Notes under the pieces: model-generated
Databases searched by the model: none
Told to the model about the DNA's origin: nothing
The model's input: the letters and a program-made list of their open reading frames with translations, nothing else
Made by a program: the position numbers and the translations under genes
Part shown: positions 1-41,016 of the stretch, in pieces
Position numbering within the stretch: the stretch's first letter is position 1
How the letters are laid out: every line of letters starts with the position of its first letter
From: a virus
Length of the DNA stretch: 41,016 bases
Virus record (IMG/VR): IMGVR_UViG_3300035156_000377
Span: 1-41,016 of that record
Strand: one strand, 5' to 3'

Positions 1-741
1 ATGAGCGCCGCCCGGACTAGCCCCGAATCGCTCCAGGCGCTCAGCGCCGGCCTGTTCAAAGATCGCCGCGCGCGCACTAATCAACGGGTCCATCGCGCCA
101 GCTATCACGAAGGCGAGCGCGAAGGCCGGCTCTGGCGCCGGCACAACACGTTCGCCGATGCCGAGCACAATGCCTGGATGCGCGCGGCCGAGGAGCTGGA
201 CGACGCGACGCGGACGACCGGCAAGCGCAATGGCGCGATCGGTGATATCGGCCTGCGCGTGCTGCGCTTCATGCTGAGGCTGCGCAATCGCAAGACGGGG
301 AGACTGGACCCGAGCTACGCCTGGCTCGCCGCTCAGATCAACCGATCCAAGAGCGCCGTCTGTAGGGCCGTCCAGCGGCTCAAGGCGCTCGGCTTCCTGG
401 ACTGGCTGCGCCGGACCAGACCGGTCGAGGACCCCGAACCCGACGGCCAATACGTCAAGCAGATCTCCAACGCCTACCTGCTCGAGCTGCGCGGCGTCGC
501 GGCCGAGATGGTCGGGCGCATCCTGCGTCGGCCGACCGAGAAGATGCGCCGCATCGTCGAGGAGAAGCAACGCGCTGATCGCGACCGCGCCGACGCAAGC
601 CGGAGCGCAACGGACGTCGCGGCGGAAACCGCCGATCCGGATCTTCGCGCGATCCTGCTGAGCATGGCGAGCACGATCGACGCCCGTGAATCAAAGGACC
701 AGGGTGCAATTCCTCCTGAGCCGATCAATGACACCCTATGA
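1..741 (+). CDS. Winged-helix DNA-binding protein, possible replication protein
   Basis: A 246-aa soluble basic protein. Residues about 82-140 form a winged helix-turn-helix: a helix around GLRVLRFML, then YAWLAAQINRSKSAVCRAVQ as the HTH, then a wing-like FLDWLRRTRPV. The C-terminal third is charged and helical. Proteins of this shape are often annotated in phages and plasmids as replication or helix-turn-helix proteins. No catalytic motif is visible, so a replication role is only a guess. It is the leftmost gene and begins at the window's first base, so a longer N-terminus or an upstream operon cannot be excluded. In the circular phage map it would lie next to the integrase, across att. Confidence 0.6.
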   Translation: MSAARTSPESLQALSAGLFKDRRARTNQRVHRASYHEGEREGRLWRRHNTFADAEHNAWMRAAEELDDATRTTGKRNGAIGDIGLRVLRFMLRLRNRKTGRLDPSYAWLAAQINRSKSAVCRAVQRLKALGFLDWLRRTRPVEDPEPDGQYVKQISNAYLLELRGVAAEMVGRILRRPTEKMRRIVEEKQRADRDRADASRSATDVAAETADPDLRAILLSMASTIDARESKDQGAIPPEPINDTL

Positions 742-981
742 GGCTAGAATGATGAGGACTCGCTTCGCGAGGCGCCTATCGTTGCGCTGGTGACCGCCCT
801 ACCCTCGTCGGAAGACATCAACGCCGAGCATCGCTCCACCGGCGGTAGCGCCGGCTTGCGCCGGCGCGGGCTCCCGACCGGGAGCGTGAGGCGGACGCCG
901 CGCTCGTCAACAGATTGTTTCGCGGGAGGAAAGGTTGGCTATTTCCTATTCATCGGGCGGAACATATTGTGATTGCCGGAC
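742..981. other. Intergenic region with tandem hairpins
   Basis: I see no convincing gene here. The region holds two perfect short inverted repeats in tandem: an 8-bp stem with a TTGC loop (848-867) and a 6-bp stem with a GACC loop (870-885). Neither is followed by a T-run, so they are not classical intrinsic terminators. A 60-codon GTG ORF crosses both hairpins and shows no recognisable features. The sequence just before the next gene is AT-richer than its surroundings and may hold a promoter. Confidence 0.5.
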
Positions 982-1341
982 ATGCCGTGGCGTAGGAAAA
1001 TCTGGCCCATTTGGGCGCGCTCCGTCGGAGAGATGCTAGATCGCAGCGCGATCGTTCGCGTCGGTTGCGCCAAGTGCAAGAACATCTTCGACGTGGATCT
1101 TCGTGCGATCGTCGAAAAGCGCGGCCGCCACTACTCGCTCATCGACGCCGCGCCTGTCTGCAAGGTGACGAACTGCCGAGGCCGCGCTTATTTCATCGCC
1201 GCGCGATCAATGCTCGATCCGCTGTTCACCCTGGTCAACGCCAGCATGGACCCGTTCCGCTTGAACGGCCTTCGGCCGATCGACATCGAGCCCGATGAAC
1301 CCGAGCCCCCCGACCCGGTCGCCCAGCGCGTCGCTGCATAG
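982..1341 (+). CDS. Small zinc-binding protein, unknown function
   Basis: A 119-aa protein with four cysteines at residues 29, 32, 60 and 65 (C-x2-C-x27-C-x4-C), a pattern expected to hold one zinc. The spacing resembles the Ogr/Delta finger of P2-like phages (C-x2-C-x22-C-x4-C), but the sequence around it is otherwise different. The C-terminus is acidic and proline-rich. ATG at 982 is chosen; an in-frame TTG at 973 is possible, and neither has a clear ribosome binding site. I do not recognise the family. DNA or RNA binding is plausible. Confidence 0.6.
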   Translation: MPWRRKIWPIWARSVGEMLDRSAIVRVGCAKCKNIFDVDLRAIVEKRGRHYSLIDAAPVCKVTNCRGRAYFIAARSMLDPLFTLVNASMDPFRLNGLRPIDIEPDEPEPPDPVAQRVAA

Positions 1342-1656
1342 CGCCCCAGCTGCATCAATCCGCGTCACCGGCGCCCCTCTAACACCGACCCGGAAGCGCG
1401 CAGAAAGCCCCACCTCCTGCGAATGTCCCCGGCGCATCAAAACCAACCCCAAAAGCATGCAAGCGAGGCGCGGGGGCAAGTGCGACGCTAGGGGTGGAGG
1501 TGCCAACGGTCCCGGAAAGGTTAACGACGCTGAAAAGTGTTAACAAATGTTAGCGAATATGAACGTCGTTAACTAATTGCGCCTGTTCCTCGGCACGTGT
1601 GCTCCATACGCGGGCCAGGACTAGGCCGGACGCGAACCGTTCGCTATCCGTTCCGC
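1342..1656. other. AT-rich intergenic region with long inverted repeat
   Basis: No gene is evident. The striking part is 1520-1573, locally much richer in A and T than the rest of the window. A perfect 10-bp inverted repeat (GTTAACGACG at 1520-1529, CGTCGTTAAC at 1564-1573) encloses a third GTTAAC at 1539-1544. In P2 the cos site lies just downstream of portal gene Q, which is this position, so it may be a packaging site. A replication origin with protein-binding repeats, or a regulatory region, are alternatives. Confidence 0.5.
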
Positions 1657-2049
1657 ATGTCAGAACCCGAGCGAGTCGTATTACCTGGCCACATGGTCGT
1701 GCCAGTCCTGATGGGCTGGCTGATGCAGGGCCCGCGCTGGATGTGGGGCAAGGAGCCCAGCTTCGAGCGGGCAAAGAAGAGCCGGGCGTGGTTTGATGCC
1801 TCGTCCGAGCCGGACCCGGTCCGGATCGCGGCCGAGCTGATCGTAGGCGAAATGGAGCGCCTGGGCTGGACGATGTGCCAGCCGGTCACATCATCCAGTC
1901 AGACCATGCTACAACCGCCATGTTGTGGATGCGGGGAGGCGTGCGATGCGCAGGTGGAAGGATCGAGCCAGGCGCACGGCGCCGACCAGCCCGGCGTTGA
2001 AGGCCGAATTCACCATCGTCCTGGCCCTCACGGCCGCCGCCGGCGCTAG
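1657..2049 (+). CDS. Hypothetical protein, C-terminus doubtful
   Basis: A 130-aa ORF. The first 75 or so residues look protein-like, with a hydrophobic N-terminal stretch (PGHMVVPVLMGWLMQGPRW) and a helical segment ending near MERLGWTMCQP. The remainder is low-complexity and arginine-rich and overlaps another small ORF at 1946. A frameshift or a shorter original gene is possible. An upstream in-frame GTG exists at 1597. No family is recognised. Confidence 0.35.
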   Translation: MSEPERVVLPGHMVVPVLMGWLMQGPRWMWGKEPSFERAKKSRAWFDASSEPDPVRIAAELIVGEMERLGWTMCQPVTSSSQTMLQPPCCGCGEACDAQVEGSSQAHGADQPGVEGRIHHRPGPHGRRRR

Positions 2050-2107
2050 CATGGCGCTCGACGTCGCCTGCCAGCTCTACGCCGCGGCCGCGACGCTGCC
2101 CTGGTAA
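1946..2107 (+). CDS. Possible small membrane protein
   Basis: A 53-aa ORF with a basic N-terminus followed by a hydrophobic alanine-rich segment (around FTIVLALTAAAGASMALDV) that could be a single membrane helix. It overlaps the end of the preceding ORF in another frame and, by 31 bases, the 3' end of the convergent portal gene. Nothing else supports it, so it may be a chance ORF. Confidence 0.25.
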   Translation: MRRWKDRARRTAPTSPALKAEFTIVLALTAAAGASMALDVACQLYAAAATLPW

Positions 2108-3150
2108 GGCCGGAAGCTCACGGCCGTAACGCCGAGAAAGTCGTTCACCTCCTCGAAGCGCGTCTGCAGCGGCTCGATCTCGAGCCGGTGAAACACCTCG
2201 CGCGCGTCCTGGATGCTGCCGAAGCCGGCGGCGTTCGCCGGCACCACGCCGACTAGCTGGGGAGGCGTCCGATGCGCGCTCAACATCTCGTCGCGCGAGA
2301 CGAGCTTGATGTTCATGAACTCGTCCTTCGCGGCCACCTCGCTGATCGGGATGATCTGCACCCCGTCCTTCTTGCCGCCCGGCGCATGGATGAACAGGTT
2401 CTTGAAGTTGCCGAGGCCCTTTGCGCCTTTCAGCTGCTCCTTTATCGCGTCGGCATCGTCGTTCGTGACCGTCTCTTCCGAGCAATAGAAGATGAAGCCG
2501 GCGTGGCTGCCGTTCAGGTAATAGCGCCGGCGGAATAGGGTCGCCGCCTCCCCCATCAACGCCGCCTGCAGCGCATGGTAAAATTCAGGGATGCCGTAAA
2601 TCTCCTGACTCGGATGCTCCTGAAGCATGTGAAAGACGGTGCCTTCCCGAAACTCATGATCCTGGCGCCAGCCCGGCACGAAGAAGTAGCGGCCTGCATC
2701 GATCCCGCGACGCGTGTATCGCGCCAAGCTGTGCTTCATGGCCAGAGGCCGCCCGGCGAGGTTATCCCGCCGCTCGAGATAGCCGTTACCGACCGCGATG
2801 AAGTCGAGCGCCAGCTTGCGGAAATCCTCCCGTGTCACCCACCGGCTCGGTACGAAGTGCGCGACGAGCTGGTTGACCTTGAGCCGGATGCAGCTCGCAT
2901 GCGGCCCCGGAACGTCGAACGCGCGGGTCAGGCCGCTCATCGACACCGGCGGCTCGTACCAGCGGCCGTTATGCCAGGTTTCGCAAAAGCCGAGCATGTC
3001 GCGCTGATCCAGTACCGGCTCGGCATCGCCGAACGTGAAAGCGATCGCCTTGCCGGTCGGCTCGGCCGCGCCGATCGGCGCCACCTCGCGCGAAAGCACA
3101 TCGCCCTCGATCGCGCCGGCGATCCCGCTCATAATCGGCAGCTGGTCCAT
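2077..3150 (-). CDS. Q: Phage portal protein (P2 Q family)
   Basis: A 357-aa protein, close to P2 gpQ in length. It forms the dodecameric ring at the capsid vertex through which DNA is packaged and the tail attaches. Diagnostic stretches include WYEPPVSMSGL near the N-terminus, the central FRKLALDFIAVGNGYLERR, and the C-terminal PPQLVGVVPANAAGFGSI. Its ATG overlaps the terminase stop codon by one base, so the two genes form a leftward P-Q operon as in P2. Its 3' end meets small rightward ORFs. The C-terminus ends in an alanine run. Confidence 0.95.
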   Translation of the reverse strand: MDQLPIMSGIAGAIEGDVLSREVAPIGAAEPTGKAIAFTFGDAEPVLDQRDMLGFCETWHNGRWYEPPVSMSGLTRAFDVPGPHASCIRLKVNQLVAHFVPSRWVTREDFRKLALDFIAVGNGYLERRDNLAGRPLAMKHSLARYTRRGIDAGRYFFVPGWRQDHEFREGTVFHMLQEHPSQEIYGIPEFYHALQAALMGEAATLFRRRYYLNGSHAGFIFYCSEETVTNDDADAIKEQLKGAKGLGNFKNLFIHAPGGKKDGVQIIPISEVAAKDEFMNIKLVSRDEMLSAHRTPPQLVGVVPANAAGFGSIQDAREVFHRLEIEPLQTRFEEVNDFLGVTAVSFRPYQGSVAAAA

Positions 3151-4979
3151 CAGAAAACCTCCACTTTCGCTTTTCGTGTCGTGAGCTCGCCGTCGAGCGG
3201 CTCGTTGTACAGGACGTGCATGATCGCCCAGGCCACGTCCGCGTGGCCGGTGGCCTCGCTCCGGCTCGCCACGTAGGTAACCTGGCGGCCGCTGGCCGTG
3301 ATCTGCGGCTTGATCGAGATGAAGCTGGCGGTGATGTCACCGTCGCGCGCGTCGAACTCGAGCCGCCCGGCCTGGATGACGCTCTTGGCCTTCCATACCA
3401 TCATCGCTTTGAGCTGCGCCGAATAGTCGAGCCCGCGCGCAAGCGGGAACTTGGCACGTATCATTTTGAACACGGCCGCGCCGACGCCGGTGCGATCGAT
3501 GCCGATGTCCACGACATGATATCGCGCCATAAGCTTCTCGATCGCCGGCACCTGCGCCTCGTAGCCGCCGCGCAGCCGCAGCTTCTCCAGCACCCGGAAT
3601 TTGCCGCCCTTGGCCTGCGGAAGGGCGATCACCACCACCGCCGCCTCGTCGCCGTCGGCGCTCTCCTGCGGATCGTAGCCGATCGCCACCGGGCCGTTGC
3701 CGAACCGGCGGATCGCGTAAGCGTCGAAGTCGGTCCACTTCTCGTAGGAATCGACCCGGCACCTCTTCATGAGCTCGAGCGGGAAGGCCGACTGGCTGTC
3801 GTCCAGGAACTCGCACATGAACAGATTAGCGAACACGTCCGGCGCCCGGCGCCGGCGCAGCTCCTCGATGTCGAACAGGTCGCAGCCGCCCGCGGCCGCA
3901 TCCTCGATCGTGACGACCTGGCGCCATATTCCGTCGGCGCCGAGCGCCCCTGCCCTCAACCCCTCGGCGTAAAGGTCGATCTTGGTCCAGTCGGCCTTTG
4001 CCCGGCCCTCGTTATATTTCTCGCCCGACCACTTCTTGTAGGCCTGGTGCGCCATGCTCGACGGCGTCGAGAAGTAAGTCTCCCGATACCGGGCCTGCGA
4101 AGCCATTCCCGACGCGACGTCGTCCGTCTTGTCGAAATCCTGCGCCCAGAAGCATTCGTCATAGTAGAAATTGCCGTGCTCTCCCTGTGCGGTCCGGAAA
4201 TTCGCGCCCAGAAAGAAGATCGTCGGCCGCTCGAGCGGCATTCCATTCTCGTCGTCGCCGCGATCGATCAGCAGATGCTCGCCTTTCAGCTGCAGCCCCG
4301 TCACCCGGAAGACGAATTCGATGATGTACTTGCGGAAGATCTCCGCCTGGCGCCGCGAGGCCGACAGGAAGATCTGGTTTCGGCCCGTCTCGAGCGCGTC
4401 GATCAGCGCCTCGCGCGCGAAATACCAGGTCGCGCCGATCTGCCGGCTCTTCAGAATGAACCGCGTGCGCTGGTTCGAATTGCGCCACCACAGCAGCTGG
4501 AACGCGAAGCACTCGCGCTCGAAAGCCTCGCGCAGCTGCCCGGCCATCTCGGCCGTGATCAGGTTCGGCCGCTTCGGCTTTTTCGGCCCCTTGTTGCGAT
4601 TCTCGACCTTGGGGTTGAGATCGGCCTCGTTGCCTGAATCGCGATAGCGCCGGCATCGCTCGAACCGCTCGATCTGGCGGCCGAGCAGGTCGATCTCCTT
4701 GAAGTCGGCGCCGGTCTTCTTGTCCTTGTCGACCAGCTGCGCGAACTTGACGAACAGGCATTCCTCGGCACGCCGGATCGACGGCGCCTCCGCCCACTTC
4801 TCGCGCTGTTTCCAGGATTCGACGGTGGAGCGCTTGAGCGGCTTCCAGTCCGGCATGCCGGCGAAGAGCTCGTTCAGCTCCTCCGTGATCTGGGTGATGC
4901 CCCACCCGCGCCAATACAGGCTGCGCGCCTGGCGGCGCACGGCATCGTAATCGGATCGTTCGACGGGGGCGAGAAGCAT
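3150..4979 (-). CDS. P: Terminase large subunit, ATPase/nuclease (P2 P family)
   Basis: A 609-aa packaging motor. An N-terminal HTH-like segment (residues about 20-65, WGITQITEELN) is typical of P2 gpP. The ATPase has a deviant Walker A at about 176-186 (ILKSRQIGATW) and a Walker B ending in DE at 274-275. The nuclease domain carries candidate acidic residues D436 (GYDPQES) and D491/D495 (DIGIDRTG). It cuts and pumps DNA with small subunit M. It is the first gene of the leftward operon. The activator dyad at 5025-5051 lies 45 bases upstream of its ATG, and no strong ribosome binding site is seen. Confidence 0.95.
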   Translation of the reverse strand: MLLAPVERSDYDAVRRQARSLYWRGWGITQITEELNELFAGMPDWKPLKRSTVESWKQREKWAEAPSIRRAEECLFVKFAQLVDKDKKTGADFKEIDLLGRQIERFERCRRYRDSGNEADLNPKVENRNKGPKKPKRPNLITAEMAGQLREAFERECFAFQLLWWRNSNQRTRFILKSRQIGATWYFAREALIDALETGRNQIFLSASRRQAEIFRKYIIEFVFRVTGLQLKGEHLLIDRGDDENGMPLERPTIFFLGANFRTAQGEHGNFYYDECFWAQDFDKTDDVASGMASQARYRETYFSTPSSMAHQAYKKWSGEKYNEGRAKADWTKIDLYAEGLRAGALGADGIWRQVVTIEDAAAGGCDLFDIEELRRRRAPDVFANLFMCEFLDDSQSAFPLELMKRCRVDSYEKWTDFDAYAIRRFGNGPVAIGYDPQESADGDEAAVVVIALPQAKGGKFRVLEKLRLRGGYEAQVPAIEKLMARYHVVDIGIDRTGVGAAVFKMIRAKFPLARGLDYSAQLKAMMVWKAKSVIQAGRLEFDARDGDITASFISIKPQITASGRQVTYVASRSEATGHADVAWAIMHVLYNEPLDGELTTRKAKVEVF

Positions 4980-5024
4980 CGCCGCCGACGCTAACCGCGC
5001 CCCGCCCCGCCCCGCGCTCGGCCG

Positions 5025-5051
5025 CTATTGTATCGGCGGCGGTTACAACAG
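5025..5051 (-). promoter_or_regulatory. Late-activator dyad, P-Q promoter (possibly shared with O)
   Basis: A 27-bp element, inverted relative to three near-identical copies at 11908, 13557 and 19699. On the minus strand it reads TGTTGTA-N11-TACAATA, with one mismatch from the perfect dyad of the other copies. Its centre is about 60 bases upstream of the terminase start. P2 late promoters bind Ogr at a TGT-N12-ACA dyad near -55. This is the only copy between the divergent head operons. Being nearly symmetrical, it might also serve the rightward O operon, whose start codon is about 130 bases away. Confidence 0.75.
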
Positions 5052-5168
5052 CCCCGAATTGATCCGAAGCGCCCTTCTGGCGCCTTTTGCGCTCAGGCGG
5101 CGCGCCGGGCTTTCCCCTGGGTCACGACGCGCCGCCACCGAAGTCTAGATCCGGAGCAGCCTCGCGCC

Positions 5169-6026
5169 ATGGCCACCAAGCAGTCCAAGTTCTTCCGCGT
5201 CGCTGTTGAAGGCGACACTGTCGATGGCCGCGTGATCGAGCGCAACTGGCTCACCGAGATGGCCGCGAGCTACAATCCGGCCACCTACACCGCCCGCGTG
5301 AACATGGAGCATATTCGCGGTATCACCGCGGATAAGCCGTTCAAGGCTTATGGCGACGTGCTCGCCGTCAAGGTCGAGCAGGTCGATATCGAGCTTAACG
5401 GCAAGACCGAGAAGAAGACCGCCCTTTTCGCCCAGATCGATCCGACCGACGATCTGGTGCTGATGAACGATCAGCGCCAGAAGATCTTCACCTCGATCGA
5501 GATCAACCCGAATTTCGCCGGCAAGGGCAAGGCCTATCTGATGGGCCTGGCCGTCACCGACAGCCCGGCGTCGCTCGGCACCGAAGCGCTCAAGTTCGTG
5601 GCGCACCGCAAGCTGGACGCCGCCAATCACTTCAGCGCCGCGGTCGAAACCAAGATCGAGTTCGAGGATAAGGCGGCGCCCGCGACCCCGGAAAGCACCG
5701 GCCTGTTCGCCGCCGCGACCAAGTTCTTCGAGCAGTTCACCAAGCCCGCCGAGCCGACGCCGCCGGTCACCCCGCCCGTCCAGCAGCCGGCCAACGACAA
5801 TGATCCGGTCGCGAAGCTCAGCGCCGCGATCGGTCAGGGCTTCACCCAGATCACGGCCGCCGTGACGGCGATGTCCAAAGAGAATGCGGCCCGCTTCGGC
5901 AAGCTCGAGGCTGACCAAGCCGCGCTCAAGGCGTCGATCGAAAACACCGACGCCAACCCGGGCAGCCAGCGGCCTTCGGCCACCGGCGCCGCCGGCAACG
6001 GCAACTACGCCGTGACCGACTTCTAG
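5169..6026 (+). CDS. O: Capsid scaffold and maturation protease (P2 O family)
   Basis: A 285-aa protein with an N-terminal serine protease and a C-terminal scaffold. The P2 gpO triad is D19, H48 and S107; here D19 and H48 fall at the same positions, and the nucleophile is probably S109 in FTSIEI. After a proline-rich linker (about 195-215), the helical C-terminus would template capsid assembly before being cleaved away. ATG 5169 is chosen over upstream in-frame codons because homologues begin at this point and GGAG lies upstream. It is the first gene of the rightward head operon, followed by N and M. Confidence 0.93.
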   Translation: MATKQSKFFRVAVEGDTVDGRVIERNWLTEMAASYNPATYTARVNMEHIRGITADKPFKAYGDVLAVKVEQVDIELNGKTEKKTALFAQIDPTDDLVLMNDQRQKIFTSIEINPNFAGKGKAYLMGLAVTDSPASLGTEALKFVAHRKLDAANHFSAAVETKIEFEDKAAPATPESTGLFAAATKFFEQFTKPAEPTPPVTPPVQQPANDNDPVAKLSAAIGQGFTQITAAVTAMSKENAARFGKLEADQAALKASIENTDANPGSQRPSATGAAGNGNYAVTDF

Positions 6027-6077
6027 GCCAGCCAATCCGCCCTCCCCGCCCGCCTTCATCCGCCGAGGACCATCAGC

Positions 6078-7109
6078 ATGCTCAATTCGACCCGCGTCCA
6101 TTTCAACTCGCTGATGTCCCGCATTGGCGAGCTCAACGGGGTGGAAGATGTCTCCAAGCAGTTCAGCGTCGAGCCGAGCGTCGAGCAGAAGCTTGAAGCG
6201 CGCGTTCAGGAAAGCTCCGCATTCCTGAGCGAGATCAACGTCTATCCGGTGCCAGAGCTCAAGGGCGAAAAGATCGGAATGGGCGTAACCAGCCGCATCG
6301 CCAGCCGCACGGACACGAGCGGTGCCGGCGTGCGTAAGGCGCGCAATCCGATGAACCTCACTGGCCGCGGCTTCGAGCTCGCGAAGACGGATTTCGATAC
6401 CTTCATCAGCTACGGCCAGCTCGACCTGTGGGCGAAGTTTCCGAACTTCCAAACGATGTACGGCAATGTTGTCGCGGAGGCGATCGCGCTCGATCGCATC
6501 GCGATCGGCTTCAACGGCACCAGCGTCGCCGCCAATTCCGACGATGTTGCCAACCCCGATCTGGAAGACGTCAACAAGGGCTGGCTGCAGTATATCCGCG
6601 AGGAAGCCGCCAACCACGTCTTTAGCGACGGCGCGCATGCCGTGAACAAGATCCGCGTCGGCGCCGACGAAGCGACCACCGATTATCGAACGCTCGACGC
6701 GCTGGTTTACGACGCAATCCACAGCTTCATGCCAACCTGGGGACGCAAGCGGACCGATCTGGTCGCCATCGTCGGCGGCGGCTTGCTGCACGACAAATAT
6801 TTCACGCTGATCAACGAAAAGCAGGATCCGTCCGAGCAGGTCGCTCGCGACGTGATCATGTCCACCAAGCGAATGGGCGGTCGGCAAGCAGCCGAAGTTC
6901 CCTACGTGCCGGACGGCACGATCCTGGTCACGCCGTTCAAGAACCTCTCGATCTATTACCAGGATGGGAAGCGTCGTCGTTTCATCCAGGAAGAGCCGGT
7001 CAAGAACCGGATCGTCGATTACCAGTCGTCGAACGAAGGTTATGTCGTCGAGGATCTCGATCCGGTTGTCCTGATCGAGAATATCGAACTGGTCGACGGC
7101 GCCGCCTGA
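6078..7109 (+). CDS. N: Major capsid protein (P2 N family)
   Basis: A 343-aa protein forming the icosahedral shell, close to P2 gpN (357 aa). Recognisable stretches are the N-terminal LNSTRVHFNSLMSRIGELNG, the central GRGFELAKTDFDTFISYGQLD and AIALDRIAIGFNGTSVA, and the late YFTLINEK. The N-terminal segment is expected to be removed by protease O. It follows O after a 51-base gap, and its stop overlaps the start of M. Confidence 0.95.
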   Translation: MLNSTRVHFNSLMSRIGELNGVEDVSKQFSVEPSVEQKLEARVQESSAFLSEINVYPVPELKGEKIGMGVTSRIASRTDTSGAGVRKARNPMNLTGRGFELAKTDFDTFISYGQLDLWAKFPNFQTMYGNVVAEAIALDRIAIGFNGTSVAANSDDVANPDLEDVNKGWLQYIREEAANHVFSDGAHAVNKIRVGADEATTDYRTLDALVYDAIHSFMPTWGRKRTDLVAIVGGGLLHDKYFTLINEKQDPSEQVARDVIMSTKRMGGRQAAEVPYVPDGTILVTPFKNLSIYYQDGKRRRFIQEEPVKNRIVDYQSSNEGYVVEDLDPVVLIENIELVDGAA

Positions 7110-7879
7110 TGTCGCCCGCGCAACGCGCCTTTGCACGCAAGACGTCCGCCCTCGCGGCGGCGTCGACCGCGGCCAGCTCGGCCCTCCAGCGCCCGACGTC
7201 GGGCGCGGAGGCGACCGAGTATGAGCTGCAGCGCGAGCGCTTGGGTGTCGATCTCAAGCGGCTTAAGGACATTCAGTCGATCGAGCGCAAGATCGACCTG
7301 AAGCGCGAGCTCATCGCGAACTACGATCCCTGGGTGGGGGGTGTCCTGGACGCCGCGGCCAATGGCGCGCGCGGCGTCCAGGACGACATCCTGACCCACA
7401 TGATGATCTGGCGCATCGACACGGGCGACTTCGCGGGCGCGCTCCCGCTGGTCGAATATGTCCTGCGCTGGGGCCTCGCCCTGCCCGAACGGTTCAACCG
7501 CACCGCCGCGACCATGATCGCCGAGGAGATTGCGGAAGCAGCGTTGAAGCGGCTCGACCAGGGTGAGGAGCCAAAAGAGGGGTTCGTCGATCTCGAGCTG
7601 TTGCTCACGATCGACGATCTCACCGCCGATCACGACATGCACGACGAGGTGCGCGCGAAGCTCGCCAAGGCGCTCGGCCGCGAGCTCGCCCGCCAGGCCG
7701 ACGCCGCGGACGAAAGCGCCGACGGCCCCGCCGGCGGCAAGCGCGCCGCGATCGAGGCCGCGCTCAAGCGCCTCCGCCGCGCCCGCGAGCTCAACGCCAA
7801 AGCTGGCGTCAAGAAGGACATCGAACGCCTCGAGCGCGAGGCGAGGAAGCTGACGGAGAGCACTGATGCGTCAAGTTAA
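7109..7879 (+). CDS. M: Terminase small subunit (P2 M family)
   Basis: A 256-aa protein matching P2 gpM, the DNA-recognition subunit that directs terminase P to cos. The core LKDIQSIERKIDLKRELIANYDPWVGGVL is diagnostic, followed by a helical MMIWRIDTGDFAGALPLVEYVLRWGL. The charged alanine/arginine-rich C-terminus (about 190-250) probably contacts P or the procapsid. Its start overlaps the capsid stop. A small membrane-peptide ORF begins inside its 3' end. Confidence 0.92.
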   Translation: MSPAQRAFARKTSALAAASTAASSALQRPTSGAEATEYELQRERLGVDLKRLKDIQSIERKIDLKRELIANYDPWVGGVLDAAANGARGVQDDILTHMMIWRIDTGDFAGALPLVEYVLRWGLALPERFNRTAATMIAEEIAEAALKRLDQGEEPKEGFVDLELLLTIDDLTADHDMHDEVRAKLAKALGRELARQADAADESADGPAGGKRAAIEAALKRLRRARELNAKAGVKKDIERLEREARKLTESTDASS

Positions 7880-7955
7880 ACGGCTGCTCGCACTAGCCGC
7901 TCTCCCCTTCTTCGCCCTGTATCTGGTCATCACCGGTCAGAAGCTCGGCGGCTAA
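7866..7955 (+). CDS. 29-aa putative membrane peptide
   Basis: A short ORF beginning with ATG 14 bases before the end of M, in another frame. It encodes a basic start (MRQVKR) followed by a single hydrophobic helix (LLALAALPFFALYLVIT) and a short polar tail. The clean positive-inside layout and tight coupling to M suggest it is real, but at this length chance is a serious alternative. No family is recognised. Confidence 0.45.
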   Translation: MRQVKRLLALAALPFFALYLVITGQKLGG

Positions 7956-7961
7956 CCCATC

Positions 7962-7986
7962 CGAGCCAAAGTACCACTTTGGCTCG
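7962..7986. repeat. Dispersed palindrome, copy 1
   Basis: A perfect inverted repeat with 11-bp arms and a 3-base centre, core CCAAAGT-ACC-ACTTTGG. It lies between the 29-aa ORF and gene L. It belongs to a six-copy family in this window (9182, 28503, 32389, 32977, 34223). The centre AAGTA-N2-ACTT is largely constant, while the outer stem pairs change together. Confidence 0.85.
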
Positions 7987-8132
7987 CCCGATCTCGCCCC
8001 GCGGCGCTCGGGGGCGGAAGATGAAGGAAGCAGCCGGGTTTCATCCTCTCGGCCTGCGCTCCGCTCAGCTTCCTCACCCCCGTTAACCGCGGGCGGACCA
8101 CCAAGCAGGAGGGCGCAAGCCTCGACACTATC
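7987..8132. other. Leader region upstream of L
   Basis: A spacer between the palindrome and head completion gene L with no credible ORF. An AGGAGGG sequence near 8107 is a strong Shine-Dalgarno match, but it lies about 20 bases from the chosen L start. The true start of L could therefore differ, or this ribosome binding site could be inactive. Confidence 0.4.
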
Positions 8133-8609
8133 ATGGCCGGCTTCGTTTCCTCTCCGCCCGCGCCGGCCAGTCCTCCGGGCAGCTTCGTCGATCACGATGG
8201 CTGGTACCCGGGTGCCGACGTCAACGGACTCCGCGAATGCGTGCGCCTCGGATCCACGGTCACGCACCCGCGCCTCGTCGAGGCGATCCTGGGCGCGATG
8301 ATCACTGTCGGCCGCGATCTGCGCCGGTGGAAGGCGGCCCGCGTCGCCGCCGGCGCCGCCACCCTCGCCGCCGTCGAAGACCAGGACGAGATCAACTTCG
8401 AGCCGGAGCTCGTCCACCTTTACCGCCGCGCGGTGTACGCCTTCGCGGCCGCGGACCTGGTCGAAACGCACCACGACATTACCGCCACGCCCGACGGCCG
8501 CGATCGCAACGAAACACGCGCGCTGTCGGCCGACGATCACCGCCGCAACGGCCTCCACGCGATCCGCGACATCCTGCGCGTCGGCCGCACCGTCGTGGAG
8601 CTGATCTAG
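8133..8609 (+). CDS. L: Head completion/stabilisation protein (P2 L family)
   Basis: A 158-aa protein. Typical L features are the early DGWYPGADVNGLRECVRLGSTVTHPRLVEAILGAM and the late HLYRRAVYAFAAADLVE, LSADDHRRNGLHAIRDIL and GRTVVELI. gpL completes filled heads at the portal so that tails can join. Its stop overlaps the GTG start of X. The first 15 residues are proline-rich and not family-typical. Confidence 0.9.
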   Translation: MAGFVSSPPAPASPPGSFVDHDGWYPGADVNGLRECVRLGSTVTHPRLVEAILGAMITVGRDLRRWKAARVAAGAATLAAVEDQDEINFEPELVHLYRRAVYAFAAADLVETHHDITATPDGRDRNETRALSADDHRRNGLHAIRDILRVGRTVVELI

Positions 8610-8815
8610 TGATCGTCCGCGCCCATGCCGGCGAGAGCCTGGACGCCCTGGTCTGGCGCGAGCTCGGCGCGGTGCCCGGCGCGCTCGAGCAGGTGCTCGA
8701 GGCGAACCGCGGCCTGGCCGCGATTGGCGCCGCCCTGCCCGAAGGCATCCCCGTCACCTTTCCCGAATTTGCGCCGGCGCCCGCCGAACTCGAACTCGTC
8801 CAGCTCTGGGATTGA
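8609..8815 (+). CDS. X: Tail protein X (LysM-like)
   Basis: A 68-aa protein of the P2 gpX family. It has the pattern of a small LysM-like fold: RAHAGESLDALVWRELG at the start, VLEANRGLAAIGAALPEGIPVTFPE in the middle. It is an essential small tail component, probably near the baseplate hub or tail terminus. The GTG start shares its first base with the last base of the L stop codon. Confidence 0.88.
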   Translation: MIVRAHAGESLDALVWRELGAVPGALEQVLEANRGLAAIGAALPEGIPVTFPEFAPAPAELELVQLWD

Positions 8816-8818
8816 ACC

Positions 8819-9166
8819 TTGCCTGATCCACACATCCAGTTCGTCGAAGCGGTGCAGAGCTTCCTGTCCGCAGTGACGCCGGCGGCGCTCGGCTCGGCCG
8901 TCTACCAGGCCTATCAGCGCGGCCTGGGCTGGCGCGATCGAATGATCCAGTTCGCGGTCGGGATCTGCGTCTCCTACTTCGTCACCGGCATCGTCATCCA
9001 CGCAATGGGCTGGTCCGATTTCGCCGCCCAGGGCGTCGGCTTCGTGATTGCCCTGTTCGCCTTCGAGGCCACCCCGAAATTCACCCGCGCCGCCGCCGAC
9101 GCCGTTGCCGCGCTCCCCGGCCAGATCGGCGCCTGGTTCGGCCGCAAAACCGGAGGGAAGGAATGA
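8819..9166 (+). CDS. Phage holin
   Basis: A 115-aa membrane protein using a TTG start four bases after gene X. Hydrophobic segments occur near residues 25-35 (weak), 45-60 (FAVGICVSYFVTGIVIH) and 70-85 (GVGFVIALFAFEA). It ends in a charged tail (FGRKTGGKE). Its position directly before a lysozyme, with a 4-base overlap, marks it as the holin that times lysis by permeabilising the inner membrane. The sequence alone would only say small membrane protein. Confidence 0.8.
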   Translation: MPDPHIQFVEAVQSFLSAVTPAALGSAVYQAYQRGLGWRDRMIQFAVGICVSYFVTGIVIHAMGWSDFAAQGVGFVIALFAFEATPKFTRAAADAVAALPGQIGAWFGRKTGGKE

Positions 9167-9690
9167 GTGCTTTCTCGGGTCCCCGCCAAAGTAGCACTTT
9201 GGCGGGAAGTTACGATCGCGCGGTCCTGCGCGCCGAGCTGCGGCGCGACGAGGGCGAGCGGCTTCGCGTCTACCGCTGCACCGCCGACAAGCGCACGATC
9301 GGCGTCGGCCGCAACCTCGACGATGTCGGCATCAGCCCGGTCGAGACGATCCGGCTCGGCATCACGGTCGCGACCTGCCTCGCCCGCGGCATCACCTCCA
9401 CGCAGTCGATGGCGCTGCTGGATGGCGACATCGACCGCGCGGAGGCCGATCTCGACCGGCACCTGCCCTGGTGGCGCCGGCTCGACGGCGTTCGCCAGCG
9501 CGTGCTGCTCAACATGTGCTTCAACCTCGGCGTCCACGGCCTGCTCGGTTTCCGCAACACGCTCGGCATGATCGAGCGCCGCCAGTTCGCGGCCGCGTCG
9601 GAGAACATGCTCCTGTCCAAATGGGCGCGCCAGGTCGGCACGCGCGCGCAGCGCCTGTCGCGGATGATGCGCACGGGAGTTGCCGCATGA
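9163..9690 (+). CDS. Endolysin, GH24 lysozyme
   Basis: A 175-aa muramidase that cleaves the glycan strands of peptidoglycan. The GH24 triad E-x8-(D/C)-x5-T is present as E30, C39 and T45 within RRDEGERLRVYRCTADKRTIGVGRNL. The family stretches LLNMCFNLGVHGLLGFRNTL and WARQVGTRAQRL follow. No signal peptide is visible, so export needs the holin. Residues about 6-16 come from an in-frame copy of the dispersed palindrome and form an N-terminal extension ahead of the catalytic fold. It overlaps the holin by 4 bases and the i-spanin by 4. Confidence 0.93.
   Translation: MSAFSGPRQSSTLAGSYDRAVLRAELRRDEGERLRVYRCTADKRTIGVGRNLDDVGISPVETIRLGITVATCLARGITSTQSMALLDGDIDRAEADLDRHLPWWRRLDGVRQRVLLNMCFNLGVHGLLGFRNTLGMIERRQFAAASENMLLSKWARQVGTRAQRLSRMMRTGVAA
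9182..9206. repeat. Dispersed palindrome, copy 2, inside lysozyme gene
   Basis: A perfect 11-bp-arm inverted repeat with centre AGC, core CCAAAGT-AGC-ACTTTGG. It is read in frame near the lysozyme N-terminus as GPRQSSTLAGS, without interrupting the gene. It belongs to the same family as the copy at 7962. Confidence 0.85.
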
Positions 9691-10163
9691 AGACGCTCTT
9701 TCTTCGCCTGATCGGGGCCGTCACCGGCGCGCGCAGCTACATCACCCTGCTGCTCGTCGCCGGCGCCTGCGCCTGGTTCTACGTCCAGTTCGAGCAGGTG
9801 AAGCGCGATCGCGACCATCTGCTGCAGACGGCCGAGCTCGCCTGCGTCGCCGCGGGGTCGAGCCTGGCGCCCGCGCCGCGCAAGCGCCGCGGCGAATTGT
9901 GCATCGAGCGCGTCCGCATCCTCGCTGCGATCGAGCGCGACACGGCCAGCGCCAGCGCGGCCGCGATGAGCGAGGCGCTCGCAACTCACGAACGAAAAAC
10001 GGCGATCGATGCCGACGCGGCCCGCCGCTCGGCCGAGGCGGCCCGGGCGGCCGCGAACAAGATGGAGAAGCAGAATGCGCAAGTGGGCGGGGATGATCGG
10101 GTTGGTGCTGCCTGGTTTGATGCTCTTAACGACGTTGCCGGGCTGCGCGCACCGGGCAGCTGA
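9687..10163 (+). CDS. Inner-membrane spanin (Rz-like)
   Basis: A 158-aa type II membrane protein. It has one N-terminal helix (about residues 15-34, SYITLLLVAGACAWFYVQ) followed by a long charged alanine-rich helix with coiled-coil character (QFEQVKRDRDHLLQ, then RTASASAAAMSEAL to NKMEKQNAQ). This is the layout of Rz-type i-spanins, which with a lipoprotein partner fuse inner and outer membranes in the last step of lysis. The partner gene begins inside its 3' end in another frame, as in many phages. Confidence 0.8.
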   Translation: MKTLFLRLIGAVTGARSYITLLLVAGACAWFYVQFEQVKRDRDHLLQTAELACVAAGSSLAPAPRKRRGELCIERVRILAAIERDTASASAAAMSEALATHERKTAIDADAARRSAEAARAAANKMEKQNAQVGGDDRVGAAWFDALNDVAGLRAPGS

Positions 10164-10401
10164 CCCGTCGCCGGCGCCGGCGATCGTCACCGTCAAGGTG
10201 AAGGACGTGGCTCCCGCCGAGCTGACCCGCTGCCCCGAACGCCCGGAGGGCTTTCCGGCCGACGCGACGGCCGTGGTCGGCGATCCGGTTCGCGCCGCGA
10301 TCATCCGCCTCGCCCAGTCCTACGCGGCGGTAATCGGCCAACTCGAGCGGCTGATCGAATGGAACGCGCCGGGCAGCTGCTCGCGCGAATCACGGCCGTG
10401 A
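10075..10401 (+). CDS. Outer-membrane spanin lipoprotein (Rz1-like)
   Basis: A 108-aa lipoprotein starting within the i-spanin gene (89-base overlap, different frame). The signal peptide MRKWAGMIGLVLPGLMLLTT is followed by lipobox LPGC, with the lipidated cysteine at residue 24. After it comes a proline/alanine-rich segment and a helical C-terminus (AAIIRLAQSYAAVIGQLERL). At about 85 mature residues it is longer than lambda Rz1. The desaturase-like gene begins within its last 43 bases. Confidence 0.8.
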   Translation: MRKWAGMIGLVLPGLMLLTTLPGCAHRAADPSPAPAIVTVKVKDVAPAELTRCPERPEGFPADATAVVGDPVRAAIIRLAQSYAAVIGQLERLIEWNAPGSCSRESRP

Positions 10402-10940
10402 CCGGCTCGTCCATCATCGGCCAGCTGCTGATCGGTTGGCTGCTCGCGGATCTGATCGGCGGCTTCCTGCATTGGGTCGAGGATCGCGTGCTGACTGAGG
10501 ATATGCCGCTGCTCGGCGCCGCGATCGTGCGGCCGAACCGGCGTCATCACCGCGAGCCGCTCGCCTTCACCGCCGGCAGCTTCCTCGATCGCAATCTGTC
10601 GACCTTCATCGCCGCCGGCGCCGTCTCACTTGTTTGGGCGATGCTGCTCGGCCCGTCGCTAATCTGGGCTGCGGCCACGCTCGGCGGCGCGATTCAGTCG
10701 ATCGTCCACGGGCTCGCGCACCAGCCCAAGGCGGCGGTCGGCCCGCTCCGCGTGCTCCAGGAAACCGGGCTGATCCAATCGCCCAAGCATCACGCCCGTC
10801 ACCATCGGCCGCCGTCCGACGGCCGCTATTGCATCCTCACCGACTGGCTCAACCCAAGCCTGGACGCGATCGGCTTCTGGACGTCGCTCGAGCGCGCCCT
10901 TCTCCGGCTCGGCTTCCGGCCCAGTCTCGGCGAGCGCTGA
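10359..10940 (+). CDS. CarF/TMEM189-family lipid desaturase homologue
   Basis: A 193-aa membrane protein of the CarF/TMEM189 (Kua) family, whose known members form the vinyl-ether bond of plasmalogens by desaturating plasmanyl-ethanolamine. The histidine clusters line up: LIGGFLHWVEDRV (H38), VRPNRRHHREP (H63, H64), VHGLAHQ (H117, H121) and LIQSPKHHARHHRPP (H144, H145, H148, H149). The family ending DGRYCILTDWLNPSLDAIGFW follows. Two hydrophobic segments lie at about 18-38 and 82-118. It overlaps the o-spanin by 43 bases and abuts R, so it is co-expressed with lysis and tail genes. The family call is firm. The substrate in a phage setting is unknown. Confidence 0.85.
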   Translation: MERAGQLLARITAVTGSSIIGQLLIGWLLADLIGGFLHWVEDRVLTEDMPLLGAAIVRPNRRHHREPLAFTAGSFLDRNLSTFIAAGAVSLVWAMLLGPSLIWAAATLGGAIQSIVHGLAHQPKAAVGPLRVLQETGLIQSPKHHARHHRPPSDGRYCILTDWLNPSLDAIGFWTSLERALLRLGFRPSLGER

Positions 10941-11425
10941 TGCTGAAGCCCGATCTCCTTCGCGCCGCCCTGGTCGCGGCCGTGCCCGAACTCGCGCGGG
11001 ATCCGGACAAGCTCACCCTGTTCGTCGAGAAAGGCAGGATCGCGGCCCGCGCCGGCCCGGCCAACGGCTTCGAGTACCGGTACCAGCTCCAGGCCGTGCT
11101 GCTGGACTTCACCGGCCATCCCGACGCGGTGATGATCGCGGTGCTCAACTGGATCCACGATCACCAGCCCGAGCTGCTGCTCAATCACAGCGCCGGCAAC
11201 GAGGCGATCAGCTTCGACGCGGACATCATCGACGCGGACACGATCGATCTCGCGTTCACGCTCGAGCTCAATGAGGCGGTGACCTTCACGCCGCGCGCCG
11301 GCGGCGGCTTCGACGCGACCCACCGCGGCGAGCCGCAGCTGGTCGACGCGCTGCTCGGCATCCCCGCCACCACCCTGCTCGGCGAGATCTATCTGGGCGG
11401 CGAACTCATCGTTCAGGCGGGCTGA
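10940..11425 (+). CDS. R: Tail completion protein R
   Basis: A 161-aa protein of the P2 gpR family, needed to finish the head-proximal end of the tail. Characteristic stretches are MLKPDLLRAALVAAVPEL at the start, YRYQLQAVLLDFTGHPDAVMIAVLNWIHDHQPELL in the middle, and FDADIIDADTIDLAFTLELNEAV late. Its ATG overlaps the preceding stop by one base, and its own stop overlaps the start of S. Confidence 0.92.
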   Translation: MLKPDLLRAALVAAVPELARDPDKLTLFVEKGRIAARAGPANGFEYRYQLQAVLLDFTGHPDAVMIAVLNWIHDHQPELLLNHSAGNEAISFDADIIDADTIDLAFTLELNEAVTFTPRAGGGFDATHRGEPQLVDALLGIPATTLLGEIYLGGELIVQAG

Positions 11426-11901
11426 TGGCCGACGAAGGCATGGAGCGGATCGAAGCCTGGGCGGGCGCGCTGCTCGCCAGGCTCGATCCCGGCCAGCGCC
11501 GCGCGCTCGCCCGCCGCCTCGGCATCGCCCTTCGACGCTCGCAAAGCCAGCGGATCGGCGCGCAGCAAAACCCTGACGGTTCGGCCTATGAGCCGCGCAA
11601 GGAACGCCCGCGACTCCGCGAGCAGCGAGGCCGCGTCCGCCGTCAGGCCGGCGCGATGATGCGCAAGCTCCGCCAGGCGCGCCTGCTGAAGGTCGATGCG
11701 TCGGCCGAGCAGGTCGCGGTCGGCTATGCCAGCGCCGCCGTCGCCCGGGTCGGGCGCGTCCACCAGGGCGGCCTCCGCGATCGCGTAGAGCGCAAGCGCG
11801 GCGCGCCGGAAGTGACCTACCCCAAGCGCGTCCTGCTCGGCTTCACCGAAGCCGATTCCGGCACGATCATGGACATGATCCTTGAGCAGCTGCAGGCCTG
11901 A
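11425..11901 (+). CDS. S: Tail completion/virion morphogenesis protein S
   Basis: A 158-aa protein of the P2 gpS family that works with R in tail completion. Family marks are RLGIALRRSQSQRIGAQQNPDGSAYEPRK and the C-terminal VTYPKRVLLGFTEADSGTIMDMIL. It is basic in the middle. It is the last gene of the segment before an activator dyad, which begins seven bases after its stop codon. Confidence 0.92.
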   Translation: MADEGMERIEAWAGALLARLDPGQRRALARRLGIALRRSQSQRIGAQQNPDGSAYEPRKERPRLREQRGRVRRQAGAMMRKLRQARLLKVDASAEQVAVGYASAAVARVGRVHQGGLRDRVERKRGAPEVTYPKRVLLGFTEADSGTIMDMILEQLQA

Positions 11902-11907
11902 TCCGCC

Positions 11908-11934
11908 CTGTTGTAACCGCCGCCGATACAACAC
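11908..11934 (+). promoter_or_regulatory. Late-activator dyad, fibre-block promoter
   Basis: The motif is TGTTGTA-N11-TACAACA, with the same central 11 bases as the other copies. It lies in the S-to-11977 gap and its centre is about 56 bases upstream of the first codon of the next gene. It is proposed as the binding site of the Ogr homologue encoded at 32491. No Shine-Dalgarno sequence of standard spacing precedes the downstream ATG, although GGAG occurs about 19 bases before it. Confidence 0.8.
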
Positions 11935-11976
11935 CGCGCGCTAGCCCGGACGCAGGAGCCGCGGCGACATGGCGCC

Positions 11977-12273
11977 ATGCTTAAGTTCCGCCCTGGTGAG
12001 ACGCCGAGCTGGCAGCTCAAGTTGTTCGCGGATGACGCCGAGACGACACCACTCGACTGCCGCGGCGCGCTGATCGACATCGTCGCGACTAGTCTGCCGT
12101 TCACGCCGGCGGTTGCTTGGTTTTCGGCATCGCTGGGCGTCGCGGACCTAACCATCACCGAAGTGCAATCGTTGTCGCTCGCCGCCCGCACGCGTCACTG
12201 GCTGCGGATCCGTGTCCGATCCGCAGCTGGCGAGGTGACGATCTTCGACGACGTGCCCGTGCGCATCGAATGA
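11977..12273 (+). CDS. Small beta-rich phage structural protein
   Basis: A 98-aa protein, mostly predicted beta strands (WQLKLFADDAETTPLDCRGALIDIV, then HWLRIRVRSAAGEVTIFDDVPVRI). The layout resembles the small N-terminal beta-sandwich units seen on phage baseplate or fibre-attachment proteins, but I cannot name a family. It is the first gene behind an activator dyad, so it should be made late. It overlaps the next gene by four bases. Confidence 0.6.
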   Translation: MLKFRPGETPSWQLKLFADDAETTPLDCRGALIDIVATSLPFTPAVAWFSASLGVADLTITEVQSLSLAARTRHWLRIRVRSAAGEVTIFDDVPVRIE

Positions 12274-12461
12274 GCGCGATCCGCTTCACCCGCGACGGCC
12301 CGGTGCTGCGCATCGCATCCGCCAGCGAGCCGATCGGCACGATCCGGTCCGAACGCCGCGGCTCGATTCGCATCTCCAGGCTTGGCCAGCGCGGCCGCGA
12401 CGGTGCCTCCGCGGAAGTCACGACCGATCTGCTCGCCCACTATCTGCTCGCCCGAACCTGA
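12270..12461 (+). CDS. Small hypothetical protein, possible fibre linker
   Basis: A 63-aa protein with short beta-like strands and a GQRGRDGASAEV stretch recalling collagen-like or fibre-hinge segments. Its start overlaps the previous stop, and the next gene follows after 11 bases. Co-transcription with beta-rich and fibre-like genes suggests a virion part. No family is recognised. Confidence 0.5.
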   Translation: MSAIRFTRDGPVLRIASASEPIGTIRSERRGSIRISRLGQRGRDGASAEVTTDLLAHYLLART

Positions 12462-12472
12462 AGGACCGGACC

Positions 12473-13006
12473 ATGTCTCTCGACGCCAACCTGCTCGCGC
12501 TGCTCACCGCTGTCGGCGGCGACGTGAAATCCCTCCGCCTTGCCGATGGAGATCTGTCACAGCTCGCCACCACCGCGAAGAACAACCTCGTCGCCGCGAT
12601 CAACGAGGTCTACGGAATGGTCGGTTCAGCCGGCGCCGCGATCAATGATACCGCCGGCGATGGCGCTACCGCCGTGACCTGGTCGGCGAACAAGATTTAC
12701 GATTCGATCGAGGCGGCGCGTGTTGCGCTTCGCGACGAGCTACGCGCCGGCGCCGGCGCCGCGCTCGACACGTTCGCCGAGGTTGCTGCCGCGCTCGCTG
12801 CCGACGATACGGCCGCGGCCGCGCTGGCGGATGCGGTCGCTAAGCGTATCCGCTTCGACGCTGCTCAAGTGCTCCAAGATACGGAGAAGGTGCAGGCGCG
12901 ATCCAACATTGGCGCGGCCTCGGCCGCCGACCTGACCGCACTCACGACGGCGGTCGGCAACACCGAGCAGGATCTGGTCGCGGCTTACAATCTCGCGAAG
13001 GCGTAG
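12473..13006 (+). CDS. Tail fibre-like protein
   Basis: A 177-aa protein with two motifs common in phage fibre shafts: LATTAKNNLVAAINEV near residue 31, and LQDTEKVQARSNIGAAS near residue 133. The latter resembles the QARTNIGA-type repeat of tail fibres. The middle is alanine-rich and probably helical (RAGAGAALDTFAEVAAALAAD). It may be an accessory fibre or adaptor. AAGGACC shortly before the ATG is a plausible ribosome binding site. Confidence 0.6.
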   Translation: MSLDANLLALLTAVGGDVKSLRLADGDLSQLATTAKNNLVAAINEVYGMVGSAGAAINDTAGDGATAVTWSANKIYDSIEAARVALRDELRAGAGAALDTFAEVAAALAADDTAAAALADAVAKRIRFDAAQVLQDTEKVQARSNIGAASAADLTALTTAVGNTEQDLVAAYNLAKA

Positions 13007-13009
13007 AGC

Positions 13010-13549
13010 ATGACCTTAGCGACCGAGCTTCTCGAACTAGCTCAGGCAATCGGTTCCGACATGAAGACCGCGCTCGCCGGCAGCGGCGGAAGCAGCAATT
13101 TCGCACTGATCACGAAGGGCAGCGACGCCGGCAGAAGCAGCGCTACGACCTTTCTGACCGACTCCGCCCTGAAGGTGACGCTCGGCATCGGCCGATGGGT
13201 GTTGCGGCTGAAGGTCCGGGTGGTCTCGGGAGCGGCGATAACAAGCGGGTTCAAGTATCAGACGCTATTCACCGGCACGACCTCCGCGGTCCGCTTCGAT
13301 CGCACTCACGTGGCGGCAGGCGCCGCCGCGGGTACAGACAGCGCCAATACGGCGCAGGGAACGACACAGGTCCCTTCCACGTCGCTGCCTCATGTGGCCG
13401 CGAACTCGGCGGGATGGGTCGCTATCGACATCGAGCTGATTGTGACGGCATCTGGCGAGTTCCAGTTCCAGTGGGGACCGAACAGCGCTGCGTCCGACGT
13501 GACCACCGTCGGCTTCGGCTCCACGCTCGAGTACAAGCAGGTTGGCTGA
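13010..13549 (+). CDS. Hypothetical virion surface protein, beta-rich
   Basis: A 179-aa protein. A short N-terminal helix (TELLELAQAIGSDMKTAL), which may attach it to a partner, is followed by about 150 residues of serine/threonine/glycine-rich beta strands ending in a stretch like FQFQWGPNSAASDVTTVGFGSTLEYKQ. This looks like a jelly-roll tip or decoration domain. It begins three bases after the fibre-like gene and closes this late block. Confidence 0.5.
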   Translation: MTLATELLELAQAIGSDMKTALAGSGGSSNFALITKGSDAGRSSATTFLTDSALKVTLGIGRWVLRLKVRVVSGAAITSGFKYQTLFTGTTSAVRFDRTHVAAGAAAGTDSANTAQGTTQVPSTSLPHVAANSAGWVAIDIELIVTASGEFQFQWGPNSAASDVTTVGFGSTLEYKQVG

Positions 13550-13556
13550 ACCGCCC

Positions 13557-13583
13557 CTGTTGTAACCGCCGCCGATACAACAG
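13557..13583 (+). promoter_or_regulatory. Late-activator dyad, J operon promoter
   Basis: A perfect dyad CTGTTGTA-N11-TACAACAG, identical in its core to the copies at 11908 and 19699. Its centre is about 56 bases before the GTG start of baseplate gene J. The 43 bases between them contain no Shine-Dalgarno sequence. Confidence 0.8.
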
Positions 13584-13625
13584 CCGCCGCTAGCCCCGGC
13601 GCGCACCCGGCGGCGACATGGCCGC

Positions 13626-14522
13626 GTGTCCGACTTCCCGTCCACCGCCATCGATCTCTCGCGCCTGCCGCCCCCGACCGTGGTCGAGCAGCTGTCGTTC
13701 GAGCAGATCTACGCCGACGGGCTCGCCCGCCTGCAAGTGCTGCTGCCCGGCTTCGACGCAACGGTGGAATCCGATCCGGCGGTCAAGCTGCTCCAGCTTT
13801 TCGCCTATCGCGAGCTGCTGATCCGCCAGCAGTTCAACGATCGCGCGCGCGGGCTGATGGTCGCCTATGCCGCCGGCGCCGATCTCGATCAGCTCGCCGC
13901 CCTGGTCGGCGTGCAGCGCTTCCTGATCACGCCGGCGAACGCGCAGACCGGCGCAGCCGCGTTGTACGAAGGCGACGACGCCTTCCGCGCCCGGGTCGTG
14001 CTCGCGCCCGAAAGCTTCTCGGTCGCAGGCCCCGATCTCGCCTACGTCTATCACGCCAAGTCGGCCGATCCGGACGTGCTCGATGCCAGCGCGATCAGCC
14101 CGGAGCCCGGCGAAGTGATCGTGTCCGTCCTGTCGCGCACCGGCAACGGCGCCGCATCGCCGGCGCTGGTGGCCAAGGTCGCCGCAATCGTCAATTCGCG
14201 CACCATCCGCCCGCTCACCGATCTGGTCACCGTCCAGTCGGCCGCGATCGTCGACTTCGCGATCGCGGCGCAGCTGTTCCTCTTTCCCGGCCCCGACGGC
14301 AGCATCGTTACCACCGCCGCGCAGGCCCGCCTCGACGCCTATCTGGCCGACGCGCGAAAGCTCGGCCGCGACATCGCCCGATCGGCGATCCTGGCCGCGC
14401 TCCACGTCGAAGGCGTCCAGCGCGTCGAGCTCGCCTCCCCGCCGGCGGACGTGGGCATCGGGCCGACCCAGGCTGGTCACTGCACCGGCGTTCAATTGAG
14501 CGTGGCCGGTTATGGCAGCTAG
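13626..14522 (+). CDS. J: Baseplate protein J
   Basis: A 298-aa protein of the P2 gpJ / T4 gp6-like baseplate wedge family. The N-terminus (AIDLSRLPPPTVVEQLSFEQIYADGLARL) and the following DATVESDPAVKLLQLFAYRELLIRQ are diagnostic. VSVLSRTGNGAASPAL and VNSRTIRPLTDLVTVQSA follow. It forms the outer baseplate ring that rearranges on contraction. The GTG start at 13626 has no ribosome binding site and lies at the usual distance from the activator dyad. It overlaps gene I by 11 bases. Confidence 0.93.
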   Translation: MSDFPSTAIDLSRLPPPTVVEQLSFEQIYADGLARLQVLLPGFDATVESDPAVKLLQLFAYRELLIRQQFNDRARGLMVAYAAGADLDQLAALVGVQRFLITPANAQTGAAALYEGDDAFRARVVLAPESFSVAGPDLAYVYHAKSADPDVLDASAISPEPGEVIVSVLSRTGNGAASPALVAKVAAIVNSRTIRPLTDLVTVQSAAIVDFAIAAQLFLFPGPDGSIVTTAAQARLDAYLADARKLGRDIARSAILAALHVEGVQRVELASPPADVGIGPTQAGHCTGVQLSVAGYGS

Positions 14523-15153
14523 CCTGCTCCCGCCCGGATCGACCGCGCTCGAGCGCGGGCTTGAGGCCGCAACCACCCGCGCCGGCGAAGTGCCGATCCC
14601 GCTTGACCGCCTGTGGAACCCGGACACTTGCCCGGCCGAGCTGCTGCCTTGGCTCGCCTGGGGCCTGTCCGTCGATCGCTGGGAGTCGAGCTGGAGCGAG
14701 CCGCGCAAGCGCGCCGCTATCCGGACGTCGATCGCCGATCACCGGATCAAGGGCACGCCGGCGTCGATCGACGCGGTGCTCGCCTCCTTCGATGCGCTGC
14801 TCCACGTCGTCGAATGGTTCGAAGCCAGCCCGCGCCAGCGCCCTCATACGTTCGAAGTAGTGCTGCCGATCGGTGCCGAAGGCGGCGCACGCGCCGGCGC
14901 CGCCTTCGCCGAGGCGGTTGTCCGCGACGTAACCCGAACCAAGCCGGCACGCTCACACTTCACCTTCGTGCAACAGCTGCGTGCGCAGGCATCGGTCTAC
15001 CTGGTCGGCGCCGCCCGCGCCGCAGGATTCGTCCGCCTCGATGCCGCCGCCCGTCACGATCCCAGCCCGCGCTGGGCCGATTACCTGCAGACCGAGGAAG
15101 GCGAGCCGATCACCGACGAAGCCGGGGCTTTGCTCGAGGGAGCACCCGCGTGA
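14512..15153 (+). CDS. I: Tail protein I (baseplate)
   Basis: A 213-aa protein of the P2 gpI family, which joins the baseplate wedge to tail fibres. The pattern LLPPGSTALERGLE...IPLDRLWNPDTCPAELLPWLAWGLSVDRWESSW...KRAAIRTSIADHRIKGTPASI is typical. The C-terminal part after residue 120 is more variable. It overlaps J by 11 bases and the fibre gene by four. Confidence 0.92.
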   Translation: MAASLLPPGSTALERGLEAATTRAGEVPIPLDRLWNPDTCPAELLPWLAWGLSVDRWESSWSEPRKRAAIRTSIADHRIKGTPASIDAVLASFDALLHVVEWFEASPRQRPHTFEVVLPIGAEGGARAGAAFAEAVVRDVTRTKPARSHFTFVQQLRAQASVYLVGAARAAGFVRLDAAARHDPSPRWADYLQTEEGEPITDEAGALLEGAPA

Positions 15154-16307
15154 CGCCGCTCGAGCTCACCATCACCGACGCCGGCCTGGCCGCGATTCAG
15201 GCGGCACAGGGCAGTGCGGCGGTGGTCATCACCGGCGTCGGCCTGACTGCGGCCGACTTCGTCGAAGCGCCGACGCTGACCGTTCTGCCCGGCGAGTTCA
15301 AGCGGCTCGTCGATGTCTCGGGGGACGCGGTCGATGCGCGCACCGTCCACCTGGTGGCACGCGACGACGGCACGGACGTCTACACCGTCCGCGGCTTCGG
15401 CCTGTTTCTGGCCGACGGCACGCTGCTCGCCACCTACGCGCAGGCGGTGCCGATCTTCACCAAGTCGGCCGTGTCCACCTTCCTGCTCGCGCAGGACATC
15501 CGCTTCCAGGCCGGCCAGGCGACATCGATCGCGTTCGGCGATGCCAACTTCCTCTACCCGCCCGCGACGGAAGTACGGAAGGGTGTCGCGGAAATCGCCG
15601 ATCAACCGGAGGTGGACGCCGGTGCCGACGACGAACGGATCGTCACTTCGAAAAAGCTGGCCGCCCGCCTCGCCGGCTTCCTGTCCGCGATCTTCGGCCG
15701 CAAGATCCTCACCGCCGGCTTGGCGAACGGCGGCGGTGACCTGTCGGGCGATCGCACGATCGACGTGCCGCGCGCCAGCCCGGAGGAAGCGCTCGCCGGC
15801 AGCCTGACCAGCAAGGCACTGGCGCCCTCGTCGCTGGCTCTGATCCTGCTTGAGATCTTCGATCGCGTCGTTCGCTCGCGAAAGGTCTCCACCAGCGGCC
15901 TTGCTACCGGCGGCGGCGATCTCACCGCCGATCGCACGATCGACGTCGCCGCCGCCAGCGTCGCCCAGCTGCGCGCGCTGGCCAGCGACGCGGTCGCGCT
16001 CACGCCGGCGACCTACGGCGCGCTCGGCCGCAGCCTCCAGCAGAACGGTTACACCGAACTGCCCGACGGGTTCATCATCAAGTGCGGTCGCTTCACTTGC
16101 GTCGCGAACGGCGTGGTCAGCATCAGCTTTCCCGTCGCCTTTCCGAACGAATGCTTCGCGGCCGTAACCGGCGGCGGCCTCAGCGGCGCGGCCGACCAGG
16201 ACAATTACGTCTCAATCATCGCCAACACCATCACCGCCGCGGGCTTCCAGGCGTCGAACGGCAAGGGCGCGGCTTATGGCTGCACTTACATCGCGGTGGG
16301 CCGATGA
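15150..16307 (+). CDS. H: Tail fibre protein (P2 H-like)
   Basis: A 385-aa fibre. The N-terminal 140 residues (MTPLELTITDAGLAAIQAAQ...GFGLFLADGTLLATYAQ...FGDANFLYPPAT) match the attachment domain of P2-type fibres. VRKGVAEIADQPEVDAGADDERIVTSKKL is the common fibre linker. Two copies of a GL-x2-GGGDL-x2-DRTIDV repeat follow at about 190-210 and 250-270. The C-terminal tip begins near NGYTELPDGFIIKCG and probably contacts the host. It starts with GTG after GAGGGAG. Fibre assembly and tailspike genes follow directly. Confidence 0.88.
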   Translation: MTPLELTITDAGLAAIQAAQGSAAVVITGVGLTAADFVEAPTLTVLPGEFKRLVDVSGDAVDARTVHLVARDDGTDVYTVRGFGLFLADGTLLATYAQAVPIFTKSAVSTFLLAQDIRFQAGQATSIAFGDANFLYPPATEVRKGVAEIADQPEVDAGADDERIVTSKKLAARLAGFLSAIFGRKILTAGLANGGGDLSGDRTIDVPRASPEEALAGSLTSKALAPSSLALILLEIFDRVVRSRKVSTSGLATGGGDLTADRTIDVAAASVAQLRALASDAVALTPATYGALGRSLQQNGYTELPDGFIIKCGRFTCVANGVVSISFPVAFPNECFAAVTGGGLSGAADQDNYVSIIANTITAAGFQASNGKGAAYGCTYIAVGR

Positions 16308-16816
16308 GCATCTTCTTCAGCCCATCGACGCGCGGCTTCTACACGACACAGGATCACGCGGACCGGATGCCGGCCGATGTCGTCGGGATCTCCGCGCGGC
16401 GCCATCGCCGGCTGATCGCCGCGCAGGCCGACGGCGCCGAGATTCATGCCGGCCCCGACGGCTGCCCACAGCTGCGCCGCCCACTGGCCAATGCGGCCGA
16501 GCGCCGCCCGGCGCTGATCGCGGCGGTCAAGCGCGAGGCCCGCCGCCGCATCGACGCGGTCGCCCCGCTGACCGCCCAGATCAACGACAATGCGGCGCTG
16601 GCGATCGCCGCCGTCCAGCTCGCCGGCGGCGGATCGACGACGCTCGATCTCGCGCCCGCGCTCGACCGACGCGCCCGCATCGATGCGCTGCGCGCCCGAT
16701 CCGACCGGATCGAGATGGCGATCGCCGCCTGCGCCGCGCGCGACCTCGCGGGCTTCGATCCCACCGCCGACCAGCATTGGCTCGCCGATCGGGCCGAGGG
16801 AGACGCTCTTGGCTAA
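16304..16816 (+). CDS. Tail fibre assembly-like protein
   Basis: A 170-aa protein with an N-terminal FFSPSTRGFYT motif and a mid-region typical of caudoviral fibre assembly chaperones and fibre-tip adaptors: an RRHRRLIAAQADG stretch, then ALIAAVKREARRRIDAV and AAVQLAGGG. The C-terminal half is helical (RRARIDALRARSDRIEMAIAA). It overlaps the fibre gene by four bases and the tailspike gene by eight, fitting a role in folding or mounting one of them. Confidence 0.72.
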   Translation: MSIFFSPSTRGFYTTQDHADRMPADVVGISARRHRRLIAAQADGAEIHAGPDGCPQLRRPLANAAERRPALIAAVKREARRRIDAVAPLTAQINDNAALAIAAVQLAGGGSTTLDLAPALDRRARIDALRARSDRIEMAIAACAARDLAGFDPTADQHWLADRAEGDALG

Positions 16817-18776
16817 GATCTCTGGCCTTCCGCCCGCCGGCCCGCTCGACGGCACCGAGGCGCTCCCGCTCGCCCAAGGCGGCCGCACCAAGCGCGCGCT
16901 GATGAGCACGATCGCCGCGGCGGTGCTGGCACTGCTGCCCGGCATGCTGAAGGGCGATCCCGGCGGCCATGTCCAGTCGATCGGGCTGTTCACCGCCGCG
17001 CCGCAGCTCAACATCCCCGCGGGGGCCGACCGCGTCCACACGTCCGGCCACCGGCTCAAGCATGTCGGCGCCGGCACGTATCTACGCTGGTCGAACGACT
17101 TGCCGGCGCTGCCGGCGCCCGGCGAAGGCGAGAATGAGTGGTGGTTCCAGAGCGCCGACGGCTCGTTCTGGTATCCCGATCCGGAGCACATCACCCTCGC
17201 CCAGTTCGGCGCGATCGGCGATTACAAGCGCACGGGCGCGCATGTCGGCGTGATCGGCGACGATAGCCACGCCGCCTTCCTCGCCTACCGTAGCTTCGCG
17301 ATCTGGGCGGGCCGCGATCACGATGCCTTCCCGGCCTTCTACAAGGCGCTGCCGCGCCTTCGGATCACGCCCGGCCATTATTGGTCGTCAAAGACTTGGG
17401 ACTTCGATTTCGGAACCCCGTTCATCGAGGGCGACGGACTCGGCGCGCAGAATGGCGGCAACCCGGTCGTTATCACCTTCGACGGAGGGCAGACCGGCTT
17501 TCGCCTGCACAATTACAACACCGCCGGAAACGGCGAGCGGCCCGGCGGAGTCAGCGCCACCGGCTTCCGGATCGAGAACGTCAAGGTCCGCACCACCGGC
17601 CACGGCGGCGCCGCCGATTGCGACGGTTTCAGGATCCGCACCTATGGTCGCCTGATCGATTGCTCGGCCGAGAATTTCATCCGCGACGGCATACATGTCG
17701 AAGCGGACGTGACCTTGTCCGGCCCGCTTGCCGGCAATGCCAATCAGGTCCAGATCTCGGGCGGCAATCTCCGCGACAACGGCCGCTGCGGAATCTTCTT
17801 CCACCTGTCCGATGCCAATGCCGGCTACACGATGGGCCTCAACTGCTACGGCAACGGTCGCTTCGGCATCCTGGACGCGTCGGGGCTCGGCAACGCGCAT
17901 TTCGCGGCCCATGTCGATTTCAACGGTGCCGGCGGCGGTCTGTGCGGGCCAAGCTATGCCCGCAACGCCGATGGAGCCTGGTGCTCTTATCAGATCGGCG
18001 GCGTGTGGCGCCTGTTCTCCGTGGTCATGGGCCAGGAGGCGCTCGCCAAGATCACCGCCCCGGCTTTCGACTCGCCTTACTGGATCTACGAGCGCGATGT
18101 CGGCGCTCCGGACGTGGCCAACCCGGCCTGGGTGAGCGGCGCGCGCGATTACCATGCCGGCGGCGGCCTGGCCGCGACCAGCCTCGCCGGCTCCGTCAAC
18201 TTCGACGCCTGCTATGCCGAGGGCGGCCAGCCCGCCTGCCAGGGCGTCCAGCACACGATCTTCCTCAAGTCGTTCACTGCGTCCGGCGTTCGCGGCGGCG
18301 TCAGCGTCCGCCCGAAGAACGGCGCCCTTGTTGCCGAATCGATGGGCGCGTTCGAAAAGCGCAGCGACGGCAAGGTGCTGACCATGCTGTCCGGCGGCGA
18401 TGCCGACAGCGGCCAGCTCGAGATTTTCGGCATCGATCTCACCGCGTCGCCGAACTGGCGCCGGATGATGGACGCCGCGACGCAGGATTGGTTCTTCCAA
18501 TATGCCGGCGCGGACAGCCTGGTCCCGATCTTCTTCTCGGGTGGCGATACGCTGCGCACCGGCGGCCGAGCGACGCCGCAACCCGCCCGCGCGTTCTTTC
18601 CCGAGCTCTTCCTGAACGACAGCGCGATCAGCTCGACCGCCGCTCTGCCCGCCAATGACGAGGGCGGCGATGGCGAGCTGCGCTGGAACAAGGCGCCCGC
18701 GCCCGGCCAATGGTCGATCGCGCAGAAGATCGCCGGCGTCTGGACGCCGATCGTCACCGCCCCGGGGAGCACCTGA
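16809..18776 (+). CDS. Tailspike, right-handed beta-helix protein
   Basis: A 655-aa protein using a TTG start (LAKISGLPPAGPLDGTEALPLAQGG) behind GAGGGAG. This N-terminus is a common attachment head of phage spikes. ITLAQFGAIGD at about 138 is the usual entry to a pectate-lyase-type beta-helix. The rungs that follow include ATGFRIENVKVRTTGHGG, DGFRIRTYGRLIDCSAENF and DGIHVEADVT. A polysaccharide-binding or depolymerising role is inferred. The active site cannot be picked from sequence. The C-terminal 150 residues form a separate beta-rich tip. Confidence 0.82.
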   Translation: MAKISGLPPAGPLDGTEALPLAQGGRTKRALMSTIAAAVLALLPGMLKGDPGGHVQSIGLFTAAPQLNIPAGADRVHTSGHRLKHVGAGTYLRWSNDLPALPAPGEGENEWWFQSADGSFWYPDPEHITLAQFGAIGDYKRTGAHVGVIGDDSHAAFLAYRSFAIWAGRDHDAFPAFYKALPRLRITPGHYWSSKTWDFDFGTPFIEGDGLGAQNGGNPVVITFDGGQTGFRLHNYNTAGNGERPGGVSATGFRIENVKVRTTGHGGAADCDGFRIRTYGRLIDCSAENFIRDGIHVEADVTLSGPLAGNANQVQISGGNLRDNGRCGIFFHLSDANAGYTMGLNCYGNGRFGILDASGLGNAHFAAHVDFNGAGGGLCGPSYARNADGAWCSYQIGGVWRLFSVVMGQEALAKITAPAFDSPYWIYERDVGAPDVANPAWVSGARDYHAGGGLAATSLAGSVNFDACYAEGGQPACQGVQHTIFLKSFTASGVRGGVSVRPKNGALVAESMGAFEKRSDGKVLTMLSGGDADSGQLEIFGIDLTASPNWRRMMDAATQDWFFQYAGADSLVPIFFSGGDTLRTGGRATPQPARAFFPELFLNDSAISSTAALPANDEGGDGELRWNKAPAPGQWSIAQKIAGVWTPIVTAPGST

Positions 18777-18779
18777 CCG

Positions 18780-18974
18780 ATGAACGACTGGAAGATCAAG
18801 ACCACTCGCGACGACTCGCGCTCGCGCCGGCCGACGCCCCTGGAAGTGCGCCTCGCCGACGGATCGACGCTGCTGTGCTGGGCGCACAAGGCGCCGTGGG
18901 ACCAGGTCGAATATTACCGCCTCGCCTCGATGCTCGAGGTGATCGAGGCCACTCGCCCTCCGACGCAGGATTGA
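18780..18974 (+). CDS. Small hypothetical protein
   Basis: A 64-aa soluble protein starting four bases after the tailspike stop. It is charged at the N-terminus (NDWKIKTTRDDSRSRRPT), with a short beta-like stretch (LEVRLADGSTLLCWAH) and a helical tail. It is probably co-translated with the tailspike. No family is recognised. Confidence 0.5.
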   Translation: MNDWKIKTTRDDSRSRRPTPLEVRLADGSTLLCWAHKAPWDQVEYYRLASMLEVIEATRPPTQD

Positions 18975-18976
18975 TC

Positions 18977-19672
18977 ATGGCCATGCTCATCCTCTTCATC
19001 GCCTTGCCGATCGCCGTGCTTGCCTTCCTGCTCGCGCGCCGCGCGACCAAGCAACACATGAGCGATCTCCCCGTCGGGCGTCCGGGCAACCCGGAAAGCT
19101 GGGAAGTCGGCCCGATCGTGCGCGGCTTCAGCCGCACGCCCAACGTTCCCCTCCGCCCCCGCCGCCACCCCGGCGGTCTCGCGATCGACATTCCAATGGG
19201 CGATCCGGACCGGCCCGAAGCGCGCGCCGGCGACGTGCGTTACGTGACCTTCAATCCCGGCTCGCTGGCGGGGAGGAAGCGCCTGACGTTGCGCTATCGC
19301 GTCGAGCTGGACGAAGGCGTTCGCCTGTTCCCTTGGACCGGCCCGCCGCTCCCTGCCCTCCTCACCATGTTTTTGCAGCGCGCCGGCGACGACTGGAGCG
19401 CCGCAGGCAAGTTCGAGACTTACCGCTGGTGGGCGGGTTTCGCGACCGTAATGCCGATCGAGCCTGGCGATCACGAGCTCATCGTAGCGCTCGACGGCCG
19501 CTGGACGGCAACGATCTCCTCCAACGCGCACGACCACTCGGCCGCATTCAAGGCCGCGCTGACGCATGCCTGTCGCGTTGGCTTCACGCTGGGCGGCGGC
19601 GACGGCCTCGGTCACGGCATCTGCGCCACCGGCCCCGCCCGGCTGATCATCCAGGACTTCTTGGTCGAGTGA
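18977..19672 (+). CDS. Membrane-anchored beta-sandwich protein, unknown function
   Basis: A 231-aa protein. Residues 2-19 (AMLILFIALPIAVLAFLL) form a membrane helix followed by RR, suggesting an N-terminal anchor. The rest is beta-rich with lectin-like spacing (RYVTFNPGSLAGRKRLTLRYRVEL, then WWAGFATVMPIEPGDHELIVALDG and the late RLIIQDFLVE). An N-terminal anchor is odd for a virion protein. It may coat the infected cell, for example in receptor masking. An internal ATG two codons in is an alternative start. Confidence 0.55.
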   Translation: MAMLILFIALPIAVLAFLLARRATKQHMSDLPVGRPGNPESWEVGPIVRGFSRTPNVPLRPRRHPGGLAIDIPMGDPDRPEARAGDVRYVTFNPGSLAGRKRLTLRYRVELDEGVRLFPWTGPPLPALLTMFLQRAGDDWSAAGKFETYRWWAGFATVMPIEPGDHELIVALDGRWTATISSNAHDHSAAFKAALTHACRVGFTLGGGDGLGHGICATGPARLIIQDFLVE

Positions 19673-19698
19673 AGCGCGCCCGTCCGGCGCGATCGCCT

Positions 19699-19725
19699 CT
19701 GTTGTAACCGCCGCCGATACAACAG
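19699..19725 (+). promoter_or_regulatory. Late-activator dyad, V operon promoter
   Basis: A perfect CTGTTGTA-N11-TACAACAG element whose centre is about 58 bases before the ATG of V. The 44 bases in between have no Shine-Dalgarno match. It heads the V-W-FI-FII-E-T-U-D run. Confidence 0.8.
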
Positions 19726-19769
19726 CCCGGCCAAGCGCCGCGCGGCATCTTGTCGCAACGTGGCCCGCA

Positions 19770-20330
19770 ATGCGCAGCTCAGACGATAATCCGGTCGATC
19801 CGGCCGACCTGATCCGCTTCGGCACGGTCGCCGAGGTTGATCTTGGCGCGGGCACCGTCGTCGTCGACTCGGGCGACGTCCGCTCCGGATCGATCCGCTG
19901 GGCCGGCGGCCGCGCCGGCGCGACCCGCAGCTGGTCACCGCCATCCGTCGGCGAACAGGTGCTGCTGCTCTGCCCCGGCGGCGAGCTCGCCGCCGCCGTC
20001 GCGATCGGCGGCATCCCGCAGAACGCCTTTCCGCCCGCCGGCAATTCGACACGCGAGCTGATCGAGTTCGCCGATGGCGCCGTCCTCGCTTACGATCCGG
20101 AAGCGCACGTCCTCGATGTCGCCCTGCCCGCCGGCGCCCGCGTCAACATCGTCGCCGCCGGCGGCGTCACGATCGACGCGGCCGATGGCGGCCTGTCGAT
20201 CACCGGCGATGTCACGGTCGACGGCAAGCTCACTGCCAGCGGCGATGTAAAGGCCGGCGATATCAGCCTGCAGGATCACGTCCACACCAAGGTCGCCGCC
20301 GGCACCGCCAAGTCGGGCAAGCCCGAGTGA
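19770..20330 (+). CDS. V: Baseplate spike protein V
   Basis: A 186-aa trimeric cell-puncturing spike of the P2 gpV family. An OB-fold-like N-terminal half (FGTVAEVDLGAGTVVVDSGDV...VGEQVLLLCPGGELAAAVAIGGI) leads to a beta-helical shaft (GGVTIDAADGGLSITGDVTVDGKL). The tip has H170-V-H172 in LQDHVHTKV, the HxH pair that binds iron in P2 gpV. Unlike in P2, V lies after J-I-fibre rather than before it. Its stop overlaps the start of W. Confidence 0.93.
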   Translation: MRSSDDNPVDPADLIRFGTVAEVDLGAGTVVVDSGDVRSGSIRWAGGRAGATRSWSPPSVGEQVLLLCPGGELAAAVAIGGIPQNAFPPAGNSTRELIEFADGAVLAYDPEAHVLDVALPAGARVNIVAAGGVTIDAADGGLSITGDVTVDGKLTASGDVKAGDISLQDHVHTKVAAGTAKSGKPE

Positions 20331-20695
20331 TGCGTGGCATGAGCAACACGAGCGGCGCTGCGATCGAAGGCGATGCGCACCTGGCGCAATCGGTCGGCGA
20401 CATCCTGTCGACGCCGATCGGCACCCGGATCCAGCGTCGCGATTACGGCTCGCTTCTGCCGTTCCTGGTCGATCAGCCGCAGACGCCAGGCTGGCGCCTG
20501 CAGATGTTCGCCGCCACCGCGATCGCGCTCGATCGCTGGGAGCCGCGCTTCCGGATCGCCCGCGTCGGCGTCACCCTCTCCCCCGAAGGTAGGCCGATCG
20601 TCGATCTCGAAGGCGTCCGCACCGATCGCCCGCGCGCGTCCGCTTTCACCCGCCTGTCCGTCCCGCTGCGGCTCGGCCGCCCGACCCTGAACTAG
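20330..20695 (+). CDS. W: Baseplate wedge protein W (gp25-like)
   Basis: A 121-aa protein of the P2 gpW / T4 gp25 family that initiates sheath assembly at the baseplate. The pattern HLAQSVGDILSTPIGTRIQRRDYGSLLPFLVDQP is diagnostic, followed by AIALDRWEPRFRIARV. ATG 20330 overlaps the V stop; an internal ATG at 20339 is possible. Its last bases precede an AGGAG ribosome binding site for FI. Confidence 0.93.
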   Translation: MRGMSNTSGAAIEGDAHLAQSVGDILSTPIGTRIQRRDYGSLLPFLVDQPQTPGWRLQMFAATAIALDRWEPRFRIARVGVTLSPEGRPIVDLEGVRTDRPRASAFTRLSVPLRLGRPTLN

Positions 20696-20704
20696 GAGCA
20701 ACTC

Positions 20705-21874
20705 ATGCCTATCCGCCACGGCATTTTCGTCACCGAGCCGGTTGCCGGCGCGCGGCCGATCAACATTGTGTCCACCGCCGTCATCGGCCTGGTCGCCACC
20801 GCACCGGACGCGGACGCCACCCTGTTCCCGCTCGACAAGCCGGTGCTGGTCACCGACGTCCGCTCGGCAATCGCGAAGGCCGGCGAGCAAGGCACCCTCG
20901 CCGATTCGCTGTCCGCGATCGCCGATCAGTGCAGCCCGATCGTGGTGGTGGTCCGGGTCGCTCCGGGCGTCGCCGCCGGCGACGTCTCCGCCCAGGAGGC
21001 GACCGACCTGAACGTGATCGGCGGCAGCGTGGCCGGCGCCTACACCGGCATGCAGGCCCTCCTCGCTGCCGAAGCCCAGCTCGGCGTTCGTCCCCGCATC
21101 CTCGGTTGCCCCGGGCTCGATACGCAGGAAGTCACCACTGCGCTGGTCGTGATCGCCAAGAAGCTTCGCGCGATGGTCTATGCCGCCTGTCCGGGCGCCG
21201 ATACCGTGTCCGAGGCGGTGCTCTACCGCGGCGAGTTCGGCGATCGCGAGCTGATGCTCATCTATCCGGACTTCACCCGCTTCGGCGGCCATGCGGTCGC
21301 GGCCGCACTCGGCCTGCGCGCCCGGATCGACGAGGAGATTGGCTGGCACAAGACGATCTCCAACGTCGTCGTCGGCGGCGTCACCGGCCTCAGCAAGGAC
21401 ATCTTCTTCGACCTCCAGGATCCGTCCACCGACGCCGGCCTGCTCAACGACGCGCCCGTCACCACGCTCGTCCGGATGAACGGCTACCGCTTCTGGGGCA
21501 ACCGCACCTGCTCGGACGAACCCAAGTTCGCGTTCGAATCCTCCGTCCGCACCGCCCAGATCCTGCGCGACACGATTGCGCGCGGCCTGGTCTGGTCGTC
21601 CGATCAGCCGCTCACTGTGCAGCTGCTCAAGGATCAGCTCGAAACGATCAACGCGGCCTTTCGCGCGCTCTCCACGCCTGGTCCCAGCCAGCGGATCATG
21701 GGGGCGGAGGCCTATATCGATCCCGCGCTCAACGTCGCCGGCCAACTCGCCGCCGGCAAGGTGCAGATCGATTACGATTACACGCCGCTCGCCCCGGCCG
21801 AGGACATCCAGCTCAACCAGCGGATCACCGACCGCTTCTACGTCAACGTCGCCGGCCAGGTCTCCCCGATCTGA
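20705..21874 (+). CDS. FI: Tail sheath protein FI
   Basis: A 389-aa contractile sheath subunit close in size to P2 gpFI. Marks include the start RHGIFVTEPVAGARPINIVSTAVIGLVATA, LGCPGLDTQEVTTALVVIAKKLRA, the central ARIDEEIGWHKTISNVVVGGVTGLS, and the C-terminal GYRFWGNRTCSD region with DRFYVNVAGQV at the end. It has a good AGGAG eight bases before the ATG, unlike the genes just behind the activator dyads. Confidence 0.95.
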   Translation: MPIRHGIFVTEPVAGARPINIVSTAVIGLVATAPDADATLFPLDKPVLVTDVRSAIAKAGEQGTLADSLSAIADQCSPIVVVVRVAPGVAAGDVSAQEATDLNVIGGSVAGAYTGMQALLAAEAQLGVRPRILGCPGLDTQEVTTALVVIAKKLRAMVYAACPGADTVSEAVLYRGEFGDRELMLIYPDFTRFGGHAVAAALGLRARIDEEIGWHKTISNVVVGGVTGLSKDIFFDLQDPSTDAGLLNDAPVTTLVRMNGYRFWGNRTCSDEPKFAFESSVRTAQILRDTIARGLVWSSDQPLTVQLLKDQLETINAAFRALSTPGPSQRIMGAEAYIDPALNVAGQLAAGKVQIDYDYTPLAPAEDIQLNQRITDRFYVNVAGQVSPI

Positions 21875-21923
21875 TCCGGCGCCACCCGCCCCACCCGCTT
21901 AACCGCCATCTCAGGAGCCAGCG

Positions 21924-22469
21924 ATGCTTCCTCACAAGCTCAAGAACTTCAACGTCTTCAACGATGGCCAGAACTTCCTCGGCCAGGTGTCGGAGATCGC
22001 CCTCCCCAAGCTGTCCGCGCAGATGGAGGAATATCGCGGTGCCGGCATGCTCGGCCCGGTCGATATCGACATGGGGCTGGAGAAGCTCGAGATGGAGGCG
22101 ACCTATGGCGGACTGGTCGTACCGGTACTTCGTCAGTTCGGCGTCACTGCGGTCGACGGCGTCATGCTGCGCTTCATCGGCGCTTACCAGTCCGACGGCG
22201 CCGGCCAGGTCAAGCAGGCCGAACTCGTCGTGCGCGGCCGCCACAAGGAGATCGATCCCGGCTCCGCCAAGGCCGGCGACGATACCGAATGGAAGGTCAG
22301 CTCCAGCCTGTCCTATCTCAAATGGACGATCGACGCCCGCGTGGAAGTCGAGATCGACCTGGTCAACTGCATCTACCTGATCGGCGGCTTCGACCGCATG
22401 GCCCAGATTCGTGCCGCGATCGGCGCCGACGGGGGCACGCTCGGCGCCGGCATTTCCGTCAGTATCTGA
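21924..22469 (+). CDS. FII: Tail tube protein FII
   Basis: A 181-aa major tail tube protein. MLPHKLKNFNVFNDGQNFLG at the start, LEKLEMEATYGGLVVPVLRQFG, and the closing LVNCIYLIGGFDRMAQIRAAIG are typical of P2 gpFII. Hexameric rings stack on tape measure T inside the sheath. AGGAG lies just upstream. It follows FI after 49 bases. Confidence 0.95.
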   Translation: MLPHKLKNFNVFNDGQNFLGQVSEIALPKLSAQMEEYRGAGMLGPVDIDMGLEKLEMEATYGGLVVPVLRQFGVTAVDGVMLRFIGAYQSDGAGQVKQAELVVRGRHKEIDPGSAKAGDDTEWKVSSSLSYLKWTIDARVEVEIDLVNCIYLIGGFDRMAQIRAAIGADGGTLGAGISVSI

Positions 22470-22492
22470 TCTCAAGCAACAGGGAGCACCCC

Positions 22493-22804
22493 GTGACCGA
22501 ACCCACCGCCCGCAAGCTATTCGTCGACGTGCCGCTCGATGCGCCGCTCACCCGCGGCGACACCAAGCTCGACTCGCTGCGCCTCCGCCGCCCCGGCGCC
22601 GGCGAGCTTCGCGGCCTGAGCCTCGCCAAGCTGCTGCAGATGGACGTGAACGAGATCATCCGCCTGCTGCCGCGGATAACCCAGCCGGGTCTGACCGAGC
22701 ATGAGGCCGGCCAGCTCGACGCCGCCGACATTATGGAGATCGGGGGAGAGCTCGCCGATTTTTTTCTGACGACGCGTCGTCGGGACGAATTGCGGACGAT
22801 GTAG
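22493..22804 (+). CDS. E: Tail assembly chaperone E (zero-frame product)
   Basis: A 103-aa protein of the P2 gpE family, which coats the tape measure during tail assembly. The mid-region DTKLDSLRLRRPGAGELRGLSLAKLLQMDVNEIIRLLPRITQPGL is typical of the family. It begins with GTG behind GGGAG. Near its end, codons 90-91 are TTT TTT preceded by T, a slippery heptamer. There part of the ribosomes are expected to shift -1 and read on into E'. The zero-frame product ends 13 codons later. Confidence 0.92.
   Translation: MTEPTARKLFVDVPLDAPLTRGDTKLDSLRLRRPGAGELRGLSLAKLLQMDVNEIIRLLPRITQPGLTEHEAGQLDAADIMEIGGELADFFLTTRRRDELRTM
22759..22765 (+). other. -1 frameshift slippery site T-TTT-TTT
   Basis: Seven T residues in frame as GAT TTT TTT CTG. 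A -1 slip here continues open as SDDASSGRIADDVEEA and joins E', ending at 22935. P2 uses T-TTT-TTG at the same place between E and E'. I did not verify a downstream stem-loop or pseudoknot. Confidence 0.88.
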
Positions 22805-22812
22805 AGGAAGCG

Positions 22813-22935
22813 ATGGCGAACATCCTCGCCATCCTGCCCGGGATGACCTTCCCGGCCCTGTGCGAAATGTCGCTGCCCGATCTGATGCGCTGGCACGATC
22901 GGGCGGAGAAGCGCAACCGATCGGAGAAACGCTGA
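22813..22935 (+). CDS. E': E' extension (part of E-E' fusion 22493-22935)
   Basis: Forty codons (MANILAILPGMTFPALCEMS, then LPDLMRWHDRAEKR) resembling the short E' part of P2, where a hydrophobic start is followed by an LxxLxxWxxKA-type helix. The main product is expected to be a 147-aa fusion: 91 residues of E, then 56 from the -1 frame. An in-frame ATG at 22813 behind GAGGAAG could also give a free 40-aa form. The stop lies one base before the T start codon. Confidence 0.85.
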   Translation: MANILAILPGMTFPALCEMSLPDLMRWHDRAEKRNRSEKR

Positions 22936-22936
22936 C

Positions 22937-25501
22937 ATGGGCCTGACCTCCGGACTATCGCTGCTCGTCAAGTTTGCGGCCCTCGACAAGTTGAGCGCGC
23001 CGCTTCGCGCGATCCGCTCTGGCGCGCGAGCAACCTCTGAAACCTTGGCCGGCACTCGGAAGGAGCTGCGCGAACTCAACCAGCAGCAAAAAAAGATCGG
23101 CGCGCTCCAGGAACTTAACTCCGACCTGTCGGATAGCCATAGCAAGCTGGACCAGGTGCGGCGCCGCATGCGCGCGATCCGAGAGGAGATCGATGCGCGT
23201 GGCGTCGCTACCAAGCGGCTAACGGCAGCCATGGCGGCTGCCGAGCGCAAGGAAGCCAAGCTCGCCGGCCTTGCGGAAGACCAGTCAAAGGCGCTCGGAG
23301 ATCTTCAGCGACAGCTGCGCGAAGCTGGCGTGGACGTCAATCGGCTTGGCGATCATGAGCGCACACTTGCCGACCGCATCGCCGACACGAACCGCCGCTT
23401 GGGCGAGCAGCGCGACCAACTGGCGCACCGTGCCGCCGCCGAGCGCCGCCTGGATCGAGCCCGTGAGCGGGGCGAGCAAATGCAGGCAAGTGGCGCCAAG
23501 ATGATGGGTGCTGGCGCGGTCATGAGCGCCCCGCTCGTTGCGGCCGTCAAACAGGCCATGACTCTCGAAGACGCCATGGCCGATATCAAGAAGGTCGTGA
23601 ACTTCAAGGATGCGACCGGCATCCAGCGGCTTCACGATCAACTCATCGACATGAGCACTCGAGTTCCGAAAACTGCCGCCGAGCTGGGCTCGATCGCAGC
23701 CGCTGCGGGCAGATCGAATGTTCCCGAAGCGGAACTCACCCGGTTTACCGAGTCCGCCGCCAAGATGGCGGTTGCCTTCGACATGGAGGCCGATGCGTCC
23801 GGCGAGATGATGGCCAAATGGCGCACGGCGTTTCGAATGACCCAACCTGCCGTGGAGGACCTTGGCGATCGAATCAACGCGCTGACCAATAAGTTCGGCG
23901 GCAAATCTGCCGACGTGACTGACATGGTGACCCGGATCGGCCCGCTCGGTGAGGTGGCCGGCGTCGCGGCGCCGGCGATTGCCGCATTGGCCGGCCTCAT
24001 GAACTCCGTCGGCGTGGAATCCGAGATCGGAGCCACCGGCATCAAAAACATGATGCTCGCCATGTCTAAAGGTGAGAACGCCACCAAGGACCAGAACAAG
24101 GCCTTCGCTGCTCTGGGGCTCGAAGCGGAAGACGTTTCGAAAAAGATGCAGATCGACTCCAACGGGACCATCGTCGACGTGCTCACCCGCATTTCGAAGC
24201 TGTCGAAAGACAAGCAGGCGGGGATGCTCGACCAGCTTTTCGGTTCGGAGTCGATCGCCGCTATCGCGCCCTTGCTGACCAACCTCGGCCAGCTCCAGAC
24301 CAATCTCCAGCTCGTTGGCGACAAGTCAGCCTGGGCCGGTTCGATGAACAAGGAGTTTCTGGGCCGGATCGGTACGACATCCGCTCAAGCCGAGTTGGCT
24401 GCCAACAACTGGACGGCACTCAGCATTACGATTGGCGAGAAGCTACTTCCTCCCGTCAACAGCGCGATCCTAGCCCTTGGTCGGATCGCAAGCGGCGCTC
24501 GCGCGTGGGCGAACGCGAATCCCGCTTTGGCTGGCACTCTGACCAAGATCGCGGCCGTCATCGCCGTCGTGCTCATCGCCGGCGGGGCTCTGCTTGTCAC
24601 GATCGGTACTTTGCTCGGGCCGCTGGCCTACCTCGGGTTCATGGCCCGCATGTCGGGACCGGGCCTGCTTATGCTGAAGCACGTGATGCTCGCCGTGCGC
24701 ACAGCCGCGATGTTCTTGGCCAGCGGCCTGCTCAAGGCTGGCATGATGATGCTCGCCAATCCGATTGTGCTGACGATCGTCGCGATCGTCGCCGCGGCGC
24801 TCGCCCTCTCCTATGCCGCCCAGAAGATCTACGACAATTGGGGCGCGATCAGCGCCTGGTTCTCCGCGCTGTGGCAGAAGATCAAGGCGGTCACGGTCGC
24901 CGCGATCCAGGCGATGATCCAGGCGTTCCTACGCTTCACGCCGCAGGGCCTGCTGATCCGGGCGTTCGCCAAGGTCTGGCCCTATCTCGCCGGGCTCGGC
25001 GCCCGCTTCTTCGAATTCGGCGGTCACATCATCCGGGGCCTGGTCGGCGGAATCATCGGCAGCGCGGCCTGGCTTCGCAACAAGATCGTCGGCCTGGCCA
25101 AGAACGTGACCGGATGGTTCAAGAACGCGCTCGGCATCCACTCACCGTCGCGCGTCTTCATGGGGCTCGGCGGTCACGTCACCGACGGCCTGGCGCTCGG
25201 CCTCGATCGCGGCGCCAAGGCGCCGATCGCCCGGGTCGAAAGCATCGCCGCTCGCATGGCGGCCGCCGGCGCCGTCTCGATCATGGCGCCCGGCATGGCT
25301 GCGGGCGTTCCGGCAACGTCGCCCGCCGGCATCGGCTCGAGCGCCGGCGCAGCCGCGGCGGGCGGCCCGGTCACGATCCACGTCTACGGCGCGCCCGGCC
25401 AGTCGGAGGCCGAACTCGCCCGCCTGGTCGCGATCGAGCTCGATCGCCGCGATCGCGCCGCCGCCGCCGCCCGGCGCTCCAGCTTCCGGGATGACGATTG
25501 A
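22937..25501 (+). CDS. T: Tape measure protein T
   Basis: An 854-aa protein that sets tail length and is ejected into the host. The N-terminal 200 residues are coiled coil (GTRKELRELNQQQKKIGALQ onward). Residues about 220-440 match the TP901-type tape measure core (TLEDAMADIKKVVNFKD, AAAAGRSNVPEAELTRFTES, IGATGIKNMMLAMSKGENAT). Hydrophobic, probably membrane-inserting segments lie at about 530-570 and 610-630. The C-terminal domain carries FGGHIIRGLVGGIIG and GIHSPSRVFMGLGGHVTDGLALGL, common in phage and prophage tails. Codon style differs visibly between the first and second halves. Confidence 0.95.
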   Translation: MGLTSGLSLLVKFAALDKLSAPLRAIRSGARATSETLAGTRKELRELNQQQKKIGALQELNSDLSDSHSKLDQVRRRMRAIREEIDARGVATKRLTAAMAAAERKEAKLAGLAEDQSKALGDLQRQLREAGVDVNRLGDHERTLADRIADTNRRLGEQRDQLAHRAAAERRLDRARERGEQMQASGAKMMGAGAVMSAPLVAAVKQAMTLEDAMADIKKVVNFKDATGIQRLHDQLIDMSTRVPKTAAELGSIAAAAGRSNVPEAELTRFTESAAKMAVAFDMEADASGEMMAKWRTAFRMTQPAVEDLGDRINALTNKFGGKSADVTDMVTRIGPLGEVAGVAAPAIAALAGLMNSVGVESEIGATGIKNMMLAMSKGENATKDQNKAFAALGLEAEDVSKKMQIDSNGTIVDVLTRISKLSKDKQAGMLDQLFGSESIAAIAPLLTNLGQLQTNLQLVGDKSAWAGSMNKEFLGRIGTTSAQAELAANNWTALSITIGEKLLPPVNSAILALGRIASGARAWANANPALAGTLTKIAAVIAVVLIAGGALLVTIGTLLGPLAYLGFMARMSGPGLLMLKHVMLAVRTAAMFLASGLLKAGMMMLANPIVLTIVAIVAAALALSYAAQKIYDNWGAISAWFSALWQKIKAVTVAAIQAMIQAFLRFTPQGLLIRAFAKVWPYLAGLGARFFEFGGHIIRGLVGGIIGSAAWLRNKIVGLAKNVTGWFKNALGIHSPSRVFMGLGGHVTDGLALGLDRGAKAPIARVESIAARMAAAGAVSIMAPGMAAGVPATSPAGIGSSAGAAAAGGPVTIHVYGAPGQSEAELARLVAIELDRRDRAAAAARRSSFRDDD

Positions 25502-25875
25502 TGCTCCTCGCCTTCGGCATGTTCCTGTTCGAGCTTGGCACCGCGCCTTACGAGGATCTGTCTCGCAAGCTCGAGGCGCGGCACGGATCCACCGCGCGGT
25601 TCGGCGCCAGGCCCGCCAGCCAGTATCTCGGCCCGGGCGACGAGACGATCTCGCTCGCCGGCCGCCTGCTCCCGCCGCTCACCGGCAACGGCGCCCAGCT
25701 CGACGCGCGGCGCGCGATGACGGTCGAGGGCCGCTCCTGGCCGCTGGTCGACGGCCTCGGCCGCGTACTCGGCAACTTCGTCCTGACGAGTGTCGACGAA
25801 CGGCAGAGCAACTTCTTGGACAATGGCGTCCCGCGGAAAACGGACTTCACGCTTGAGCTGCGGAGGGTGGACTGA
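25501..25875 (+). CDS. U: Tail protein U
   Basis: A 124-aa protein of the P2 gpU family. LLAFGMFLFELGTAPYEDLSRK and LGPGDETISLAGRLLPPLTGNG are typical, as is ERQSNFLDNGVPRKTDFTLELRR near the end. It is thought to be needed at the tail tip or hub. The ATG overlaps the T stop by one base; TTG one codon upstream is possible. A host-type repeat follows its stop. Confidence 0.93.
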   Translation: MLLAFGMFLFELGTAPYEDLSRKLEARHGSTARFGARPASQYLGPGDETISLAGRLLPPLTGNGAQLDARRAMTVEGRSWPLVDGLGRVLGNFVLTSVDERQSNFLDNGVPRKTDFTLELRRVD

Positions 25876-25921
25876 TGTCCAACCTCCGGCCTGTCCTGAG
25901 CCTGTCGAAGGAGATCGATCG
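25876..25921. other. U-to-25922 spacer, carries a host-type repeat
   Basis: It contains at 25887-25912 the element CCTGTCCTGAGCCTGTCGA followed by AGG. I recall this as a very common short repeat of sphingomonad genomes, where it is often mistranslated as PEPVEG or FDRLRTG. A 16-codon ATG ORF overlaps it. GAAGGAG within the repeat may act as ribosome binding site for the gene at 25922. Confidence 0.6.
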
Positions 25922-26155
25922 ATGAACCACCTGCTGCGTGTCCGCCGTGACCGCTCTGTCGCCCCCCGCCCAGCCTTCCCGGCGCGCTTTTACGGTGTCG
26001 ATCTGGGCGTTGGTGATCGTGGCTATCTGACGCTCGCCTGCCGCCGCTGCGATTGCCGCTGGTTCGGGCGGGACAGCCTCGCCCTCGCCCAGGCGCACGA
26101 CCGCGACCCGTGCAACTGCACGGCCGCCAACGACAACGGCCGCGGTGATGTCTGA
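25922..26155 (+). CDS. Small zinc-binding protein between U and D
   Basis: A 77-aa protein with a cysteine cluster (CRRCDCRWFG, then PCNCTAANDN) likely to bind zinc. P2 has no gene at this position; gene D normally follows U. It ends with the ANDN motif that recurs in several proteins of this phage (also O and the Ogr homologue). Its end overlaps the start of D. Function is unknown. Confidence 0.6.
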   Translation: MNHLLRVRRDRSVAPRPAFPARFYGVDLGVGDRGYLTLACRRCDCRWFGRDSLALAQAHDRDPCNCTAANDNGRGDV

Positions 26156-27224
26156 ACATCGCAAGGCCGGCTTCGCCGTCACCCTGGACGGCCGCGATCT
26201 CGGCGCCGAATTTGGTGCCGGCGAGGATCTCGGGCCCAAGATCGGACCGCGCCTGATCTCGCTCACCGTCACGGAGAAGCGTGGCGGTGATGCCGACCAG
26301 GTCGATATCGTCATCCACGATCATGACGGCCGCATGGCGCTGCCCAGGAAGGGCGCGCGCCTGCGCGTCAAGCTGGGCTGGGAGGCGGGTTCGGACATCC
26401 CGCTCGGCCTGGTCGACAAGGGCAGCTTCAAGGTCGACGACATCGAATGGGGCGGCCCGCCGGATATCATCACCATCCGCGGCCGCTCGGCCGACGTCGC
26501 CGCCGATTACGCCACCCGCCGCGAAAAGAGCCACCGCGACACGACGATCGGCGCGATCGTGGCCAAGGTTGCCGCCGCCAACGGCCTCAAGGCCAGCGTC
26601 GCGGCCGAGCTCGCCGGCATCGCCGTGCCGGTCCTCGCCCAGGACGGCAAGAGCGACATGGCCCTGGTGCGCGCGCTCGGCCGCCGGCACGATGCCCGCG
26701 CGACCGTCAAGAACGGGCGCCTGATCTTCTCGCCGATCGGCAAGCCGGCCACCGCCAGCGGCCGCGCGATCCCGTCCGCGACTCTCACCCGCCGTGAAAA
26801 CGAGCGCGTGAATTACAAGACCGTCGATCGCGGCGGCGGCGACGGTGTCGAGGCGCGCTGGCACGACCAGTCCGAAGCCAAGCGCAAGACCGTCAAGGCC
26901 GGCGCCGCCGCCAACCCCTCCCCTTCAGGGGAGGGGTCGGGGGTGGGGCAGGTGAAAAAGCCGAAGCGCCTGAAGAAAGTCTACGCCACCGAAGCCGACG
27001 CCCGCCACGCGGCCGAGGCCGAAGCCAAGCGCATCAAACGCGCCGGCGCCGAATGCGATTACGATCTCTCCGTCGGCCGACCCGATCTCTACCCTGATCG
27101 CCCGGTCACCCTGCGCGGCTTCAAACCAGAGATCGACGCCACCGCCTGGCTGATCGCCGAGGCCACGCACACCCTGGAAGCCAACGGGCTCACGTCTAAG
27201 CTCAAGCTCGAGACGCGCGGCTAA
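26148..27224 (+). CDS. D: Tail hub protein D (late control)
   Basis: A 358-aa protein of the P2 gpD family, homologous to the T4 gp27-like hub that holds spike V. FAVTLDGRDLG at the start, VTEKRGGDADQVDIVIHDHDGRM, VKLGWEAGSDIPLGLVDKGSFKVDDIEW and the late YPDRPVTLRGFKPEIDATAWLI are typical. Residues about 256-268 (NPSPSGEGSGVGQ) derive from a repeat inserted in frame. ATG 26148 is used. Its end overlaps the convergent antitoxin gene by four bases. Confidence 0.93.
   Translation: MSEHRKAGFAVTLDGRDLGAEFGAGEDLGPKIGPRLISLTVTEKRGGDADQVDIVIHDHDGRMALPRKGARLRVKLGWEAGSDIPLGLVDKGSFKVDDIEWGGPPDIITIRGRSADVAADYATRREKSHRDTTIGAIVAKVAAANGLKASVAAELAGIAVPVLAQDGKSDMALVRALGRRHDARATVKNGRLIFSPIGKPATASGRAIPSATLTRRENERVNYKTVDRGGGDGVEARWHDQSEAKRKTVKAGAAANPSPSGEGSGVGQVKKPKRLKKVYATEADARHAAEAEAKRIKRAGAECDYDLSVGRPDLYPDRPVTLRGFKPEIDATAWLIAEATHTLEANGLTSKLKLETRG
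26914..26937. repeat. GC-rich hairpin repeat inside D
   Basis: A perfect 10-bp inverted repeat, ACCCCTCCCC-TTCA-GGGGAGGGGT, followed by GGGGGTGGGGC. I recall this type of element as dispersed in sphingomonad genomes. Here it adds about a dozen residues to D without breaking the frame, in a linker before the lysine-rich stretch. Confidence 0.7.
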
Positions 27225-27511
27225 GCCGCCGCCTTCTTGGACGCGGCCGTCAGCTCGAGCTTGAGCCCGGCGAGTACCTTCATCACCGTCTCCATCGTCG
27301 GATTGGCATCGTCGGCCAACGCCTTGTACAGCGACGAACGGCCGATACCGGTGGCGCGCGCCAGCTCGCTCATGCCACGGCCGCGCGCGATCTCGGCGAT
27401 CGCGTTCACGATCACCTTGGGATTGCCGGTCGCGAGCGCGTCGTTGAGCAGCTCGACATGATCTTCCGTCGCGTCCAGATGCTCCATCGGATCGAACTTG
27501 CTTATCTTCAT
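27221..27511 (-). CDS. Antitoxin, HigA-like HTH protein
   Basis: A 96-aa antidote of the addiction-module family. The HTH runs through MSELARATGIGRSSLYKALADDANPTMETVMKVLAGLKLEL. It should bind and neutralise the toxin encoded upstream and repress their promoter. AAGGAGGG lies just before its ATG, giving the antitoxin a stronger translation signal than the toxin. It is second in the pair, 44 bases after the toxin stop, the toxin-first order of HigBA-type modules. It is convergent with D. Confidence 0.9.
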   Translation of the reverse strand: MKISKFDPMEHLDATEDHVELLNDALATGNPKVIVNAIAEIARGRGMSELARATGIGRSSLYKALADDANPTMETVMKVLAGLKLELTAASKKAAA

Positions 27512-27555
27512 GTTACCTGGCCCTCCTTGGCCGATAGTCGTTATCTGGAACGGGG

Positions 27556-27849
27556 CTAGTCGAGCCCCGCCACGATCTCCTTTGCTTTTGCGATGTCCCG
27601 CTCCTGCGAACCCTTGTCACCGCCGACCAGCAACAGGATCACCTGTTCGCCGCGCCGCGTGAAATAGAGCCGATAGCCCGGGCCGTGATCGATGCGCAGT
27701 TCCGCAACCTTGTCGCCGACGCTTTTGACGTCGCCGAAATGGCCGATCCGGATCAACGCGATCCGCTTTGCCACTCGCTTGGCGGCGATCAGGTCGCGCA
27801 ACCCGGCGAACCAGCCTTCGAAGATTTCAGTCTGTTGAACTTCGATCAT
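27556..27849 (-). CDS. Toxin, RelE/HigB-type (addiction module killer)
   Basis: A 97-aa protein of the RelE/ParE superfamily killer type. FEGWFAGLRDLIAAKRVAKRI, GHFGDVKSVGDKVAELRIDHGPGYRLYF and VILLLVGGDKGSQERDIAKAKEI are family-typical. Members of the family usually cut mRNA on the ribosome; ParE-like members act on gyrase. I cannot tell the target from sequence. A palindrome between a TATAGT-like -10 and the start codon is the probable autoregulatory operator. Confidence 0.9.
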   Translation of the reverse strand: MIEVQQTEIFEGWFAGLRDLIAAKRVAKRIALIRIGHFGDVKSVGDKVAELRIDHGPGYRLYFTRRGEQVILLLVGGDKGSQERDIAKAKEIVAGLD

Positions 27850-27851
27850 GT

Positions 27852-27889
27852 GTCCATTCTAGTGGACGATAAGGCGCCTGTCTACTATA
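27852..27889 (-). promoter_or_regulatory. Toxin-antitoxin promoter and operator
   Basis: A 16-bp inverted repeat (GTCCA-N6-TGGAC, 27852-27867) starts three bases upstream of the toxin start codon. A minus-strand TATAGT (27884-27889) is a candidate -10. On the plus strand the same stretch reads TATAAT, and a partial TGTC...GACA dyad surrounds it. No good -35 is seen. Confidence 0.45.
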
Positions 27890-27912
27890 ATCGACACAGC
27901 GCGTTAGATTGG

Positions 27913-28137
27913 CTAGCGCCGATGCCGGTGCAAGAAGTTCAGCAGCTTCAGCCCATCCTCGGTCGGCACGGTGCCGGTATATCGGCATGTGTTGCACGAT
28001 CCGCCGCCTTGGTAATGGTTGCCCTGCCGGACCGGCGCGATCTTGCCGGTGCCTTGGCAATCCGGACAGACCCGCTCCAGCGCCGGCAGCGCGCCCGTGC
28101 CGTCGGCCGCGGGGCCGCCTCTCGGGTCCGTGCTCAT
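27913..28137 (-). CDS. Small zinc-finger protein (DnaJ-type cysteine motifs)
   Basis: A 74-aa protein with CPDCQGTGKI and CNTCRYTGTV, two CxxCxGTG-like knuckles as in the DnaJ zinc domain, which would hold one zinc. There is no J domain. Its start overlaps the end of the nuclease gene by four bases, so the two are co-translated. Homologues of this form are common as unnamed small phage proteins. Role unknown. Confidence 0.7.
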   Translation of the reverse strand: MSTDPRGGPAADGTGALPALERVCPDCQGTGKIAPVRQGNHYQGGGSCNTCRYTGTVPTEDGLKLLNFLHRHRR

Positions 28138-28478
28138 TGCCACCGCCTCGCCTGCCCAGCCCGCACCTGCGCCTCGCCCAGATCGCCGACGCCGGCGGCC
28201 GAGCAGTTCACCAGCGGCCGTCCGTAAACGTCGATCGACACCCGCTCGCACGTCACCCGCCGGCCCGCCGCGATCCGCCGCAGATGATCGCGCGATCGCG
28301 CGCCGGCGGCGTAATCGCAATCCGCCGATCGCCCGCGACGGCTCTGGCACTTGGGCGAACCCGCAACTTCCGGCGCATCGATCCCGGCCAGGCGCATCGC
28401 CCGCCCGCCGTCGCAGCGGATATTGTCGCCGTCGTGAAACGCGGGCGCGGCGCACAGGAATGCGGCGAGCAGCAGCAT
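28134..28478 (-). CDS. Secreted thermonuclease-like protein (SNase fold)
   Basis: A 114-aa protein with a short hydrophobic N-terminus (MLLLAAFLCAAPAF), probably a signal peptide, then an SNase domain. HDGDNIRCDGGRAMRLAGIDAPE contains counterparts of the S. aureus nuclease residues: D18 (D21), R29 (R35), D34 (D40), E37 (E43), and R87 in DVYGRPLV. It could degrade DNA or RNA in the periplasm or outside the cell. Three extra cysteines suggest disulfides. It sits between the Excalibur gene and a zinc protein on the same strand. Confidence 0.82.
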   Translation of the reverse strand: MLLLAAFLCAAPAFHDGDNIRCDGGRAMRLAGIDAPEVAGSPKCQSRRGRSADCDYAAGARSRDHLRRIAAGRRVTCERVSIDVYGRPLVNCSAAGVGDLGEAQVRAGQARRWQ

Positions 28479-28502
28479 CGCTTACCGCCCTGCCCTGCCC
28501 GG

Positions 28503-28521
28503 GCCGAAATACCACTTCGGC
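28503..28521. repeat. Dispersed palindrome, copy 3
   Basis: An 8-bp-arm copy (GCCGAAAT-ACC-ACTTCGGC) in the gap between the Excalibur and nuclease genes. The single mismatch becomes a G-U pair in the minus-strand transcript, which is the direction of both genes. It is the most degenerate copy of the family. Confidence 0.75.
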
Positions 28522-28528
28522 ACGATCG

Positions 28529-28804
28529 TCATCTCTCGCAGGCCACGCCGTCGCCGTCGCGATCAATCCGGCGGCTATACCCGGCATCGCCGCTCCGCAC
28601 CGGCGCCGCGCCCGCCGCCCGCGCCTGCGCGCAGCTGCGGAACGATCCGCCACTATACGCGGCCGCGCGCGAGCCCGACCGCTTCGACGCCTTGCTGCTC
28701 GACTTCTTGCGGCTCCGCGCCTCGGCCGCCTCGATCGGCACCGCCAACGAACCCACCGCCGCAACGCTCAGCGCCAGACCCGCCAATCGAAATAAACCCA
28801 ACAT
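28529..28804 (-). CDS. Secreted Excalibur calcium-binding domain protein
   Basis: A 91-aa protein. The signal peptide (MLGLFRLAGLALSVAAVGSL, ending near AEA) is followed by a basic linker (RSRKKSSSKASKRSGSR) and a C-terminal Excalibur domain: FRSCAQARAAGAAPVRSGDAGYS leading to DRDGDGVACE, an EF-hand-like loop expected to bind calcium. ATG 28804 is preferred because an upstream in-frame start would precede the signal peptide. In many bacteria this domain is fused to SNase-like nucleases; here the nuclease is the next gene. Confidence 0.82.
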   Translation of the reverse strand: MLGLFRLAGLALSVAAVGSLAVPIEAAEARSRKKSSSKASKRSGSRAAAYSGGSFRSCAQARAAGAAPVRSGDAGYSRRIDRDGDGVACER

Positions 28805-28815
28805 CTCATTCCCCC

Positions 28816-29556
28816 CTAACGCTGCGCCGCTATGGTCTTCAGCGCTTCTGATAATTCTATGCCCCACGTAACTTCCTCCGGAGCGTGCCGCCCATCAGCG
28901 TCGATGACAGCTCCAGAACTGTCCAGGACCAGCCGCGCCAGTTGAGGGCCGACGGCAGAGGCCGCGATCTTATCCAGCGAGCGGGTCAGGTCACGGCCGT
29001 CCGGGGCTAGGCTGTCGCAGCCGACGAGCACCCGCTCAAGATCCTTGTCGCTTCCTCCGTACCGGAGCGCGTAGCGGCCGAACGCATGCTCCAGCGCTGC
29101 CACCTCCAGGGGATGATATCGGCCGTCGCATCGAGCCATGAACACTAGGATCTTGGCGAGCTCGACCAGCGCCTTGTCATGGACGGGCAAAGCGCCATGC
29201 AAGCACAGCAGCTCGAAGCGCTCCTTGGGGTCACACACCTCGCCCGTCGAATAGTCGATCAGTTCGATGATGCGATCGATCCGAAAGCTCTTCGCCCGTC
29301 GGCTTTCGTGACAATAAGCCATCACCACTTCCGGCCCGCCGAAGCCCTCGATCCGGTGGCAGGTGATGCGCCTCTCGCTGCGCTCACCCTTTGCGTTCTG
29401 GTAGGAGATGTAGCCGCACCAGCCCGACGCTTGATCTCGATCGCTGCCAAAGATTGGCCCCTGCTCGGAGCACGCTTCGGGCAGTCGACCGGAAGGCACT
29501 GGCGGCGTAACCCGCAATGGTTGAACGGCCCGCTCGACCCGCGTGGCGATGTTCAC
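28816..29556 (-). CDS. WYL-like plus TerB-like domain protein under a LexA box
   Basis: A 246-aa protein. Residues about 45-105 (GYISYQNAKGERSERRITCHRI, then FRIDRIIELIDYSTGEV) look like a WYL-type ligand-sensing sheet. Residues about 125-160 (LVELAKILVFMARCDGRYHPLEVAALEHAF) match the metal-binding DG-x5-E pattern of TerB domains. It starts with GTG behind GAGGAG, seven bases away. A perfect alphaproteobacterial LexA box lies 62 bases upstream. Placed next to the repressor on the same strand, it is a candidate SOS-induced antirepressor or damage-response regulator. Domain calls are by eye. Confidence 0.7.
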   Translation of the reverse strand: MNIATRVERAVQPLRVTPPVPSGRLPEACSEQGPIFGSDRDQASGWCGYISYQNAKGERSERRITCHRIEGFGGPEVVMAYCHESRRAKSFRIDRIIELIDYSTGEVCDPKERFELLCLHGALPVHDKALVELAKILVFMARCDGRYHPLEVAALEHAFGRYALRYGGSDKDLERVLVGCDSLAPDGRDLTRSLDKIAASAVGPQLARLVLDSSGAVIDADGRHAPEEVTWGIELSEALKTIAAQR

Positions 29557-29710
29557 CCGCGCCTCCTCGTAATGCCCGTAATTACCGCGACTCCCGCCAA
29601 GCTCTTGTCTCTGTTACAGAACAAAGTGGGAACAATGACCCGAGTCGGCGTGAATAGTACCGCCCTGATGGCGGCCCCAGCTTGTGGCATCGGATGCGCC
29701 CGTTGCACGC
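29557..29710. promoter_or_regulatory. SOS-regulated intergenic region
   Basis: At 29619-29633 it reads GAAC-AAAGTGG-GAAC, which on the minus strand is GTTC-N7-GTTC, the LexA site of alphaproteobacteria. An overlapping TCTGT-T-ACAGA palindrome sits at 29610-29620. The only gene start it can serve is the leftward WYL-TerB gene; the repressor gene ends on its other side. Confidence 0.75.
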
Positions 29711-30205
29711 TCATCTGCGCTGTGCTCGCCGGGGTTCGAGAAGATCGTTGGCGAGAGCTTCAACGGCTGCTTCGTCTTCACCGGCGAGGTCCAAGCCGGG
29801 TGCAATCGTCGCACGTCTCGCGAGCCCGAGTGCTCTGGGAAGATGCCGTGCGAGCTCATGAGCAAGCTCGGCCCCCTGCAATCCAGGCGAAGCCAGCAGC
29901 AATCCTTCGAACATGTGCGCCAGCACCCGTTGGCCTGGCAGTTCGACCGGCATCATGACCGTCTGCACGCTGGGCTCGGGCGGCGGCGGCGGTGCGCCTT
30001 CGTCGGGATCGTCCACTTCGCCGGTCAGGTAAGCCGGTGTTGTCCCAAGTTCTCGGGCAATCCGATGAAGGTGCTTCGACCCATAGGCCTCGCCGCTAAG
30101 CAGGTTATGGATAGCCGATTGGCTCACTCCAACCCGCCGGCCCAGCTCGGACTGGCTGAAACCCCGACGGTTCATAAGAGCACGAAGGCGATCAGCGTCC
30201 AACAC
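29711..30205 (-). CDS. XRE-family phage repressor (C-like)
   Basis: A 164-aa protein with an N-terminal HTH (DADRLRALMNRRGFSQSELG, then RRVGVSQSAIHNLLSGEAYG and LHRIARELGTTPAYLTGEV). A proline-rich hinge (PPPPPEPSV) follows, then a helical, probably dimerising C-terminus. No S24 autocleavage motif is visible, so RecA-stimulated self-cleavage is not expected. GTG 30205 is chosen because it sits directly before the HTH and leaves the operators outside the gene. ATG 30292 would add 29 residues across the operators. It probably represses the rightward early genes. Confidence 0.85.
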   Translation of the reverse strand: MLDADRLRALMNRRGFSQSELGRRVGVSQSAIHNLLSGEAYGSKHLHRIARELGTTPAYLTGEVDDPDEGAPPPPPEPSVQTVMMPVELPGQRVLAHMFEGLLLASPGLQGAELAHELARHLPRALGLARRATIAPGLDLAGEDEAAVEALANDLLEPRRAQRR

Positions 30206-30213
30206 GGACCGGC

Positions 30214-30282
30214 AAGCTATAGAGTAACTTTTAGCTTGCACGTCCAGTTTACTGGTTGACGGGCTATAATCTGTCTTATAGC
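30214..30282. promoter_or_regulatory. Divergent early switch: operators and promoters
   Basis: Three palindromes in 69 bases: AAGCTA-N12-TAGCTT (30214-30237), CCAGT-TT-ACTGG (30244-30255) and GCTATAA-N6-TTATAGC (30263-30282). The first and third share a GCTATA half-site and are candidate repressor/Cro operators. TATAAT (30265-30270) and TTGACG (30256-30261) are promoter-like on the plus strand. Operator and -10 coincide, which fits repression of the rightward early promoter. Confidence 0.65.
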
Positions 30283-30290
30283 TGTTGTGC

Positions 30291-30584
30291 ATGGACACGA
30301 CGCAGCACCTCGAATCGCCGGCTTTGGCTTTCTCCCTCCTCCACTTCTCCGAGGAGGAGCGGGCCGAGATCGTCGGCATGGCGGACACGATGACATCCTC
30401 GGAGATCGCCGAAATCCTGACCTGGATGGAGGAGCCCGAGCTGCTCGAAGGTGATGGTTGGGAAAAGCCGTTCATCAAAGCCGCCGACTACCTTGCCGCC
30501 CGGATCGCGAACGATCGGTTTTGCGCTCCCCAGCTCCCGGAGCCGATGCTCTGGGGCTTCGCCGGCCCCGCTGGCCACGCCTGA
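30291..30584 (+). CDS. First early gene, small acidic protein
   Basis: A 97-aa acidic protein (LHFSEEERAEIVGMADTMTS and LTWMEEPELLEGDGWEKPF). It starts about 20 bases after the TATAAT element with no Shine-Dalgarno sequence, so it may be translated from a very short leader. Its ATG lies within a CATG shared with a possible longer repressor start on the other strand. Position suggests a Cro, Cox or antirepressor-like role, but no HTH is obvious. Confidence 0.65.
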   Translation: MDTTQHLESPALAFSLLHFSEEERAEIVGMADTMTSSEIAEILTWMEEPELLEGDGWEKPFIKAADYLAARIANDRFCAPQLPEPMLWGFAGPAGHA

Positions 30585-30594
30585 GGGTAACGGC

Positions 30595-30810
30595 ATGGGC
30601 CCGCAACTCACCCTTGATCAGGCGCGCTGCTTGCTTGCCCGGCCCGACGTGAGGGCCGCCTTGCACATCGTCTCCTACCATAGGCTGACGCGCAGCAGCG
30701 GGCGCCCGCTGGTGTCTACGGCAGCGATTGGCACCGGTCGACTTCGCGCGCTGCTTGAGCGGCTCGACGCCCGGATCTGCGCTGCACAATCGGAGCGCGC
30801 CTATGACTGA
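30595..30810 (+). CDS. Small early protein
   Basis: A 71-aa basic protein (LTLDQARCLLARPDVRAALHIV and TGRLRALLERLDARICAAQS) with helical character. ATG 30595 lies ten bases after the previous stop, with GAGGG upstream. It overlaps the following Cro-like gene by eight bases. No family is recognised. Confidence 0.5.
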   Translation: MGPQLTLDQARCLLARPDVRAALHIVSYHRLTRSSGRPLVSTAAIGTGRLRALLERLDARICAAQSERAYD

Positions 30811-31132
30811 TCCGGCCCAGGCATTCCGCGAGGCGGTGGAGATGGTCGGCTCGCAATCGGCGACCGCTCGGCTCCTCGGCGTCAGCCAGGCCTCGATCTG
30901 GCAGCGCTTGTCGAAGCGCCAGCCCGCAGCCGCCCAGCATGTCCTAACGCTCGAGCGCCACACCGGCATCTCGCGCCACCGCCTGCGCCCCGATCTGTAT
31001 CCCATTCACGACTCTCCCGCCGGGCGCACTCGGGACGGGAGCGGCGCTTCGATCGCTCAGCCTAGCGGCTTCCCCGGCAAAGGCCCGTGCGATCGAAGCG
31101 CCAAATTGCACCTCGGAGAACCGCTGCGATGA
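30803..31132 (+). CDS. Cro/YdaS-like HTH regulator
   Basis: A 109-aa protein. Residues 5-65 match the YdaS/Cro-type antitoxin-like fold: AFREAVEMVGSQSATARLLGVSQASIWQRLSKRQPAAAQHVLTLERHTGISRHRLRPDLYP. Such proteins oppose the main repressor in many prophages. The C-terminal 40 residues are unstructured. It is in the rightward operon opposite the repressor. ATG 30803 is used because upstream codons add non-homologous sequence. Confidence 0.8.
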   Translation: MTDPAQAFREAVEMVGSQSATARLLGVSQASIWQRLSKRQPAAAQHVLTLERHTGISRHRLRPDLYPIHDSPAGRTRDGSGASIAQPSGFPGKGPCDRSAKLHLGEPLR

Positions 31133-31521
31133 CCGAGCCCCGCCACATCGACGACGCGGCCGATCTCAACGATGCCATTGGCGAGAGGGGTGACGAAGAT
31201 GCCTTCCGCCGCACTAGGGCCATCGAGCTCGCCTTGCAGGCCGAGGGCGGCAACTTGACCGCCGGCGATCAGCTGATGATCGCACGCCGCTTCGCGCGCT
31301 TCATCATCTTCGGCGACACGCCGACGCTGACCCGGGCCGAACCGAGTCCAATCAAGGAGGCGGACCTACTGGAGCTGCTGCAACGAGGCAGTCGCTTTAG
31401 CCACATCGTCGAGGCTGAAGTGTCACGGCAGCTTAGGCGAGCCGTTGACCAAGCCAAGTCTCAGCTCGCGGCCCTTCGTCCGGCCAATCCTTTCGACTTC
31501 TCGGATCAGGTCGATGCTTGA
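31129..31521 (+). CDS. Hypothetical early protein
   Basis: A 130-aa helical protein (DAADLNDAIGERGDEDAFRR, LQAEGGNLTAGDQLMIARRFARFI, EADLLELLQRGSRFSHIVEAEVSRQLRRAVDQAKSQL). Its ATG overlaps the stop of the Cro-like gene. Function is unknown. It is the last gene before a gap that contains a convergent short ORF. Confidence 0.6.
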   Translation: MTEPRHIDDAADLNDAIGERGDEDAFRRTRAIELALQAEGGNLTAGDQLMIARRFARFIIFGDTPTLTRAEPSPIKEADLLELLQRGSRFSHIVEAEVSRQLRRAVDQAKSQLAALRPANPFDFSDQVDA

Positions 31522-31525
31522 ACGC

Positions 31526-31684
31526 TCAGTCATCCTGCTGCGCGCTTCGTATGTCTGTGATCCCGCGCAAAAACTTGACGTAGGTTTTAAGAACGTCGCC
31601 TTCGCTCATCGGTCCTTTAGCCGTCGCGACCGCCTGCGTCAGGTGCGCCGCGACGAGCGCGGCGGTGTCATCCGAAATCTGCAC
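31526..31684 (-). CDS. Short antisense-strand gene, 52 aa
   Basis: A GTG-started ORF on the minus strand encoding VQISDDTAALVAAHLTQAVA, TAKGPMSEGDVLKTYVKFLR, then GITDIRSAQQDD. Perfect AAGGAG lies ten bases upstream. The protein looks natural: two amphipathic helices with balanced charge. It lies in an otherwise geneless gap and points against the early operon. It may be a small phage regulator or a decoy; I do not recognise it. Confidence 0.6.
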   Translation of the reverse strand: MQISDDTAALVAAHLTQAVATAKGPMSEGDVLKTYVKFLRGITDIRSAQQDD

Positions 31685-31890
31685 GACTCTTTCTCTCCTT
31701 CAGTCGTTGGTCACGCGTCGACTGTAGCCGGACGGGGGGCGGCTTCAACCCGCTCCCCGGAAGGTCTCCCCCTCCCCATCCCCATCCCCGGGCGCTCCCT
31801 GCCCGGGGCGGCCGCTGGCAGACCGGCCTTTCCCAAAGAGACAAGCCACCCGAAACTGTCTCGGTCTGCCGCCTTCGCCGGGCTCGGCGC
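31685..31890. other. Intergenic region with GC-rich hairpin
   Basis: It contains a perfect 8-bp stem (CCCCGGGC at 31786-31793, GCCCGGGG at 31801-31808; 7-base loop) preceded by a run of CCCCAT repeats. No T-run follows, so termination would have to be Rho-assisted. It probably separates early sub-operons and may hold the promoters of the minus-strand 52-aa gene and of the HTH gene at 31891. Confidence 0.45.
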
Positions 31891-32364
31891 GTGACGAAAG
31901 TGCGCCCGCCCCTCACCTTCGAGCTCGCACTCACCCGCGTCGCCGGCTTGTTAGGCTGGGACAGGTCGGCCGAGATCCTCGGAGTCGCCGAGCGAACCGT
32001 CCGCGATTGGTCCGATCCTGACACCGTCCCGCTCGCCGGCCGCGCGCTCTGCGTCGAGGATTGCATCCATCTCGACGTGGCCTATCGCGCCGCCGGTGGT
32101 GACGGCGCGCCTTTGCTGTCCTGCTACGCCCTGCTGTTCGAAACCGAGCTTACGACCAGCGCCGATAACGGCGCTCTCGTCCGCCATATCGCCCGGGCGG
32201 CAAAGGAAACCGGAGAAGCGCTCGCCGCATCGGTGCTGGCCTCCGCGCCCGGTGCGACGGCCGCCGATCGCGAGCTCGCCCGCCGCGAAGGCGAGGAGGC
32301 GATTGGCTGCATCACCAACATCGTCACGATTCTCGGCGCGGCGCCGACCGGTGAGCGCCAATGA
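31891..32364 (+). CDS. HTH regulatory protein (CII-like position)
   Basis: A 157-aa protein with an N-terminal HTH (LTRVAGLLGWDRSAEILGVA, then ERTVRDWSDPDTVPLAGRAL) and a helical C-terminal domain (VRHIARAAKETGEALAASVL, ARREGEEAIGCITNIVTIL). The layout recalls phage CII or P2 Cox/apl regulators, but I cannot assign the family. It starts with GTG. It is followed by a palindrome and the Ogr homologue. Confidence 0.65.
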   Translation: MTKVRPPLTFELALTRVAGLLGWDRSAEILGVAERTVRDWSDPDTVPLAGRALCVEDCIHLDVAYRAAGGDGAPLLSCYALLFETELTTSADNGALVRHIARAAKETGEALAASVLASAPGATAADRELARREGEEAIGCITNIVTILGAAPTGERQ

Positions 32365-32388
32365 CGGCCCGCTCCCTCCCTGCCTTTC

Positions 32389-32413
32389 CGATCCGAAGTA
32401 ATACTTCGGATCG
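32389..32413. repeat. Dispersed palindrome, copy 4
   Basis: A perfect 11-bp-arm inverted repeat, CGATCCGAAGT-AAT-ACTTCGGATCG apart from grouping, in the gap upstream of the Ogr homologue. The stem uses CCGAAG rather than CCAAAG with matching change on the other side. Confidence 0.85.
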
Positions 32414-32490
32414 AGAGCCCAACACGCTCGCTACTCTCCGCGCTGGGCGGCGGGGCGGGGTGTCCGATGTCCTGGGGGGGACGAACTAGA

Positions 32491-32835
32491 ATGGCGACAG
32501 GTCAGCGTCTCAGTATCCACTGCCCGCATTGCGAGCAGAAGGCCCGCGTCCGCAACAGCCGCGCGGTCAGCCCGACTTACAAGCACCTCAATTTTGAATG
32601 CACCAATTTCGATTGCCGGCACACTTTCGCGGCCGCGCTCGAGATCCTCTACACGATCGCGCCGTCGGCCCGGCCCAATGCCGAGCTCAACCTGCGCACC
32701 GCGCCGCCCCGCTCGCGCGCGGCCGCCAACGACAACGGCTCCGCTCCCATCGTCCTCCCCGGCGGCCCGGAGGTGCCGCCGCTCAGCGCCGCCAACGACG
32801 ATGACCGCGCCGGCGAGGCCGTCTCCTACGGCTGA
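32491..32835 (+). CDS. ogr: Late gene activator, Ogr/Delta family
   Basis: A 114-aa protein. Residues 9-63 match Ogr/Delta zinc activators: cysteines at 11, 14, 37 and 42 give exactly C-x2-C-x22-C-x4-C (IHCPHCEQKARVRNSRAVSP, FECTNFDCRHTFAAALEILY, TIAPSARPN). In P2 and P4 these proteins bind a dyad near -55 and contact RNA polymerase alpha to start late transcription. Four matching dyads lie at 5025, 11908, 13557 and 19699. A long disordered tail with ANDN motifs is not found in P2 Ogr. It is encoded with early genes rather than beside D as in P2. Confidence 0.9.
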   Translation: MATGQRLSIHCPHCEQKARVRNSRAVSPTYKHLNFECTNFDCRHTFAAALEILYTIAPSARPNAELNLRTAPPRSRAAANDNGSAPIVLPGGPEVPPLSAANDDDRAGEAVSYG

Positions 32836-32944
32836 CCCGGGCGCCCTTTGCCGCCGCTGAAGGGCTGACTTCTCCTCTTCATCCACCCGCCACGCGCTGC
32901 CCTACCGGCGCGAAGGCCTTTCTGTTGCCGAAGGAAGTGCCCCG

Positions 32945-33556
32945 ATGACCGACCAAAACGACACGCTCGAACGGGGTCCCCGCGAAGTACCACTTCGTGG
33001 GGATAGTCTTCGCCCCGGCGAGTATATCCGCCTGCGCCGCCGCGCCGCCGGCTTCACCACGCAGGACGTCGCCGCCGCGATCGGCCGCAACATCGTCGAC
33101 CAGGCTGACGTCCAGGATCAGCTCGCCCGGCTCGAACGCGGCGAACCCGAGCTCGCCACCGCCAGCCTCGAAGGCGCTCCGCTCGGCTTCCACGACCTGG
33201 TCGATCGCCTCGCCCAGGTTTTCGCGCTCGACGGCCTAGTTTATCATGCGCTGGTCGGGCTTGCCGACAACCCGGGCCTGCCGGCGCCGCACATCTGCCG
33301 CGGCTGCGGCTGCACCTGGCACGACGCCTGCCAGGTGGCGGGTGGCGCCGGCTGCTCGTGGAGCGACGCCGACCCGAACATCTGCACCGCCTGCGAGGCG
33401 GAGGCCGGCCAGGCCTTCGACACGCTCCGCTCCGCTTTGGCCGATCGCGATCCGGAGCCCGGCAATCTCGGCCTGTTCGCAGTCGCGATCGCCGCGATCG
33501 GCTTCGCCGCCATCCCCGGCCGCGCTCTCGCCACCTTCGCGCTGGGGGCGTTTTGA
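32945..33556 (+). CDS. HTH plus zinc-cluster regulator with C-terminal hydrophobic helix
   Basis: A 203-aa protein. An XRE-like region at about 24-80 (LRPGEYIRLRRRAAGFTTQD, VAAAIGRNI...LARLERGEPE) precedes a cysteine cluster (HICRGCGCTWHDACQ, GCSWSDADPNICTAC) and a C-terminal hydrophobic segment (LGLFAVAIAAIGFAAIP). Residues about 11-20 derive from an in-frame copy of the dispersed palindrome. It may be a membrane-linked DNA-binding regulator. Its stop overlaps the next start. Confidence 0.7.
   Translation: MTDQNDTLERGPREVPLRGDSLRPGEYIRLRRRAAGFTTQDVAAAIGRNIVDQADVQDQLARLERGEPELATASLEGAPLGFHDLVDRLAQVFALDGLVYHALVGLADNPGLPAPHICRGCGCTWHDACQVAGGAGCSWSDADPNICTACEAEAGQAFDTLRSALADRDPEPGNLGLFAVAIAAIGFAAIPGRALATFALGAF
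32977..33003. repeat. Dispersed palindrome, copy 5, inside a CDS
   Basis: A 12-bp-arm inverted repeat with one G-T pair, core GCGAAGT-ACC-ACTTCGT. It is translated in frame as GPREVPLRGD at the N-terminus of the HTH/zinc protein. Confidence 0.8.
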
Positions 33557-33771
33557 TGCAGCTGGTTCCCGAACTCACGCGCGCCGAGCTGGACGCGGAT
33601 CTCGACCATCCAGACATGGGCATCGTTTTCGCGGTTTCACCAGTCGACGGCAATCTCTGTCCGGATTGCGGTGGCGATCTCGGAGATGCTTTCGGCTTTG
33701 GACTGCACCGCACGTGCACAGGCTGCGAGACCACGTTTCTCGGCGCCGGCGAGGATGCGGCCCATGGCTGA
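33556..33771 (+). CDS. Small zinc-ribbon protein
   Basis: A 71-aa acidic protein with CPDCGGDLGDAFGFGLHRTCTGC, a one-zinc ribbon. Its start overlaps the preceding stop, and its end overlaps GapR by eight bases, placing it in a run of overlapping early genes that continues to the integrase. Function is unknown. Confidence 0.65.
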   Translation: MQLVPELTRAELDADLDHPDMGIVFAVSPVDGNLCPDCGGDLGDAFGFGLHRTCTGCETTFLGAGEDAAHG

Positions 33772-34006
33772 GGGCACGATCGCCGCCGACGAGCTGCGGC
33801 TCCTGATCGAGCGCATTGAACGGATCGAGGAAGAAAAGCGCGGAATGGCCGACGACGTCCGCGACGTCTACGCCGAGAGCAAGGCGCGCGGCTACGACGT
33901 CAAGACGATCCGCGCAGTGATCCGCCTCCGCCGCATGGAAAAGCACGTCCGCGACGAAGCGGAGATGCTGCTCGACACCTACAAAGCCGCGCTGGGCCTC
34001 AGCTGA
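33764..34006 (+). CDS. gapR: GapR-family nucleoid-associated protein (DUF2312)
   Basis: An 80-aa protein matching GapR over nearly its whole length: GTIAADELRLLIERIERIEE, EKRGMADDVRDVYAESKARG, YDVKTIRAVIRLRRM, with a helical end. In Caulobacter, GapR is an essential alphaproteobacterial protein that clamps overtwisted AT-rich DNA ahead of forks and RNA polymerase. The phage copy may assist replication or transcription of phage DNA. Its stop overlaps the next start. Confidence 0.92.
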   Translation: MAEGTIAADELRLLIERIERIEEEKRGMADDVRDVYAESKARGYDVKTIRAVIRLRRMEKHVRDEAEMLLDTYKAALGLS

Positions 34007-34332
34007 TGGGCACCGCCTCCCCACTTATCGCCGAGCTCGCCGACGCGGCCGTGCTCGCCACCGGTGCAAGCCACGTGACGATTAGGCGCGATCTGATCAG
34101 CGACATTCTCTCGGCGCTCATCGAAGCCGAACTGATGCACCGAGCCTCGACCGCGCCTGGGCTCGCATGCTTCGGCGTTCTTCTATCCAGCGCCCAGCAG
34201 CTCGGCCACGCGCTCGACCTCCCCGGCCAAAGTATCACTTTGGCCGGAAATCCCAGCCCGATCGAGGTTGCCGCCCCGATCGGGCCAGTTCCCCCGACAT
34301 TTCCTACAATCTCGGAGACCGCCCATGACTAG
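34006..34332 (+). CDS. Hypothetical early protein
   Basis: A 108-aa protein, helical for residues 5-75 (LIAELADAAVLATGASHVTI, LISDILSALIEAELMHRAST), then proline-rich. Residues about 73-83 (LPGQSITLAGN) come from an in-frame palindrome copy at the start of the flexible tail. It overlaps the ParB gene by eight bases. No family is recognised. Confidence 0.55.
   Translation: MGTASPLIAELADAAVLATGASHVTIRRDLISDILSALIEAELMHRASTAPGLACFGVLLSSAQQLGHALDLPGQSITLAGNPSPIEVAAPIGPVPPTFPTISETAHD
34223..34247. repeat. Dispersed palindrome, copy 6, inside a CDS
   Basis: A perfect 11-bp-arm inverted repeat, core GGCCAAAGT-ATC-ACTTTGGCC. It is in frame in the gene at 34006 and gives nearly the same peptide (GQSITLAG) as copy 2 in lysozyme (RQSSTLAG). 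Confidence 0.85.
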
Positions 34333-35767
34333 CATCGCCGACGCCGCCGTCCAGCTGGGATCGGACCAGCCCGCCACCGTCCCGCTCTCGAAGCTCTACA
34401 TTTCCGGGAAGAACGTCCGCAAAACGGATCGCGAGCTCGACATCGACGCTCTCGCCGACGACATCGAGGCGCACGGCCTGCTCCAGCCGCTGATCGTGAT
34501 CCCGGCCGCCGGCGATCGTTTCGGCGTGATCGCCGGCGGCCGCCGCCTGCTCGCGCTCGAGCGGCTGAAGAAGCGCGGCAAGCTGCACGGCAGCCACGCC
34601 GTCCCTGTGGTTCACCGCGACGCGGTCGACGGCCGCGAAGTCAGCCTGGCCGAGAACCTCCACAAGGTCGCGATGAACCCGGTCGACGAGTTCACCGCCT
34701 ATGCGTCCATCATCGCCGACTATCGCGATCGCGGCGAAGCCGACGAGCAGGTCCGGATCGAACGCTGCGCCCGTCACTTCGGCAAGACCGTCCGCCACGT
34801 CACCGAGCGCCTGCGCCTGGCGGCGCTCGCCCCCGCCATCCTGGACGCGCTGCGCGACGGCGCGATCAGCCTCGACGCCGCCAAGGCTTATGCCGCCTAT
34901 CCCGATCACAAGCTGCAGCTCGAGATCTTCACCGCCCAGGAGCGGCTGCCGGACAAGCATCGCGTCGCCTCCATCCGCGCTTCGCTCGCCGGCCACGTCT
35001 ACCGCGCCGGCGATCGCCAGGTCCGCTATGTCGGCCTCGACGCCTATCGCGCCGCCGGCGGCCGCATGGAGCTCGAGCTGTTCATGGGCTCGGCCGACGA
35101 GGAAGTGCTGGTCGATACCGCGCTGCTCGATCGGCTCGTCCACGACAAGGCCGGCCCGGAAGTCACCCGCCTCGCCCGCGCCGCAGGTTTCGCCGACGGC
35201 ATCGTCCAGCCCTGGGCCGGCGGCAGCTTCGCCCGGCCCAAGGCGCCCGGCGGGTTCACCCTCGTCTACGCGTTTAGCCCGACGCAGCAGGAGCGCGCGG
35301 CCGCGATCGCCATCTACCGCATCACCGCCGACGGCGCCGACCTCGAGCTGGTCCCGGACTATTTCCGACCGCTCGCCCCCGAAGCCGGCCCGGCCGCCCA
35401 AGCGCCCAGCCTGTTCGCCGGCACAGAAGTAACCCGCCCGCCGGCGCGCGCCGAATCGGAGATCGAGCAGCTCGGCCGCCTCCGCCGCCAGCGCATCATG
35501 CTCGAGGCTTTGAAGCGCGCCACCCCGCCGGTAGCGAACACCGCGTTCGCCGGTCGTCTGAACTGGCCGGCAGACCGGGTGATCCAAGGAGAAACGGACG
35601 AGGCCTATATCGTCACCGTCCTGCTCACCATTCCCAAGGCCGACGTCGAACGCCACCTCCCCGCCGCCGAACGTGCGATCGACGCCGAGGAAAGCGGCCG
35701 CGCCCCGCCCGACCCCGATCCCGACGCCGCCGCCTTCGACATCCCAGCCGAAGCGGTGCCGGCATGA
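34325..35767 (+). CDS. ParB/RepB-family protein
   Basis: A 480-aa protein. The N-terminal ParB domain has LYISGKNVRKTDRELDIDAL, LLQPLIVIPAAGDRFGVIAG, the GGRRLLAL nucleotide motif, and SLAENLHKVAMNPVDEF. A KorB/HTH-like DNA-binding region follows (ARHFGKTVRHVTERLRLAAL and LRDGAISLDAAKAYA). Residues 230-480 are a long extension seen in plasmid and phage ParB-like proteins. No ParA gene is in the window. It may act in partition, replication or transcription control. It overlaps its neighbours on both sides. Confidence 0.87.
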   Translation: MTSIADAAVQLGSDQPATVPLSKLYISGKNVRKTDRELDIDALADDIEAHGLLQPLIVIPAAGDRFGVIAGGRRLLALERLKKRGKLHGSHAVPVVHRDAVDGREVSLAENLHKVAMNPVDEFTAYASIIADYRDRGEADEQVRIERCARHFGKTVRHVTERLRLAALAPAILDALRDGAISLDAAKAYAAYPDHKLQLEIFTAQERLPDKHRVASIRASLAGHVYRAGDRQVRYVGLDAYRAAGGRMELELFMGSADEEVLVDTALLDRLVHDKAGPEVTRLARAAGFADGIVQPWAGGSFARPKAPGGFTLVYAFSPTQQERAAAIAIYRITADGADLELVPDYFRPLAPEAGPAAQAPSLFAGTEVTRPPARAESEIEQLGRLRRQRIMLEALKRATPPVANTAFAGRLNWPADRVIQGETDEAYIVTVLLTIPKADVERHLPAAERAIDAEESGRAPPDPDPDAAAFDIPAEAVPA

Positions 35768-36117
35768 GCACCGATGTCACCTCCGACCAGCTGTTCATCA
35801 GCCTGGACGCGACCGTGTCACTCGGCGCGCTATGCAAAGCTGCCGGCATCTCGCTCCCGCCCGGCCGCGACCCGGCCGAGCCGATCGAGATTGAAAGTGT
35901 CGATGTCGATCCCGGCGAGGCCGCGTCCGCGCTGGCCGAGATCGGCATGGGCGGGGATGATCACGAAGAAGAGCAGGAGATGCCTGCTGGCGTCCTCCTG
36001 GATTTCGTGGCGTCCAGCCTTCGCGGCGATCACTTTACGGCCGCCGCCCTGGCGCCCCGCCTGTTCACCTGCGGCAATCTGACCGTCGTAGAAACGGCGA
36101 TCGCGAGGCGGGCATGA
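35764..36117 (+). CDS. Hypothetical acidic protein between ParB and HerA
   Basis: A 117-aa acidic protein (EPIEIESVDVDPGEAASALA, then DDHEEEQEMPAGVLLDFVASSL). It has four-base overlaps with both neighbours, so it is probably produced with the ParB-like and HerA-like proteins and may be a partner of one. No family is recognised. Confidence 0.55.
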   Translation: MSTDVTSDQLFISLDATVSLGALCKAAGISLPPGRDPAEPIEIESVDVDPGEAASALAEIGMGGDDHEEEQEMPAGVLLDFVASSLRGDHFTAAALAPRLFTCGNLTVVETAIARRA

Positions 36118-37799
36118 GCGACGTCCTTGGAACCACCGAAGCCGGCGAGCCGCTCGCGCTGGACCTGGACCGGCTGATCGGCACCCACGCCTGCGTCGTC
36201 GCGAACTCGGGCGGCGGCAAGTCCGGCCTGATCCGCCGCCTGCTCGAGACGACGCATGGTCGCGTCCAGCACATCGTGCTCGACATCGAGGACGAGTTCT
36301 ACACGCTTCGCGAGCGCTTCGATTACGTGATCGCCGGCGGTGACGGTGGCGACGCGCCGATCACGATCGACAGCGCCGAAGGCCTGGCGCTGGCCACACT
36401 GCAGCACGGCTTCTCGCTGATTGTGCAGCTCAACGATCTCGGCGCATCCGCTCCCCAATTCGTCGGCCGCTTTCTGTCCGCTATGATCAGCGCTCCAAAG
36501 CAGCTCTGGCGCCCGGTCCTGGTCGTGGTCGACGAGGCGCAGGTCTTCGCCCCTCAGGACGGGGCCACCGCTGCCACCGCCGGGATGAAAGCGCTGATCG
36601 CGCAGGGCCGCAAGCGCGGCTTCACGGCCGTTTATGCCAGCCAGCGTATCGCCAAGATCTCGGCCGACATCCGCGGCGGGATCAATAACTGGCTGCTCGG
36701 CCGCGTCGGCCAGTCGCTTGATCGCCGCGCCGTCGCCGACCAGCTCGGCTTCGCGAACAGCTCGGCCGAGGCGCGCGACCTGCAAGGGCTGCCCGATCGC
36801 AGCTTCTGGGGCTTCGGCCCGGCGATCGCTAAGGAACCGGTCCTGTTCCGCGTCGCCGACGTCACCACCACCCCGGTCCGCCCCGGCCAAGCCAAGCTCC
36901 CCACTCCGCCCCCGCCCGAAGCTCTGCGCGCAATCCTGGAAGGCATCGCCGCCAGCACGGTCGAACAGAAGCTCGATACGGCAATGGCCGCCTACGACGC
37001 CGGGGCCGAAGTCGGCCAGCTGCTGGTCGAGCGGGACGCGCGCATCGCGGAGCTCGAGGCTGAACTCGCAGCTCTCAGGGCAGAGCACGAGCAGCTGCTC
37101 GGAATTGATGCTGAATGCGACCGCTACCAGACTGGCCTCGGCGCGATCGAGCAGCTCGTGGCCGATGTTCGCGCCGGTCGCGGACCGTTCGCGATCGACG
37201 CTCCGGCCGCGAGTGCAACGTCATTGGGCGTGACAGCCGGAGAGACGGCACCTTCCGGAGCAGGCGTGGAAGCGTTCATCGCCGCTGCGAAGACTCCTCG
37301 CGGCGCCGTCGTCCGCGTGGGCGGTCAACCGAGGCCCGACCCAGCTGGCAAGCCTCACGCGATGGCGCTCAAGATGGTCGAAAAGATGGACGCGCTCGCG
37401 CCGGCAAGGCTGACCTGGCGGCAGCTGTCGTCGCTGCTCGGTTATTCACCGGATGGCGGCTACTTCCGCGCTGGCAAACGCGACGCGCTCGAACGCGGCT
37501 TGCTGAGCGCGAATGACCAGTATGTCTGGTCGGCCAAGCCGGGCGGAGCCCCCCTAGATCGCGCAGCGGCTTTCGATCTGTGGTTGTCGATCCTGCCCGA
37601 GCCCGCTCCGAAAATGATGATGGTGCTTGCCGGCGGAACGCGCGGCCTGTCGAAACAGGAACTCGCGGACGAGCTCGGCTATTCCACGTCCGGCGGTCAC
37701 TTTCGCAAGGGCCTCGCCCTCATGCGCCAGAACGGCGTCTCGGTCGAGACGGGCGAGAACGTCAGGCTCGCCGAGCCGTTGCCGGGTGAAGCGGCATGA
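36114..37799 (+). CDS. HerA/FtsK-type ATPase with duplicated C-terminal domain
   Basis: A 561-aa P-loop ATPase. Walker A is at about 30-37 (ANSGGGKS) and Walker B at 135-141 (VLVVVDEAQ), followed by the GMKALIAQGRKRGFTAVYASQR sensor typical of the HerA/VirB4 superfamily. A coiled coil lies near 305-330 (ARIAELEAELAALRAEHEQL). The C-terminus holds two related units, LLGYSPDGGYFRAGKRDAL and ELGYSTSGGHFRKGLALM, probably winged-helix DNA contacts. It likely pumps or remodels DNA in phage replication or partition. P2 has no such gene. Confidence 0.85.
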   Translation: MSDVLGTTEAGEPLALDLDRLIGTHACVVANSGGGKSGLIRRLLETTHGRVQHIVLDIEDEFYTLRERFDYVIAGGDGGDAPITIDSAEGLALATLQHGFSLIVQLNDLGASAPQFVGRFLSAMISAPKQLWRPVLVVVDEAQVFAPQDGATAATAGMKALIAQGRKRGFTAVYASQRIAKISADIRGGINNWLLGRVGQSLDRRAVADQLGFANSSAEARDLQGLPDRSFWGFGPAIAKEPVLFRVADVTTTPVRPGQAKLPTPPPPEALRAILEGIAASTVEQKLDTAMAAYDAGAEVGQLLVERDARIAELEAELAALRAEHEQLLGIDAECDRYQTGLGAIEQLVADVRAGRGPFAIDAPAASATSLGVTAGETAPSGAGVEAFIAAAKTPRGAVVRVGGQPRPDPAGKPHAMALKMVEKMDALAPARLTWRQLSSLLGYSPDGGYFRAGKRDALERGLLSANDQYVWSAKPGGAPLDRAAAFDLWLSILPEPAPKMMMVLAGGTRGLSKQELADELGYSTSGGHFRKGLALMRQNGVSVETGENVRLAEPLPGEAA

Positions 37800-38305
37800 G
37801 CAGCACCTCGTTCAAGGTGATGCACTGCGATCGCTGCGGCAACGAGGAGACCAGCGACTGCGCCCAGGCCCCGCCCGAATGGGGCCGCATCGTTGCCCGC
37901 AGGGTCAACGGCAACGGCGGTATAGGCGTTCACGAAACGCCCGACGATCTCTGCCCTTCCTGCCTGTCCGCCCTGCTTGCCTGGTACCGCGAGCCACGCG
38001 TCGCTGCGGCACCACCACCCGCACCCCCGCCGCCCACCCCGGCCGCGCCCAAGCCGCGCCCGGTCACCGCGGCCGAGCGGGACGCGTTGGTCGACGAAGC
38101 CGCCCAGCTGCTCAAGGCGCAGGTCAACCAGTCGATCGGCGCCGCCCGCGCCCAGCCCGCCGCCGCGCTGGCGAGCGACGAGCTCATCCCGGAACTCCTC
38201 GCCGGCATCGATGTCCGCGCCCGCGCGATCGCCGACGCCGCGATCGCGCGCCTGGCCGACCGCCCCACCCCCGCCAAAGCCCGCCCGCGAAAGGCCAAGA
38301 GCTGA
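37796..38305 (+). CDS. Zinc-binding protein with proline-rich hinge
   Basis: A 169-aa protein. Cysteine pairs MHCDRCGNE and DLCPSCLSALL form an N-terminal zinc site. A proline/alanine hinge (PPPAPPPPTPAAPKPRP) leads to a helical C-terminus ending in a basic tail (PAKARPRKAKS). It overlaps HerA by four bases and the next gene by one. It may be a DNA-binding accessory of the replication module. Confidence 0.6.
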   Translation: MSSTSFKVMHCDRCGNEETSDCAQAPPEWGRIVARRVNGNGGIGVHETPDDLCPSCLSALLAWYREPRVAAAPPPAPPPPTPAAPKPRPVTAAERDALVDEAAQLLKAQVNQSIGAARAQPAAALASDELIPELLAGIDVRARAIADAAIARLADRPTPAKARPRKAKS

Positions 38306-38529
38306 TGCCCGGCCCCCTCGATCCCGAACTCGCGGCCGACGGCCGCCCGATCTACACCGCGATCGTCAAGCCGGACGATGGCGGCGGCTTCCTGCTCCTG
38401 GTGCTGATCGACGACGACGAGGAGCGTCCGGAACAGCGCGTCTGGGCCAGCGGCACATTCAGTTGCCCGAACGCCCGCGCGCTCACGGCCGAGATCGCGC
38501 TCGGCATGCAAGTGGTGGCGGAAGGGTGA
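38305..38529 (+). CDS. Small hypothetical protein
   Basis: A 74-aa protein with beta-strand character (IYTAIVKPDDGGGFLLLVLI, VWASGTFSCPNARALTAEIA). Start and stop overlap both neighbours by one base. No family is recognised. Confidence 0.5.
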   Translation: MPGPLDPELAADGRPIYTAIVKPDDGGGFLLLVLIDDDEERPEQRVWASGTFSCPNARALTAEIALGMQVVAEG

Positions 38530-38726
38530 TGGGGGATCGTCGCCCACCCCCGCGGGCCGCGCTCGTCGAGAATGCGCGCGGGCTCGCGCTTGCCGCGTTC
38601 GCCTCGCCGGAACTGATCGGCACCCTGCTCGGGTGCGATGCCGCCGATGCCGGCCGCTTCAAGGCGGACGCGCTGAACGACTGGAGCGGGCTGATGTACG
38701 CGGTCGAGCGGGCGAAGAGCGCATGA
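38529..38726 (+). CDS. Small hypothetical helical protein
   Basis: A 65-aa protein, mostly helical (ALVENARGLALAAFASPELI, GTLLGCDAADAGRFKADALN). It overlaps the preceding gene by one base and the methyltransferase by four. It may be a helper protein of unknown role. Confidence 0.5.
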   Translation: MGDRRPPPRAALVENARGLALAAFASPELIGTLLGCDAADAGRFKADALNDWSGLMYAVERAKSA

Positions 38727-39382
38727 CCGCCGCGCCCAGCATCGCATCGGCCAAGGCTTTCGCCGCCGGCAATCGCACCGGCCATGCCGCGCGCGAGACG
38801 GACGATTTCTATCCGACTCCGCCCTGCGCCACTGAAGCCTTGCTGGCGGTCGAGAAGTTCGAAGGGCCGATCTGGGAGCCGGCCTGCGGTACCGGCGACA
38901 TGAGCCGTGTCCTGGAAGCCGCCGGTCACCGGGTGATTTCGACCGACCTGGTCGATCGCGGCTATGGCGAGGGCGGCCGCGACTTCCTGTGCGAATGGCA
39001 GCCGATCGCCCCGAACATCGTCACCAACCCGCCGTTCCGCTCCGCTACCGAGTTCGTCGATCGCGCGCTGCAACTGACCCATCCCCCCGACCGCCACACG
39101 CCGGGAGCGTGGATCCCGAAGGGCGGCGTCACCCGCAAGGTGGCGCTCTTCCTCCGCCTCGCCTTCCTCGAAGGCCAGGCGCGCGGCCGCTGGTTTCCGG
39201 CCACCCCGCTCGCCCGCGTCTGGATCATGTCCCGCCGCGTGCCGATCGGCAAAGGCCGGCTGCTCGCGGCGGACGAAACGAGCGGCCCGCTCGCTTTCGC
39301 CTGGTTCGTTTGGGACCAGTATCACGCCGGCCACCCCGAACTGCGCTTCCTGGACTGGAAGCACCCGGAGCGCAGCGCATGA
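38723..39382 (+). CDS. Phage DNA methyltransferase, probably N6-adenine
   Basis: A 219-aa SAM-dependent methyltransferase. YPTPPCATEALL (about 30-41) is a typical lead-in, motif I is WEPACGTGDMS (51-61), DLVDRGYGEGG follows, and the catalytic motif IV is TNPPF (101-105). NPPF-type motifs belong to N6-adenine enzymes. No restriction partner is encoded nearby, so self-protection against host restriction, or regulation by methylation, is more likely than a restriction-modification system. Confidence 0.85.
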   Translation: MTAAPSIASAKAFAAGNRTGHAARETDDFYPTPPCATEALLAVEKFEGPIWEPACGTGDMSRVLEAAGHRVISTDLVDRGYGEGGRDFLCEWQPIAPNIVTNPPFRSATEFVDRALQLTHPPDRHTPGAWIPKGGVTRKVALFLRLAFLEGQARGRWFPATPLARVWIMSRRVPIGKGRLLAADETSGPLAFAWFVWDQYHAGHPELRFLDWKHPERSA

Positions 39383-39576
39383 CGGCCAACCCCGGTCACC
39401 TCCCGACCGACGCGATCGGCAAGCGCGTCGCCGTCCAGCTCGCGGGCGGCGCGGAATCGAAGATCGACAACGGCCCGATGGTCCCGCCAGGTTGGGCCGC
39501 CGACGGCAAGGGCGGCTGCCGCTGGACGCTCACCGGCTGCCCGTTCGACATCGCTCGATACCGGGTGCTCGGTTGA
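39379..39576 (+). CDS. Small hypothetical protein
   Basis: A 65-aa protein (DAIGKRVAVQLAGGAESKID, then a beta-like WTLTGCPFDIARYRVLG). Four-base overlaps on both sides keep it within the operon. It resembles small phage proteins annotated only as hypothetical. Confidence 0.5.
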   Translation: MTANPGHLPTDAIGKRVAVQLAGGAESKIDNGPMVPPGWAADGKGGCRWTLTGCPFDIARYRVLG

Positions 39577-39875
39577 GCCCGCCGCGCCACCCTCCGATCG
39601 ACCTGCTCGATTCCGAACAGGCGGCGGCCGCGATCGGGGTCAGCGTCCGCACCCTGCGCAAATTACGCAAGGACGGCCTGATCTCTTACGTCGCCACCAC
39701 CGATCGCCTGGTCATGTACCGTCCCGAGGACTGCGCGGAATTTATCGCGAGTCGCTTGCGGAGGAACGAACCATGCCAGAAGCCAGCCAAACCGCGCCGG
39801 ACGCGGCCGCCAGCCCAGGGCGGCGGCGGCCAGGTGATCCCGTTCGAACAGCTCGCTCAGGCGCGGGGCTGGTAG
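39573..39875 (+). CDS. Excisionase-like HTH protein
   Basis: A 100-aa protein started by TTG within the overlap TTGA. Residues about 8-65 (LLDSEQAAAAIGVSVRTLRK, LRKDGLISYVATTDRLVMYR, PEDCAEFIASRL) form a MerR/excisionase-type winged helix. The C-terminus is basic and proline-rich. Lying one base before the integrase, it is the best candidate directionality factor for excision. A transcription-factor role is also possible. Confidence 0.78.
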   Translation: MSPPRHPPIDLLDSEQAAAAIGVSVRTLRKLRKDGLISYVATTDRLVMYRPEDCAEFIASRLRRNEPCQKPAKPRRTRPPAQGGGGQVIPFEQLAQARGW

Positions 39876-39876
39876 A

Positions 39877-41016
39877 ATGAGCGTCTACCGCCCGGCCCGG
39901 TCCCGCTTCTACCATTACGATTTCGTGATGAAGGGAGAGCGCTACACCGGCTCGACCAACCTCACGTCTAAAACCGAAGCGCGCGCTTATGAGGCGGCGG
40001 TTCGCCGGCGCGCCGCGATCGGGGAGACGGCCAAGCCGCCGATTACGCTTAGCGAAGCCTGCGGCCTGTGGAGCGATGGCAAAGGGCAATACGAGGCGAA
40101 CTGGTCGACGTCCAAGCACCACGTGAAGACGCTGCTTCGCATCCTCGGCGGCGCGCGGCTGCTGTCCGATCTCGACCTTGCAGACTTCCGCAAGTTCGTC
40201 GCGCGCCGGCGAGCGCATGTCACGAACAAGGGAACTCCGCTCGCCAACGCCAGCATCAACCGCGAACTCGAGGTCGCCTCCCGTATTTGGCGCTACGCGG
40301 CGCAGGCGCACGACCAGGCGCCGGACGGCTTCGCCGTGTCGACGATCGCCTGGGGCCAGGTCACGCTCAAGGAACCCAAGGAGCGCGTGCGCGAACTCGG
40401 CGCCGACGAGGAACGGCGGTTGTGGGAGCACGCGCCAAACGACGATCTGGCGGCCGTCGTTGAATTCGCTCTCCTGTCCGGGCAGCGGCGTACGTCGATT
40501 GTGACCCTGCTCTGGTCGAAGGTCGACCTGATCGATATGCGCGCCTCGGTGCGCGTCAAGGGCGGTGGCTGGCACAGCTTCCCGCTCACGCCGCGTCTCG
40601 CGGCGATCATCGCCAACCGGCCGAAAACGTGCGCCCAGGTCTTCACCTATGTTTGCGAACGCCCGGCGCCCCCGCGAGGCGATCGGCCGCGGCGCCTGCG
40701 CGGTGAGCGCTACCCGTTCAGCAAGCAGGGCTGGATGCGCAAATGGCGCAAATGGCTGAAGGACGCTGAAATCGAGGACTTCCGGTTCCACGACCTGCGC
40801 CACACCCGCGGCACCCGCCTGCTCCGCGCGACCGGCAATCTCAAGACGGTCCAGAAGCTGCTCGGCCACACCGATATCGCGACCACCGCGCGCTACGCCC
40901 ACGCGATCGAGGAAGACGTCCGCCGCGACATGATTGTCGCCGAGTCCCGAAATAGTCCCGAACCGCTCCGGGACGTGAAGTCAGAAAACCCAGCAAGACG
41001 TAAGGAAAACCGATGA
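39877..41016 (+). CDS. int: Tyrosine recombinase integrase
   Basis: A 379-aa integrase. The N-terminal arm-binding segment (YHYDFVMKGERYTGSTNLTS) is followed by a core-binding SAM-like domain (about 55-160). The catalytic domain holds R204 (SGQRRTSI), K228 in RVKGG, H305-x2-R308 (HDLRHTRG), H331 (LLGHTDI) and nucleophile Y340 (TARYAHA), all intact. It ends at the last base of the window, so the adjacent att site is not visible. It mediates integration, and excision with the HTH protein just upstream. Confidence 0.95.
   Translation: MSVYRPARSRFYHYDFVMKGERYTGSTNLTSKTEARAYEAAVRRRAAIGETAKPPITLSEACGLWSDGKGQYEANWSTSKHHVKTLLRILGGARLLSDLDLADFRKFVARRRAHVTNKGTPLANASINRELEVASRIWRYAAQAHDQAPDGFAVSTIAWGQVTLKEPKERVRELGADEERRLWEHAPNDDLAAVVEFALLSGQRRTSIVTLLWSKVDLIDMRASVRVKGGGWHSFPLTPRLAAIIANRPKTCAQVFTYVCERPAPPRGDRPRRLRGERYPFSKQGWMRKWRKWLKDAEIEDFRFHDLRHTRGTRLLRATGNLKTVQKLLGHTDIATTARYAHAIEEDVRRDMIVAESRNSPEPLRDVKSENPARRKENR

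Follow-up and report, generated by a model that had tools for sequence, protein, structure and literature searches.

Why should a bacteriophage keep a homologue of a membrane lipid desaturase among the genes that end its infection cycle? The question is raised by a complete virus record from IMG/VR, 41,016 bases long (the window, that is, the whole stretch of DNA analysed here), with a P2-like layout. Its minus strand has the portal and terminase genes, and its plus strand has those for scaffold, capsid, terminase small subunit, head completion, holin, endolysin and spanins, followed by gpR and gpS. The answer which we favour is that the phage PF10520 protein, referred to below as Kua, is probably a di-iron membrane enzyme made late in infection, encoded by an accessory gene and modifying an abundant non-ether lipid of the host.

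The Kua/CarF-type Lipid_desat gene occupies positions 10359–10940 of the plus strand and encodes 193 aa as called. The ORF is intact and its product matches Pfam PF10520 (Lipid_desat) over residues 27–182 with 119.3 bits (E 2.5e-34), far above the gathering cut-off of 26.4 bits, which bears out the first-pass annotation of a CarF/TMEM189-like homologue at this place. The NCBIfam CarF model NF045946 gives 89.9 bits, missing its equivalog cut-off of 500 bits, and the PF04116 (FA_hydroxylase) match of 27.5 bits is under the 31-bit gathering cut-off. All 19 aligned members match PF10520, and 18 of them also match PF04116 at E up to 0.01. Human TMEM189 is 30% identical over 172 residues; its sequence, which also served for numbering, was consistent with the published residue positions in every case examined. 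The dN/dS values of 0.13 (L007/L008, two IMG/VR relatives) and 0.19 (Erythrobacter phage/L012) indicate that Kua is under purifying selection and is a real, maintained viral gene. A chance ORF is ruled out by the 119-bit match together with this selection.

Kua is surrounded by late genes, all on the plus strand. Upstream are the genes for the holin (8819–9166; phrog_2359, E 4.9e-16), a lysozyme-type endolysin (9163–9690; PF00959, E 9e-9), the putative i-spanin (9687–10163; an N-terminal transmembrane helix followed by a hydrophilic domain) and the putative o-spanin (10075–10401; a lipoprotein with the lipobox LPGC), the latter embedded in the i-spanin gene. The spanin assignments are based on architecture and on weak matches of the o-spanin to Rz-like spanin PHROGs (E 0.0018 and 0.0079), and for the i-spanin also on position and on its homologues located upstream of the relatives’ Kua genes. 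Downstream are the genes for the P2 gpR tail completion/terminator protein (10940–11425; PF06891, E 1.5e-45), whose start overlaps the Kua stop (TGATG at 10938–10942), and for the P2 gpS tail completion protein (11425–11901; PF05069, E 3.3e-34).

Kua, described earlier as translationally coupled to the o-spanin gene, does overlap it, as the start at 10359 lies within the o-spanin ORF. A GTG at 10398 is a serious alternative start, because the Kua genes of the relatives begin at the o-spanin stop or right next to it and encode about 178–187 aa (180–187 aa in the six P2-like relatives). The candidate true start is the plus-strand GTGA at 10398–10401; it would overlap the o-spanin stop by 4 bases and give a product of 180 aa. 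A scan of positions 7800–12500 for sigma-70 consensus sites revealed no promoter-like site. Since the genes overlap and no sigma-70-like promoter was found, Kua is likely expressed only late, along with its neighbours, and not from a quiescent prophage.

The place of Kua is strictly conserved in one lineage. The order holin, endolysin, i-spanin/o-spanin, Kua, gpR, gpS was found in 7/7 P2-like phages and prophages that have the gene (the window, L006, L007 and L008 from IMG/VR, and prophages G339, G832 and G833), and o-spanin homologues are present in all seven. In L006–L008, an insert of 2.6–3.3 kb with an Ig-like/SGNH-like ORF, which the window lacks, separates Kua from gpR (L008:8455-11514, L007:8455-11475, L006:3885-6338). 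The insert protein has Ig-like repeats, and its C-terminal part resembles SGNH hydrolases (GDS motif); L007 and L008 have a winged-helix-like ORF there as well. The window has a lysozyme as its endolysin and L006–L008 an amidase; endolysins were thus swapped between carriers while the adjoining spanins and Kua stayed. Among the P2-like carriers, Kua is the best conserved of the six proteins compared (mean identity 0.60 versus 0.44–0.50), and its pairwise identities track those of R, J, S and the holin (r 0.81–0.88, Mantel p 0.0085 or less). Such strict placement in seven phages argues that the P2-like lineage, at least, tolerates or profits from a timing linked to lysis.

Outside this lineage, the neighbours of Kua are different. 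In the Cbk-like Erythrobacter phage vB_EliS-L02, a relative with 53% identity, annotated as hypothetical, is located between PhoH and portal genes. This phage is lytic, and the words “lipid” and “desaturase” are absent from the paper describing it (PMC9127768). Two Mu-like prophages have Kua inserted at two different late-region sites: in G286 it lies between terminase and portal, while in G846, where terminase and portal are adjacent, it follows the counterpart of a morphogenesis gene situated further downstream. The IMG/VR relatives comprise the P2-like L006–L008, L009–L012, which are kin of the Erythrobacter phage gene, and also L114/L115; a 595-kb uncultured phage has a relative with 29.5% identity. 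The association with lysis genes, suspected from the window, therefore held in the P2-like carriers and failed in the Mu-like prophages and the Cbk-like phage.

The gene is rare in the genomes searched. PF10520 was detected in 11 of 396 Sphingomonadales genomes: the two strong matches belong to prophages (G339, P2-like, and G286, Mu-like), and the other nine to a distant chromosomal type. Searching 250 genomes of the genus of G339 added the P2-like prophages G832 and G833 and the second Mu-like prophage, G846. Matches above the PF10520 cut-off occurred in 4/385 Alphaproteobacteria genomes and 4/398 Pseudomonadota genomes. No relative was found in the plasmid records searched or in a profile search of genome contigs with the Kua alignment, and the proteins of G339 and L108, used as queries in viral searches, had no match. 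In the tree, the P2-like, Mu-like (two prophages) and Cbk-like genes form one clade (support 98/96), and the chromosomal type of Sphingomonadales falls outside it (100/99). Because genes from the three phage types share a clade, a single phage gene pool with transfer between the types fits these data. Recent capture of a host gene was rejected, given how distant the chromosomal clade is.

This distribution bears on the possibility that Kua is a dedicated lysis factor, whose lipid remodelling would ease spanin-driven membrane fusion or time lysis. The o-spanin overlap and the junction kept in all seven P2-like carriers speak for such a role, which we nevertheless consider unlikely, since clade members in Mu-like and Cbk-like phages are located away from lysis genes, the divergence of Kua correlates with that of the o-spanin most weakly among the five genes compared (r 0.45), and the junction may merely be a tolerant insertion site. 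The spread of the gene over phage types with different lysis contexts also argues against a role needing spanins. An enzyme that changes lipids before lysis, in step with the spanins, and so lowers the barrier to fusion of the inner and outer membranes is quite unlikely; if it existed, it would add an enzyme to the holin, the endolysin and the two spanins as a fifth lysis component. Since none of 80 P2-like capsid loci of GTDB r220 has the gene, and since its contexts in Mu-like and Cbk-like phages differ, we regard Kua as late-region cargo with a stable lysis-gene linkage only in P2-like carriers. Sphingomonadales phages thus share a mobile late gene that only the P2-like lineage has fixed at the spanin/gpR junction.

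The chemistry of the enzyme can be approached through its predicted structure. The AlphaFold model (seven sequences; pLDDT 83, pTM 0.73) is confident and mostly helical. Foldseek found nothing significant in the PDB and two viral proteins at E under 0.001, one of which is a Lipid desaturase domain protein of Harvfovirus (A0A3G5A308, BFVD). The best PDB fold match in VIA-align is Scs7p, the yeast ceramide fatty acid 2-hydroxylase (4ZR0/4ZR1; Z 7.1, rmsd 4.3 over 145 residues), and the next unrelated row has Z 4.0; for a mostly helical model, a Z of 7.1 may reflect a common arrangement only. Sphingomonads contain glycosphingolipids, and the protein might be a lipid hydroxylase rather than a desaturase, acting, for example, on ceramide or on the 2-OH fatty acids of sphingomonad sphingolipids. 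The fold match and the sub-threshold PF04116 match shared by nearly all members point in this direction. We find such an activity unlikely, however, because the PF10520 score is far above that of PF04116; moreover, no PF10520 relative was found among PDB chains by sequence, and Scs7p may be first only for want of a closer structure.

A benefit to the lysogen is more doubtful still. Envelope-modifying morons are well known, and the occurrence of Kua in prophages as mobile cargo, typical of many morons, would agree with superinfection exclusion or lysogenic conversion through altered membrane lipids. The overlapping late genes and the lack of a promoter-like site in the scan suggest instead that the gene is silent in the lysogen, and the carrier from Erythrobacter is a lytic phage. 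PADLOC gave no match, which also led us to reject an anti-phage defence gene.

The residues of the active site define the membership of the protein more closely. Its putative metal ligands are H38, H63, H64, H117, H121, H145, H148 and H149, which together with D42 span positions 10470–10805 of the plus strand. Each of the 23 aligned members has all eight His, and 22 of them have the Asp; L012 (4271-4825), otherwise conserved, has Glu in place of the family’s essential Asp (HWWEER). For PEDS1, these eight His and the Asp (mouse D100, human D99) are indispensable (PMC8960569). PEDS1 also has a ninth His (human H130, mouse H131, CarF H113), whose position is taken by G73 in the window protein and by G, A, S, R, C or T among the other proteins of the phage clade. 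Of the histidine clusters first reported as complete, the eight essential His are thus intact together with the Asp, and the PEDS-specific ninth is replaced. Human F117 (mouse F118) corresponds to N60, and Asn is found throughout the phage clade; as mouse PEDS1 without F118 keeps 6% of its activity (PMC8960569), the chemistry could differ from that of PEDS1. Plant and Alphaproteobacterial homologues without the ninth His did not complement a carF mutant (PMC9131029). Since the eight His and the Asp are kept while the ninth His and the Phe are replaced, the sequence places the protein within the desaturase family and outside the plasmanylethanolamine desaturases.

The ether-lipid chemistry supposed initially is accordingly not supported: that Kua is a true plasmanylethanolamine desaturase producing plasmalogens (vinyl-ether lipids) in the infected cell is highly improbable, since its 90-bit CarF homology, its likeness to human TMEM189 and the intact essential residues are outweighed by the absence of both the ninth His and the Phe from every phage-clade member, by the score far below the NF045946 cut-off and by the failure of an Alphaproteobacterial homologue to complement CarF. 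A separate observation concerns the 595-kb uncultured phage (LR756511), whose 152-aa PF10520 protein (L005:4983-5441) differs from the other phage proteins in having the Phe as well as the ninth His of PEDS1, and might be a better candidate for a viral plasmalogen-type enzyme.

Our preferred reading, a late-made accessory enzyme acting on a non-ether lipid, builds on the family match, the intact ligand set, purifying selection, the conserved place in P2-like carriers and the spread over three phage types; from these we infer late expression, catalysis, a lipid substrate and a benefit late in infection. The Kua gene is probably translated from a late operon with the capsid, lysis and tail-completion genes, and the product would be an integral-membrane di-iron enzyme of the PF10520 (Kua/CarF/FAD4) family. 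Using O2 and host electron carriers, it probably desaturates or, less likely, hydroxylates an abundant lipid of the host membrane at the cytoplasmic face, and this substrate is probably not an ether lipid. In this reading, the gene is an accessory late gene (“moron”) common to P2-like, Mu-like and Cbk-like phages of Sphingomonadales, which the P2-like lineage has kept at the spanin/gpR junction. The gain for the virus may be that lysis becomes easier, that the membrane better fits late assembly or that competitors are excluded.

That selection maintains a PF10520 gene at the spanin/gpR junction of a temperate phage lineage, and that this gene has moved between three types of phage from a single bacterial order, would mean that a late change in membrane lipids pays. 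This raises the question of whether membrane chemistry, beyond the protein machinery, sets the efficiency of the last lysis step, or whether it serves some other late step. Our search of the open-access literature found no paper linking PF10520, Kua or a lipid desaturase domain to phages. Virus-coded lipid desaturases are already known, as is a giant-virus PF10520 protein.

Among the known systems, CarF and TMEM189 (PEDS1) share with the window protein the PF10520 domain, the eight His, the essential Asp and the predicted membrane location. The viral protein is distinguished by its length (180–193 versus about 270 aa), its missing N-terminal part, the absence of the ninth His and the Phe, and a score below the NF045946 cut-off. 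FAD4, the plant phosphatidylglycerol delta-3-trans desaturase, is also a PF10520 protein and likewise lacks the ninth His (PMC9131029). Where FAD4 and PEDS1 share a conserved Phe, the phage clade has Asn; FAD4 is compared here by description rather than by sequence. Chromosomal Sphingomonadales proteins (L095–L103) have the family and the ligand set in common with the window protein and differ by a length of about 235–260 aa, an identity of around 24% and the motif DFKNHHPRPDALGRR. Chromosomal PF10520 proteins with this motif (L095–L103, L123–L130) occur in a few percent of Sphingomonadales genomes.

The yeast ceramide hydroxylase Scs7p is the best fold match to the model, but it has only 14% identity and the PF04116 cut-off is not reached. 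The Harvfovirus protein is a viral PF10520 member with a similar predicted fold; its identity is 22%, and it belongs to a giant virus of eukaryotes, unlike the phage studied here. Virus-coded membrane lipid desaturases have been presented as auxiliary metabolic genes, namely the Arctic vFADs (PMC7300359) and the cyanophage enzymes cited there (Roitman 2018). As far as that account goes, the Arctic vFADs are stearoyl-CoA-desaturase-like proteins of another histidine-motif family, the known viral enzymes are described as aiding the stress tolerance of the host, and neither they nor the cyanophage desaturases are placed in a lysis cassette, whereas Kua is a PF10520 protein which, in P2-like carriers, adjoins the spanins.

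Follow-up and report, generated by a model that had tools for sequence, protein, structure and literature searches.

The locus described here raises the question of how P2-like phages of the Sphingomonadales with non-self-cleaving repressors could sense DNA damage, and the reading developed below offers a testable answer. It lies in a viral stretch of 41,016 nt (IMG/VR record IMGVR_UViG_3300035156_000377, positions 1 to 41,016), referred to here as the window. The phage is P2-like, as judged from its P2-type capsid, GpU, Ogr/Delta and sheath (PF05125, PF06995, PF04606), and Sphingomonadaceae are likely its host clade. An earlier note, made from the window alone, had proposed that a LexA box located beside a repressor gene can only serve a leftward WYL-TerB gene, whose product would be an analogue of Tum of phage 186. 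The features concerned are the following.

29619 to 29633, minus strand: LexA box GTTC-N7-GTTC (GAAC-N7-GAAC on the plus strand), predicted from motif match and conservation in relatives.
29650 to 29958, plus strand: small antisense gene of 102 codons, not in the supplied list of open reading frames (ORFs); candidate SOS-induced antirepressor.
29711 to 30205, minus strand: phage repressor with a helix-turn-helix (HTH) and an "LPxEAALxxMFxxLL" C-terminal domain; no S24 peptidase, matches to HTH families only.
28816 to 29556, minus strand: WYL-TerB protein (PF13280, PF05099) lacking an HTH; interchangeable cargo that the box may also control.
28529 to 28867, minus strand: cargo, Excalibur-domain protein (PF05901); ORF limits as listed, overlapping the end of the WYL-TerB gene.
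28134 to 28478, minus strand: cargo, small secreted-nuclease-like ORF, recognized by eye.
27556 to 27849, minus strand: cargo, toxin of a toxin-antitoxin pair, Gp49-like (phrog_3445).
27224 to 27511, minus strand: cargo, antitoxin of the HI1420 type.

The box, GTTCCCACTTTGTTC, is a strict match to GTTC-N7-GTTC on the minus strand and, as the earlier note had recognized, corresponds to the published alphaproteobacterial LexA motif (PMC8565304). The same motif was found upstream of lexA in 28 of 29 Sphingomonadaceae genomes and upstream of recA in 26 of 30, GTTCCCCTCTTGTTC being an example of the latter. Since strict matches are expected by chance at a mean of 0.9 per 41-kb window, the match in the window alone is weak proof and cannot settle the matter. 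A second strict match at 1639-1653 (GTTCGCTATCCGTTC) is in line with this expectation. The box interiors, scored against a position weight matrix of the lexA and recA boxes, were mildly supportive only (window, p = 0.045; L013, p = 0.13), and this weak score was therefore not used as evidence. Additionally, a promoter and terminator scan of the window locus found none, and the RNA fold of the intergenic stretch was unremarkable (z = -1.0).

The exclusive assignment of the box to the leftward gene was not confirmed on inspection of the opposite strand, on which a conserved gene begins 1-16 nt from the box and runs into the repressor gene. Its start codon is predicted to be the GTG at 29650, with an ATG at 29635 as the alternative, and it is antisense to the 3' end of the repressor gene over 248 nt (29711-29958). 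The non-overlapping part of the small gene shows what reads as a coding pattern, with pairwise differences of 0.45, 0.48 and 0.64 at codon positions 1, 2 and 3, respectively, and an amino-acid identity of 0.37 in the gene's own frame versus 0.19-0.32 in the other five. The encoded protein carries four invariant cysteines (CX3CX2CX3C), which suggest a metal or Fe-S site, followed by two predicted helices, and its predicted structure is a helical hairpin (pLDDT 75). Relatives start approximately 11 residues ahead of the first invariant cysteine and often contain "VRDDLWRELE", followed by a second helical stretch. The window protein matched no Pfam, PHROG or PADLOC family and, by the same comparison, had no sequence relationship to a known antirepressor, one of its relatives gave a sub-threshold match to DUF6158, and an INPHARED search with one relative returned a single weak partial match. 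No clear Shine-Dalgarno sequence or promoter hexamers were seen upstream of the small gene in the window; a Shine-Dalgarno-like purine-rich stretch lies between box and start in many relatives (L157, L257, L259, L266, L268, L272 and L275). One phage also carries a second, partial copy of the gene (L154:5066-5287, minus strand, E = 3e-11).

The small gene was found in 39 distinct prophages, where it almost always overlaps the gene of a short HTH repressor, and these repressors have one conserved C-terminal domain in common; in a single outlier (L273), it is paired with a different HTH protein. A strict LexA box is located just upstream of its start in 26 of these relatives and a one-mismatch box in two (L255 and the more distant L285), whereas 11 have none, and the expectation per shuffled 90-nt region was 0.0019. 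In an alignment on the box, the strict box stands 9-30 nt before the predicted start in 21 loci. Across the 28 box loci, conservation reached 99% in the eight core bases, 56% in the seven interior bases and 42-50% in the flanks. When repressor loci were fetched irrespective of the box, it was present in 5 of 14 with the small gene and in 1 of 66 others (Fisher p = 4e-4). Twenty-odd further loci came from an order-wide search with one small protein and from another search. A viral scan run after the pattern had been noticed, with a single relative of the small protein as query, added six closely related loci, each of which has the box at -34 to -36. An HMM of the small gene detected genome loci outside its building set (L124-L127, L135 and L139). 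A class-level search of 385 genomes did not find the small gene; with no positive control in this sample, all that follows is that the gene is uncommon beyond the order. Taken across these loci, the predicted LexA box in front of the small gene exceeds chance, and the small Cys-rich antisense gene appears to be the constant companion of the box, whose position in relatives is fixed relative to this gene and not to WYL-TerB.

The 11 relatives that keep the small gene without a box (L154, L155, L156, L158, L169, L170, L177, L200, L220, L253 and L254) form one clade in a tree of the 39 small proteins (95/95), so that the box looks ancestral and lost once, and SOS control would not be universal. 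Several of them have TTGAGAAACG-like stretches upstream of the antisense gene in place of the box, suggesting that another signal may control it there. In most box loci (L157, L159, L256, L264-L272, L277-L280, L282 and L283), TTTCCTACA is conserved upstream of the box at a distance of approximately 29 nt, and it sometimes takes the form of an inverted repeat (L273 and L275); this candidate promoter element or operator is not evident in the window itself.

The earlier note had described the neighbouring repressor as devoid of S24 self-cleavage features, and this was borne out, with Pfam giving HTH families only and no Peptidase_S24. Outside the window, S24 calls were made with a home-made HMM; ten relatives of the window repressor were additionally compared with Pfam and lacked S24, three of them matching no Pfam family at all. 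Among 80 viral loci with related repressors, a strict box was found 83-95 nt past the repressor stop in L123, L157, L159, L164 and L166, all with non-S24 repressors; behind the L123 repressor, a relative of that of the window, the box follows about 80 nt past the stop, with unrelated genes behind it. Conversely, an HMM search found the small gene in none of the 39 loci with S24 repressors, and only one of them (L201) has a nearby box. The L201 box, GTTCTCCTTATGTTC, lies 49 nt after the stop of the S24-type repressor, and the cargo there includes a GHKL-type ATPase-like gene.

The C-terminal domain (VTMQVALPSEAALARMFEGLLRP...LARRLPTGLAQL) is common to the repressors accompanied by the small gene, whereas their DNA-binding halves are not. 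Between the repressors of L159 and L278, identity is 19% in the HTH half but 92% in the C-terminal domain, with the same small gene and box, and those of L278 and L280 share a C-terminal domain that is 92% identical despite dissimilar HTH halves and different cargo. As far as these comparisons go, the box, the small gene and the C-terminal domain travel together while the HTH and the cargo get exchanged. However, the antisense overlap alone would hold both genes together; therefore, their co-inheritance is no proof of interaction, and the link between the domain and the small gene could reflect mere physical overlap.

Sequence comparison thus yields a box, a conserved gene with a coding signature, the fixed position of this gene, its association with non-S24 repressors of this domain type, and the swapping of HTH and cargo around it. 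From it, we infer that LexA binds the box, that the small gene is SOS-induced, and that its product acts as an antirepressor and contacts the C-terminal domain, and it seems probable that the box is the LexA operator of the small antisense gene, the product of which would disarm the non-cleavable repressor, with WYL-TerB as replaceable cargo beyond the box. In the lysogen, LexA would keep the small gene off, and the prophage would be silenced by the short HTH repressor, a protein devoid of a RecA-activated self-cleavage domain. Upon DNA damage, LexA would be destroyed and the small Cys-rich helical-hairpin protein made, which would then bind the conserved C-terminal domain of the repressor and disarm it; transcription over the 3' end of the repressor gene may add interference with repressor synthesis. 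The C-terminal domain, the antisense gene and the LexA box would be inherited as one cassette, making whichever HTH repressor is attached SOS-sensitive. With somewhat less assurance, we lean towards regarding it as a portable SOS cassette, in which the stretch encoding the repressor C-terminal domain would also encode, antisense and under LexA, its own disarming protein, a two-gene counterpart of S24. As only the HTH half is exchanged, such a cassette would lend DNA-damage inducibility to unrelated repressors. The general logic of the earlier note, a non-cleavable repressor relieved by a LexA-controlled neighbour as in 186 Tum, is therefore retained, but not WYL-TerB as the actor.

That the leftward gene encodes a WYL-TerB protein was upheld for its WYL domain (PF13280, above the cut-off), whereas TerB (PF05099) reached 20.2 bits, below the cut-off of 24.4. 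Its AlphaFold model (pLDDT 81) matches the fold of PafBC, BrxR, CapW and DriD, and the fold search additionally gave a weak match to a COG3793 tellurite resistance protein (2ou3). Unlike PafBC, DriD, BrxR and CapW, with which it shares the WYL fold, the cargo protein has a TerB-like C-terminal half and no N-terminal HTH, and no HTH was found anywhere in it by Pfam, model or fold search. Most WYL-TerB relatives in viral contigs and Sphingomonadaceae genomes are located directly downstream of a phage repressor, and the INPHARED and plasmid collections contained none. The proteins of L010, L011 and L157 carry fused N-terminal hydrophobic, membrane-like segments. In nine loci (L006, L007, L008, L010, L011, L012, L048, L049 and L168), WYL-TerB stands behind an S24-type repressor with no box near the gene, and other copies behind short repressors of other types are again boxless in front. 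Only three box loci contain WYL-TerB, namely the window, L280 and L157, the last (on the same contig as L005 and L013) being arranged as in the window, with the box GTTCTTAATATGTTC. The box is kept where WYL-TerB is replaced by unrelated cargo, as in L159, L278 and L279 versus L280, and in L164 versus L166, which have repressor and box in common and differ in cargo from approximately 45 nt beyond the box. WYL-TerB as the conserved target of the box was ruled out by this distribution.

It is nevertheless possible, if less expected, that the box governs both directions and that WYL-TerB is extra SOS-induced cargo, dispensable for induction, for example a damage- or ssDNA-sensing accessory or a defence protein. 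WYL-TerB begins 62 nt downstream of the box, its GTG start preceded by GAGGAGG, a good ribosome-binding site, and in DriD and PafBC the WYL domain is responsive to ssDNA (PMC12340889, PMC11804915). In most box loci, where it could be called, a cargo gene starts 35-345 nt away on the cargo side. Moreover, every box is oriented with GTTC-GTTC reading toward the cargo, the same orientation as upstream of lexA and recA, and this is the main point against the box serving the small gene alone. On the other hand, neither the distance on the cargo side nor the identity of the gene is conserved, the cargo being unrelated from locus to locus, and the nine S24-linked and most non-S24 WYL-TerB genes have no upstream box.

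Two further explanations keep the box with the small gene and deny its protein the proposed role. Antisense transcription could itself be the effector, colliding with or pairing to the repressor mRNA and stopping repressor synthesis. This agrees with an overlap of approximately 140-260 nt in almost all box loci, but it appears unlikely considering the in-frame conservation of the protein beyond the overlap, its four invariant cysteines, and the slow decay of existing repressor that a shut-off of synthesis would leave. There is likewise a slim chance that the protein has another SOS task (on RecA, like DinI, in cell division or in late transcription) and is sited there for compactness. Its lack of homology to known antirepressors would fit, as would the DinI homologues near antirepressors in Gifsy and 186 (PMC3121763); however, it is found strictly with non-S24 repressors that have a single type of C-terminal domain, and HTH swaps leave this domain and the small gene together, both of which argue against this reading.

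The earlier proposal of WYL-TerB as a Tum-like antirepressor is very improbable: although the repressor is non-S24, a box precedes the gene and the combination recurs in the three box loci mentioned above, cargo of unrelated kinds accompanies this box and repressor domain in L123, L159, L164, L166, L256-L275, L278, L279 and L282-L284, the gene is also found boxless behind S24 repressors, and three of its versions (L157, L010 and L011) bear N-terminal hydrophobic segments. Finally, a chance match of the window box has a negligible probability and was ruled out by the comparative data, since the approximately 0.9 matches expected per window would not account for the same position in 26 of 39 relatives and in all six loci of the later scan.

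The preferred reading, with the small antisense gene as the source of the antirepressor, resembles several known systems. Tum of phage 186, also encoded by the tum loci of Fels-2 and PSP3, is a LexA-controlled protein that binds the repressor (PMC3121763), likewise in a P2-like phage whose repressor is not self-cleaved. However, Tum has 146 aa with a DinI-like second half, the small protein of the window has no family match to it, and the present gene is antisense to the repressor gene and overlaps it. The antirepressors GftA, GfoA, GfhA and FsoA (Gifsy, Fels-1) are small, LexA-controlled or related proteins relieving non-cleavable repressors (PMC3121763); their Gifsy locus is outside and distant from the immunity region, whereas the present gene occupies the strand opposite the repressor gene itself and its protein has the four-cysteine motif. 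AntC of N15 is also a LexA-controlled antirepressor (cited in PMC3121763), from a different phage type. With LexA-controlled antirepressors in general, the window locus shares a repressor without S24 and a LexA site directly before the small gene. In the TF-smORF modules described by Silpe et al. (2023, PMC10432266), activation is by a phage transcription factor and does not depend on SOS, in contrast to the LexA box upstream of the small gene here, which places it outside that type. None of the openly accessible papers searched describes an antirepressor whose gene is antisense to that of its own repressor.

The candidate antirepressor would thus be antisense to its target, the pair apparently moving between phages with different DNA-binding domains, and its protein represents a small-protein family not previously described. 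As they overlap a known gene on the opposite strand, genes of this kind readily escape annotation, and the locus is a warning that a regulatory site beside an attractive gene may instead serve the opposite strand.

Further SOS-like sites were observed in related prophages. In L047 (G198:C3), where the repressor lacks S24, a strong LexA-like box (GTTCTTTATATGTTC) is located approximately 1505 nt downstream from the start of WYL-TerB. It immediately precedes a short ORF and a gene whose N-terminal HTH is LexA-like, and is possibly a different SOS switch. AT-rich strict LexA-like boxes were also seen at +2828 (L177), +2055 (L214) and +1027 (L219) from the repressor stop, the prophages concerned having repressors without S24 and without an adjacent box. 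The boxes at +1068 in L046, inside a coding frame, and at +3513 in L009 look like chance. In the window itself, the early region at 34268-37799 contains a ParB-like gene, a small ORF and then a HerA/FtsK-like ATPase gene.
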